DNA from: Candidatus Mailhella merdavium
Lineage (GTDB): Bacteria; Desulfobacterota; Desulfovibrionia; Desulfovibrionales; Desulfovibrionaceae
Length of the DNA: 38,801 nucleotides
Assembly (NCBI GenBank): GCA_019119045.1
Contig: DWXS01000073.1
Coordinates: forward strand, 1 to 38,801
Reading direction: 5' to 3'
Shown: positions 1-38,801 of the stretch, piece after piece
Numbering within the stretch: the stretch's first letter is position 1
Layout: each line of letters opens with the position of its first letter
Position numbers and translations under genes: made by a program
Notes under the pieces: model-generated
What the model was told of the DNA's origin: nothing
The model's database searches: none
Seen by the model: only the letters and a program-made list of their open reading frames with translations

Positions 1-937
1 CTGGACTCTTTCCGGCCCCCATGGTGAGTGATGGAATAAAGGCATTTCTGCCTGGACCATTATAATTGAAAGAATAAAAGGCCATATTATCGTCATCTTT
101 TTTCAGTGACTCCCAGCCCTTGCCTGGGAAATATGGTATCTTGCTCATTTTGGATCGGGAATAAATGCCAAAGCCGCGCAACTTCTTCATACGCTTTTCT
201 ATATGCGATTCTGATTTTGATTTTGGATTTGTATCAGTGCTTATCCTGAGCCTGTACCTGTCTTCAATGTCTGCAAAGAAAATTGACATACGTTCATCAT
301 AATTAAAAGTATTGTTTATCATCTCGCCATAATAAGTATGGAATACATTTTCGTGATGGCTATTATGTCCATAGCAATATTTTTTGTAAAAGTCAGCAAG
401 AATGTGAATAATTTTATTAGTGGTATTATCTTTTTCAGGTGTGTCTGGATACCAGTATGAATTTAATCCAACTATATGCATAATATTACTTTTTTCAAGA
501 ATTACAATATGAAAATTATAATGTCTACCTTCATCATAACAAATGAAGTGGGCATGAGTATTAAATTTACTACTTACATCCCAATCAAAATATAAATCAT
601 CACTCTTTTTGTATCGCGTTATTTCTCCTGAAACACTATTTTCCCATTCCTGTTTTGCATTGGCAGGAGTGCTTTCGAACGGATATTCATAAACCTTAAT
701 CGGATAAGCAAGCGAATAGTCCTTACCATCTGGCGTGCGACTATCCCAGGTATAGGAGAATTTTTCCACCTGCGGTCGCATGAACTCCGGCACGGTCACG
801 GACAGACGACCAAGCTTGTAAGTGCGAAGCGGTATATTGGCCAAAACGGACTCAGCGCAGCTCAGTCTTCCGAGCCCCACCGTGGCGGCCGCGACTGCCG
901 TAACCCCAGCCTGTTTCAAAAAATCGCGTCTTCTCAT
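1..937 (-). CDS. Tat-exported protein of unknown function, partial (3' end outside window)
   Basis: An open frame of 312 codons runs from ATG at 937 to the left window edge without a stop, so the C-terminus is missing. The N-terminus MRRRDFLKQAG followed by an Ala-rich hydrophobic stretch to about residue 33 is a twin-arginine signal, so a folded periplasmic protein is expected. A purine-rich AAAGGG ribosome site overlaps the stop of the 113-residue membrane-protein gene just upstream (11 nt gap), implying translational coupling. The mature part starts with a YKLGRLSVTVPEFM block, then many aromatic and charged residues with no catalytic motif I recognise. Its general layout recalls Tli4-type T6SS immunity proteins, but I cannot establish homology. 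Codon use is AT-rich compared with genes beyond 2400, which suggests acquisition. Confidence 0.8.
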   Translation of the reverse strand, partial: MRRRDFLKQAGVTAVAAATVGLGRLSCAESVLANIPLRTYKLGRLSVTVPEFMRPQVEKFSYTWDSRTPDGKDYSLAYPIKVYEYPFESTPANAKQEWENSVSGEITRYKKSDDLYFDWDVSSKFNTHAHFICYDEGRHYNFHIVILEKSNIMHIVGLNSYWYPDTPEKDNTTNKIIHILADFYKKYCYGHNSHHENVFHTYYGEMINNTFNYDERMSIFFADIEDRYRLRISTDTNPKSKSESHIEKRMKKLRGFGIYSRSKMSKIPYFPGKGWESLKKDDDNMAFYSFNYNGPGRNAFIPSLTMGAGKSP

Positions 938-948
938 GGGACTGCCCT

Positions 949-1290
949 TTACGATATCGAATGAAGTTTTGTTCTCAAAGCCAGTTGCCATACGCCTAAC
1001 ATCTTTGCCCCATTAACGCCATATTCAGGTATTGAAAACGCGATGTTATGTATGCGGCCGAAAAGGTATATCAATATTGTACATACAACAGGAAAGCTGA
1101 TAAAAATATGGAGTAGTGAAATATTTATGGTATGCGCTATAATCATGCGTATCGTTTCAACTGACAAGGTCAGGAATATGGACGAGACAAGAAAACCTAA
1201 GCTGCCAATAAACAGATGCAATCTGTAACATATCAATAATGAAAGATAGACTATGATTTCAAGAAGAATACAGGCTATGACAAAATCCAT
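949..1290 (-). CDS. Small membrane protein, paralogue of its upstream neighbour
   Basis: A 113-residue protein with about three hydrophobic segments (roughly residues 3-25, 28-48 and 55-80) and no recognised domain. Its central part aligns with the 170-residue protein encoded upstream at 1361-1873: both have a F-L-x-S-x-F-x-T-x-x-V-E block, a FPxxC then LIYxxG-like block, and a FSxxEY end. The two genes are therefore probably duplicates. It is the middle gene of a leftward three-gene AT-rich cassette and its stop overlaps the ribosome site of the Tat protein. The start at 1290 has only a weak AGAAG-like ribosome site. Function unknown; as a polytopic inner-membrane protein beside an exported protein it may be an immunity or anchoring partner, which is inference. 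Confidence 0.65.
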   Translation of the reverse strand: MDFVIACILLEIIVYLSLLICYRLHLFIGSLGFLVSSIFLTLSVETIRMIIAHTINISLLHIFISFPVVCTILIYLFGRIHNIAFSIPEYGVNGAKMLGVWQLALRTKLHSIS

Positions 1291-1360
1291 GAAGTGATCT
1301 TCTTTGGGCAGGGCGAGTTGCCGTTATTCTGGATGCGCCTTGACCTCGTTTGTACAGTTT

Positions 1361-1873
1361 TTATCTGAAGTTTCCATAGAAAATATCGTCGGGAAGATAC
1401 AGCTCAGTTCCTTTATTACTTTTCCCTATGCGTTGCAGCATAATTAATGAATCCGACATGAAGAAAATACCTGTTTCAATATATTTTATAAAATATTGTA
1501 TGCAAACATTCATTTTCCGAAAAAAATAAGTACGAAGTCGAATAAAAGAACAGCTTGTGACAGTATATACAGGGCAAAAATATATATATTCTCCTCGGGA
1601 AAATGATGCGTTTAACAATTTCCCGAGAAAATACAGTATGAGCATACATATACTTGGAAATAATATATATGTGAAAAACGAGTTGAATATAGTTGAATTG
1701 CGTAATAGAAAGATAAGCAGTATTTCAACAATCCATGTTGCGAATACGGATGCAAGAAAAAATCGAAATCTTTGAATGAAAAATTCTAATATAAACGAGA
1801 TTGTCCTTGCAAAAAGTATATATAATAAATTTATTCCTGCTATAATATATACCCATTCAAATATTGCATCCAT
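1361..1873 (-). CDS. Membrane protein of unknown function, paralogue of 949-1290
   Basis: A 170-residue hydrophobic protein with predicted membrane segments at about residues 6-30, 36-56 and 62-85, followed by a more polar C-terminal half rich in Phe, Ile and Arg that the shorter paralogue lacks. ACAGGAG precedes the ATG at 1873 by six nucleotides, a good ribosome site. It is the first gene of the leftward AT-rich cassette. The shared VE, FPxxC, G and FSxxEY landmarks with the downstream 113-residue protein indicate a tandem duplication with later divergence. No family recognised. Confidence 0.7.
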   Translation of the reverse strand: MDAIFEWVYIIAGINLLYILFARTISFILEFFIQRFRFFLASVFATWIVEILLIFLLRNSTIFNSFFTYILFPSICMLILYFLGKLLNASFSRGEYIYFCPVYTVTSCSFIRLRTYFFRKMNVCIQYFIKYIETGIFFMSDSLIMLQRIGKSNKGTELYLPDDIFYGNFR

Positions 1874-2351
1874 GAAATGCTCCTGTCCATATAAGCCTGT
1901 TTGCCACAGGCTGGCGGTTCATACTCCGTATTTTCCGGATTCAGTCGAAAAGTGGTGTATGCCTGAATCGGCCCGGCAGCAGGCAGCATATAGATAATGC
2001 GGATATTGCAACAAAGGGCATAACATATTCTTTGGGAGCGTATCGTGCATGAAAAATTATGAAAAGCGGAACAATATGATGACCTATGTTTGTTGACGGC
2101 ACGAGATACATTATATGGGTACGATGCCCGTTATAAAAAGCGGAGTCGGGTGGAGCAAGAGTATTCCGCGACGCCGGACAGCCGCTCGCTGCCTGTGGCC
2201 CGGCCACCCGCCGGCCACCCGCCGATCGGCCCGCAGATCCGTGCCCGGAGCAGGCGCTACCGGCATACTAGAGCCGCTTTCGGCGGAGCGGAAAGGGGTG
2301 CGGGCCGGAACATGGGATTCTGATGACAGATATCAGGCGCAGAACGCGCTG
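1874..2351. other. Intergenic transition from AT-rich to GC-rich DNA
   Basis: No gene recognised. Composition changes abruptly near 2110-2150 from AT-rich to GC-rich, marking the probable right border of the acquired segment at 1-2100. A short GC-rich duplication (GGCCACCCGCC-like, twice near 2200-2225) is present. No tRNA, integrase or clear attachment repeat is visible. Confidence 0.5.
1987..2014 (-). promoter_or_regulatory. Possible sigma-70 promoter of the AT-rich cassette
   Basis: Read on the minus strand, TTGTTG and TATATG are separated by 16 nt and lie about 110 nt upstream of the 170-residue protein start. This is a partial match only, in AT-rich DNA where chance matches are common. 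Confidence 0.3.
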
Positions 2352-2381
2352 AAAAAAAAGGCCGACGCGTCATGCGTCGGC
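2352..2381 (-). terminator. Intrinsic terminator of the M48 lipoprotein gene
   Basis: An 8-bp perfect stem, GCCGACGC paired with GCGTCGGC around a 5-nt loop, is followed on the minus strand by a run of eight T. It lies 25 nt past the stop of the peptidase gene. Confidence 0.9.
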
Positions 2382-2405
2382 CCGGATACTGGGATTTTGG
2401 GGGAA

Positions 2406-3152
2406 TTAGTTCTGTTTTGCCATTTCTTCCATCTTTTCCGCACGCTTGCCGGAATTGGGGTGCGAGGAGAGGAATCCGCCGCTGGAGCCGAGTTCGTCGA
2501 GCTTACGCAGCGAGGAAGCGGCCGCCGCGGTATTATAGTTGTTTTCCTTCAGGAAATTCATGGCGTAGGCGTCGGCTTCCAGTTCCTGACTCTGGGAGAA
2601 CTGGGCGTTGAGGAATTCTTCCATCAGATCGCCGAGCATGGAATCGCTCAGAGCGTTGGCCTTGGAGTTCAGCGATCCGGCGGCCTGTCTGGCGGCAGCG
2701 GCGGTGTAGGCCAGACGCATGGCCTTGAGGGTATGCCCGAGGGCGACGTGCCCGATTTCATGCCCGAGTACGAAGCGCAGTTCGTCGTCGGTCATCAGGT
2801 CCATGAGGCCGGAATACACGCGGACGGAGCCGTCGGCGGAGGCGTTGGCGTTGATGTCGTCGGTAATGTAGACCTTGTAGTTCAGGGGCGTGCCGTTGAC
2901 GCTGGTGTGATTGCCCATGATCTTTTTCAGGCGGACGGCATACTTGTTGTTTGCGGAAGCAACGGTGGCTTCAGCGTCGCCCTTTTCGCGCATCTGAACG
3001 CACATTGCCTTGAGTTCATCGTCGTTGACGCTGGCGGCGGCGTGCAGATTGACCGCAGCTTCCCCCAGATTGCTGAGGTTGACCTGATCCACGCAGCCGA
3101 CGGGGGCAAGCAGCAGACATGCGCCTGCGAATGTCAGAATGAGCTTTTTCAT
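2406..3152 (-). CDS. M48 family zinc metallopeptidase, lipoprotein (LoiP/YggG-like)
   Basis: A 248-residue protein with an N-terminal signal ending in APVGC at Cys20, a plausible though imperfect lipobox (Pro at -3), so it is probably a membrane-anchored periplasmic protease. The zinc motif HEIGH is at residues 131-135, and ELEAD at 190-194 supplies the third ligand (Glu190) and the conserved Asp. Members of this family degrade misfolded or outer-membrane proteins. The reading frame extends far upstream, but the ATG at 3152 gives a typical signal peptide and has AAGGAAAAGG upstream, so longer starts are rejected. Monocistronic, with its own terminator. A second M48 protease of a different subfamily lies at 8572-9978. 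Confidence 0.92.
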   Translation of the reverse strand: MKKLILTFAGACLLLAPVGCVDQVNLSNLGEAAVNLHAAASVNDDELKAMCVQMREKGDAEATVASANNKYAVRLKKIMGNHTSVNGTPLNYKVYITDDINANASADGSVRVYSGLMDLMTDDELRFVLGHEIGHVALGHTLKAMRLAYTAAAARQAAGSLNSKANALSDSMLGDLMEEFLNAQFSQSQELEADAYAMNFLKENNYNTAAAASSLRKLDELGSSGGFLSSHPNSGKRAEKMEEMAKQN

Positions 3153-4112
3153 GACTTCAGCCTTTTCCTTCTTGTGAGGTTGAACGAAAGCGGCAGAGAA
3201 TACGGCGCAGAGGAGGCGTTTCGTCCGCAGCATTGCGGGAATCGCCGTCAGTCCGTCTACAGGCTTTGCCCTCGGGGAGGTACGGAAAAGAACTCCGGCG
3301 CGCCGGAGTAAAACTTGCCGAACCGCACCCCCTTTTCCGGAACAGCGTTTCCTGCCGGAAAAATTGCTATCCCACAAGAAAAGCGAAAGCAAGAGTCTTT
3401 TCCATGCCTTACCGCACAGGAAACAGAGCGGCCAGTCTTTCAGGCCTCGCATGTTCCGGAAGGCCCGATTCGGCCCTGTCCTCCTGTTTTTCGTTCCTCT
3501 CCGTCCTTCTTTGCCCCGATGCCCGTCATCCCGCAATTATCCCGCAGTCATCCCCCGGACGCTAGGGCAAAGGCTATGCCCAGGCCCGCAGCCATTCTAC
3601 CGTTGTCCCGCAGTCATCCCCCCCCGCCCGACGGAGTTCGTCCTTCCGGAGACGGGCGGAGCCTCAGAGCCGCCGCCCCTCAACCTCGCCCCGTCCCGTC
3701 GGCAGGCCCAGGCTCCGTGGCCGTCTTCCTCCGTCATCCCCCGTGCCCCGTCCTTCTTTTCCTCCGTCTTTTCCTTCGTCGGCAGGCCCCGGATCCGCGG
3801 CTACGCCGCCGGTTCCGCCGGAACGGGCGCAGGGGAGATTCCGTCATGCCGTTCCGCCGTCTGCCCCTCGTCGGAGGCGAAGGCGGGCAGGAACAGACCT
3901 CCGTTCTGCCCGTTCTCTGGTCGCACACGCTCTGTTCTCCGGGCTGTCGGCCCTCCGTTCTGCCGACACGGGCCTTCATTTTGACCTGCGGGCCTGATTA
4001 TGAGAAGCAGAAGCCGCGATTCAAATGTTCAGCGGAACCTTGCGAAGCTGCGCCGTTTTGCGGGCAATGCCGCCTTGCCGGAGCCGACTTTGCTGTTCCC
4101 GGGGAGTATGTC
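3153..4112. other. Long GC-rich intergenic region with repeated TCATCCC words
   Basis: A 960-nt gap between the divergent M48 lipoprotein gene and mutM. No frame gives a recognisable protein: the open frames are Arg-, Pro- and Ser-rich, as expected of GC-rich noncoding DNA. The word TCCCGCAGTCATCCCC occurs at about 3540 and again near 3612, with related GTCATCCC words near 3525 and 3733. These may be decayed repetitive extragenic elements. No confident promoter seen. Confidence 0.5.
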
Positions 4113-5006
4113 ATGCCGGAACTGCCGGAAGTGGAAACTGTGGCGCGCACGCTTGCGCCCTGTCTTGAGGGAAGAAGCCTTGTGCGCATCGAGGTACTCA
4201 ATCCCGGAACATGGCAGGGGCCGATTGCTGCCGAGAGCCTTTGCGAACGGGGGCCTCTGCCCTTTGCCGGAACGGGGAGGCGCGGCAAGCTGCTGCTTGT
4301 CTGCTTTGAGAAGGGAGCATGCCTGAAGCAGGGCGGACTTCCGACCTGTTCCGAAGCTCCGGAGCTTCCGGAGGAAGAGGCTGTGCCGCTGGGGCTGGCC
4401 TTTCATCTCAAGATGTCGGGCAGGCTGTTTGCCTATCCTGCGGGAAGCGCGCCGGAAAAGCATACGCGGCTTATTCTGCATCTTGACGACGGCGGCATGA
4501 TCTTCTTTGACGACGCGCGCAAGTTCGGCTATGCGCGGGCCTTGACGCCTGCCGTGCTGCGCGGCTGGGACTTCTGGAACAAACTGGGGCCGGAGCCTTT
4601 CCGTCTGGACGACCGCGCCTTTGCGGCGCGTTTCAGGGGCAGGAAAAGTGTCATCAAGTCGTTGCTGCTGGATCAGTCCGTCATTGCCGGGATAGGTAAT
4701 ATTTATGCGGATGAAAGCTGTTTTCGCGCGGGCATACGGCCGGACGCCCCGGCCTCGTCGTTGAGCTTTGCCCGTCTGGCCCGCCTGCGCGCCGCGCTGG
4801 TGGAGGTGCTTGAGGAGTCCATCGAGGCCTGCGGCAGTTCCATCAAGGATTACCGCACGGCGCGCGGAGACGCCGGGGCCTTTCAGAACGCCTTCAGAGT
4901 CTACGGCAGAAGAGGGAAAAACTGCCTTGTGTGCGGAAGCGAACTGCGGACATGCAGGGTCGCCGGGCGGACGACCACCTTTTGCCCGACGTGCCAGAAG
5001 GGATGA
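4113..5006 (+). CDS. mutM: Formamidopyrimidine-DNA glycosylase
   Basis: Removes oxidised purines such as 8-oxoguanine and nicks the abasic site in base excision repair. The start is fixed by MPELPEVE, since Pro2 is the catalytic nucleophile and Glu3 is essential; GGGGAG lies six nt upstream of ATG 4113. Lys59 matches the conserved DNA-contacting lysine. The helix-two-turn-helix region (SVIAGIGNIYADE, about 189-201) and a C-terminal zinc finger with Cys271, Cys274, Cys291 and Cys294 are intact. At 297 residues it is some 25 longer than usual; the excess is a Cys-, Glu- and Pro-containing insert at about residues 67-92. It stands alone, 410 nt before gltX. Confidence 0.96.
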   Translation: MPELPEVETVARTLAPCLEGRSLVRIEVLNPGTWQGPIAAESLCERGPLPFAGTGRRGKLLLVCFEKGACLKQGGLPTCSEAPELPEEEAVPLGLAFHLKMSGRLFAYPAGSAPEKHTRLILHLDDGGMIFFDDARKFGYARALTPAVLRGWDFWNKLGPEPFRLDDRAFAARFRGRKSVIKSLLLDQSVIAGIGNIYADESCFRAGIRPDAPASSLSFARLARLRAALVEVLEESIEACGSSIKDYRTARGDAGAFQNAFRVYGRRGKNCLVCGSELRTCRVAGRTTTFCPTCQKG

Positions 5007-5416
5007 GCTTTTGTCCGGCCTCTTCGCCGGGAACAGACTTCCGGCCTCAGGCGAAGCGGGATGTTGCCGTGCGGCCGGAGCGGGCGCGCGGTGCCGGCGG
5101 TGCAGCCGCCCGAGGGAGGCAGTGCCTTCGTCCGCAGGGCGCACAGGCCCGCAGGGCAGAGCAGGCTCCTGCGGAGGCAAGGCTGCGCTCCGGAACAGGG
5201 GGGCGATATCCTGCCCTCCGCATGACCGGCGTGAACACTGTGCGCGCAGCGCAGGGGCCGTCCGACGGACAGGTTCAGGAAGAGCAGGCCGCAAGGGGCT
5301 ATTTTTCTTCGACTTGCCGTCCGCCTTGTCATAAGGACGGATGCGGGGTACTCTGCCTCTCGCCTTCGCGGGGGCTGTCCCGCTCACATGCAACATCATG
5401 CAACACGGAAAAAGAC
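5007..5416. other. Intergenic region mutM-gltX
   Basis: GC-rich DNA of 410 nt with no gene recognised. Short complementary arms (CCGTCC and GGACGG near 5318-5341) could form a weak hairpin. No confident promoter or terminator. Confidence 0.4.
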
Positions 5417-6811
5417 ATGAAAAAAGTCATTACCCGTTTCGCTCCCAGTCCTACCGGACATCTGCATATAGGAGGCGGACGCACCGCCATTTTCTGCTGG
5501 CTTCTGGCCCGTCACTTCGGCGGGGAGTTCCGGCTGCGTATTGAAGATACGGACAGCGAGCGTTCGAAACAGGAATATACCGACTCCATTCTTGCGTCCA
5601 TGAAGTGGCTCGGCCTGGACTGGGACGGCGATCTGACCTACCAGAGCAAGCGTCTCGACATATACAACGCCCATGTGGACAAGCTGCTTGAAACCGGGCA
5701 CGCCTACTGGTGCGACTGTTCCCCGGAAGATGTGGAAGCCATGCGGGAAGTTGCCAGAGCCAAGGGGGAGAAGCCCCGCTACAACGGCCGCTGCCGGGAA
5801 AGGGGCCTCGGCCCGGGCAAGGGGCGGGTGGTGCGCCTGCGCGTTCCCGACGAGGGGCGCATTGTTTTCGACGACATGGTGAAGGGGCATATTGCCGTGG
5901 ACGTGTCCGAACTGGACGACATGGTGCTGCGGCGTGCGGACGGTATGCCGACCTATAACATGGCCGTGGTTGTGGACGACCACGACATGGGCGTGACGCA
6001 CGTTCTGCGCGGGGACGATCATGTTTCCAACACGCCCAAGCAGATTCTGCTGTATCAGGCTCTCGGCTTTGAGCTGCCCGTCTTCGGGCATGTGCCCATG
6101 ATTCTGGGGCCGGACAAGCAGAAACTTTCCAAGCGGCACGGAGCGCGCGCCGTCATAGAATACGAGCAGGACGGCCTGCTGCCTCAGGCCCTGGTCAACT
6201 ATCTGGTGCGCCTCGGCTGGTCGCACGGGGATCAGGAAATCTTTTCTCTGGACGAGCTGGTGCAGCTGTTTGACGGAACGAATCTGAACAGCGCGGCCGC
6301 CGCCTTCGATCCGGAAAAGCTGCAATGGCTCAACGCCCATTACCTGCGGGAAACTCCCGCCCCGAAGACGGCGGAAATGGTCGCCCCCTTTGTGGAAAAG
6401 CTCGGGGTGCGGATGGAGCCGGAAAGGCTGGAAACGCTGGTTCCTCTGTATCGCGAACGGGCGGCCAACCTTGTGGAGCTGGCTGCGGATCTCGCGCTGT
6501 ATCAGCCCGGCGCGGACATCGTCTGCGAGGAAAAGGCGGCCAAGTCTCTGACGGACGAAGGCAGGACGCATCTTGCCGCCCTGCGCGATATCTTTGCCGC
6601 CCTGCCGGAATTTGACGAAGCCTCCCTTGAAGCGGCAATTCATGACTATGTGGAAAAGGGCGGGCTCAAGTTCAAGCAGGTCGGGCCGCCGCTGCGCGCC
6701 GCGCTGATCGGCCGGGCGGGCGGGCCTTCCGTGCATCTGACCCTGTGCGCGCTGGGCCGCGAGGAAAGCCTGCGCCGTCTGGACAGGGTGCTTGCCGGCA
6801 CGAAGAACTGA
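5417..6811 (+). CDS. gltX: Glutamyl-tRNA synthetase
   Basis: Charges tRNA-Glu with glutamate in the cytoplasm. This 464-residue class I synthetase has the HIGH-type signature GHLHIGG at residues 14-20 and the KMSKS-type KLSKR at 236-240. The zinc site of bacterial GluRS is present as Cys99-x-Cys101, Tyr122 and Cys126. The anticodon-binding C-terminal domain is full length. ATG 5417 gives the canonical MKKVITRFAPSPTG start; the ribosome site is weak (GGA). Whether it also misacylates tRNA-Gln cannot be told from the sequence. Confidence 0.97.
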   Translation: MKKVITRFAPSPTGHLHIGGGRTAIFCWLLARHFGGEFRLRIEDTDSERSKQEYTDSILASMKWLGLDWDGDLTYQSKRLDIYNAHVDKLLETGHAYWCDCSPEDVEAMREVARAKGEKPRYNGRCRERGLGPGKGRVVRLRVPDEGRIVFDDMVKGHIAVDVSELDDMVLRRADGMPTYNMAVVVDDHDMGVTHVLRGDDHVSNTPKQILLYQALGFELPVFGHVPMILGPDKQKLSKRHGARAVIEYEQDGLLPQALVNYLVRLGWSHGDQEIFSLDELVQLFDGTNLNSAAAAFDPEKLQWLNAHYLRETPAPKTAEMVAPFVEKLGVRMEPERLETLVPLYRERAANLVELAADLALYQPGADIVCEEKAAKSLTDEGRTHLAALRDIFAALPEFDEASLEAAIHDYVEKGGLKFKQVGPPLRAALIGRAGGPSVHLTLCALGREESLRRLDRVLAGTKN

Positions 6812-6819
6812 TCGCAGTC

Positions 6820-6849
6820 CTGCCCGGGAACGTTCTCGTTTCCGGGCAG
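6820..6849 (+). terminator. Strong hairpin after gltX, terminator-like but without a T tract
   Basis: A 13-bp stem with one G-T pair (CTGCCCGGGAACG with CGTTTCCGGGCAG) closes on the loop TTCT, starting nine nt past the gltX stop. No U-rich tail follows, so it may protect the mRNA 3' end or act with Rho rather than terminate by itself. Confidence 0.45.
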
Positions 6850-6883
6850 AAGCCCGCATCCTGGCTTTCGTATCGGGGCAGGA

Positions 6884-6928
6884 CGCCGTATCCGGGGACG
6901 GCATATCCGGAGGCGGCATATCCTGGCG
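6884..6928. repeat. Three tandem imperfect 15-nt repeats
   Basis: Three adjacent 15-nt units built on CGGCATATCCGG occupy 6884-6898, 6899-6913 and 6914-6928 in the gltX-cysS spacer. The third unit diverges at its end. No coding context is credible. They could be protein-binding iterons or simple tandem duplication. Confidence 0.6.
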
Positions 6929-7099
6929 GGCCGCCCGTGCCGGAAAGACGGTTTTTTCCGGGCAGACGGCCGCCCGATTCCGGAATTTTTTGCGGGCCTG
7001 CTGTCTGGACGGAAGCCCGTCCGGATCTTATCTTAGTATAAGCCGACGCAGTCGACACGTTTTTTTGCATCGACATCAATATTCGCCGCTGGAGCAGAC

Positions 7100-8557
7100 A
7101 TGCAGCTTTACAATACAAAGACGCGCAAAAAGGAAGAGTTCATTCCTTCTCATCCCGGGAAGGTGGGCATGTATGCCTGCGGTATTACCGCCTACGATCT
7201 TTCCCACATAGGACACGCCCGTTCCGCCGTCGTCTTCGACGTTCTGGCCCGCTATCTCCGGCACAAGGGGCTGGAGGTCACCTTTGTGCGCAACTTCACG
7301 GACGTGGACGATAAAATCATTGCCCGCGCCAACAGGGAAGGGCGGACAAGCGAGGAAATTGCCTCCACCTATATCGACGCCTTCCATGAAGACATGGATC
7401 GCCTGAATGTGAAGAGGGCGGATATCGAGCCTCGGGCCACGGCCTATATTCCGGAAATGATCGCGCTGACGCAAAAGCTGGTCGAGCAGGGGCACGCCTA
7501 TGTGACGCCCTCGGGCGACGTGTATTTCCGGGTTCGTTCCTTCCCTCTCTACGGCAAACTTTCCGGGCGGGATGTGGACGATCTGCGTTCCGGCGCGCGC
7601 GTCGCTCCGGGCGAGGAAAAGGAAGATCCGCTGGATTTTGCGCTGTGGAAGGCGGCCAAACCCGGAGAGCCTTTCTGGGACAGCCCCTGGGGTAAGGGCC
7701 GCCCCGGCTGGCACATAGAATGTTCCGCCATGAGCGAGAAAAACCTTCCTCTGCCGCTGGACATTCACGGCGGCGGGCAGGATCTGATTTTTCCCCATCA
7801 TGAAAACGAAATTGCCCAGAGCGAAGCCGCCCTCGGCAAGGAACTCGCCAATTACTGGGTGCATAACGGCTTTGTGCAGATAAATTCCGAAAAGATGTCG
7901 AAATCTTTGGGGAATTTTAAAACCATCCGGGATATTCTGGAACAGCGTCAGCCCGAAACGCTGCGTTTCTTCCTGCTGGGCAAGCATTACCGCAGCCCTG
8001 TGGACTTCAGCTTTGAGGGCATGGACGAGGCCGAGCGCGGTCTGCGGCGCGTCTACGAATGCTTTCTGGAAGCGGAGCTTGCGCGCGCCCGCAGCTCCTG
8101 GAAGCCCGGCGAGCTGCCGGAAGAGCTTGTCCGGGAATACGAAACGCTGAAGCAGGCCTTTCTGGATTCCATGGAAGACGATTGCAACACGGCAAGCGCA
8201 ATCGGTCACATCTTTGCCTGCGTCCGGCTGATCAACCGCATTCTTGAAGACAAGAAGCTGCGCCAGCTTGAAGGCACGAAAAAGCTGCTGGACGACTTCG
8301 CCCTTTCAGCCGCCGCCTGGGCGGATATTCTCGGCGTGTTCGGCTCGGATCCGGAGACTTTTCTGCGCGAGCTGCGCAACGTGCGGGCCGCCCGCATGGG
8401 GCTGGACACGGCGCGGGTCGAGGAGCTTCTGGCGCAGCGGGCCGAGGCACGCAAACAGAAGGACTTTGCCCGCGCGGATGCGGCGCGTGACGCCATTCTT
8501 GCCCTGGGGGTGGAAGTGCGCGACACGCCCACCGGCCCCGTGTGGGATATTGCCTGA
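7100..8557 (+). CDS. cysS: Cysteinyl-tRNA synthetase
   Basis: Charges tRNA-Cys. The 485-residue enzyme carries the zinc ligand Cys27 in YACGITAY, the HIGH element SHIGH at 35-39, further zinc-site residues in the WHIECS and HHENE blocks, and KMSKS at 265-269. GGAG lies just upstream of ATG 7100. It starts a compact plus-strand run: the protease gene follows 14 nt after its stop, then hslV and fur with gaps of 20 and 16 nt, consistent with one transcript. The spacer upstream holds only a weak promoter-like pair (CTGGAC and TATCTT near 7005-7034). Confidence 0.97.
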   Translation: MQLYNTKTRKKEEFIPSHPGKVGMYACGITAYDLSHIGHARSAVVFDVLARYLRHKGLEVTFVRNFTDVDDKIIARANREGRTSEEIASTYIDAFHEDMDRLNVKRADIEPRATAYIPEMIALTQKLVEQGHAYVTPSGDVYFRVRSFPLYGKLSGRDVDDLRSGARVAPGEEKEDPLDFALWKAAKPGEPFWDSPWGKGRPGWHIECSAMSEKNLPLPLDIHGGGQDLIFPHHENEIAQSEAALGKELANYWVHNGFVQINSEKMSKSLGNFKTIRDILEQRQPETLRFFLLGKHYRSPVDFSFEGMDEAERGLRRVYECFLEAELARARSSWKPGELPEELVREYETLKQAFLDSMEDDCNTASAIGHIFACVRLINRILEDKKLRQLEGTKKLLDDFALSAAAWADILGVFGSDPETFLRELRNVRAARMGLDTARVEELLAQRAEARKQKDFARADAARDAILALGVEVRDTPTGPVWDIA

Positions 8558-8571
8558 ACCGGGAGTACATA

Positions 8572-9978
8572 TTGAATTTCAGCCACGCTACGAACCTTGT
8601 TTGCAGTCTGCTGTGTTCGCTGGTGCTGCTTTTCAGTCCGCTGACGTCCGAAGCCGCTCTGTTCGGGGAATTCACGCTGAAGGACGAAATGGACATGGGG
8701 CGGGAATTCGACGCCCTTGTCCGCTCTTCCATGCCGCTGGTCGAGGACCCGGAAGTAAAGAACTACGTTCAGGGTATCGTCGACAGCATTGTGAAGACGC
8801 TGCCGCCCCAGCCATACGCCTTCAGGACGAGCGTGCTGCTGGAACCTTCGCTCAACGCCTTTGCCACGCCCGGAGGCTTTGTCTTTGTTCATACGGGTCT
8901 GATCCAGAATCTGGAACACGAGTCCGAGCTGGCGGGCGTGCTGGCGCATGAAATCGCCCATGTGACGCAACGGCACATTGCAAAGCGTATGGAGCGCGGG
9001 CAGGTCATTTCGCTGGCGACGCTGGCGGCCGCCATTGCAGGCCTTGCGGCCGGAGGGGGCGGTCAGAGCGGGGGCGCGGCCATGATTGCGGCCGGTGCGG
9101 CCGGAAGCGCGGCCATGCTCAATTACAGCCGGACGGACGAAAGCGACGCCGACCGTTTCGGTCTGCGCTACCTGACGGAAGCCGGATACGATCCTTCCGG
9201 TCTGAGCGGCGCGTTCCGGAAAATACAGGAACAGAGCTGGGGGCGCGCAGGCTCCATTCCCACCTATCTTTCCACGCACCCGGGCATTACGGAACGCCTG
9301 AGCATGCTGGAAGCGCACCAGAAGGGCCTGCCCGCCCGGAAGGTGAAGACGGACGACAGCCGTTTTCAGCGCGTCCGGACGCTGATCTGGGCCAGATACG
9401 GCGACATGCAGCATGCCGAGCAGGTGTTTCTGTCCATGAAGAGCAGCGATCCCCTGCGTTTTCTGGGGCTGGGCATACTGAACGCACGCAGAAATCGCGT
9501 GGCCGACGCGCAGAAGGCTTTTGACGAAGCCCTGCGCCTTGCCCCCCGTGACGAGCTTGTCCTGCGCGAGGCGGGAACCTTCCAGTATCTCATGGGGGAT
9601 GCGGTTCAGGCCCGGAAACTGCTTGAAGCCGCGCTGAACATCGCCCCGGATGACTATATGGGCCTTTTTTTCTATGCCAGACTGCTTGACGATACCGGAC
9701 AGGCAAAGCGGGCCGCGCAGATGTATGAGAAGGTGCTGACCTTTGTGCCGGAAGACGCCGAAGTCCACACCTATTACGGCCGTTCTCTCGGCAAGAACAA
9801 TCAGCCCTTTGCCGGTTTTCTGCATCTTGCCTATGCGGCTCTGTACAGCAACGATGCGCGCCGGGTGGACGGCTGGCTGGAAAAGGCCCGGCCGCTTGCC
9901 CTGTCCGATGCGGAAAAAAAGCGGCTTGCCGATTTTGAAGAACAGTTGAACGCCCGCAAAAAACTCTGGAAGAAATAG
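8572..9978 (+). CDS. M48 family metalloprotease with C-terminal TPR repeats (BepA/YfgC-like)
   Basis: Periplasmic zinc protease of the type that supervises outer-membrane protein assembly (BepA in E. coli). I choose the TTG at 8572 because GGGAG stands six nt upstream and it yields a normal signal peptide ending near SEA at residue 28; a GTG at 8542 overlapping cysS lacks this. HEIAH is at 126-130, and Glu190 and Asp194 form the downstream ExxxD element. Between them lies a Gly/Ala-rich, membrane-like loop at about 147-182. The C-terminal half (about 275-468) is helical and TPR-like. Total length 468, close to BepA. Confidence 0.9.
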
Positions 9979-9998
9979 GCGGGTGGAGGATAATCAGG

Positions 9999-10556
9999 AT
10001 GGAGATACACGGAACCACCATAGTTGCCGTGCGCAATGAAAAGGGAGTGGTCATCGCCGGAGACGGTCAGGTGACCATGGGCGAACGCATGGTCATGAAG
10101 CACGGGGCGCGCAAGGTGCGCCGCCTGTACAAGGGGCAGGTGATTGCAGGCTTTGCCGGTGCGACGGCCGACGCCTTCACGCTCTTTGAACGCTTCGAGG
10201 CCAAGCTGGAAGAAAGCGGGGGAAATCTGGTGCGCGCCGCCGTGGAACTTGCCAAGGACTGGCGCAAGGACAAATACCTGCGTCAGCTTCAGGCCCTGCT
10301 TCTCGTGGCGGATATCGGCCATACTCTGGTTCTGACGGGAACAGGAGACGTCATCGAGCCGGACGACGGCGTTGCGGCCATAGGCTCCGGAGGCCCTTAC
10401 GCTCTGGCGGCCGCCCGCGCGCTTGTGCGCAGAGGGGGCATGGAGCCGGAGGAAATCGCCCGGGAGGCCATGAGCATAGCTGCGGAGATATGCGTCTTCA
10501 CCAACGATCATGTGACGCTGGAAAAATTGGAGATACCCGGAACCGTCAACGCCTGA
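9999..10556 (+). CDS. hslV: HslV, proteasome-like peptidase subunit
   Basis: The threonine peptidase core of the HslUV (ClpYQ) ATP-dependent protease. The N-terminus [12 protein letters not shown] predicts removal of five residues to expose the catalytic Thr, and the sequence is similar to E. coli HslV throughout ([30 protein letters not shown]). 185 residues encoded. GGAGG precedes the ATG. The partner ATPase gene hslU, often next to hslV, is absent here; fur follows directly. hslU must lie elsewhere if the complex is functional. Confidence 0.96.
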
Positions 10557-10572
10557 GTTCTCCGGAGAGGCC

Positions 10573-11019
10573 ATGAGCTATCAGGATAAGTTTTTGCAGT
10601 ACATGCGGGAAAGGGGCATGAACGTCACCCGGCAGAGGCTGAAGATCGCGGATCTGTTCTTTGCCCTGCCCGGACATCATACCCTGGAGGAGCTTTATAC
10701 CCTCATCCGACAGAGCGAACCGGGTATCGGTCAGACGACGGTATATCGCACGCTCAAACTGCTGTGCGAGGCCAATCTTGCGCTGGAACTGCAATTCGGC
10801 GACGGGATTGCAAGATTTGAGCCCGTGTCGGTCAACGCGCATCACGATCATCTGATTTGTCAACGCTGCGGGCACGCCGTGGAATTTCACAGCGACGCCA
10901 TAGAAGCCCAGCAGGCGGAAATAGCGCGGGAATACGGCTTCAGGCTGCTGGGCCATGCCCATTACCTGTACGGTCTGTGCCCGGAATGTCGGAAAAAGGG
11001 ATACCCGGAGGCCGAATGA
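10573..11019 (+). CDS. fur: Fur family metal-responsive transcriptional regulator
   Basis: A 148-residue winged-helix repressor. The recognition region is around residues 51-66 (GQTTVYRTLKLL). The metal-sensing block HHDH (90-93) and structural zinc cysteines Cys96, Cys99, Cys136 and Cys139 are intact. It fits Fur best, though PerR and Zur share this scaffold and cannot be excluded from sequence alone. It is the last gene of the cysS-protease-hslV-fur run, with GAGAGG upstream of its ATG. No obvious Fur box was found in this window. Confidence 0.88.
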   Translation: MSYQDKFLQYMRERGMNVTRQRLKIADLFFALPGHHTLEELYTLIRQSEPGIGQTTVYRTLKLLCEANLALELQFGDGIARFEPVSVNAHHDHLICQRCGHAVEFHSDAIEAQQAEIAREYGFRLLGHAHYLYGLCPECRKKGYPEAE

Positions 11020-11489
11020 CGGAATCTGCTCCGGAAGGGACGCGCTGCTGCTGGCCCCGCTGAAGTTCTGCTGCCGCCTCCTTTTCGCCGCACCGTGCGC
11101 CGAAGCCGCCGGGGCGGAAGCGATCGGGGGCGGTTGGAAGCGGTCGGGGCGAAGGAGAGCGGCACGGCGTTCAGGGCGGCAGACCTCTCTTCCGTCCGGC
11201 GCGGAGCCTGCCGCAGTGTTCTCCGGCCGACGCGGACGGCTTTTCCCCGGGCGGAGCCGTCTCCGGACGCACTCCCCGGCCTGTTCGCAGCCCGGAAGGA
11301 AGCAGGAATCTCCCGTCGTCCCTTCGGAAGGGATGCGCTGCGGAAGGGGCGTCGACTTCGCCGTTTTTCGGCAGATCCCGGCTCCCGGAAAGGAAACTCT
11401 TCGGGGGAGGGGTAAGCAGCGCGGCGGCAAAGCTCTTAATGAGGGCCGCATCCGTCCCGAAGGCCGGGGCCCGGTCATAAAGGAACACG
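11020..11489. other. GC-rich intergenic region fur-small Cys protein
   Basis: 470 nt with no credible gene; open frames are Arg-rich and low in information. No terminator with a T tract is visible after fur. Confidence 0.4.
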
Positions 11490-11678
11490 ATGAAAAAGAA
11501 AGAAGAAGTGCATTGTCCGCACGGCAGACGGGAGGGTTCTCTTGTCCTGTGCGAAAAGAGCGCGGAGGAAATCGGCGCGCTGCCCGTCTGGGTCAACAGG
11601 GAAGACGGCCGCATCATCGTCACCCCCTTCTGGTGTGCGGAGCGGTGCAAACTGCAGGGCGGCGAAGGCCATATATAG
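11490..11678 (+). CDS. Small hypothetical protein with paired cysteines
   Basis: A 62-residue frame beginning ATG 11490 with AAAGGA at a proper distance upstream, ending 37 nt before the asparaginase gene. Residues look protein-like: HCPHG at 8-12, Cys21, a VWVNREDGRIIV strand-like stretch, then WCAERC at 48-53. Cys9, Cys21, Cys49 and Cys53 with His8 and His11 could bind a metal, but no known zinc-ribbon pattern is matched. It is probably cotranscribed with the asparaginase gene. I do not recognise a family. Confidence 0.5.
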   Translation: MKKKEEVHCPHGRREGSLVLCEKSAEEIGALPVWVNREDGRIIVTPFWCAERCKLQGGEGHI

Positions 11679-11715
11679 GCCCTTTGAAGGCTTCCATCCT
11701 TATTGCAAGCGGAGA

Positions 11716-12699
11716 ATGTCCGTGCGTACTGTCGTACTGATTGCCACCGGGGGAACCATCGCGATGAAGGTTGACCCGGAATATAATGCTCCCCGTCCCG
11801 TATTCGGCGGGGACGATCTTCTGGCCCTGCGTCCGGACATTTCGTCCCTGGCGCACCTTGAAGTGAGAAACCTGTTCAACCTGCCTTCCGAACATATGGG
11901 ACCGGAACAGTGGGTACGTCTGCAACGCGCCGTGAGCGAAGAGCTTGCCCGGGACGAGGTTGCCGGCGTCATCATCTCCCACGGCACGGACACCATGGAG
12001 GAAACGGCGTGGTTTCTGGATCTGACGCTGAACACGTCCCGCCCCGTGGTCATGGTGGGCGCGCAGCGCAATGCGTCGGAAGCCGATTTCGACGGCCCGC
12101 GCAATCTTTTCAACGCCGTGCGCATCTGCCTTTCGCCCGAGGCGGAAAACAAGGGCGTGGTCATCTGCCTCAACGATCAGATCAACGCGGCCCGCGAAGC
12201 CTCAAAAACAAGCACTTCGGAAGTGGCCACCTTCAAATCCGGCGATTTCGGCTTTCTCGGTCAGGTGGACCCGGACGCGGTGCGCTTCTACCGCAGCCCT
12301 GTCCGCAGGCAGTATATTCCGCTGCTGGAGGGCGAACTCCCGCGGGTGGATATCGTGTCCTCCTATGCGGGGGCGGACGGAAGGCTGATCGACGCGGCCG
12401 TAGAGGCCGGCGCAGGGGGCATCGTCATGTCCGCGCTGGGGTGCGGCAATATCCCCCGGGCGCAGTACGACGCGGTATTGCGGGCCATACGGCGCGGGGT
12501 CGCGGTCGTCATTTCCACCCGTGTGCCCAACGGGCGCGTCTTTCCCCTGTACGGATACGAGGGCGGAGGAAAAACCCTTGCGGAAGCCGGGGCCGTGTAT
12601 GCCGACAATCTTTCTCCCCAGCACAGCAGAGTGCTGCTGATGCTCGGCCTTCAGCACGGATTGAACACGGCGGACATTGCGGGCCTTTTCTCCGCCTGA
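11716..12699 (+). CDS. L-asparaginase
   Basis: Hydrolyses L-asparagine to aspartate and ammonia. The first catalytic threonine is in TGGTIA (residues 11-16) and the second in SHGTDTMEE (88-93); the lysine of the family is in the SKTSTSEVATFKSG region. Length is 327 residues without a signal peptide, so a cytoplasmic enzyme is expected. GGAG at 11711-11714 is too close to ATG 11716 but well placed for the GTG at 11722, so the true start may be two codons later. The small Cys protein gene precedes it closely. Asparaginases and glutaminase-asparaginases are not separable by eye. Confidence 0.93.
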   Translation: MSVRTVVLIATGGTIAMKVDPEYNAPRPVFGGDDLLALRPDISSLAHLEVRNLFNLPSEHMGPEQWVRLQRAVSEELARDEVAGVIISHGTDTMEETAWFLDLTLNTSRPVVMVGAQRNASEADFDGPRNLFNAVRICLSPEAENKGVVICLNDQINAAREASKTSTSEVATFKSGDFGFLGQVDPDAVRFYRSPVRRQYIPLLEGELPRVDIVSSYAGADGRLIDAAVEAGAGGIVMSALGCGNIPRAQYDAVLRAIRRGVAVVISTRVPNGRVFPLYGYEGGGKTLAEAGAVYADNLSPQHSRVLLMLGLQHGLNTADIAGLFSA

Positions 12700-12720
12700 A
12701 GCCGCCGCAGCGGAGGCTTT

Positions 12721-12750
12721 CCGTCCCGGATGTACGTTCCGGGCGGTTTT
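12721..12750 (+). terminator. Probable terminator of the asparaginase gene
   Basis: CCCGGA and TCCGGG pair around a 7-nt loop, extended by CCG/CGG across one bulged base, and are followed by TTTT. It lies 21 nt past the stop. Confidence 0.6.
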
Positions 12751-12862
12751 GTGAGAAGACGGGTTTTTTCTCCGGGGAAGGGCGTCCGACGGCAGAAGCC
12801 GGAAACGGGGCTTGCCCCGGATATCGACGGGTTCCCCGGAATATCGAGCCGAGGCATACGCT

Positions 12863-13540
12863 ATGAAAGGAACGCAGAAAATTGATACGCTTTATCGCCT
12901 GAGCGCGGGCTTTCGCCGCTTCAGACAGCAGTGGTACTGTGCGGAACATAATATTTACGAAGATCTGCTCGAGGGACAGTCTCCTCATGCGCTCGTCATT
13001 GCGTGCAGCGATGCGCGGGTGGATCCTGCCCTGATTCTGGACAGCCGTCCGGGCGATCTTTTCGTCATCCGCAACGTCGCCAATCTTGTTCCCTCCTACC
13101 GCCCGGACAAGGGGAATCACGGCGTCAGCGCGGCTCTGGAATATGCCGTCCGTCATCTTCATGTGGATACCATCATCGTCATGGGGCATTCGCATTGTGG
13201 CGGCATTGCCCATCTGATGGAAAAAAGCGGCGCGGAGGACAACGAATTTCTCAGCGCATGGATGGAGGTTGCCCGCGACGCCCTTGCGCAGGTGGACGCC
13301 CGCAGTCCGGGCCTGTCCGGAGAAGAGCGCGAACGTGCCTGCGAGCAGTGGGCTATCCGCCTTTCGCTGCGCAATCTGCGCTCGTTTCCGTGGATACGGG
13401 ATGCGGAGCGGCAGGGAAGACTCGGGATACGCGGCTGGTTCTTTGATCTGGCGGGCGGTTCCCTGCTCCAGCTCGATGAAGACAGGGACGAATTCCTCCC
13501 TCTGGACAGAAGCGGCCGGGACGGCCGCGAGCCTGATTAG
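12863..13540 (+). CDS. Beta-class carbonic anhydrase
   Basis: Interconverts CO2 and bicarbonate. The 225-residue protein has the class signature: zinc ligands Cys48, His109 and Cys112 (GHSHCGG) and the Asp50-Arg52 dyad in CSDAR. No signal peptide, so cytoplasmic. The frame is open further upstream, but ATG 12863 has GAGG eight nt before it and begins where family members begin. The thioesterase gene follows after 100 nt on the same strand; whether they share a transcript is open. Confidence 0.94.
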   Translation: MKGTQKIDTLYRLSAGFRRFRQQWYCAEHNIYEDLLEGQSPHALVIACSDARVDPALILDSRPGDLFVIRNVANLVPSYRPDKGNHGVSAALEYAVRHLHVDTIIVMGHSHCGGIAHLMEKSGAEDNEFLSAWMEVARDALAQVDARSPGLSGEERERACEQWAIRLSLRNLRSFPWIRDAERQGRLGIRGWFFDLAGGSLLQLDEDRDEFLPLDRSGRDGREPD

Positions 13541-13640
13541 CATACGGCGATATTTCTTTTTGTATCCGAAAGGGCTATGCAGATCGTATTTGAAACGGCA
13601 TACGCCGGAACGGATCATTCAAGCGCATGTGGAATGAGAT

Positions 13641-14477
13641 ATGAGTATTCGTCTGGAAGAGTCCGATTTTTTTCTTACGGTTCGATATGGGGAAGTGGGA
13701 TTTGACGGCGTGGCTACGCTGTCTTCTCTGGCCAACTGGCTTCAGGAGGCCGCCGGTCAGAATGCGGGCCTGCTCGGCTTCGGAGAGGAGCATCTTTCTC
13801 CCCTCGGCCTGAGCTGGATTCTGGCCAGACTTGCCCTGCGCATCAAACGCCTGCCCGCCGCGGGAGAACGTCTGCGCGTCCGCACCTGGCCCTCCGCTCT
13901 GGATCGCTTCGGACATCGCGGCTATGAAGTCTATGACGAGAAGGATTGTCTGATTGTCATCGGTTCCAGCTCCTGGAGCGTCATGAACATGCGCGAGCGC
14001 AGGCTTGCGTCCCTTCCGTCGGATCTGGCGCAGTCCTACCCGAAGGATGCGCGCCCCTGCCTTCCGTTCTGCTGCCGCGTTCTGCCCCGTCTTGCCGACA
14101 GGGGCGAGCGCACGGCTCTCCTGCGGGTTCGGCGCGACGATCTGGATATCAACGGACACGTCAACAACGCGCATTATCTCGCCTGGCTCATGGAAGCCCT
14201 GCCCGTGCCTGAAAAGGAAAGCGGCCTGTCGCTGACTCCCGATATGCTCGATATCAGCTTCCGGGCCGAATGCTTCCCCGGCGACGAGCTGGAAAGCGCG
14301 TGCGGAGCCGCCCCGGCATCCGAAGATATGGCCGGACTTGCCCGACGCGAGCAGGAACTTTCTCCCGGATCGGGGGAAAAGGTGATACTCCACGCCATAC
14401 GGCGCAGAACGGGAGAGCGCGAGGAAGAAACCTGTCGCGCCGTATCTCTGTGGCGGAAAAGCCCGCTGGGCGAATAA
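13641..14477 (+). CDS. Acyl-ACP thioesterase (double hot-dog fold)
   Basis: Releases fatty acids from acyl carrier protein. The 278-residue protein has two hot-dog halves: an N-terminal half with the buried-helix block LANWLQEAAGQNA (about 30-42), and a second half with DINGHVNNAHYLAW starting at Asp169, where Asn171 and His173 are the expected active-site residues. This matches FatA/FatB-type bacterial thioesterases. ATG 13641 starts the conserved part; the ribosome site (GGA) is weak. Confidence 0.88.
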   Translation: MSIRLEESDFFLTVRYGEVGFDGVATLSSLANWLQEAAGQNAGLLGFGEEHLSPLGLSWILARLALRIKRLPAAGERLRVRTWPSALDRFGHRGYEVYDEKDCLIVIGSSSWSVMNMRERRLASLPSDLAQSYPKDARPCLPFCCRVLPRLADRGERTALLRVRRDDLDINGHVNNAHYLAWLMEALPVPEKESGLSLTPDMLDISFRAECFPGDELESACGAAPASEDMAGLARREQELSPGSGEKVILHAIRRRTGEREEETCRAVSLWRKSPLGE

Positions 14478-15273
14478 AACCCGAGTCTTCAGCCCCGGCG
14501 GCTGAAATACGGAAGCGTCCGGGAGCGTCTGTTCGCACATGATGCGTCCGGGCCTTGTCCTCCGCATTTCCGGCGCGCGCCGTCCGTTCCCGCGCATGGC
14601 CGGGACGACGACGCTGTTTTCATGATGCCGCGGGAATGCCCGCTGTCCGCCTACGCGAGGGGACGAAAGCAAAGGTCGGCACGAAAGCACAACGCGGGGA
14701 AGGGAACGCAGGCGGAGCCGGCAGGGAGAGCGGCATCCCCGACGCCCGATGTTTTGACCTGCATGTCCGGAGCAGCCCGGGCCCCGTCTTTTGGCCTGCC
14801 TTCAGCCACAGAGGAGTGCGGGCCCCGTTTTCCGCATTTCCGGCGCGCTGCATCCTGCCGCCCCCGCCTCTTGCGACGATGAGCCGGACTTGAAGCTTTC
14901 CATCCCGGGATGGGGCCTTTTCCTGTCGTGGGGCGTTTCGACGGAGGCGGGAACGTTTCCGATTTCGCGTTCGGAGTTCGCCCCCCGATCTCTCCCCGAT
15001 TCCTCTCCTGCCGTTGGAGCGTCCCGCTCTTGAACCTGTCTGCGATTCGGGATGCCGTGTTCCGGTTCGCGGCTTCATGGAGCCGCGTCGGCAGAGACGA
15101 AGCTGAAAGAGCGTGCGCTGCTTGCCTGTATGCCCCGCGGGCCGTCGGGGGTCTGCTCTGTCATGTCCCCGGGGCTGATCCGGAGACACGGAGCCGTCTT
15201 GCCTGGATCCGGGAGCGTTTTGGGGGGCTGGTATCCGTTCTTCTATCCGTCCCCGTGTGAGGATAAGACAGAG
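14478..15273. other. Intergenic region between converging thioesterase and motAB genes
   Basis: About 800 nt of GC-rich sequence with no recognisable gene. Open frames are Arg/Pro-rich shadows. No RNA gene recognised. Confidence 0.45.
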
Positions 15274-15319
15274 AAAGCCCCCGGAGCCGATGAAGTTTTT
15301 TACCGGACCCGGGGGCTTT
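15274..15319 (-). terminator. Terminator of motAB
   Basis: An 11-bp perfect stem (AAAGCCCCCGG with CCGGGGGCTTT) encloses a 24-nt loop and sits 20 nt past the motB stop. The T tract on the minus strand is short (CTTTCTCTGTCTT). Confidence 0.65.
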
Positions 15320-15338
15320 GCGATTCAGCGCGAGGCAA

Positions 15339-16049
15339 TCAGTAGACGATGGAGTAGGACATGGCGTCCGGACGGTGGAAATGGAATTCCAGCCTGCGGT
15401 TGCTCTGACGGCTTTCCGGGCTGTTTCCGGGTTCCAGCGGTCTGCTGTCGCCATAGCCGACGGCCCGCAGTCTGGTGGGGGATATCCCCTTGCTTGTCAG
15501 GTAATGAGCTGCTGCTGCCGCTCTGGCTGCGGAAAGTTCCCAGCCGGAGGGGAAGGAGGAGCCGGCGGCTTCTTCGCTGTCGGCATGGCCTCTGATCACA
15601 AGATACAGATTGTATTCCTTCAGAATACCCAGAACTTCATCCAGAACCTTGAGTGCAAGAGGAGAAAATTCCGTGCTTCCGGGCTTGAACAGCGCGTCGT
15701 TGGAGATGCGCAGCTGTACGCCGACATCGTCGGCGCTGAGTCCGGAAGCGTTCTGCGGAACCCCGTCCTGCATGAGAACCGTTTGCAGCTTTTTGGCGAT
15801 CAGATAGTGGGAACGCTCCAGTTCCGACATTTTGGCTTCGCTCAGATCGAGCTTGTCCGTCCTGTTGATCAGGGCGTTGTTGGAAATGGCGGAGGCGTTG
15901 GAGGTATCAAGCAGGGCCTGTTCGGAAAAATAGGAAGCAAGGCCCTGTTTGGTTTCCGGCGGGGTCATGTTGAGAATCCACATGAGCAGAAAGAACGCCA
16001 TCAGCGCCGTCACAAAGTCTGCATAGGCAACTTTCCATGCGCTGCTCAT
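15339..16049 (-). CDS. motB: Flagellar motor stator protein MotB
   Basis: Peptidoglycan-anchored half of the flagellar stator. A single membrane segment (about 8-28) contains the ion-conducting Asp11 in AYADFVTALMAFF. The OmpA-like domain follows at about 105-225, with RGHADSEE (153-160) and NRRLEF (217-222) expected to contact peptidoglycan. At 236 residues it is short, and only ten residues precede the key Asp, far fewer than in E. coli MotB. The ATG overlaps the motA stop by one base (TGATG), indicating translational coupling. Confidence 0.94.
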   Translation of the reverse strand: MSSAWKVAYADFVTALMAFFLLMWILNMTPPETKQGLASYFSEQALLDTSNASAISNNALINRTDKLDLSEAKMSELERSHYLIAKKLQTVLMQDGVPQNASGLSADDVGVQLRISNDALFKPGSTEFSPLALKVLDEVLGILKEYNLYLVIRGHADSEEAAGSSFPSGWELSAARAAAAAHYLTSKGISPTRLRAVGYGDSRPLEPGNSPESRQSNRRLEFHFHRPDAMSYSIVY

Positions 16050-16897
16050 CAGCCTTTCCTCACATATTCTTCCATTTCAGCAAAAGCGGGACGATGCCCC
16101 TGAGGAATGGAACGTCTGCCGTATTCCACGGCGATCAGCGGAGATGCGCCGCGCAGGGATGCCGCCATGGCTTCCTTGATGGCGTTATAATAGAAGTGTT
16201 CCTCATTGGCGAAAATTTCCAGCTTTTCGCCCATGGGGCCGAAGATGCCGTAACAGAAAAGAATACCGGTGAAGGTACCCACCAGAGCCGCCCCGATATG
16301 CGCGCCCAGAATTTCCGGCGGTTCATTAATCATGGACATGGTGAGTACCACGCCCATGACGGCGGCCACGATCCCCATGCCCGGCAGGGATTCCGCCATA
16401 TGGGTAATGCCGTGGGCGGGGGTGAGATCTTCCTCAAGAGAGACGTGCATATCAAGCTTCATCAGGCTTTCGATTTCGCCCTGATCTCCGGTGGTGATAT
16501 ACACGCGCAGCGTGTCGGCAATAAAGTTCACGACTCTGGGTTTTGAGGCTATGGAAGGATATTTGCCGAACATCGCGCTGTTTTCGGGCTTTTCGATATC
16601 CTGTTCCATGCTGAGCGGCCCGTCTCTGTTCATCTTGTTGAAGATGAAGAACAGCAGAGCCAGCATTTCAAGGTATTGCGCCTTGCCTATTCCGGGATCC
16701 TTGAACAGACGTTTCAGGCTCTGCAGCAGCAGACGGCCGGAATACTTGGTCTGCGCGCCCAGAAAGGCTCCGAGACCCGCCCCGAGAATGATCAGCAGTT
16801 CCGCAGGCTGCCACAGCATGAGAGGATTGCCGTTTTCCAGCATGAATCCGCCGACAATGGAGCCTACAACAATGACATAGCCTATGAGTAGAAACAT
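16049..16897 (-). CDS. motA: Flagellar motor stator protein MotA
   Basis: Four-helix stator subunit that with MotB conducts ions and drives flagellar rotation. The start at 16897 gives MFLLIGYVIVVGSIVGG, matching the first membrane helix of MotA; upstream in-frame sequence is not MotA-like and is rejected. The GMGIVAAVMGVV, AALVGTFTGILFCYGIFGP and cytoplasmic NFIADTLRVYITTG blocks are conserved. 282 residues. The ribosome site is poor. A GCCGATAT element upstream suggests flagellar sigma-28 control. Confidence 0.95.
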   Translation of the reverse strand: MFLLIGYVIVVGSIVGGFMLENGNPLMLWQPAELLIILGAGLGAFLGAQTKYSGRLLLQSLKRLFKDPGIGKAQYLEMLALLFFIFNKMNRDGPLSMEQDIEKPENSAMFGKYPSIASKPRVVNFIADTLRVYITTGDQGEIESLMKLDMHVSLEEDLTPAHGITHMAESLPGMGIVAAVMGVVLTMSMINEPPEILGAHIGAALVGTFTGILFCYGIFGPMGEKLEIFANEEHFYYNAIKEAMAASLRGASPLIAVEYGRRSIPQGHRPAFAEMEEYVRKG

Positions 16898-16985
16898 ACA
16901 CCCGACCCACTTAAAAAATTGACGCTTTCTGAACCGAAACAGGAACCCCTCAGCATTACGCGATGCCGGGGATTTCGTCAAAATA

Positions 16986-17015
16986 ATATCGGCAGATTTA
17001 AAATATTTAAAGGGG
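16986..17015 (-). promoter_or_regulatory. Possible sigma-28 promoter of motAB
   Basis: On the minus strand, GCCGATAT (7 of 8 to the enterobacterial -10 consensus GCCGATAA) lies about 90 nt upstream of the motA start, preceded by AT-rich TTTAAA blocks. The best TAAA is 12 rather than 15 nt away, so the -35 match is poor. Confidence 0.35.
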
Positions 17016-17064
17016 GGAGAATAAGGCAAGACTTGTCTTTTTTCGGCGGCTGAGGCAAGAAAGG

Positions 17065-17076
17065 TTGTGTACACAA
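17065..17076. promoter_or_regulatory. Perfect 12-bp palindrome, candidate TetR operator
   Basis: TTGTGTACACAA is a perfect palindrome, 29 nt upstream of the regulator's ATG and in the spacer shared with motA. TetR-family repressors commonly bind such sites next to their own gene. If the regulator started at the GTG at 17067 the site would lie inside the gene, which is one reason to prefer the later start. Confidence 0.5.
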
Positions 17077-17105
17077 TCAACATATTCAGTCTTCCGGCGG
17101 TCGAC

Positions 17106-17720
17106 ATGACAAAAAAAGAAGCTCTGCTCAAAGCGGCAAAGGAGTTGTTCGGCGAATACGGCTTCGCCGAAACGACATTCAAAAAAATTTCCGAACGCGC
17201 AGGCGTGGCTCTCGGTCTGCTTACCCATCATTACGGCAACAAGGAAAAGCTGTTTCTGGCCGCAGGCATGGATGTGCTGGACAATTTTCTGCGGGTTCTG
17301 ACCAGAGCGACGTCGAAATGTACCACGGGCAGAGAGGGCGTGCTTGCCTTCTGCCGGGCCTATCTGGAATTTTCTCTCGATCCTTCTTCCTACTGGCTGG
17401 TTCTGGTACGCTGCTCCCCCTACAGCGACATGAAGGTCAGCGAAGACTGCGATATCATGTTCCGGAAGTTTGCCGAGGTTCATCTGCTGCTGGAAGAGCA
17501 GATCCATCGCGGCATGGAGGACGGAACGCTGCCGACCCTGCCCGCCGCAGCAACGGCGCAGGTTATTGTCGCCCTTATGGTGGGAGCAAACAGGACGCGC
17601 GTCCTGACCCCGTATTCCTATACCGTTCCTCATTTGTACGAGGAAACCCTGCATTTTGTGGAAAGAGCAATAAGCATCCAGAATATTTCAGAAATGACCT
17701 CTCCCGCCAGCGAACGCTGA
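17106..17720 (+). CDS. TetR/AcrR family transcriptional regulator
   Basis: A 204-residue regulator. Residues 1-50 form the DNA-binding domain: the helix-turn-helix (about 24-45) shows FKKISERAGVALGLLTHHYGNKEKLF, written here as consecutive parts FKKISERAGV and ALGLLTHHYG. The C-terminal ligand domain is not assignable. ATG 17106 is preferred over GTG 17067 because family members begin just before the first helix and because of the palindrome at 17065-17076. It diverges from motAB, but nothing shows that it controls them; autoregulation is more likely. Confidence 0.88.
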   Translation: MTKKEALLKAAKELFGEYGFAETTFKKISERAGVALGLLTHHYGNKEKLFLAAGMDVLDNFLRVLTRATSKCTTGREGVLAFCRAYLEFSLDPSSYWLVLVRCSPYSDMKVSEDCDIMFRKFAEVHLLLEEQIHRGMEDGTLPTLPAAATAQVIVALMVGANRTRVLTPYSYTVPHLYEETLHFVERAISIQNISEMTSPASER

Positions 17721-18753
17721 TAAAAACGGAACCTTTCCGGTTCCCGTACAATCCCCCCCGCACATCTGAACGACATGCGTTTCTCATAGCTGGCTGTTTT
17801 TCTCCGAAAACATGCTTCTGAAGGCACAGTTCCGGACGGCATGGCAGGCTCCCCGCCGTGGCGGTCTTCCCGCTCGATCGGATTACCTGTCGACATACCG
17901 AAATACGGCCGATGTTCCGTATCGGTGGACGGCTTCCGGCCGCCCGTTTGCGTCGCCTGCAGGATTCACCGGGGAAGACGGCAAAATATCCCGGGGAGAG
18001 GCAGGAAAGGCGGCAGACCGGAAAAACGCGGCCCTCCCGCCATTCCTGCCTTTCTCCGTCGCCGGCAACGCCGTCCGACGATCGGGATTTCCCCGCCGGG
18101 GCTTCGGAGGCTCGGAGCTTCCTGCCGGGACATGCCCTGACGAAACCGACATGTCCTGCCTGCCGCGTGGAGTTTCCTGACATGGGGGCTGAACCTTGTC
18201 GCCCCGCATTCCGGACAGCGGGCCTGCGCTTTCGCCGCGGGCAGTACGGCATCCGATATTCTGCCTTCTTCCTTAATAGAATGATGGAATGAGACTGTCT
18301 TTCCGATAGTCCTGCGGACTTCCCCGCCTGTTCCTGTACGTCGCTCGGCATTCGCCCGGCCGCTCCTTCCTGCCCGCTGCTTCAGATCCGCAGGACAGGC
18401 CCTCGCCCAGACATTCCGCAGAACATTCTCCCGTCAGGCAGTCCGGCAGGACCCGTCCGGAAGACAGGGTGAGGCGGAACGTCGTGCGGAGAAGGGCGGC
18501 GTTTTCTTTCCTTCCTGTGGAGAATTGTGCGGCTCCTCATGCAGCGGAAGGGGAAGCGCGAAAAATGTGCAGAGAGTCCGGAAAGAACAGGGAGGAGCGG
18601 CGCAAAGACGGGAAATTCAGGAAAGAGAAACGCCGAGGAATGGGGAGGGGAACTTTCCCTCCCTGTTTCTGTCCTGACAGCCCCGTTTGCCGTCATGCGG
18701 ATTTTGCCGATGCGGCGGTATTGGATATTTTCGGCATATCGGCAAAAAAAAGC
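17721..18753. other. Long intergenic region TetR-tRNA-Met
   Basis: About 1 kb without a credible gene. A GGAACC/GGTTCC hairpin at 17728-17744 just past the regulator stop may be a weak terminator, with no T tract. Bases 18460-18660 are strikingly purine-rich on the plus strand. Open frames are low-information shadows. Confidence 0.4.
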
Positions 18754-18782
18754 TTGCCATATGGAAAGGCTCCTGCTATACC
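18754..18782 (+). promoter_or_regulatory. Promoter of tRNA-Met
   Basis: TTGCCA and TATACC are separated by exactly 17 nt and end 29 nt before the mature tRNA. Confidence 0.65.
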
Positions 18783-18811
18783 TTCTTCTCGCGATGATTC
18801 TTCGCGAATGT

Positions 18812-18888
18812 GGCAAGGTAGCTCAGTTGGTCAGAGCATACGGTTCATACCCGTAGTGTCGAGAGTTCAAATCTCCCCCTTGCTACCA
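18812..18888 (+). tRNA. tRNA-Met (anticodon CAT)
   Basis: 77 nt with encoded CCA. The acceptor stem pairs GGCAAGG with CCTTGCT, the D arm is GCTC-AGTTGGTCA-GAGC, the anticodon stem is TACGG/CCGTA with loop TTCATAC (anticodon 18846-18848), and the T arm carries GTTCAAAT. The paired first base pair and the lack of three G-C pairs in the anticodon stem argue against the initiator; elongator Met is most likely, with tRNA-Ile(CAT) less so. Confidence 0.95.
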
Positions 18889-18898
18889 TAAAAACAAT

Positions 18899-18929
18899 AA
18901 GAGGTTCAGGAATTCCTGAACCTCTTTTT
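18899..18929 (+). terminator. Terminator of tRNA-Met
   Basis: A perfect palindrome at 18899-18926 (arms AAGAGGTTCAGG and CCTGAACCTCTT) runs into TTTTT, ten nt after the tRNA. Confidence 0.93.
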
Positions 18930-19265
18930 CGTTATGAAGGCCCCGCTTCATGGAAAGAACAGCGGCTTCGGGGCAGGGCCGTCATCAGAGCGCGGAACAG
19001 CGTTTTTGCCGGGACGACAGGCCCTGCCTTCCATCAAAAGAGCCTCCTTCCGTCCGCGCCGCCCTGTGCGCCTCGTGACTCTGCCCGCGCTGTGTTGCCT
19101 GCCGACGTGAGAGACGCCGTCCGATATGATGCCGCCCATATTCATGAGCAAATATTATACAATCATTCTGATCATGTGTATAAATTTTATGCAAATTGGA
19201 AGGTGTATCGAGTAAAAAAGTGTCAGGATGAAAATTAAATTAATAATTTCAATATATTTCATAAT
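18930..19265. other. AT-rich intergenic region upstream of the sigma-54 promoter
   Basis: No gene recognised. From about 19140 the DNA is strongly AT-rich, which suits bending between an upstream activator site and a sigma-54 promoter. The block TTTCAATATATTT near 19250 loosely resembles an IHF site. Confidence 0.4.
19155..19183. promoter_or_regulatory. Inverted repeat, candidate upstream activator site
   Basis: Perfect 7-bp arms TTATACA and TGTATAA are separated by 15 nt, about 83 nt upstream of the -24 element. Size and position fit an enhancer for a sigma-54 activator, but this is AT-rich DNA. Confidence 0.35.
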
Positions 19266-19281
19266 TGGCACAAGTCTTGCT
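19266..19281 (+). promoter_or_regulatory. Sigma-54 (-24/-12) promoter
   Basis: TGGCAC (19266-19271) and TTGCT (19277-19281) match the RpoN consensus, and the diagnostic GG and GC are separated by exactly 10 nt. Transcription would start near 19292. An alternative reading is an extended -10 sigma-70 site (TGCTATATG), but no -35 supports it. Confidence 0.75.
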
Positions 19282-19291
19282 ATATGTCTGG

Positions 19292-19616
19292 GCAAAGCGA
19301 CATTCTCCCCCTCTGAAAGGTGCGTCGCCCCGTTGTACCGGGAATATGTCCATCTGCGGTGGACGTGAACGGGGCGACGCCATTTCAGCGTCAGCTTGCT
19401 GGCATGAAATTTTCCGCTGTTGCGCTTTTCGGAAAATGGCTGACGGGGCTTAGGCTCCGGGGGGATTGAGGCATCTGAATCCCGTCGGAAGCCTCCGCCA
19501 TATATTCAGGGGAATCAGGCACCCTTCCAACGCCTTTTCCATAAACTCCTCTCCTCCTTCTCGTGAAAGACGCCGAAAGGCCATCCCCTCCGGATTCTCC
19601 GGAGGGGATTTTTTTT
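19292..19616 (+). ncRNA. Candidate structured noncoding RNA, sigma-54 driven
   Basis: About 325 nt from the predicted start to a strong terminator. Paired elements in order: CTGAAA (19313-19318) with TTTCAG (19383-19388) enclosing a perfect 13-bp helix, 19322-19334 with 19368-19380, capped by GTCCA/TGGAC (19348-19352, 19360-19364). Next, CGTCAGC (19389-19395) with GCTGACG (19439-19445) encloses ATTTTCCG/CGGAAAAT. Then a long hairpin spans 19452-19494 (AGGCT, CCG and GGGATT paired with AATCCC, CGG and AGCCT). Last is the terminator at 19583-19616. The first two domains stack directly. It is GC-rich against AT-rich flanks. It does not match tmRNA, RNase P, SRP or the riboswitch cores I know; a 6S-like role cannot be ruled out. 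A 35-codon frame from ATG 19345 lacks a good ribosome site. Confidence 0.6.
19583..19616 (+). terminator. Strong intrinsic terminator of the candidate RNA
   Basis: A perfect 12-bp stem (ATCCCCTCCGGA with TCCGGAGGGGAT) around a 3-nt loop is followed by eight T. Confidence 0.93.
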
Positions 19617-20286
19617 ATGATTGTACCGACGCGGAAAAAATGAGCCTCAACGGGACTGAAAAAAGAAAATTTTCAGGGGGCTTAAGGCGTTATCGGCAGA
19701 TATTTTTCAAACGGCATATTTTTTTCATCATTCCCAACCCAGCGTGATAAATGGGCATATTCGATTTTCGGTATAAAAATACCTTATCTGATCCAAAAAT
19801 ATGGAGTCCGGAAATTTATTTCCAGATTCAATTATTTCTATATAATTGTTACTGATGTTGATATATCTCTGTAAATGAAATAGATATAAAGAAAATTATT
19901 ATGCTTTCGAGTGTATAAAACATGTCGTGAAAATATTAAAACAGACATATTGCATAGCCATATCGAGTGATTTGTTGTATGGGCGGCTTCGCTTTCTTCA
20001 GTGCATATGCCCGTCCTATGCAGTTTGGGAAAAATTTATCATATCGTGCATGTCAAGTTATATTAATAACAAACCGGCGATATATTGTCACAACCCATTG
20101 AACATTCATAAGATGTTGGTATATGGCCTATAGGAAAAAAAATAAAAAAATTGCTGGAAAAAAGTGGCGTAACATCGTACTCTGAAAAAAAGATACCTTT
20201 TCCCTCCAGACCAGGCTGATGAGAAAAGGGGCTTTTGCTCCAGGGCGTCGCCCGGGGGATACCTTCCGAACAAAAGAGAGTTGCGC
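19617..20286. other. AT-rich leader region before the Rnf operon
   Basis: 670 nt, strongly AT-rich to about 20190, with no credible gene: a 68-codon frame at 19927-20133 has no ribosome site or family likeness. It presumably carries the control region of the operon. The word GATACCTT occurs twice (near 20190 and 20258). Confidence 0.45.
20085..20125 (+). promoter_or_regulatory. Possible promoter of the Rnf operon
   Basis: TTGAAC (20098-20103) and TATATG (20120-20125) are 16 nt apart, about 160 nt before the cytochrome start. TTGTCACAA at 20085-20093, a near-palindrome just upstream of the -35, could be an FNR/CRP-type or Rex-like half operator. Both are tentative. Confidence 0.35.
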
Positions 20287-20658
20287 GTGGAAAAAAAATT
20301 TTATCCCATCACGCTGTTGACCGTGCTGCTGGCCGTTTTTGCCGTTGGAGCATATGTGTGGCCTCAGGCGGAAGAAGACGTGCCGACCAGAATTTTGTTG
20401 GATAACAAGGGCGGAAAGATTGTGTACGAACACAAGGTCCATGCCGAAGGCTACGGACTGGAGTGTTCGACCTGCCACCATTACGAAAACCTGGAAAACG
20501 GCGTCACTGCCTGCGGCGAATGTCACAACGCGCTGACGGCCGAATACGATCTGCCTGACAGAATGGAGGCCTTCCATCTGAGATGTATGGGGTGTCATGA
20601 GGAAGTCGGTTCCGGCCCCTATGAACAGGATCAATGTAACCAGTGTCACCTGAAGTGA
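20287..20658 (+). CDS. Membrane-anchored tetraheme class III cytochrome c, first gene of the Rnf operon
   Basis: A 123-residue protein with an N-terminal hydrophobic segment (about 7-25) that exports or anchors it, then four c-haem sites: Cys60-Cys63-His64, Cys76-Cys79-His80, Cys100-Cys103-His104 and Cys117-Cys120-His121. Exactly four other histidines exist (49, 52, 65, 97), as needed for bis-His ligation of all four haems, and their placement follows cytochrome c3. GTG 20287 is chosen because GAGAG lies six nt upstream; a TTG at 20281 would be too close. The gene ends eight nt before rnfC, so it probably exchanges electrons between the Rnf complex and periplasmic redox partners. Confidence 0.9.
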   Translation: MEKKFYPITLLTVLLAVFAVGAYVWPQAEEDVPTRILLDNKGGKIVYEHKVHAEGYGLECSTCHHYENLENGVTACGECHNALTAEYDLPDRMEAFHLRCMGCHEEVGSGPYEQDQCNQCHLK

Positions 20659-20665
20659 GGCACCC

Positions 20666-21856
20666 ATGACGGTTCGTTTTCAAATCATGCGCGATCCGCG
20701 CTTTCATCTGCTTCATCAGGTTACCCAGAGGTTCAGCAACGGCCCGGAAGGGGAGGAATACAGGCTGGCGCGAGCCGGTTTTGTCCTCGAGGAAACGCTC
20801 AAGAAGAAATCGGAAGTATATCCGGGAATGCTGCTCGCCACCCATCCGGAACCGGATATGGGGAATCTGTACTGTCCTGTCCGCGGCGTCGTTTCCGAAA
20901 TCAACGAACGCTACATCATCATCGCGGCAACGGCTCCGAAGCCCGACGATCCCGTCGTCCCCACGGAAGATCTCTCTTCCCTTGAAGGTCAGGCTCTGCT
21001 GGACGGCCTCAAGAAAATGGGGGTCGATACCCGTTATCTCAGTCAGAACAAGGAACTGCTGATTGTCAACGGACTCAATCCGGAGCCGGGCATTACCTGG
21101 GCGGAACCCATGCTGGCGACGCATGTGCGTAACCTGCGTTCCGGGCTTGCGCTGCTGCAACGCATATGCCGCGCCAAGCGCGTCGTCATTGCCCTCCCTT
21201 CCGGTATGAACGTGGCCTACGAAGGGCTGGAGGTCGTCCATATCGCGCCGGAATACCCGAACAGCCTCGATCCGCTGGTCATCAAGGCCGTAACCGGGAA
21301 GGAAAATCCTCCGGACGTGGGGATTGTGGGCATTCATACGCTGTGGGGGCTGGGGCGCGTCGTCGTCACCGGCATGCCGCTGACGGAAACGGTGGTCACG
21401 CTCGGCAGTCGGACTCATACGGGCAATTACATCATCAAAAACGGCACCCGGGTCTGCGATCTCATCGCGCACGCCAACGTCAAGGTGAATCCGGGGGATA
21501 CCGTCGTTGTCGGCGGCCCGCTGCGGGGGCAGAGCATTTCTCTGCTGGCGCGGGGGCTGGATAAAAATACGACGGGGCTGTTCATCGTTGAGGCGGATAC
21601 CATTCCTCCCCTGGATGGCGACGTGCAGTGCTGCAATTGCGGCGCATGCTCGCTCGTGTGTCCCGCCCGTCTTTCTCCCGAGATGCTCAGCCGTTATGCG
21701 GAATTTGCCCGCTACGACAAATGCGTGAAAGAGCATATCGACGCATGTATGGAATGCGGTCTGTGCGGCTATGTCTGTCTGGCCAGACGTCCCGTACTGC
21801 AATATATTCGTCTGGCAAAGCACAAGCTTGCGCTTGAAAGCCGGGCCATACGTTGA
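20666..21856 (+). CDS. rnfC: RnfC, electron transport complex subunit (divergent)
   Basis: Peripheral Fe-S subunit of the ion-translocating Rnf complex. Two 4Fe-4S sites are intact: Cys322, Cys325, Cys328, Cys332 and Cys361, Cys364, Cys367, Cys371. The rest aligns with RnfC (VVTGMPLTETVVTLG, NYIIKNGTRVCDLI, GGPLRGQS), but three segments that bind FMN and NADH in ordinary RnfC are altered: the GLGGAxFP loop is replaced around residues 116-126 (KKMGVDTRYLS), NGxECEPY reads NGLNPEPG (135-142), and YPSGGEKQ reads YPNSLDPL (197-204). At 396 residues it is also short. It may not accept electrons from NADH. GTGAGG precedes the ATG. Confidence 0.93.
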   Translation: MTVRFQIMRDPRFHLLHQVTQRFSNGPEGEEYRLARAGFVLEETLKKKSEVYPGMLLATHPEPDMGNLYCPVRGVVSEINERYIIIAATAPKPDDPVVPTEDLSSLEGQALLDGLKKMGVDTRYLSQNKELLIVNGLNPEPGITWAEPMLATHVRNLRSGLALLQRICRAKRVVIALPSGMNVAYEGLEVVHIAPEYPNSLDPLVIKAVTGKENPPDVGIVGIHTLWGLGRVVVTGMPLTETVVTLGSRTHTGNYIIKNGTRVCDLIAHANVKVNPGDTVVVGGPLRGQSISLLARGLDKNTTGLFIVEADTIPPLDGDVQCCNCGACSLVCPARLSPEMLSRYAEFARYDKCVKEHIDACMECGLCGYVCLARRPVLQYIRLAKHKLALESRAIR

Positions 21857-21893
21857 CGCTTGTTCTCAGTTCTCCAACATAAAGGCGAATATC

Positions 21894-22835
21894 ATGCAAA
21901 ATACGCTTCTTGCTGTCAGCGCGCCGCCGTTCTGGCATTGCGGGCGCACCATCTTGAAAAGCAACGTGACCTTTCTTATTGCGCTGTTGCCTGCGGTGAT
22001 CATGGCAGGAGTCAACTGGGGAATTCCCGCGCTGCGGGTCATGGCTCTTTCCGCCGCAACCGCTGTTGCCGCCGAAGCTCTGGGGTCGCGCATGACGGGG
22101 CGGCCCCTGCGCATAGATAATTTTGACGCCGTGCTTATCGGGCTGCTCTTCGCCTTCATGTTGCCCGCCTCTGCGCCCTGGTGGCTGGTGATGTTCGGTT
22201 CGGCCGTCAGTATCCTGATCGGAAAGATTGCGTTCGGCGGGCTGGGAACAAGCCCTCTGTGTTCTCCGCTGATAGGCTGGGCCGCATTGTTCATCTCCTG
22301 GCCTCTGTTCATGGATCCCAATACGGCCGAACTGACGACGAGCTTCATCGACCCGCTGGTCCGGCTCAAATATTTCGGCGCGGCGGCCGTTCAGGATCTG
22401 AATCTTGCGGATCTTCTGCTGGGCCGTCAGATCGGCGCGCTCGGCGCGTCTCAGATTGCAGCCCTGCTGATCGGAGGGATCTTTCTCTGCGCCCGGGGCG
22501 TGGTGCGCTGGGAAATTCCCTTCAACTTCCTCATCGGCGTTGCCGCTACGGCCGCCGTGTTCCACATTGCCTGGCCGGAGCAGTATGCCTCTCCGCTTTT
22601 CCATCTGCTGACGGGTTCCACCGTGTTCGGCGCCTTTTTCCTGGCAACGTTCATGTCCTGTTCGCCCAACAGGGAACTTCCCATGATTCTTTACGGGCTC
22701 ATAGGGGGCGTTCTGGTGGTGCTGATCCGCAATTTCGGCGCGTATGCGGACGGCGTGCCCTTTGCCATACTGCTGATCAACCTTCTCATGCCGCAGCTTG
22801 AGATGATCCGGCCGAAACCGTTCGGAGGTCGCTGA
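21894..22835 (+). CDS. rnfD: RnfD, membrane subunit of the Rnf complex
   Basis: A 313-residue polytopic membrane protein that helps carry electrons and ions through Rnf. Family landmarks are an Asp-containing block before a glycine-leucine-rich helix ending LPASAPWW (about 82-104) and the TGSTVFGAFFLAT helix (240-252). Where most RnfD have a DPVTSPxT-like sequence after that helix this one reads FMSCSPNRE, and I cannot identify the threonine that carries covalent FMN in other RnfD. ATG 21894 has AAAGG upstream; longer in-frame starts inside rnfC are rejected. rnfG follows immediately. Confidence 0.93.
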   Translation: MQNTLLAVSAPPFWHCGRTILKSNVTFLIALLPAVIMAGVNWGIPALRVMALSAATAVAAEALGSRMTGRPLRIDNFDAVLIGLLFAFMLPASAPWWLVMFGSAVSILIGKIAFGGLGTSPLCSPLIGWAALFISWPLFMDPNTAELTTSFIDPLVRLKYFGAAAVQDLNLADLLLGRQIGALGASQIAALLIGGIFLCARGVVRWEIPFNFLIGVAATAAVFHIAWPEQYASPLFHLLTGSTVFGAFFLATFMSCSPNRELPMILYGLIGGVLVVLIRNFGAYADGVPFAILLINLLMPQLEMIRPKPFGGR

Positions 22836-22836
22836 T

Positions 22837-23412
22837 ATGGCATCCATCGTACGCATGATTCTCGTGTTGTCCCTGCTCTGCGCCTCCTCCGGCTTCATTC
22901 TTTCCTATCTGAAGATGACCACGGCCGGCAGAATCGAGGAGCAGGTGCTGACCTATGTGCAGGGGCCGGCTCTGGCTCAGGTCTTTCCCGACGCTGAAAA
23001 TATTCCTCTTGTCGAGCGTCATGTCTTTACCTTGCCGGACGGCCGGAATGTGACGGTTTTTCCGGCCCGCAGAGGCGGGAAGCTGTACGGCGTCGCTCTG
23101 GAAAACAGCGCGCCCGGCTTCGGCGGAGATATCAGCGTGCTGACCGGATTTGACGCCACGCGCGACGCGCTCGTCGGCATAGGCATCACCACCATGAAGG
23201 AAACGCCCGGCATAGGAACGCAGGTAACGAACGCCTCGTTTACGGATCAGTTCCGCGGCGCCGCGCTTCCCGTCGGGCTTTCTTCGGACGGGGGCGGTAT
23301 CGACGCCATTTCCGGCGCGACCATTTCCTCCTCGGGCGTGGTCAGTGCCGTGGCGAAGGCCTCGCAGGATTATGCCCAGCTTAAGGATCAGATACTGGCC
23401 TTCTGGCAGTAA
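22837..23412 (+). CDS. rnfG: RnfG, periplasmic flavoprotein subunit
   Basis: A 191-residue protein with one N-terminal membrane helix (about 4-26) and a periplasmic FMN-binding domain. The SGAT motif at 159-162 marks Thr162 as the site where FMN is attached by a phosphoester bond, the reaction of ApbE, encoded at the operon's end. GGAGG sits nine nt before ATG 22837, one base after the rnfD stop. It probably links the membrane flavin to the tetraheme cytochrome. Confidence 0.95.
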   Translation: MASIVRMILVLSLLCASSGFILSYLKMTTAGRIEEQVLTYVQGPALAQVFPDAENIPLVERHVFTLPDGRNVTVFPARRGGKLYGVALENSAPGFGGDISVLTGFDATRDALVGIGITTMKETPGIGTQVTNASFTDQFRGAALPVGLSSDGGGIDAISGATISSSGVVSAVAKASQDYAQLKDQILAFWQ

Positions 23413-23525
23413 AGCCTTTCCGACCGGGGCGGACGCTCCGGGAGAGACGCAGGAATAAACATGACTGTTGCGCGTCGCGCGCATTTGCAAAGTTCGATGA
23501 ACAGGCTGTGTTCCAAGGAGATACT

Positions 23526-24215
23526 ATGCCCGGCACGTTATGGAAAGAATTCAGTAAGGGTCTCTGGAAGGAACTTCCTCCGTTCCGGCTTGTGCTGGGC
23601 CTGTGCCCCGTGCTTGCCGTGACGAAATCCGCCAGTACCGGCCTCGGCATGGGAATGGCCGTCATTTTTGTGCTTGTGCTTTCCAATATGATTATTTCGC
23701 TTGTGCGGAACATCATTCCCAAAAAGGTGCGCATTGCCTGCTTTATCGTCATTTCCGCCTCGCTGGTGGTGGCGGTTGAGCTGCTGATGCAGGCCTATGC
23801 CTATCCTCTGTATCAGTCGCTGGGCATCTTCGTTCCGCTCATCGTGGTGAACTGCATCATCCTCGGAAGAGCAGAGGCCTTTGCCGGCAAAAACCCGGTG
23901 CTGCCTTCCATTGCGGACGGTCTGGGCATGGGGCTGGGATACACCGTCTCGCTTACCTTCCTCGGCGGCATACGGGAACTTTTCGGGGCCGGCGCGCTGT
24001 TCGGCACGCAGGTCATGCCGTCCGGATTCCAGCCGTTCACCTTTATGGTCGAGGCTCCCGGGGCCTTTGTCTGCCTCGGTCTCATTCTGGCGGCCATGAA
24101 CTACCTCACCGCCCACATGGCGCGGCGCAGAGGAGAGGAAGTGCCCACTTCCGCTCATTCCGGCTGCGGCGGCTGCGCGGCATGTTCCCGCCTGAATTCC
24201 CCCGCACAGCAATGA
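23526..24215 (+). CDS. rnfE: RnfE, membrane subunit, with a Cys-rich tail
   Basis: A 229-residue integral membrane protein homologous to RnfE/NqrD, with about six helices and the typical LGLCPVLAVTKSASTGLGMG, FVPLIVVNCIILGRAEAFA and GGIRELFGAG blocks. The family's inverted-repeat topology partner is RnfA. AAGGAG precedes ATG 23526. The C-terminus carries Cys214-x2-Cys217-x2-Cys220 in a hydrophilic tail after the last helix, a feature I do not know from standard RnfE; it could bind metal or form disulfides. Confidence 0.94.
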   Translation: MPGTLWKEFSKGLWKELPPFRLVLGLCPVLAVTKSASTGLGMGMAVIFVLVLSNMIISLVRNIIPKKVRIACFIVISASLVVAVELLMQAYAYPLYQSLGIFVPLIVVNCIILGRAEAFAGKNPVLPSIADGLGMGLGYTVSLTFLGGIRELFGAGALFGTQVMPSGFQPFTFMVEAPGAFVCLGLILAAMNYLTAHMARRRGEEVPTSAHSGCGGCAACSRLNSPAQQ

Positions 24216-24338
24216 ACTTCCGGAAGTCAGATGTTCTGAACGGTATAAAATGCTTATATATTCCGGCTAGTTCAGGGAATCCGGAGAACAGCCTGCGTTC
24301 AGTCGGAGTTCGGGTAAATCCCCGGTAAAGGAGTCCCG

Positions 24339-24914
24339 ATGGATATTTTTCAGCTCTTCATTTCCGCCATTTTCGTCAATAATATCGTTCTTGCGCAATA
24401 TCTGGGCAACTGCCCCTATCTTGGATGCTCCAAGGATCGCGGCGTGGCCTTCGGTATGGGAAGCGCCGTCGTCTTCGTCACCATCATGGCGACGCTGTTC
24501 ACCTGGCTGATTCAGACTCTCGTCCTCGTCCCCCTCGGCGTCGAATATCTCCAGACGCTGGCCTTCATTCTGGTCATTGCCGCGCTGGTGCAGTTTGTGG
24601 AAATGTTCCTCAAAAAGCTCATTCCGCCGCTGTACAAATCGCTGGGGATCTTTCTGCCTCTCATCACCACCAACTGCTGCGTACTCGGGATCGCGCTTCT
24701 GGTGCAGCGCAAGCAGTACAGCCTGGGAACCTCTCTGGCCTACGCGCTGGCCTCGACTCTGGGTTTCATGCTGGCGTTGCTGCTCATGTCGGGCATACGG
24801 GAGCGTCTTGACACCTGCCGGGTTCCCAATGCCCTCAAGGGAACGCCCATCGCGTTGATCATGGCGGGGCTTATGTCCCTGGCCTTCATGGCGTTTCGCG
24901 GTATGGCCGCTTAG
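24339..24914 (+). CDS. rnfA: RnfA, membrane subunit of the Rnf complex
   Basis: A 191-residue six-helix membrane protein, very close to RnfA/NqrE: FVNNIVLAQYLGNCPYLG near the start and LGIFLPLITTNCCVLGIALL centrally, with the two cysteines (in NNIV...NC and TTNCC) placed to hold the membrane 2Fe-2S cluster shared with RnfE. AAAGGAG precedes the ATG. The 123-nt gap after rnfE is larger than elsewhere in the operon and contains CGGTATAAAATG, so an internal promoter is possible. Confidence 0.96.
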   Translation: MDIFQLFISAIFVNNIVLAQYLGNCPYLGCSKDRGVAFGMGSAVVFVTIMATLFTWLIQTLVLVPLGVEYLQTLAFILVIAALVQFVEMFLKKLIPPLYKSLGIFLPLITTNCCVLGIALLVQRKQYSLGTSLAYALASTLGFMLALLLMSGIRERLDTCRVPNALKGTPIALIMAGLMSLAFMAFRGMAA

Positions 24915-24929
24915 TTCAAGGAGATTCGC

Positions 24930-25817
24930 ATGGTCGTCGTTTCCATACTTGTGCTTTTCACTCTGGGCTTTGTTGCCGCTGCGCTGCTGGGTATTTCGTC
25001 AAAATTTCTTGCCGTGGAGGAAGATCCCCGCGTCGAGGCCGTCGTCGAGGTACTGCCGGGGGCGAACTGCGGCGGCTGCGGTTTTGCCGGATGCGAGAAT
25101 TACGCGCAGGCCGTTGTGTCCGATCCTGATGTCCCGGCAGGGCTGTGCGTTGCCGGTGGGGAGGAGACCAGCGTCAGGGTCGGCGATCTGACCGGCAAGG
25201 TCGTTGCGGCCATGGAACCGCAGATATCCTTTCGCCGTTGCGAGAAAATTGACGGCAAGGTTGCCGTGCGCTTTGAATATCAGGGGATGCCTTCCTGTGC
25301 CGCCGCCGCGCTGCTCGGCTCCGGGCAGGGAACGGATCAATGTGCATACTCCTGCCTCGGGCACGGGGACTGCGTGAAGGTATGCCCCTTTGACGCGCTT
25401 TATCTGCGAAATGGGCTGGTGCGCGTCGATCCCTCCCGCTGTACCGGATGCGGCGTGTGTACCAAGGCCTGCCCCCGCAATATTCTGGAAGTCATTCCCC
25501 GGCGCGCCCGTGTGATGGTTTGCTGTTCTACCTGCGACAAGGGCAAAAAGGTCATGGAAATCTGTGAGGCCGGCTGCATCCAGTGCCTCAAATGCAAGAG
25601 AAAGTGCCCTGCGGAAGCCATTTCCGTTGTCGACGGGCATGTGCATGTGGATCAGCAGCGTTGCCTCGGCTATGGAGAAGAATGCGGCATGGCCTGCGCG
25701 GAAGCCTGCGATCGCAAAATCCTGCGTCGGCTTGCTCCTGCTCCCGAAGAAGCGAAGGCCGCCTGCCCGCAGCAAAACAGCGAACAGGAACAGACTCAGG
25801 AACAGAGCGCGCAATAG
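24930..25817 (+). CDS. rnfB: RnfB, multi-Fe-S ferredoxin-like subunit
   Basis: Electron-accepting subunit on the cytoplasmic side, expected to take electrons from ferredoxin. It has an N-terminal membrane helix (3-22) and a Fe-S domain with Cys47, Cys50, Cys55 and Cys73. Two ferredoxin-type 4Fe-4S sites use Cys138-Cys152 and Cys171, Cys174, Cys177, Cys181, and a further Cys-rich part spans Cys216-Cys226 and Cys245-Cys260. The extra C-terminal clusters make it a long RnfB (295 residues), and the last 25 residues are Gln/Glu-rich. AAGGAG precedes the ATG. Confidence 0.95.
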   Translation: MVVVSILVLFTLGFVAAALLGISSKFLAVEEDPRVEAVVEVLPGANCGGCGFAGCENYAQAVVSDPDVPAGLCVAGGEETSVRVGDLTGKVVAAMEPQISFRRCEKIDGKVAVRFEYQGMPSCAAAALLGSGQGTDQCAYSCLGHGDCVKVCPFDALYLRNGLVRVDPSRCTGCGVCTKACPRNILEVIPRRARVMVCCSTCDKGKKVMEICEAGCIQCLKCKRKCPAEAISVVDGHVHVDQQRCLGYGEECGMACAEACDRKILRRLAPAPEEAKAACPQQNSEQEQTQEQSAQ

Positions 25818-25861
25818 CTCTGCACTATGGCTTACCTCACCAAACAACCATGAGAAGCGTT

Positions 25862-26905
25862 ATGATCCGGAAAATATCCCGCCGCCGTTTTCTCCGTGCC
25901 CTGACCTTCGCAGGGGCCGCAGGGGCTTTTGCCGCGCAGCCCGTTTCTTCTCTGGCCGGAGCGATATCGCAGACAGCTCCGGTGTTGACGGAAACCAGAA
26001 TATTAATGGGGACGCTGGTCGCTGTTTCCGTTTCCGACCCTTCGCGCGCCCGCATGGAAGATGCCCTGTATGCCGCCTTTGAGCATATGGAGACGCTGAT
26101 TCCCTTCTTCGATCGCCATGCTGTCGATTCCGTCCTCTCTGTCCTGAATAGGCAGGGAGCTTTGCAGGATGTCCCGCCGGAACTTTCCGCACTTCTGGCG
26201 CGGACGCGGGCCATGTCGGCATTGACGCGGGGCGCGTTCAATCCCACCGTGCAGCCGCTTGTGGATTTCTTCTGCTCGCAGGCTGTTCCGGACGGGAGGC
26301 TGAACATCCCGGAAAGCGCGCTGAACGAAGTGCGCGCGCTGCTGTCGCCGGACGGACGCTCCGGCTGGACTGCCGACAGCAACGGCGTCCGTCTTGAACG
26401 CCGGGGCATGGGTCTGACTCTGGACGGCATCGCCAAGGGAAGAGTCGCCGATCTCGTATCCCGGAAGCTGAAGCAGGAGGGCATGGTCAATCACCTGATA
26501 AACGCCGGAGGGGATATCGTCGCCTCCGGGGAAAAGGCTCCGGGCATTCCCTGGCAGGTCGCCGTTTCCAATCCTTCCTCTCCTCACAGCGGCCATTTCC
26601 GGCACGGAAGACCTTTCGCCCTGAAGGGGAAGGCCCTTGCCACCTCCGGATCGTACGAACATTATTATGATGCGGAGCAGAAGTATAATCATATCATAGA
26701 CGCCGGTACCGGAATCAGTCCTGTGGAAATGGTGAGCGCAAGCGTCATTGCTCCCGACGCCACCGACGCGGACGCGCTGGCTACGGCCTTTTCCGTCATG
26801 CCTCCGCGGGAGAGTCTGAAGCTCGCGGCAACACTGCCCGAATGCGAATGTCTGCTGATTTCCCGGGGCGGACGCATATTCAAAAGTCGGGGCTGGCCTG
26901 CCTGA
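25862..26905 (+). CDS. apbE: ApbE/Ftp FAD:protein FMN transferase, Tat-exported
   Basis: Attaches FMN from FAD to threonine of target flavoproteins in the periplasm; the expected substrate is RnfG Thr162, in the same operon. A twin-arginine signal (RRRFLR near residues 7-12 and an Ala-rich helix to about 25) is followed by the ApbE fold: ILMGTLVAVSV, LTLDGIAKG for flavin and Mg binding, NHLINAGGDI, and TDADALATAF. Length 347. ATG 25862 with GAGAAG upstream is preferred to ATG 25850, which has no ribosome site. It is the last gene (sometimes called rnfF) and is followed by a terminator. Confidence 0.94.
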   Translation: MIRKISRRRFLRALTFAGAAGAFAAQPVSSLAGAISQTAPVLTETRILMGTLVAVSVSDPSRARMEDALYAAFEHMETLIPFFDRHAVDSVLSVLNRQGALQDVPPELSALLARTRAMSALTRGAFNPTVQPLVDFFCSQAVPDGRLNIPESALNEVRALLSPDGRSGWTADSNGVRLERRGMGLTLDGIAKGRVADLVSRKLKQEGMVNHLINAGGDIVASGEKAPGIPWQVAVSNPSSPHSGHFRHGRPFALKGKALATSGSYEHYYDAEQKYNHIIDAGTGISPVEMVSASVIAPDATDADALATAFSVMPPRESLKLAATLPECECLLISRGGRIFKSRGWPA

Positions 26906-26932
26906 TCCCCCCGTAAACAGGCAAACCGACGT

Positions 26933-26981
26933 AAAGGCGGAGAGAGCTGCTCCTGAAGGAGCGGCGTCTTTCCGCCTTTTT
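26933..26981 (+). terminator. Terminator of the Rnf operon
   Basis: AAAGGCGGA pairs with TCCGCCTTT around an inner GCTCC/GGAGC hairpin and runs into TTTTT, 28 nt after the apbE stop. Confidence 0.88.
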
Positions 26982-27759
26982 GTGTTCCGCATGTGTTCCG
27001 CGCCGCATTTTCCGGAACTGCGCTTGGAGGAATAGGGCTTCGGGGGGCGACTTCAGGGTGCGGAGCCGGACTCCCCGCGTGCCTCGCGGCCGTAAATGGG
27101 CCGGGGCGAGCGGAACGAACGGGGGCGTCCGGGGAGAGAAACGCAGGAAAGAGAGAAGAGCGCGGGGAAAGGGGCGAGTGCGGAGCAAATGACGCGGGAG
27201 AGAAGAGGGAGAAGCTGCGGACGAGAAAGCTCGGAGAGCGGGAGGGGATGTCGGCGTACAGGGCGTATCCGGTGAATCTGTGGGCGAATCTGTGGGCGAA
27301 TCCGTGTAGGCGGCCCGCGACTTGCGTCGGAAAAGCCCCGTTTCCTCTTTCCGGCCCCTGCCTTCACCCGTCTTTTCGCCCCTGCTCCCGTATGTCGGGC
27401 GGGTACGAAGAGCATGAAGTTTCTGTGCAAAGAGCAAGGCCATGAAGTGCCGCAAGACCGGCCGCTGGAGCGGGACGCGGCTTCAGAGGCCGGGAAAGCA
27501 TCGGATACGCAGCCGGGCAGGGCCGGACAGCGAGTCGGATATGCAGCCTGATGAACAAACGCCCCGGCAGACCTCAGCCTGCGGGGCGTTCCGGAGCCTT
27601 CTGCTCCGGAAAATATCTGCCGGTCGGGATTCTTGTTCCGACCTGCAACTTCACGTTTCCGCCGGAGCAGCCGCAGGTATGATACGTCTGCTCCGGCGTT
27701 GCGGGTCGGTCTCGCTCTGCCCGACTTCAGAGCGGGTTCAAAACGACGATGCTCCGGCT
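26982..27759. other. Intergenic region between converging rnf and gcv operons
   Basis: No credible gene. Bases 27000-27250 are purine-rich on the plus strand. Hairpin-forming repeats near the gcvPB end are AACGCCCC/GGGGCGTT (27556-27590) and a perfect 10-bp pair, GCCGGAGCAG (27661-27670) with CTGCTCCGGC (27688-27697). One of them may end gcv transcription, but neither has a good T tract. Confidence 0.45.
27274..27309. repeat. Short 12-nt tandem repeat
   Basis: GAATCTGTGGGC occurs twice in tandem (27274-27285, 27286-27297) followed by a diverged third copy. Noncoding; meaning unknown. Confidence 0.6.
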
Positions 27760-29199
27760 TCAGGCTCCCATGTCTTCCGTCAGAATCATCTGACGAGCCG
27801 CCGCCGTTTCATCAAGCCTTCTCACAGGGGTATGAACAGGGGCGTCAAGCAGGGCCTGCGGGTTTTCTCTGCCGGTTTTGACGATGTCTTCCAGCGTGTT
27901 CACCAGTTCGTCAAGCGTTTCTCTGCTTTCCGTTTCCGTGGGTTCGAACATCAGACATTCGTGTACGATGAGCGGAAAATACACGGTGGGCGCATGGATG
28001 CCGCGATCGAGCAGAGCCTTGGCGATATCCAGGGCGCGCATTCCTTCGGGCGCGGAGGCGACGAATTCGTGCATGCACAGCCGTTCGTAGGGAATGTCCA
28101 GCGTTGTTGCGAGTTTTTTGTGCAGATAATTGGCGTTGAGTACGGCGTATTCCGAGGCGCGGCGCAGCCCCTCCCCGCCGAGGCGGAGAATATAGGCATA
28201 GGCCTTGAGGAAGACGGCAAAATTGCCGTAGAAGGGCGCGATGTATCCGATGCTCTTGGGTTTGTCGTAGCTGAGAATGAAGCTGCCGTCCTGCTGTTTT
28301 TCCACGCGGGAGACGGGCAGGAAGGGCACGAGACGCTCGCTCACGCCGACGGGGCCGGAGCCGGGGCCGCCGCCTCCGTGCGGGGTTCCGAAGGTTTTGT
28401 GCAGGTTCAGATGCACAACGTCGAAGCCCACGTCGCCGACGCGCATTTTGCCCATGATCGCGTTCATGTTTGCGCCGTCGTAATAGAGGAGCGCGTCCAC
28501 CCGGCGCAGTTTTTCCACGATGCGGGGGAGGTTGTTTTCAAAAAGACCGAGCGTGTTGGGGCAGGTCATCATCAGAGCGGCAACGCCGTCGTCGAGGGCG
28601 GATTCCAGCTCTTCGGGATCGATGATTCCGTTGTGGGTGGGAATGTTCACCACCTCATAGCCCGCCAGCGTGGCGGAGGCGGGGTTGGTGCCGTGTGCGG
28701 AATCGGGGATGAGGATCTTTGTCTTGTGGTTGCCCTTGTCCCTGTGATAGGCGGCAATGAGCATGACGCCCGTGAACTCTCCGTTGGCGCCCGCCATGGG
28801 CTGGAGCGTGAAGGCTTTCATGCCCGTGATTTCACAGAGCTGCTGCTCGAGTTCCCAGATGACCTGAAGGGCGCCCTGCGTATAATGTCCGGCTCCGCGC
28901 AACTGCGCCATGAGCGGATGCAGGGAGGTGAAGCCCGGCAGTGCGGCCACCTGTTCCATGAACTTGGCATTATATTTCATGGTGCAGGAGCCGAGGGGAT
29001 AAAAGTTTCCGTCCACCGAGAAGTTGAGCCGGGAAAGGCCCGTAAAATGACGCACCACGTCCAGTTCCGACAGTTCGGGCAGACGGGGACGCTGCTTGCG
29101 GAGCAGGGCAGACGGAAGCATGTCGGCCGCCCGCCTGGCAGGAGTGCGCGGCACGACTCCGAGGCGGCCGGGACAGGATTGCGCGAAGACTGTTTTCAT
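27760..29199 (-). CDS. gcvPB: Glycine dehydrogenase (decarboxylating) subunit 2
   Basis: With GcvPA it forms the PLP-dependent P protein of the glycine cleavage system, which decarboxylates glycine and passes the aminomethyl group to the lipoyl arm of GcvH. 479 residues. The PLP-binding Lys268 is in LNLHKTFGTPHGGGGPGSGP, and DSAHGTNPA and DGANMNA are typical. Its ATG overlaps the gcvPA stop by one base (TAATG), so the subunits are translationally coupled. It is the last gene of gcvT-H-PA-PB. Confidence 0.96.
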   Translation of the reverse strand: MKTVFAQSCPGRLGVVPRTPARRAADMLPSALLRKQRPRLPELSELDVVRHFTGLSRLNFSVDGNFYPLGSCTMKYNAKFMEQVAALPGFTSLHPLMAQLRGAGHYTQGALQVIWELEQQLCEITGMKAFTLQPMAGANGEFTGVMLIAAYHRDKGNHKTKILIPDSAHGTNPASATLAGYEVVNIPTHNGIIDPEELESALDDGVAALMMTCPNTLGLFENNLPRIVEKLRRVDALLYYDGANMNAIMGKMRVGDVGFDVVHLNLHKTFGTPHGGGGPGSGPVGVSERLVPFLPVSRVEKQQDGSFILSYDKPKSIGYIAPFYGNFAVFLKAYAYILRLGGEGLRRASEYAVLNANYLHKKLATTLDIPYERLCMHEFVASAPEGMRALDIAKALLDRGIHAPTVYFPLIVHECLMFEPTETESRETLDELVNTLEDIVKTGRENPQALLDAPVHTPVRRLDETAAARQMILTEDMGA

Positions 29200-30542
29200 T
29201 ACATGCCCCCTCTGAGTTCGGAAGCCATCATTTCGCAGAGAATGCCGATTTGTTCGCGGCTGTGTTTTTCCGTACAGGCGACAAGCAGCACGTTGTCCAT
29301 GCCCTTATAGTAGTTCCCGACGGGGAAGCCGGGCACATAGCCCTTTCGCGTCAGTCTGTCGGCAAGCTCATATGCGCTCATGGGCAGTACAATGGCGGCT
29401 TCGTTGCCGAAAGGCGCGTCGTTGAGCCGGGCGACGCCGGGAATGGCGGTCAGTCTGTCGAGGGCATAGCGCAGGTTTTCCATGCCCAGTTCCGCCGTGC
29501 GGATCAGCCCTTCCGGCCCCAGCAGCGACATGTGGATGAGGCTGCGAAGCGCGCACAAGGCCTGATTGGAACAGATGTTTGAGGTCGCCTTGCTTCTCCG
29601 GATATGCTGTTCTCTGGCCTGAAGGGTCAGCACATAGCCCGTTTTTCCGTCCACATCGTGCGTCCGGCCGACGATACGGCCCGGCATCTGACGCACCAGA
29701 GCCTTGCGGCAGGCCATGATCCCGAGGTAGGGGCCGCCGAAGGAAAGGGGCATCCCCAGTTCCTGCCCGTCGGCCACGGCGATGTCCGCGCCCATTTCGC
29801 CCGGAGTTTTCAGCACGGACTGCATGACCGGATAGACGGAAATGACGCCGAGCGCACCCTGCGTTCCGGCATGGGCGAACAGTTCGCTGTAATCGTCGAC
29901 CGCGCCGAAGAAGCCGGGATTCTGAACGACGACGGCGGCGCACTTTCCGTCGATTGCCGCCATGAGGGCATCCTTGTCGCTCGTGCCGTTTTTGTGCGGA
30001 ACGACGACGATTTCACAGTCCTGATTGGCCGTGTATGTGGACAGCATGACCCGCCATATGGGGTTCACGCATTCGTCGACAACCAGTTTCCGCCGCCGGG
30101 TCTGACGGAAGGACATCATGCAGGCTTCAAACAGGGCGGAACCGCCGTCATAGACGGAGGCGTTCGCCACGTCCATGTCCAGCAGGCGGCAGACCGAAGT
30201 CTGGAATTCAAAAATGGCCTGAAGCGTTCCCTGCGAAACTTCCGGCTGATAGGGGGTGTATGCGGTCAGAAATTCCCCCCGCGAGGCAAGGGCGTCGACG
30301 GCGGAAGGAATGTGATGATCATAAAATCCTGCGCCCAGAAAGCTGACCACGTTGGTATGGTTGGCCGCAGCCAGACTGTTCAGTCTGGCGCAGACGTCCA
30401 TTTCGCTGAGTCCGGCGGGCAGATTGAAGCCGGCGGGGCGCATGTCGGGCGTAATATCGGCAAAAAGATCGTCCAGAGTCTTTACGCCGACGACATCGAG
30501 CATCGCTCTGGTTTCTTCTTCCGTATGCGGAATATACGGCAT
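29199..30542 (-). CDS. gcvPA: Glycine dehydrogenase (decarboxylating) subunit 1
   Basis: N-terminal half of the split P protein, 447 residues. MPYIPHTEEETRAML and FLGAGFYDHHIP (around residues 70-81) are typical, as are YTPYQPEVSQGTLQ and SNICSNQALCAL. ATG 30542 has AAGGA upstream; in-frame codons further upstream are not family-like. A 22-bp perfect palindrome lies in the gap before it, just upstream of the ribosome site. Confidence 0.95.
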   Translation of the reverse strand: MPYIPHTEEETRAMLDVVGVKTLDDLFADITPDMRPAGFNLPAGLSEMDVCARLNSLAAANHTNVVSFLGAGFYDHHIPSAVDALASRGEFLTAYTPYQPEVSQGTLQAIFEFQTSVCRLLDMDVANASVYDGGSALFEACMMSFRQTRRRKLVVDECVNPIWRVMLSTYTANQDCEIVVVPHKNGTSDKDALMAAIDGKCAAVVVQNPGFFGAVDDYSELFAHAGTQGALGVISVYPVMQSVLKTPGEMGADIAVADGQELGMPLSFGGPYLGIMACRKALVRQMPGRIVGRTHDVDGKTGYVLTLQAREQHIRRSKATSNICSNQALCALRSLIHMSLLGPEGLIRTAELGMENLRYALDRLTAIPGVARLNDAPFGNEAAIVLPMSAYELADRLTRKGYVPGFPVGNYYKGMDNVLLVACTEKHSREQIGILCEMMASELRGGM

Positions 30543-30560
30543 GGCGGGTATCCTTTGCGA

Positions 30561-30582
30561 CAGGCCCGCCGCGGCGGGCCTG
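30561..30582 (-). promoter_or_regulatory. Perfect 22-bp GC-rich palindrome between gcvH and gcvPA
   Basis: CAGGCCCGCCG and its exact complement form an uninterrupted palindrome 25 nt after the gcvH stop region and 18 nt before the gcvPA start. With no T tract it is more likely an mRNA stabilising or processing hairpin that sets the relative output of gcvH than a terminator. Confidence 0.55.
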
Positions 30583-30606
30583 AGACGGTTGGTGCTTCCG
30601 GGTGAA

Positions 30607-30981
30607 CTATTCCTGACAGACGCTCTCATATTCGGCCGCGGAAAGCAGACCGGAGGGCGCGGAGGAGAGCCGGACCCGTACCATCCAGCCCTGTTCGTAG
30701 GGAGACTGATTCACGACTTCCGGAGAGTCGTTCAGAACTTCGTTGACGGCCACGACTTCTCCGGACACGGGCGAATACAGATCGCTGGCGGCCTTGACCG
30801 ATTCCACGGCGCCCATTTCCTGACCTGCGGCAAGCGTATCTCCCACGGCGGGCAGTTCTACATAGGTGATGTCGCCGAGCGCATGCTGCGCATGATCCGT
30901 GATGCCGATGACGGCTTCTTCGCCTTCCACGCGCACCCATTCATGAGTTTTGGCATACAGAATATCGGTGGGATTGTTCAT
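30607..30981 (-). CDS. gcvH: Glycine cleavage system H protein
   Basis: Small lipoyl carrier that shuttles the aminomethyl intermediate between P, T and L proteins. The 124-residue sequence has the lipoylated Lys63 in [12 protein letters not shown] and the HEWVRVEG and [13 protein letters not shown] blocks. GGAG precedes the ATG at 30981. A hairpin (GACGCC/GGCGTC, 31004-31029) lies between gcvT and this gene. Confidence 0.96.
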
Positions 30982-31003
30982 GCGTATTCTCCATGAAAAG
31001 TTC

Positions 31004-31029
31004 GACGCCCCCGCAGAAGAGGAGGCGTC
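31004..31029 (-). promoter_or_regulatory. Hairpin in the gcvT-gcvH gap
   Basis: GACGCC and GGCGTC arms, 14 nt apart, lie 11 nt past the gcvT stop and 23 nt before the gcvH start. No T tract follows. Confidence 0.4.
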
Positions 31030-31039
31030 AGGTTGGGAT

Positions 31040-32125
31040 TTAGTTGAATTTTATACGGGCCGTTCCCTTTTTGTAGAAGGGCAGATCCGTTCTGGCGGCA
31101 GGCAGGGAGCTGCGCCCCGCAAGAAGGCTGAAGGCGTCGTGATGGGCGTATTCCTTATCGACATAGGCCAGAGCCACCGCGTGCCCGAGCGAAGGCGCAA
31201 AGGAACCGCTCGTGACCTTGCCGATGACCTCGCCGCTGCCGGGCAGGGTGACGGAATCTCCGTTCCGGACGGTTCTGCGCCCTTCAAGCGCAAGAGGAAT
31301 GAGGCACTGTTTTCTGATCTCTCCGGCGTGTTCGTGTCCCACATAGGGGGCCGTGCTGCTGAGCATGGCTCCCATGCCCGCTTCCGCCGGGGTATGTTCG
31401 GTATCCAGCTCGTGCCCGTACAGGGCCAGACCGCATTCCAGACGCAGGGTGTCGCGCGCGCCGAGTCCGGCGGGCTTGACGCGGGGATCGTCCAGAAGCG
31501 CGCACCAGAGAGCCTCCGTCATGTCCCGCGGCGGATAGAGTTCGTATCCCAGTTCCCCCGTATAGCCGGTGCGGCTCACGCGCAGGGGCTTTCCCTGAAA
31601 TTCGCATTCCCGGAAGGAAAAATAGCCGAGAGAATGAAAATCCTGCCCCAGCAGCTTTTCCAGAACCTCAATGGATTTCGGCCCCTGCAAGTCGACCTTC
31701 CCCATTTCCGGAGAGATGTCCCGCACCATGCCGGGCACGCGCGCGGACAGGGCGGCAAAATCGCTTTCCGCACAGGCGGCGTTGACCACCAGGAAAAAGC
31801 GGTCTTGGGCCAGCCTGTAGACAATGAGGTCGTCAAGCACGCCGCCCCGTTCATTCAGCAGGAAGCCGTAACGGCATCTGCCCTCCCGAAGCGTGTCCAG
31901 ATTATGGGTCACGGCGAGGGAGAGCTTTTCCGCAGCGTTTTCTCCCTCAAGCATGAACTGCCCCATGTGGCAGATATCAAAAACGGAAGCCCCGGTTCTG
32001 GTATGAGCGTGTTCTGCCAGAATTCCTTCGTACTGGATGGGCATGTTCCATCCGGCGAAAGGAGCCATGCTCGCCCCGTGGCTTTTGTGCCAGGCGGCTA
32101 ATGGTGTTTCTCGCGTTTCGGACAC
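31040..32125 (-). CDS. gcvT: Aminomethyltransferase, glycine cleavage T protein
   Basis: Transfers the methylene group from the H protein to tetrahydrofolate and releases ammonia. I choose GTG 32125: AAGGAG lies seven nt upstream and the resulting 361 residues match family length (E. coli 364); an ATG at 32215 would add 30 unrelated residues. Landmarks are [38 protein letters not shown] and [15 protein letters not shown]. It is the first gene of the leftward gcv operon. I see no glycine riboswitch upstream. Confidence 0.94.
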
Positions 32126-32842
32126 GGAAGACTCCTTGAAAAAAGTGTCTGTTAACTCCCTTTCTGATACGGCAGAAACGTGCCGGAGTAAACAGGCCAG
32201 CCGTTTATAGGACACATGTTCGGAAAATATCTAGCCTGGGGCCTTCACGCGCTCATGCCGCAAGATCAGGCACAAGATCAGACGCAAGGCTCGGCGCAGG
32301 CGGGAGAACGTGGCGGCCGCACAGGGGGAGGACACTGCGCCTCGCCTCCTCCTGTATTGCCGTCGAGAGAAGCGTCCGCACCGTGCGAGAAGAGCGGCAT
32401 ATATACGAAGAGGACGGAAAGAGACGGCTTTTCGGAGGCTTGTCCGCTCCGGGAGCGTCATGCCCGTGCCCCAAGCCCTTTGCGCGAGCCGGAGTATGGC
32501 CGTGCCGCTCCGGCAGGCTTGCGGCATCTGCGCCATGAAGGCTTCGGGCAAGCCCTGACGCGCTCCCGTTGCGGCGTTCTCCGGCATATTCCGGCTGAAG
32601 GGCGTTTTTTTGCGAACGAAGCTCACGAACGATCGCAGAAAAAGGCCCTTGAAAACGCGGTATTGTGATGGAACAGCTTCTCGGGCCGGATTTTTCTGTC
32701 TTTCGTTGCGTATGCCATATGCGGCGCATGAGCCGTATGCGCCTGCCCTGTACAGACGCGCAGAGCGGCGGGCGCAACACAAGACACGGTTCATGTTTTG
32801 CCGTATGGAACTCCGCAGACGCGGGGGAGGCTGCCTGAGCCT
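32126..32842. other. Intergenic region upstream of gcvT
   Basis: 717 nt with no credible gene; frames on both strands are low-information. Degenerate 12-nt repeats (CAAGATCAGRCR type, three copies) occur near 32262-32300. The gcv promoter should be here, but I see only the weak TATAAA near 32205 without a -35. No glycine-riboswitch core recognised. Confidence 0.45.
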
Positions 32843-33148
32843 CTATTCGGAATCGTCTTCTTCCTGAAGGGCGTCGTGTACGGCGTCGGTAAAGATGCCG
32901 TAGGCAACGCGTTCGATTGCCGCTTCCGGTTCGTAGGTGAACACGGTATCGGGAATTTCCTCCGAGTGTTCGCAGTAGTCGTCGAAACGGGCGGTATATT
33001 CGCTTATCAGACGTCCTACCTCCCGCACGATGGGATCTTCCGGCTCGTCGTCTTCGCTTTCGTCGCTTTCTTCATAGCGATCGAGAGCCGCAAGTATTTC
33101 TTCCTCACTCAGATTCAGAAAATCTGCTCCGGCTTTGACCTGATTCAT
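32843..33148 (-). CDS. Small acidic hypothetical protein
   Basis: A 101-residue, strongly acidic protein (Glu/Asp-rich at about 24-39 and the C-terminal tail), probably helical, with no signal peptide, membrane segment or recognised domain. GGAG stands six nt before its ATG. It starts 22 nt after the DsbD-like gene and shares its strand, so cotranscription is likely. Its codon pattern and ribosome site make a real gene likely; function unknown. Confidence 0.72.
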   Translation of the reverse strand: MNQVKAGADFLNLSEEEILAALDRYEESDESEDDEPEDPIVREVGRLISEYTARFDDYCEHSEEIPDTVFTYEPEAAIERVAYGIFTDAVHDALQEEDDSE

Positions 33149-33170
33149 ATCCGCTCCGTAGTGTCAATCG

Positions 33171-35123
33171 TTATGGTATGTTGTGCAAAGCCTGTTTCAC
33201 TGCGCCCTGCATCTGTTCCACGGTATAAATATCGCGCAGAATAACCGGAGATCCTGCCTCACTGCCTGCGGGAAATATGGCCAGCATGGGAATGCTTGCG
33301 CTTCCCAGAGCTTTCAGCAGCGTTTGCCCGGAGGCATCGTCACGGGTCAGGTCGACGCGAATCGGCGTCAGAGTATTACGCTCCAGCAGAGGACGCAAGT
33401 GTTCCGGCGTCAGCGTCGTGCGTTCAAGCACCTTGCAGGTAGGACACCAGTCTGCGGTAAATTCGACAAAGAGAGGCGTTTTACCGAGCTGGGCACGGAA
33501 AAACTCCGGCGAATACTCCTTCCATGCGATTTCCTGTTCCCTGTCCGGGAAAAAGCCCAGCCTTACGGCGGCGAGCGGCAGCGCAAGGCACAGCGCAAGG
33601 ATCAGAAGTCTGCGGACGCCCTTTGCCCGGAGTTCCCCCCAGGTTCCCCATATCCACGCGCTGAGGGCAAGGGTGAAAAGCAGCGTCAGGGCGGGGAACA
33701 TCATCGTCGAGGGGAGAATGGTCAGAAAATAAAGACAGGTTCCCAGCAGGAAAAAGCCGAGCAGCCGTTCCACGGCCAGCATCCAGCCTCCCGGGCGCGG
33801 CAGGTGCGCCGCTATTCCGGGCCATATCGTCATCGCAAGATAGGGGAGGGCCATGCCCACGCCTGTGGCGGTAAATACCGTGATCAGGATCACCCAGCCC
33901 TGCGTCAGGCTCCATCCGAGAACGCCTCCCAGAAGGGGGCCGCTGCACGGCGTGGCAAGGAGCGTTGCCAGCAGTCCGGTCAGAAAGGCGTTCGCCCGGG
34001 GCATACGTTCTTCCTGCCCGCTCTGAGAGCCGCGCAGATCGAGTACCGGCAGATGAAAGACATCGAACATCGTCAGGGCAAGGAGGAAGATGAGGCCCAG
34101 CATGACGAGCAGGAATACGGTATTCTGGAAAAGCTGCCCCCATGCGTATCCTGCAAAGGCAAACAGGAGGGCAAGAATGACGAACCAGAATAAAATCCCC
34201 ACAGCGAACCAGAAATTGTGACGCCGGAATCTGTACAATGTTTCCGGCGAGTTTCCTCCCTGAAGCAGCGCGTTGATTTTCAGGGCAATGACCGGCAGAA
34301 CGCAGGGCATGACATTCAGAATCAGCCCTGCCAGCATGCCGAACGCAACGGCCTTGCCCAGACTCGTGACTTCCAGAGAGGTCACAAAGGCTCTGGGGCT
34401 GAATTCCGGCAGTTCTCCGGATGCCGGGGCCGTTTCCTCCTTCCGCAGCGTTTCGGATTCGGGAGCTGTTTCCTCCCTGTAGGCGGAAAATACCGAAGTC
34501 TTGGCGGCGGACAGTGCCTGTCTGGAGCCGGCGAGAGGGGCTGCTCCGGCAGGCGGGACAGCCTCCCGCTTCAGAAGTTCCGTCTCTTCAGGAAAGAGGT
34601 CGGTAAAAAGCGGCAGTTCCGCAGGCAGTCCGGGCACGGAAAGCGTACTCCGTATGGGAACACAGCGTAGTTCCGAACATGCCAGCATATTGACGCGGAG
34701 CGTACTGCCGGACGGAGGAAGATCCTGCGGGAACAGCAGAAGAACTACAGACTGACCTTCAAGTATGCGAACCGTTTTTTCCGGCTCGAATATGTCCTGC
34801 GTTTCCTTCCCCTGCGGATACAGAATCTTCGCCCCGGAAACAGGGGGATCGAGGGATAGTTCAAGCGGATATACCCCGCCCGGAGAGTCGTGGGCATAGC
34901 TGTGATATGTGTCCGCAGCCTTCATCAGCAGCACAAGGCCGGGGATATTTTTCCCGTCCGCAGCGCTGCCTTCAGCTCCGGGCGCAGAGGCGGGGAGCCG
35001 CGTCCAGCTCAGGGAAAAGGCGTATGGAGAGCCGTCTTCCTCCGCCGCAGACGATACGGCGGAAAACATGCAGAAAAGGGCGGCAAAAGCCCAAAAACAG
35101 ACAAGAGAAAGATATTTTTTCAT
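33171..35123 (-). CDS. DsbD-like thiol:disulfide interchange transporter
   Basis: Moves reducing power from cytoplasmic thioredoxin across the membrane to periplasmic partners, such as cytochrome c maturation factors. The 650 residues comprise a signal peptide (to about 26), a periplasmic N domain with Cys149 and Cys154 (CSELRC), an eight-helix core with Cys274 in NVMPCVLPV and Cys393 in ATPCSGPLLGG, and a C-terminal thioredoxin domain with WCPTC at Cys560 and Cys563. All three Cys pairs are present. It could be called DsbD or ScsB. No ribosome site precedes the ATG; a promoter places the transcript start almost on it. Confidence 0.93.
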   Translation of the reverse strand: MKKYLSLVCFWAFAALFCMFSAVSSAAEEDGSPYAFSLSWTRLPASAPGAEGSAADGKNIPGLVLLMKAADTYHSYAHDSPGGVYPLELSLDPPVSGAKILYPQGKETQDIFEPEKTVRILEGQSVVLLLFPQDLPPSGSTLRVNMLACSELRCVPIRSTLSVPGLPAELPLFTDLFPEETELLKREAVPPAGAAPLAGSRQALSAAKTSVFSAYREETAPESETLRKEETAPASGELPEFSPRAFVTSLEVTSLGKAVAFGMLAGLILNVMPCVLPVIALKINALLQGGNSPETLYRFRRHNFWFAVGILFWFVILALLFAFAGYAWGQLFQNTVFLLVMLGLIFLLALTMFDVFHLPVLDLRGSQSGQEERMPRANAFLTGLLATLLATPCSGPLLGGVLGWSLTQGWVILITVFTATGVGMALPYLAMTIWPGIAAHLPRPGGWMLAVERLLGFFLLGTCLYFLTILPSTMMFPALTLLFTLALSAWIWGTWGELRAKGVRRLLILALCLALPLAAVRLGFFPDREQEIAWKEYSPEFFRAQLGKTPLFVEFTADWCPTCKVLERTTLTPEHLRPLLERNTLTPIRVDLTRDDASGQTLLKALGSASIPMLAIFPAGSEAGSPVILRDIYTVEQMQGAVKQALHNIP

Positions 35124-35129
35124 AAGAAA

Positions 35130-35158
35130 ACCATAGAATCTTTTAAGACAAAAATCAA
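35130..35158 (-). promoter_or_regulatory. Promoter of the DsbD-like gene
   Basis: On the minus strand TTGATT (35153-35158) and TATGGT (35130-35135) are exactly 17 nt apart. Initiation seven nt after the -10 would fall on the ATG at 35123. Confidence 0.5.
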
Positions 35159-35579
35159 ACGGGAAGACGGGAGGGACAGCTCTCCGTTTCGGGTTTTTCG
35201 GGTACGGAAAGGCAGGCCTGACCCGTCAGTCCCTTCTCCGTTCCCGCACCTGGAGCGTCGTCGGCTCAAACGGCATCAACGCTTTATCGCAGGCCTCGCC
35301 CCTGCGCTCGGGGGGCTTCCTCATACCGTTTAGCGGCGTTTGAAGCCGCACTGCCTCGCCCCCTGCGTTCAGGAGGGCTGCCTGGCCGGGCTGCCTTTTT
35401 CTGCCGTATGTCTGCCCCGGGCAGAGGGAATACGGCATACGGAGCAGGGGGCGGCAAATGCCCCGCGCACCTCAGTTTGCCCGAATGTTCCGGGGCCGTT
35501 GAAAAGCAGACGGGAACAGGCGGTGTGCCGACAAGGAAGATACGACATCATCACTTTTTAAAATCCGGCTATTAAATGC
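35159..35579. other. Intergenic region DsbD-like gene to tRNA-Lys
   Basis: GC-rich spacer with no gene recognised. It contains an imperfect direct repeat of about 30 nt (35293-35321 and 35353-35382). Confidence 0.4.
35293..35382. repeat. Imperfect ~30-nt direct repeat
   Basis: Copies at 35293-35321 and 35353-35382 share GCCTCGCCCC, TGCG and a GGGGGCT/GAGGGCT part ending CCT. Each copy can fold on itself. Possibly a duplicated extragenic element. Confidence 0.5.
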
Positions 35580-35608
35580 TTGACGGAACGGAGTCTGTTC
35601 TGTATAAA
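35580..35608 (+). promoter_or_regulatory. Promoter of tRNA-Lys
   Basis: TTGACG and TATAAA separated by exactly 17 nt, 14 nt before the tRNA: near-consensus sigma-70. Confidence 0.88.
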
Positions 35609-35622
35609 CCGGAACTCGCATC

Positions 35623-35698
<76 letters not shown>

Positions 35699-35707
35699 GA
35701 AGAAATC

Positions 35708-35741
35708 AAGGGCTTACAGAGATTCTCTGTAAGCCCTTTTT
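35708..35741 (+). terminator. Terminator of tRNA-Lys
   Basis: A perfect 14-bp stem (AAGGGCTTACAGAG with CTCTGTAAGCCCTT) closes on ATT and ends in TTTTT, ten nt past the tRNA. Confidence 0.94.
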
Positions 35742-36488
35742 CGTGTCCTCCTGATTTCTCCCCGGAGTTTCCCTGATGTTTTCCGAAGGAACGGACTCAG
35801 GGGGCATCACTGGAAAAATGGCAGACTATCCTTTCGGGAAGCATCTGCGGGGCGGTATGAACTCTTCGCTCCCGCGTTGCGTCTGCCTTTGCGTCAGCCA
35901 CAACGCAAATCTGCATCCGTTTTCTCCGATACGGGCGGCTTCCAGGGCAGACTGAACGCAGACCGGTTGTTTTGAGCCTTAATATCGGAAATGAACTTCA
36001 GGAGTCGGATAATGCCCGGCTTTTTATCGGGCCGATTCATATCCGCAGACGGAAAATCTTTTCTGCCTACGCCTGTATGAATATTCCGTCCGGAACATGA
36101 AAGCGTTCCGCCCGCTTCCGGCGGAAAAGCCGGCCCTGGGGAAGGCCTGTTATAAGTAATGAAGCAATGCCGCAGCTGCCCGGATCGTATTCAGAACATG
36201 CAGCATGGGAACGTATGACGGTATGCGGAGGGCAAACGCCGGCAAGTCGCGCAGGATGTAAAGGTCATGAAGGGGACGGAGCCGTTCTCTTGTGTCGCCG
36301 TTATCCGTGATGTCTGGAGGGGGGGCGGAGGAAAAGCGGTCGCATCTTTTCCCTTTCCGCAGTGTCCCGAACAACAGACGCCGGGGGAAGAAAGATCTCC
36401 CTCCGGCGTCGTCTGCGTTCAGGCCGCTGCGGGAAAGTTCCGGCTCAAGGCACAAAGGCCGGAATCTTCCTTACGGCTATGCCGCGTA
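35742..36488. other. Intergenic region tRNA-Lys to chemoreceptor
   Basis: No credible gene. Inverted repeats are TTTGCGT/ACGCAAA (35888-35894, 35903-35909) and GCCCG/CGGGC (36015-36019, 36029-36033). A longer pair, ACGCCGG with CCGGCGT (about 36378-36409), may be the chemoreceptor terminator, but its T tract is poor. Confidence 0.4.
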
Positions 36489-38162
36489 TCAATGCTGCTT
36501 GAGTTCTTCCACAAGTTTTTGCAGTTCAGAAGCCTGTCTGGCGAGTTCCGTCACGGCCTGAGCGGATTCCTGCATGGTTTTGGCTGTTCTGCCTGCAATG
36601 TCGCTCATTTCTGCGACGGAGTGATTAATGTTGTCGCTGGTGGCGGACTGTTCTTCAACAGACGTTGCAATGGCATTAACCTGATCGGCAGTACTGTCCG
36701 CCATGCGTACGATTTCCTGAAGAGCTTCGCCGGACTGGTTGATCAGCGTCGTAGCGTCGTCGATGGCCTTTGCGGCAAGGTCGACCTGAACGATACTTTG
36801 CTTGGTGCTGTTCTGCATATCCACGACGGTCTTGTCCACTTCCGCGGTCGAACTCATCGTTTTTTCCGCAAGCTTGCGTACTTCGTCAGCCACAACGGCA
36901 AAGCCTCGCCCTGCTTCTCCTGCGCGGGCGGCTTCTATGGCCGCATTGAGGGCGAGCAGATTGGTCTGATCCGCAATATCGGAGATGACCTCCATGATCT
37001 GGGTAATGGCCTTGGCGTTTTTGTCGAGCTGATTCATATCCGTCTTGAGCTGGAGGGCCTGCTGACGGACGATGTCTATACCGCTGATGGCCTTGTGAAC
37101 GATTTCTTCCCCTGCTTCGGCCTTGGTACGGGTAGTGGCGGAGGCTTTGGAAGCGTCTTCGGCATTTCTGGCTACTTCCAGAACGGCCGAGTTCATGGCT
37201 TCCATGGCGGTTGCCGTACCGGTTGCGCGTGAGGCCTGATGTGCGGCATCCTGTTCGGATTGCGCTATGTACTCCGAAAGACTGTTGGCGGCGGAGGCGA
37301 GGGTTTGGGCCATTTTTTCGAGCTGGTCGGCCGTGGTGAGAATACGGACTCTGTTTTCTTCCATTTCCTGAATATCGACAAGGGAACCGCAGGCCCGAAT
37401 GGGATTTCCGTGCTTGTCGCGGGTCACGCCGCCGCTGGCTCTGAACCAGCGATAGCTGTTATCGCGGGTACGCAGTCGATAGTTGACGATATAGCCGCTA
37501 GTCTTGCCCTCAAGAGCTGCGGTGAATACGGCAAACGTATTGTCTACGTCGTCCGGGTGGAGACGATCCGTCCATGAACTCACGACATCGGGAAATTCTT
37601 CCTTGCTCCTGAAGCCCAAAAGGTGACGAAATTCGTCAGACCATGTCCATTGGCTTTTGGGAGACATGGGATCGCCGTTGGCAAGCACCACATCCCAGAG
37701 GCCGACACCGGCCGAGCTGCTCCATACGTCGAGGATTTCCTCGCGCTGATGGCTTTCGTTAATATCCACAAGAGAACCGCAGGCGCGGATGGGACGACCG
37801 TTCCTGTCCCGGGTCACGCCGCCGGTGGCTCTGAACCAGCGATAGGTATTGTCGCGGGTGCGCAGACGGTAGGTGACGTCATAGCTGTTTGTCTTACCTT
37901 CAAGCGCCGCGCCGAAAACGGCAAAGGTATGGTCGATATCTTCCGGATGAAGGCGATCCGTCCACGAATTCACGACGTCGGGAAATTCATTTCTGTTTCT
38001 GAAACCCAGAAGGCGGCGGAATTCGTCGGACCATGTCCAGTGACTTTTGGGAGACATGGGATCGCCGTTGAAGAGTTCCACATCCCAGAGGCCGACGCCG
38101 GCCGACGTACTCCACATATGTACAAGAATTTCATTGCGCCGGTCTTTTTTGAAAATATTCAT
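36489..38162 (-). CDS. Soluble methyl-accepting chemotaxis protein with two tandem PAS domains
   Basis: A 557-residue cytoplasmic chemoreceptor. Two PAS domains of the PAS_3 type, residues 17-134 and 147-264, are about 80% identical to each other. The signalling hairpin follows, with its tip around [20 protein letters not shown] and [17 protein letters not shown]. There are no membrane segments or HAMP domain, so it should sense an internal signal (redox, haem or flavin ligand) and control CheA. There is no C-terminal CheR-docking pentapeptide. ATG 38162 is chosen (GGACGGAA upstream); an in-frame ATG at 38264 lacks a ribosome site and would add 34 unrelated residues. No chemotaxis kinase gene is in the window. 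Confidence 0.93.
37371..38114 (-). repeat. Internal duplication encoding the two PAS domains
   Basis: Segments 37761-38114 (PAS 1) and 37371-37724 (PAS 2) are 118-codon copies separated by 12 codons. Similarity is also high at the nucleotide level, so the duplication is fairly recent or maintained by conversion. Confidence 0.9.
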
Positions 38163-38801
38163 GAAACCATTCCGTCCTGTGTCTGTCAGCAGACTTTCCG
38201 AAGATGCTCCGATTGAGGCCGCCGTTGCAATGTATGATGCGACCCGGAAAATGGATATCTGCATCCAGAGAAGAAGATGATGCGAAAAAAGTCTTTTCGC
38301 ACAGAGTTGCCGGTTAATGCGTCATATCCCTCCGGCAGTCGCCTCTCCGTGTCGGAGGAGCGGGTACAGGGGGAGTGCGCCAATCCTTTTTCCCGACGAA
38401 GTGTATTCATTTCAGTTTTTTTTTCAATATGTTCCGGTACAGGGGGGATACGCGGCAGAAGCCGGACACCGTGCCGGTCGGCTTTTCTGCAGCGGGATTT
38501 TTTTATGCTCGCCGCACCTGATTTTTGGGTGACGGGAAGCAGGAAAAAAAATTTTGTACTTCCGCCTTACTGTTCCATAAGGAAAATCGGCAGACAGATT
38601 TTCTGTATATCCGCCTGTCAAATGGACGGCCTGCGGCTCTCTGCAGAAAGAGAACAAGGATCGCGTCGTATCCGAATCTTGTGCCCGCAAGTTATTTTCT
38701 GCGGCGTTCCATACAAAAATATGCCGGAAACAATGCGGAGAATTCGAATGATGTGCTGATTCAATATAGAATCGTCAATATGCGTACAGATTGCAATCAT
38801 T
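38163..38801. other. Region upstream of the chemoreceptor to the window edge
   Basis: No credible gene. Perfect inverted repeats TGCGAAAA/TTTTCGCA (38281-38288, 38294-38301) and GAAAATC/GATTTTC (38582-38588, 38597-38603) may be operators or terminators. A 160-codon plus-strand frame (38277-38759) has no family likeness or proper ribosome site. Confidence 0.4.

Follow-up and report, generated by a model that had tools for sequence, protein, structure and literature searches.

A predicted sigma-54-dependent structured RNA gene with paired upstream sites and a paralog in Candidatus Mailhella merdavium

The locus, its promoter and the predicted transcript

The window, by which we mean the whole stretch of 38,801 nucleotides that was analysed, is contig C41 of the 3.0 Mb Candidatus Mailhella merdavium assembly (G000). 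It carries a tRNA-Met gene at 18812-18888, followed by a terminator-like hairpin at 18899-18926 with T-runs on both strands. Further downstream, on the plus strand, lies an exact consensus sigma-54 promoter, TGGCAC-N5-TTGCT (TGGCACAAGTCTTGCT, 19266-19281). Judging by its -12 element, transcription is expected to start at about 19292, in agreement with an earlier estimate. The predicted transcript, RNA1, would be about 325 nt long (19292-19616, plus strand) and ends in an intrinsic terminator (19583-19617, plus strand) made up of a 12-bp stem (19583-19594/19598-19609) and a run of eight T. Since the terminator-like hairpin intervenes, the RNA gene is probably separate from tRNA-Met. An Rnf operon follows on the same strand, separated from RNA1 by the terminator and by a mostly AT-rich stretch of about 660 bp.

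The promoter TGGCACAAGTCTTGCT is the sole sigma-54 match without mismatches in the window, where three other matches have two mismatches each. Considering that shuffled windows averaged 10.9 matches with two mismatches or fewer, the exactness of this promoter is notable but the number of matches is not. The region 19288-19620 folds at -142.3 kcal/mol (z -4.81), and none of 100 shuffles folded as well. The preliminary description of this DNA had reported the promoter, a structured stretch of about 325 nt, nested helices and the T8 terminator, all of which we found at the positions it gave. It had also reported a GC content well above that of AT-rich flanks. This applies to the immediate flanks (0.23-0.31 at 19150-19299 and 0.23-0.32 at 19700-19899, versus 0.52-0.60 across 19300-19599), but GC is not distinctive by itself, because 19000-19149 reaches 0.67. 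A sigma-54 promoter sequence precedes a putatively non-coding transcript, and the locus is best supported as a stand-alone structured RNA gene behind a conserved sigma-54 promoter.

The RNA had been described as matching neither tmRNA, RNase P, SRP nor known riboswitches, and our searches bear this out. A scan of the whole window with Rfam 15 at gathering scores returned two tRNAs only. At E-values up to 10, the region 18890-20280 gave ten matches, all under their gathering scores and six of them over the terminator hairpin. The best of these, ylbH on the opposite strand, had an E-value of 0.001 and 28.5 bits against a gathering score of 50. With nothing credible at either threshold, a known RNA class was rejected. 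The Qrr covariance model, which we take to be among the 4227 Rfam families scanned, had no match in the scans of the window. A phage origin was rejected, as nine phage records matched only briefly and weakly (5-9% of the query covered, E-value 1 or worse), and so was a plasmid origin, with no plasmid match at an E-value of 0.01. No viral contig shared an exact 24-mer with the 5' segment, and literature searches found no publication on this RNA. As far as these searches reach, the RNA family appears new, while the kind of gene is already known. To call it a new class of RpoN-controlled RNA, as had been proposed, is too strong, since four ncRNAs of Desulfovibrio vulgaris have already been listed as sigma-54-driven (PMC4641369, PMC3333781).

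Homologues, upstream sites and conserved structure

A blastn search of 99 genomes yielded matches in two, the RNA's own genome and the congeneric G017 (C13:45346-45703, 76% identity over query positions 11-367). The G017 homologue keeps the promoter, the folds and the terminator, including its stem and T-run, and none of 100 shuffles folded as well (z -3.98). It is convergent with yebC (Pfam E-value 1.1e-62) on contig C13, and ARAGORN found no tRNA in the 16 kb around it. The Rnf operon of G017, recognised by likeness to the Rnf genes of the window, lies on contig C12 together with the cytochrome that precedes the Rnf genes. Because the G017 RNA and its Rnf operon sit on different contigs and no tRNA is near this RNA, the Rnf and tRNA neighbours in the window are uninformative on function. 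The proximity to Rnf is thus taken as accidental, and a tie to Rnf or to nitrogen is not supported.

Two candidate sites for an activator of the bacterial enhancer-binding protein (bEBP) type lie upstream of the promoter. The distal site (TGTATAATATTTGCTCA, 19145-19161, minus strand) has no mismatch to the pattern TGYATAAWWTTTRYNCA, which was derived from the sites of RNA1 and the G017 RNA themselves, and recurs in G017 at nearly equal spacing. Four of its eight palindromic pairs are formed in the window and five of eight in G017. The proximal site (TGTATAAATTTTATGCA, 19177-19193, plus strand) is a near-perfect palindrome (7/8 pairs) centred 81 bp before the TGG of the promoter. At up to one mismatch, TGYATAAWWTTTRYNCA occurred at five distinct places in G000 and four in G017, versus two and one for the reversed control. 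Six of these nine places adjoin RNAs: four are the sites of RNA1 and the G017 RNA, and two form a pair on G000:C66.

The pair on G000:C66 is the only other pair in the genome. Inspection of this place revealed a second sigma-54 promoter, TGGCACGGAGCTTGCT, which lies 85 bp downstream of the nearer site's centre and is followed by a paralogous RNA, RNA2. Counted from the promoter, the proximal and distal site centres are 81 and 113 bp upstream in the window, 82 and 115 bp in G017, and 85 and 128 bp at RNA2. The resulting spacings of 32, 33 and 43 bp are close to three, three and four helical turns, as would be expected for an activator bound to one face of the DNA. Two sites arose upstream in none of 5000 shuffles, a test that is circular for the window and independent only for the RNA2 pair. 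Candidate activator sites are thus found about 80-150 bp upstream at all three loci. About 31 strong and three weak bEBP matches were detected in G000, none of them on the contig of RNA1; the weak ones mean little, because the bEBP family search also matches all 14 control genomes, archaea included.

RNA2 contains AAAGCGA, a CTGAAGAA...TTCTTCAG hairpin and a CGCTTTTCGGAAAATG hairpin, and the contig ends after about 195 nt of it. Its local alignments to RNA1 and to the G017 RNA each scored above all 1000 shuffles. Covariance model R3, trained on the window and G017 with RNA2 left out, found the RNA2 hairpin at an E-value of 5e-7 in a search of 429,482 bases, every pair being standard and the next best match standing at 0.17. 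Sequence and structure are conserved between two genomes, the promoter recurs with paired sites at three loci, and one genome holds a paralog. RNA2 lacks the pyrimidine run of the 5' segment described below and its 3' part is lost at the contig end, so a mechanism common to the RNA copies is unproven. RNA2 diverges from a gene for an EptA-like protein with matches to phosphoethanolamine-lipid A transferases (NF028537 at an E-value of 6.9e-63, short of the curated cut-off; Pfam Sulfatase and EptA_B_N, both beyond their own cut-offs). An EptA-like protein 68% identical to this one is encoded about 4 kb from the G017 RNA, with genes intervening. This recurrence means that the G017 RNA may be an ortholog of either RNA1 or RNA2; in sequence it is closer to RNA1.

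A one-mismatch copy of the activator site was also seen about 114 bp above a sigma-54-like sequence, TGGCACGCTCTTTGC, which precedes a macAB-tolC-like operon (L101 about 1380-1517; G000:C85, about 10189-10326). A gene for a NifA-like GAF bEBP lies downstream of this operon. The site search found no macA-linked TGYATAAWWTTTRYNCA site in G017, and MacAB-TolC as a co-target of the activator is a lead.

RNA1 is predicted to fold into three hairpin domains on the plus strand. Domain 1 (19313-19388) is a long hairpin that contains a perfect 13-bp helix (19322-19334/19368-19380, plus strand). All 28 of its pairs are kept between the window and G017, with three pairs changed on both sides and five on one side. 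Versions of domain 1 slid along the alignment keep at most 53% of cells, and its two-sequence covariation score was equalled by 85 of 500 shuffles. Domain 2 (19389-19445), a hairpin with the invariant CGCTTTTCGGAAAATG, is built from a 7-bp helix (19389-19395/19439-19445, plus strand) and an 8-bp helix (19409-19416/19430-19437, plus strand), and is the part best kept in RNA2. Among the three sequences, 4 of its 13 pairs are changed on both sides, a covariation reached by 14 of 500 shuffles and by none of the slid versions. Four of the 39 cells are unpaired, partly from one row shifted in the inner stem. Domain 3 (19468-19495) is a variable hairpin overlapping a 15-nt arm pair with 80% pairing (19456-19470/19475-19489, plus strand). 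The two-sequence consensus fold gives it three pairs changed on both sides; over the whole RNA this fold has 86 pairs, 11 of them with changes on both sides, with uncertain alignment across domain 3 and the terminator. Compensatory base changes among homologues, proposed earlier as a check on the RNA, are thus present in the G017 homologue and RNA2. Their number is small, as the RNA occurs in two genomes only and its conservation rests on few events.

In searches of 288 family genomes, the 5' model R1 (trained on two of the three RNA loci) matched four genomes at an E-value of 0.1 or better, two of which were accepted. The G111 match is a terminator-like hairpin with no promoter, and the G277 match is a different, short sigma-54 RNA candidate; neither was counted as a homologue. 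The G277 candidate (G277:C2:270300-270397; L064 1501-1598, minus strand) has TGGCATTGCTATTGCTATA, then CTTCATCCTCCCCCC and a hairpin with a T-run, and is divergent from a response-regulator/histidine-kinase hybrid gene. The hairpin model R2 (trained on all three loci) gave 18 matches in 17 of the 288 genomes, three strong and 15 weak, and two genomes with three copies were accepted. All 15 weak matches were rejected: fourteen have no sigma-54-like site within 300 bp, and the other, in G211, has only TGGCGATCCGTTGC. Both searches used stricter filters that are able to lose weak matches. A query of the promoter plus domain 1 at E-values up to 10 gave short matches in 15 of the 17 other congeneric genomes. 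None of the seven such sites inspected, in five genomes, was counted: those in G014 (C111), G016 and G018 are one recurrent stretch that is coding in appearance, and the G006 site and two G001 sites showed nothing RNA-like by eye. At G014:C6:79004 (L055 about 960-1025), a 19/20 match to CATTCTCCCCCTCTGAAAGG has GCGTCTTTCACG nearby, which is the reverse complement of a portion of RNA1's 3' segment; no sigma-54 promoter was seen by eye. Three convincing copies among 288 family genomes would fit a young, fast-changing RNA gene.

Pyrimidine-rich segments and candidate targets

Identity between the two species is uneven along the RNA, with many 20-column blocks in the first half of domain 2 and in domain 3 at 0.35-0.55. 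The 5' segment GCAAAGCGACATTCTCCCCCTCTGAAAGG (19292-19320, plus strand) is identical in G017 at 29 of 29 positions, and the complement of its middle reads as a ribosome-binding site and ATG. The 3' segment (19527-19582, plus strand), which includes CTCCTCTCCTCCTTCTC, has 50 of 57 columns invariant relative to G017, and its complement reads as a ribosome-binding site and ATGGAAAAG. On the other strand the two segments give GAGGGGGAGAATG and GGAGGAGAGGAGTTTATGGAAAAGG, that is, a Shine-Dalgarno sequence and a start codon. In the computed ensemble, the unpaired probability of 19300-19312 is 0.71-0.95 in the window and 0.43-0.99 in G017, and that of 19541-19557 is 0.51-0.99 and 0.31-0.99. Positions 19292-19299 are paired in the window, and CGCCTTTTCC (19531-19540) is mostly paired in both. 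The minimum-energy and two-sequence consensus folds pair the 5' C-run with downstream G-runs, whereas the ensemble leaves the C-run mostly open.

The complement of the 5' segment (a 13-mer with at most one mismatch) occurs at 22 places in the two genomes, including the RNA genes, and the 19 inspected showed no convincing gene start. The complement of the 3' segment (at most three mismatches) occurs at 55 places, 28 in G000 and 27 in G017, two of which are the RNA genes; the reversed control gave 11 and 12. We retrieved loci for 30 of these and inspected 14 chosen by eye. Several are gene starts, and two recur in both genomes, cytochrome c3 (two mismatches in G017, three in G000) and murA (three in each), the latter named by resemblance. 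The cytochrome c3 protein of G000 matches Pfam Cytochrom_CIII at an E-value of 1.3e-16, presumably the tetraheme class. A blast search with the 3' segment in its own genome gave five matches besides itself (E-values 0.19 to 2.3), three on the complementary strand and none at a clear gene start. One of them, at C22:8414 (15/15), has its complement ahead of a putative 138-codon frame starting with TTG.

Predicted pairing was compared with 411 start regions taken by a simple rule from about 15.5% of G000 (20 stretches of 20 kb, the window, L102 and L103), with accessibility left out of the duplex energies. With the G000 3' segment, cytochrome c3 ranked 3 of 412 (-37.5; background best -43.9) and murA 99 of 412; with the G017 3' segment, the G017 cytochrome c3 ranked 2 and the G017 murA 8 of 412, both on the G000 background, and all these ranks are biased because the candidates were picked by a pattern made from the RNA. 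The 5' segment ranked cytochrome c3 only 79 of 412. At the cytochrome c3 start, AAGGAGGAGAGG is perfectly complementary over 12 nt in G000; in G017 the run is 9 nt long. The 12-nt run exceeds that of all 411 background sites (maximum 10), and a 9-nt run is matched by 13 of the 411 with the G000 segment. A pyrimidine-rich RNA pairs with many ribosome-binding sites, and some background sites outdo cytochrome c3. As the candidate was pattern-chosen, some start sites pair better and accessibility lies outside the energies, cytochrome c3 mRNA stays a candidate target of RNA1 only, and one that we think is probably wrong.

Proposed function and relation to known sigma-54-dependent RNAs

Our preferred reading, with a probability of roughly two in three, is that RNA1 and its sisters are trans-acting sRNAs under a bEBP and sigma-54 that block translation by pairing with the start sites of target mRNAs. 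A bEBP would occupy both upstream sites, whose centres are about 81 and 113 bp from the promoter, and activate sigma-54 RNA polymerase at 19266-19281. The terminated RNA of about 325 nt would then present two largely unpaired pyrimidine-rich stretches between its hairpin domains, one near the 5' end and the other before the terminator. These stretches would most likely pair with ribosome-binding sites and start codons of target mRNAs and so prevent translation. The same activator probably switches on RNA2 too, which would give a small set of sister RNAs resembling Qrr. Activation, repression and targets are what we infer here from sequence.

A sigma-54-driven decoy or sponge, which would bind a protein or another RNA without pairing to mRNAs, as CrcZ, GlmY and CsrB do in their ways, is unlikely but deserves to be taken seriously. 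It would account for the best conservation in RNA2 falling on hairpin 2 and not on the anti-ribosome-binding segment, and for a length of 325 nt where simple pairing sRNAs are usually shorter. Yet by-eye inspection showed no repeated protein-binding motif, and the start-site complements are among the segments with the closest likeness between the two species. We regard as highly improbable a sigma-54 mRNA for a small protein with incidental structure. ATG frames of 35 codons in the window and 46 codons in G017 do overlap and share AFRKMADG, but the codons for AFRKM do not differ in any base between the three loci, third positions included, the frames differ in start ATG and in end, and for a ribosome-binding site each has only a GGGA near the ATG, not a strong one. 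The helices also covary, and no protein conservation was found across the transcript beyond this short stretch, which is likewise invariant at base level. That RNA1 is an untranslated leader or a riboswitch belonging to the Rnf operon would suit its position upstream on the same strand, but this reading is rejected as very improbable, given the terminator and long spacer and given G017, where the RNA lies beside yebC on a contig other than that of the Rnf genes. That an unrelated structured stretch merely happens to follow a chance promoter match is just as improbable, given that promoter, paired sites and structure recur jointly at three loci in two genomes.

The Qrr sRNAs of Vibrio are driven by sigma-54 and a bEBP, have siblings and are about 100 nt long. 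RNA1 resembles them in its putative sigma-54 and bEBP control, upstream activator sites and sibling RNAs, and differs in sequence, in its greater length of about 325 nt and in its three hairpin domains. GlmY and CrcZ are likewise sigma-54-driven regulatory RNAs; the difference is that the only gathering-score matches to Rfam in the window are tRNAs.

Closer relatives of the host offer a second comparison. D. vulgaris is listed with 36 sigma-54 regulons comprising 201 coding genes and four ncRNAs, the latter regulated by DVU0653, DVU0679, DVU1419 (also tied to the envelope stress response) and DVU2359 (PMC4641369). DVU0679 is described as targeting the sRNA Dv_sRNA2, of unknown function (PMC3333781). 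As described, the D. vulgaris Hildenborough ncRNAs are like RNA1 in having a sigma-54 promoter with activator sites, a non-coding product and a related bacterial host. Two of the four are reported to lie downstream of their regulator gene, whereas the contig of RNA1 has no bEBP match. The family of RNA1, for its part, was found in 2 of 288 genomes. The Desulfovibrio activator motif groups of Kazakov et al. have TGT and ACA 9, 11 or 12 bp apart (PMC4641369). The RNA1 sites have the same 17-bp span as the 11-bp group and share only its TG and CA ends, a loose likeness.

Across the family, a sigma-54-like promoter followed by CTCCCCC within about 40 nt was found at 28 places in 27 of 288 genomes, versus three for the reversed pattern, a count that does not prove selection for the C-run because the reversed control ignores real sigma-54 promoters. 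The places are of several sorts: some are coding leaders, another is a leader conserved across six genomes of a single genus, and there are two or more further sRNA-like kinds. At G026:C1:1794995-1795055 (L071 about 1440-1561, minus strand) and in G200 (L070), a sigma-54 promoter is followed by a C-rich RNA candidate in which TCCCCC is repeated. The L071 candidate comes immediately after a sigma-54 response regulator, an arrangement also reported for the DVU0653 and DVU0679 ncRNAs. In the six-genome case (L075-L080, genus g22) the leader AAGCAAGCTAGCTCCCCCGACTGGCTGCTGAAGCG, which follows a sigma-54 promoter, is strongly conserved. L079 is the sole one inspected for genes; there the leader stands before a small gene of the Metal_resist family and diverges from a gene resembling sensor kinases.

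A wider scheme can be drawn, though it is speculative and we doubt it. An envelope-stress-type bEBP would co-activate the sister RNAs, and possibly EptA-like lipid A modification and MacAB-TolC export, while the RNAs shut down redox proteins that abound in the periplasm, tetraheme cytochrome c3 for one, by covering their start sites. Such a circuit, in a Desulfovibrionaceae lineage, would do with sigma-54 what the envelope sRNA circuit of sigma-E does.

The RNA is ordinary in kind, and the useful finding is the twin RNA and the paired activator sites. Neither of these, nor the segments complementary to ribosome-binding sites, figured in the preliminary description; the twin lies outside the window. 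The twin within one genome is a natural comparison of which segments matter. The purposes of the sigma-54 activators of G000 are mostly obscure, and a conserved RNA with paired sites gives one of its about 31 strong bEBP matches a defined output. If the cytochrome c3 pairing were true, sigma-54 signalling would be linked to periplasmic electron flow via RNA.
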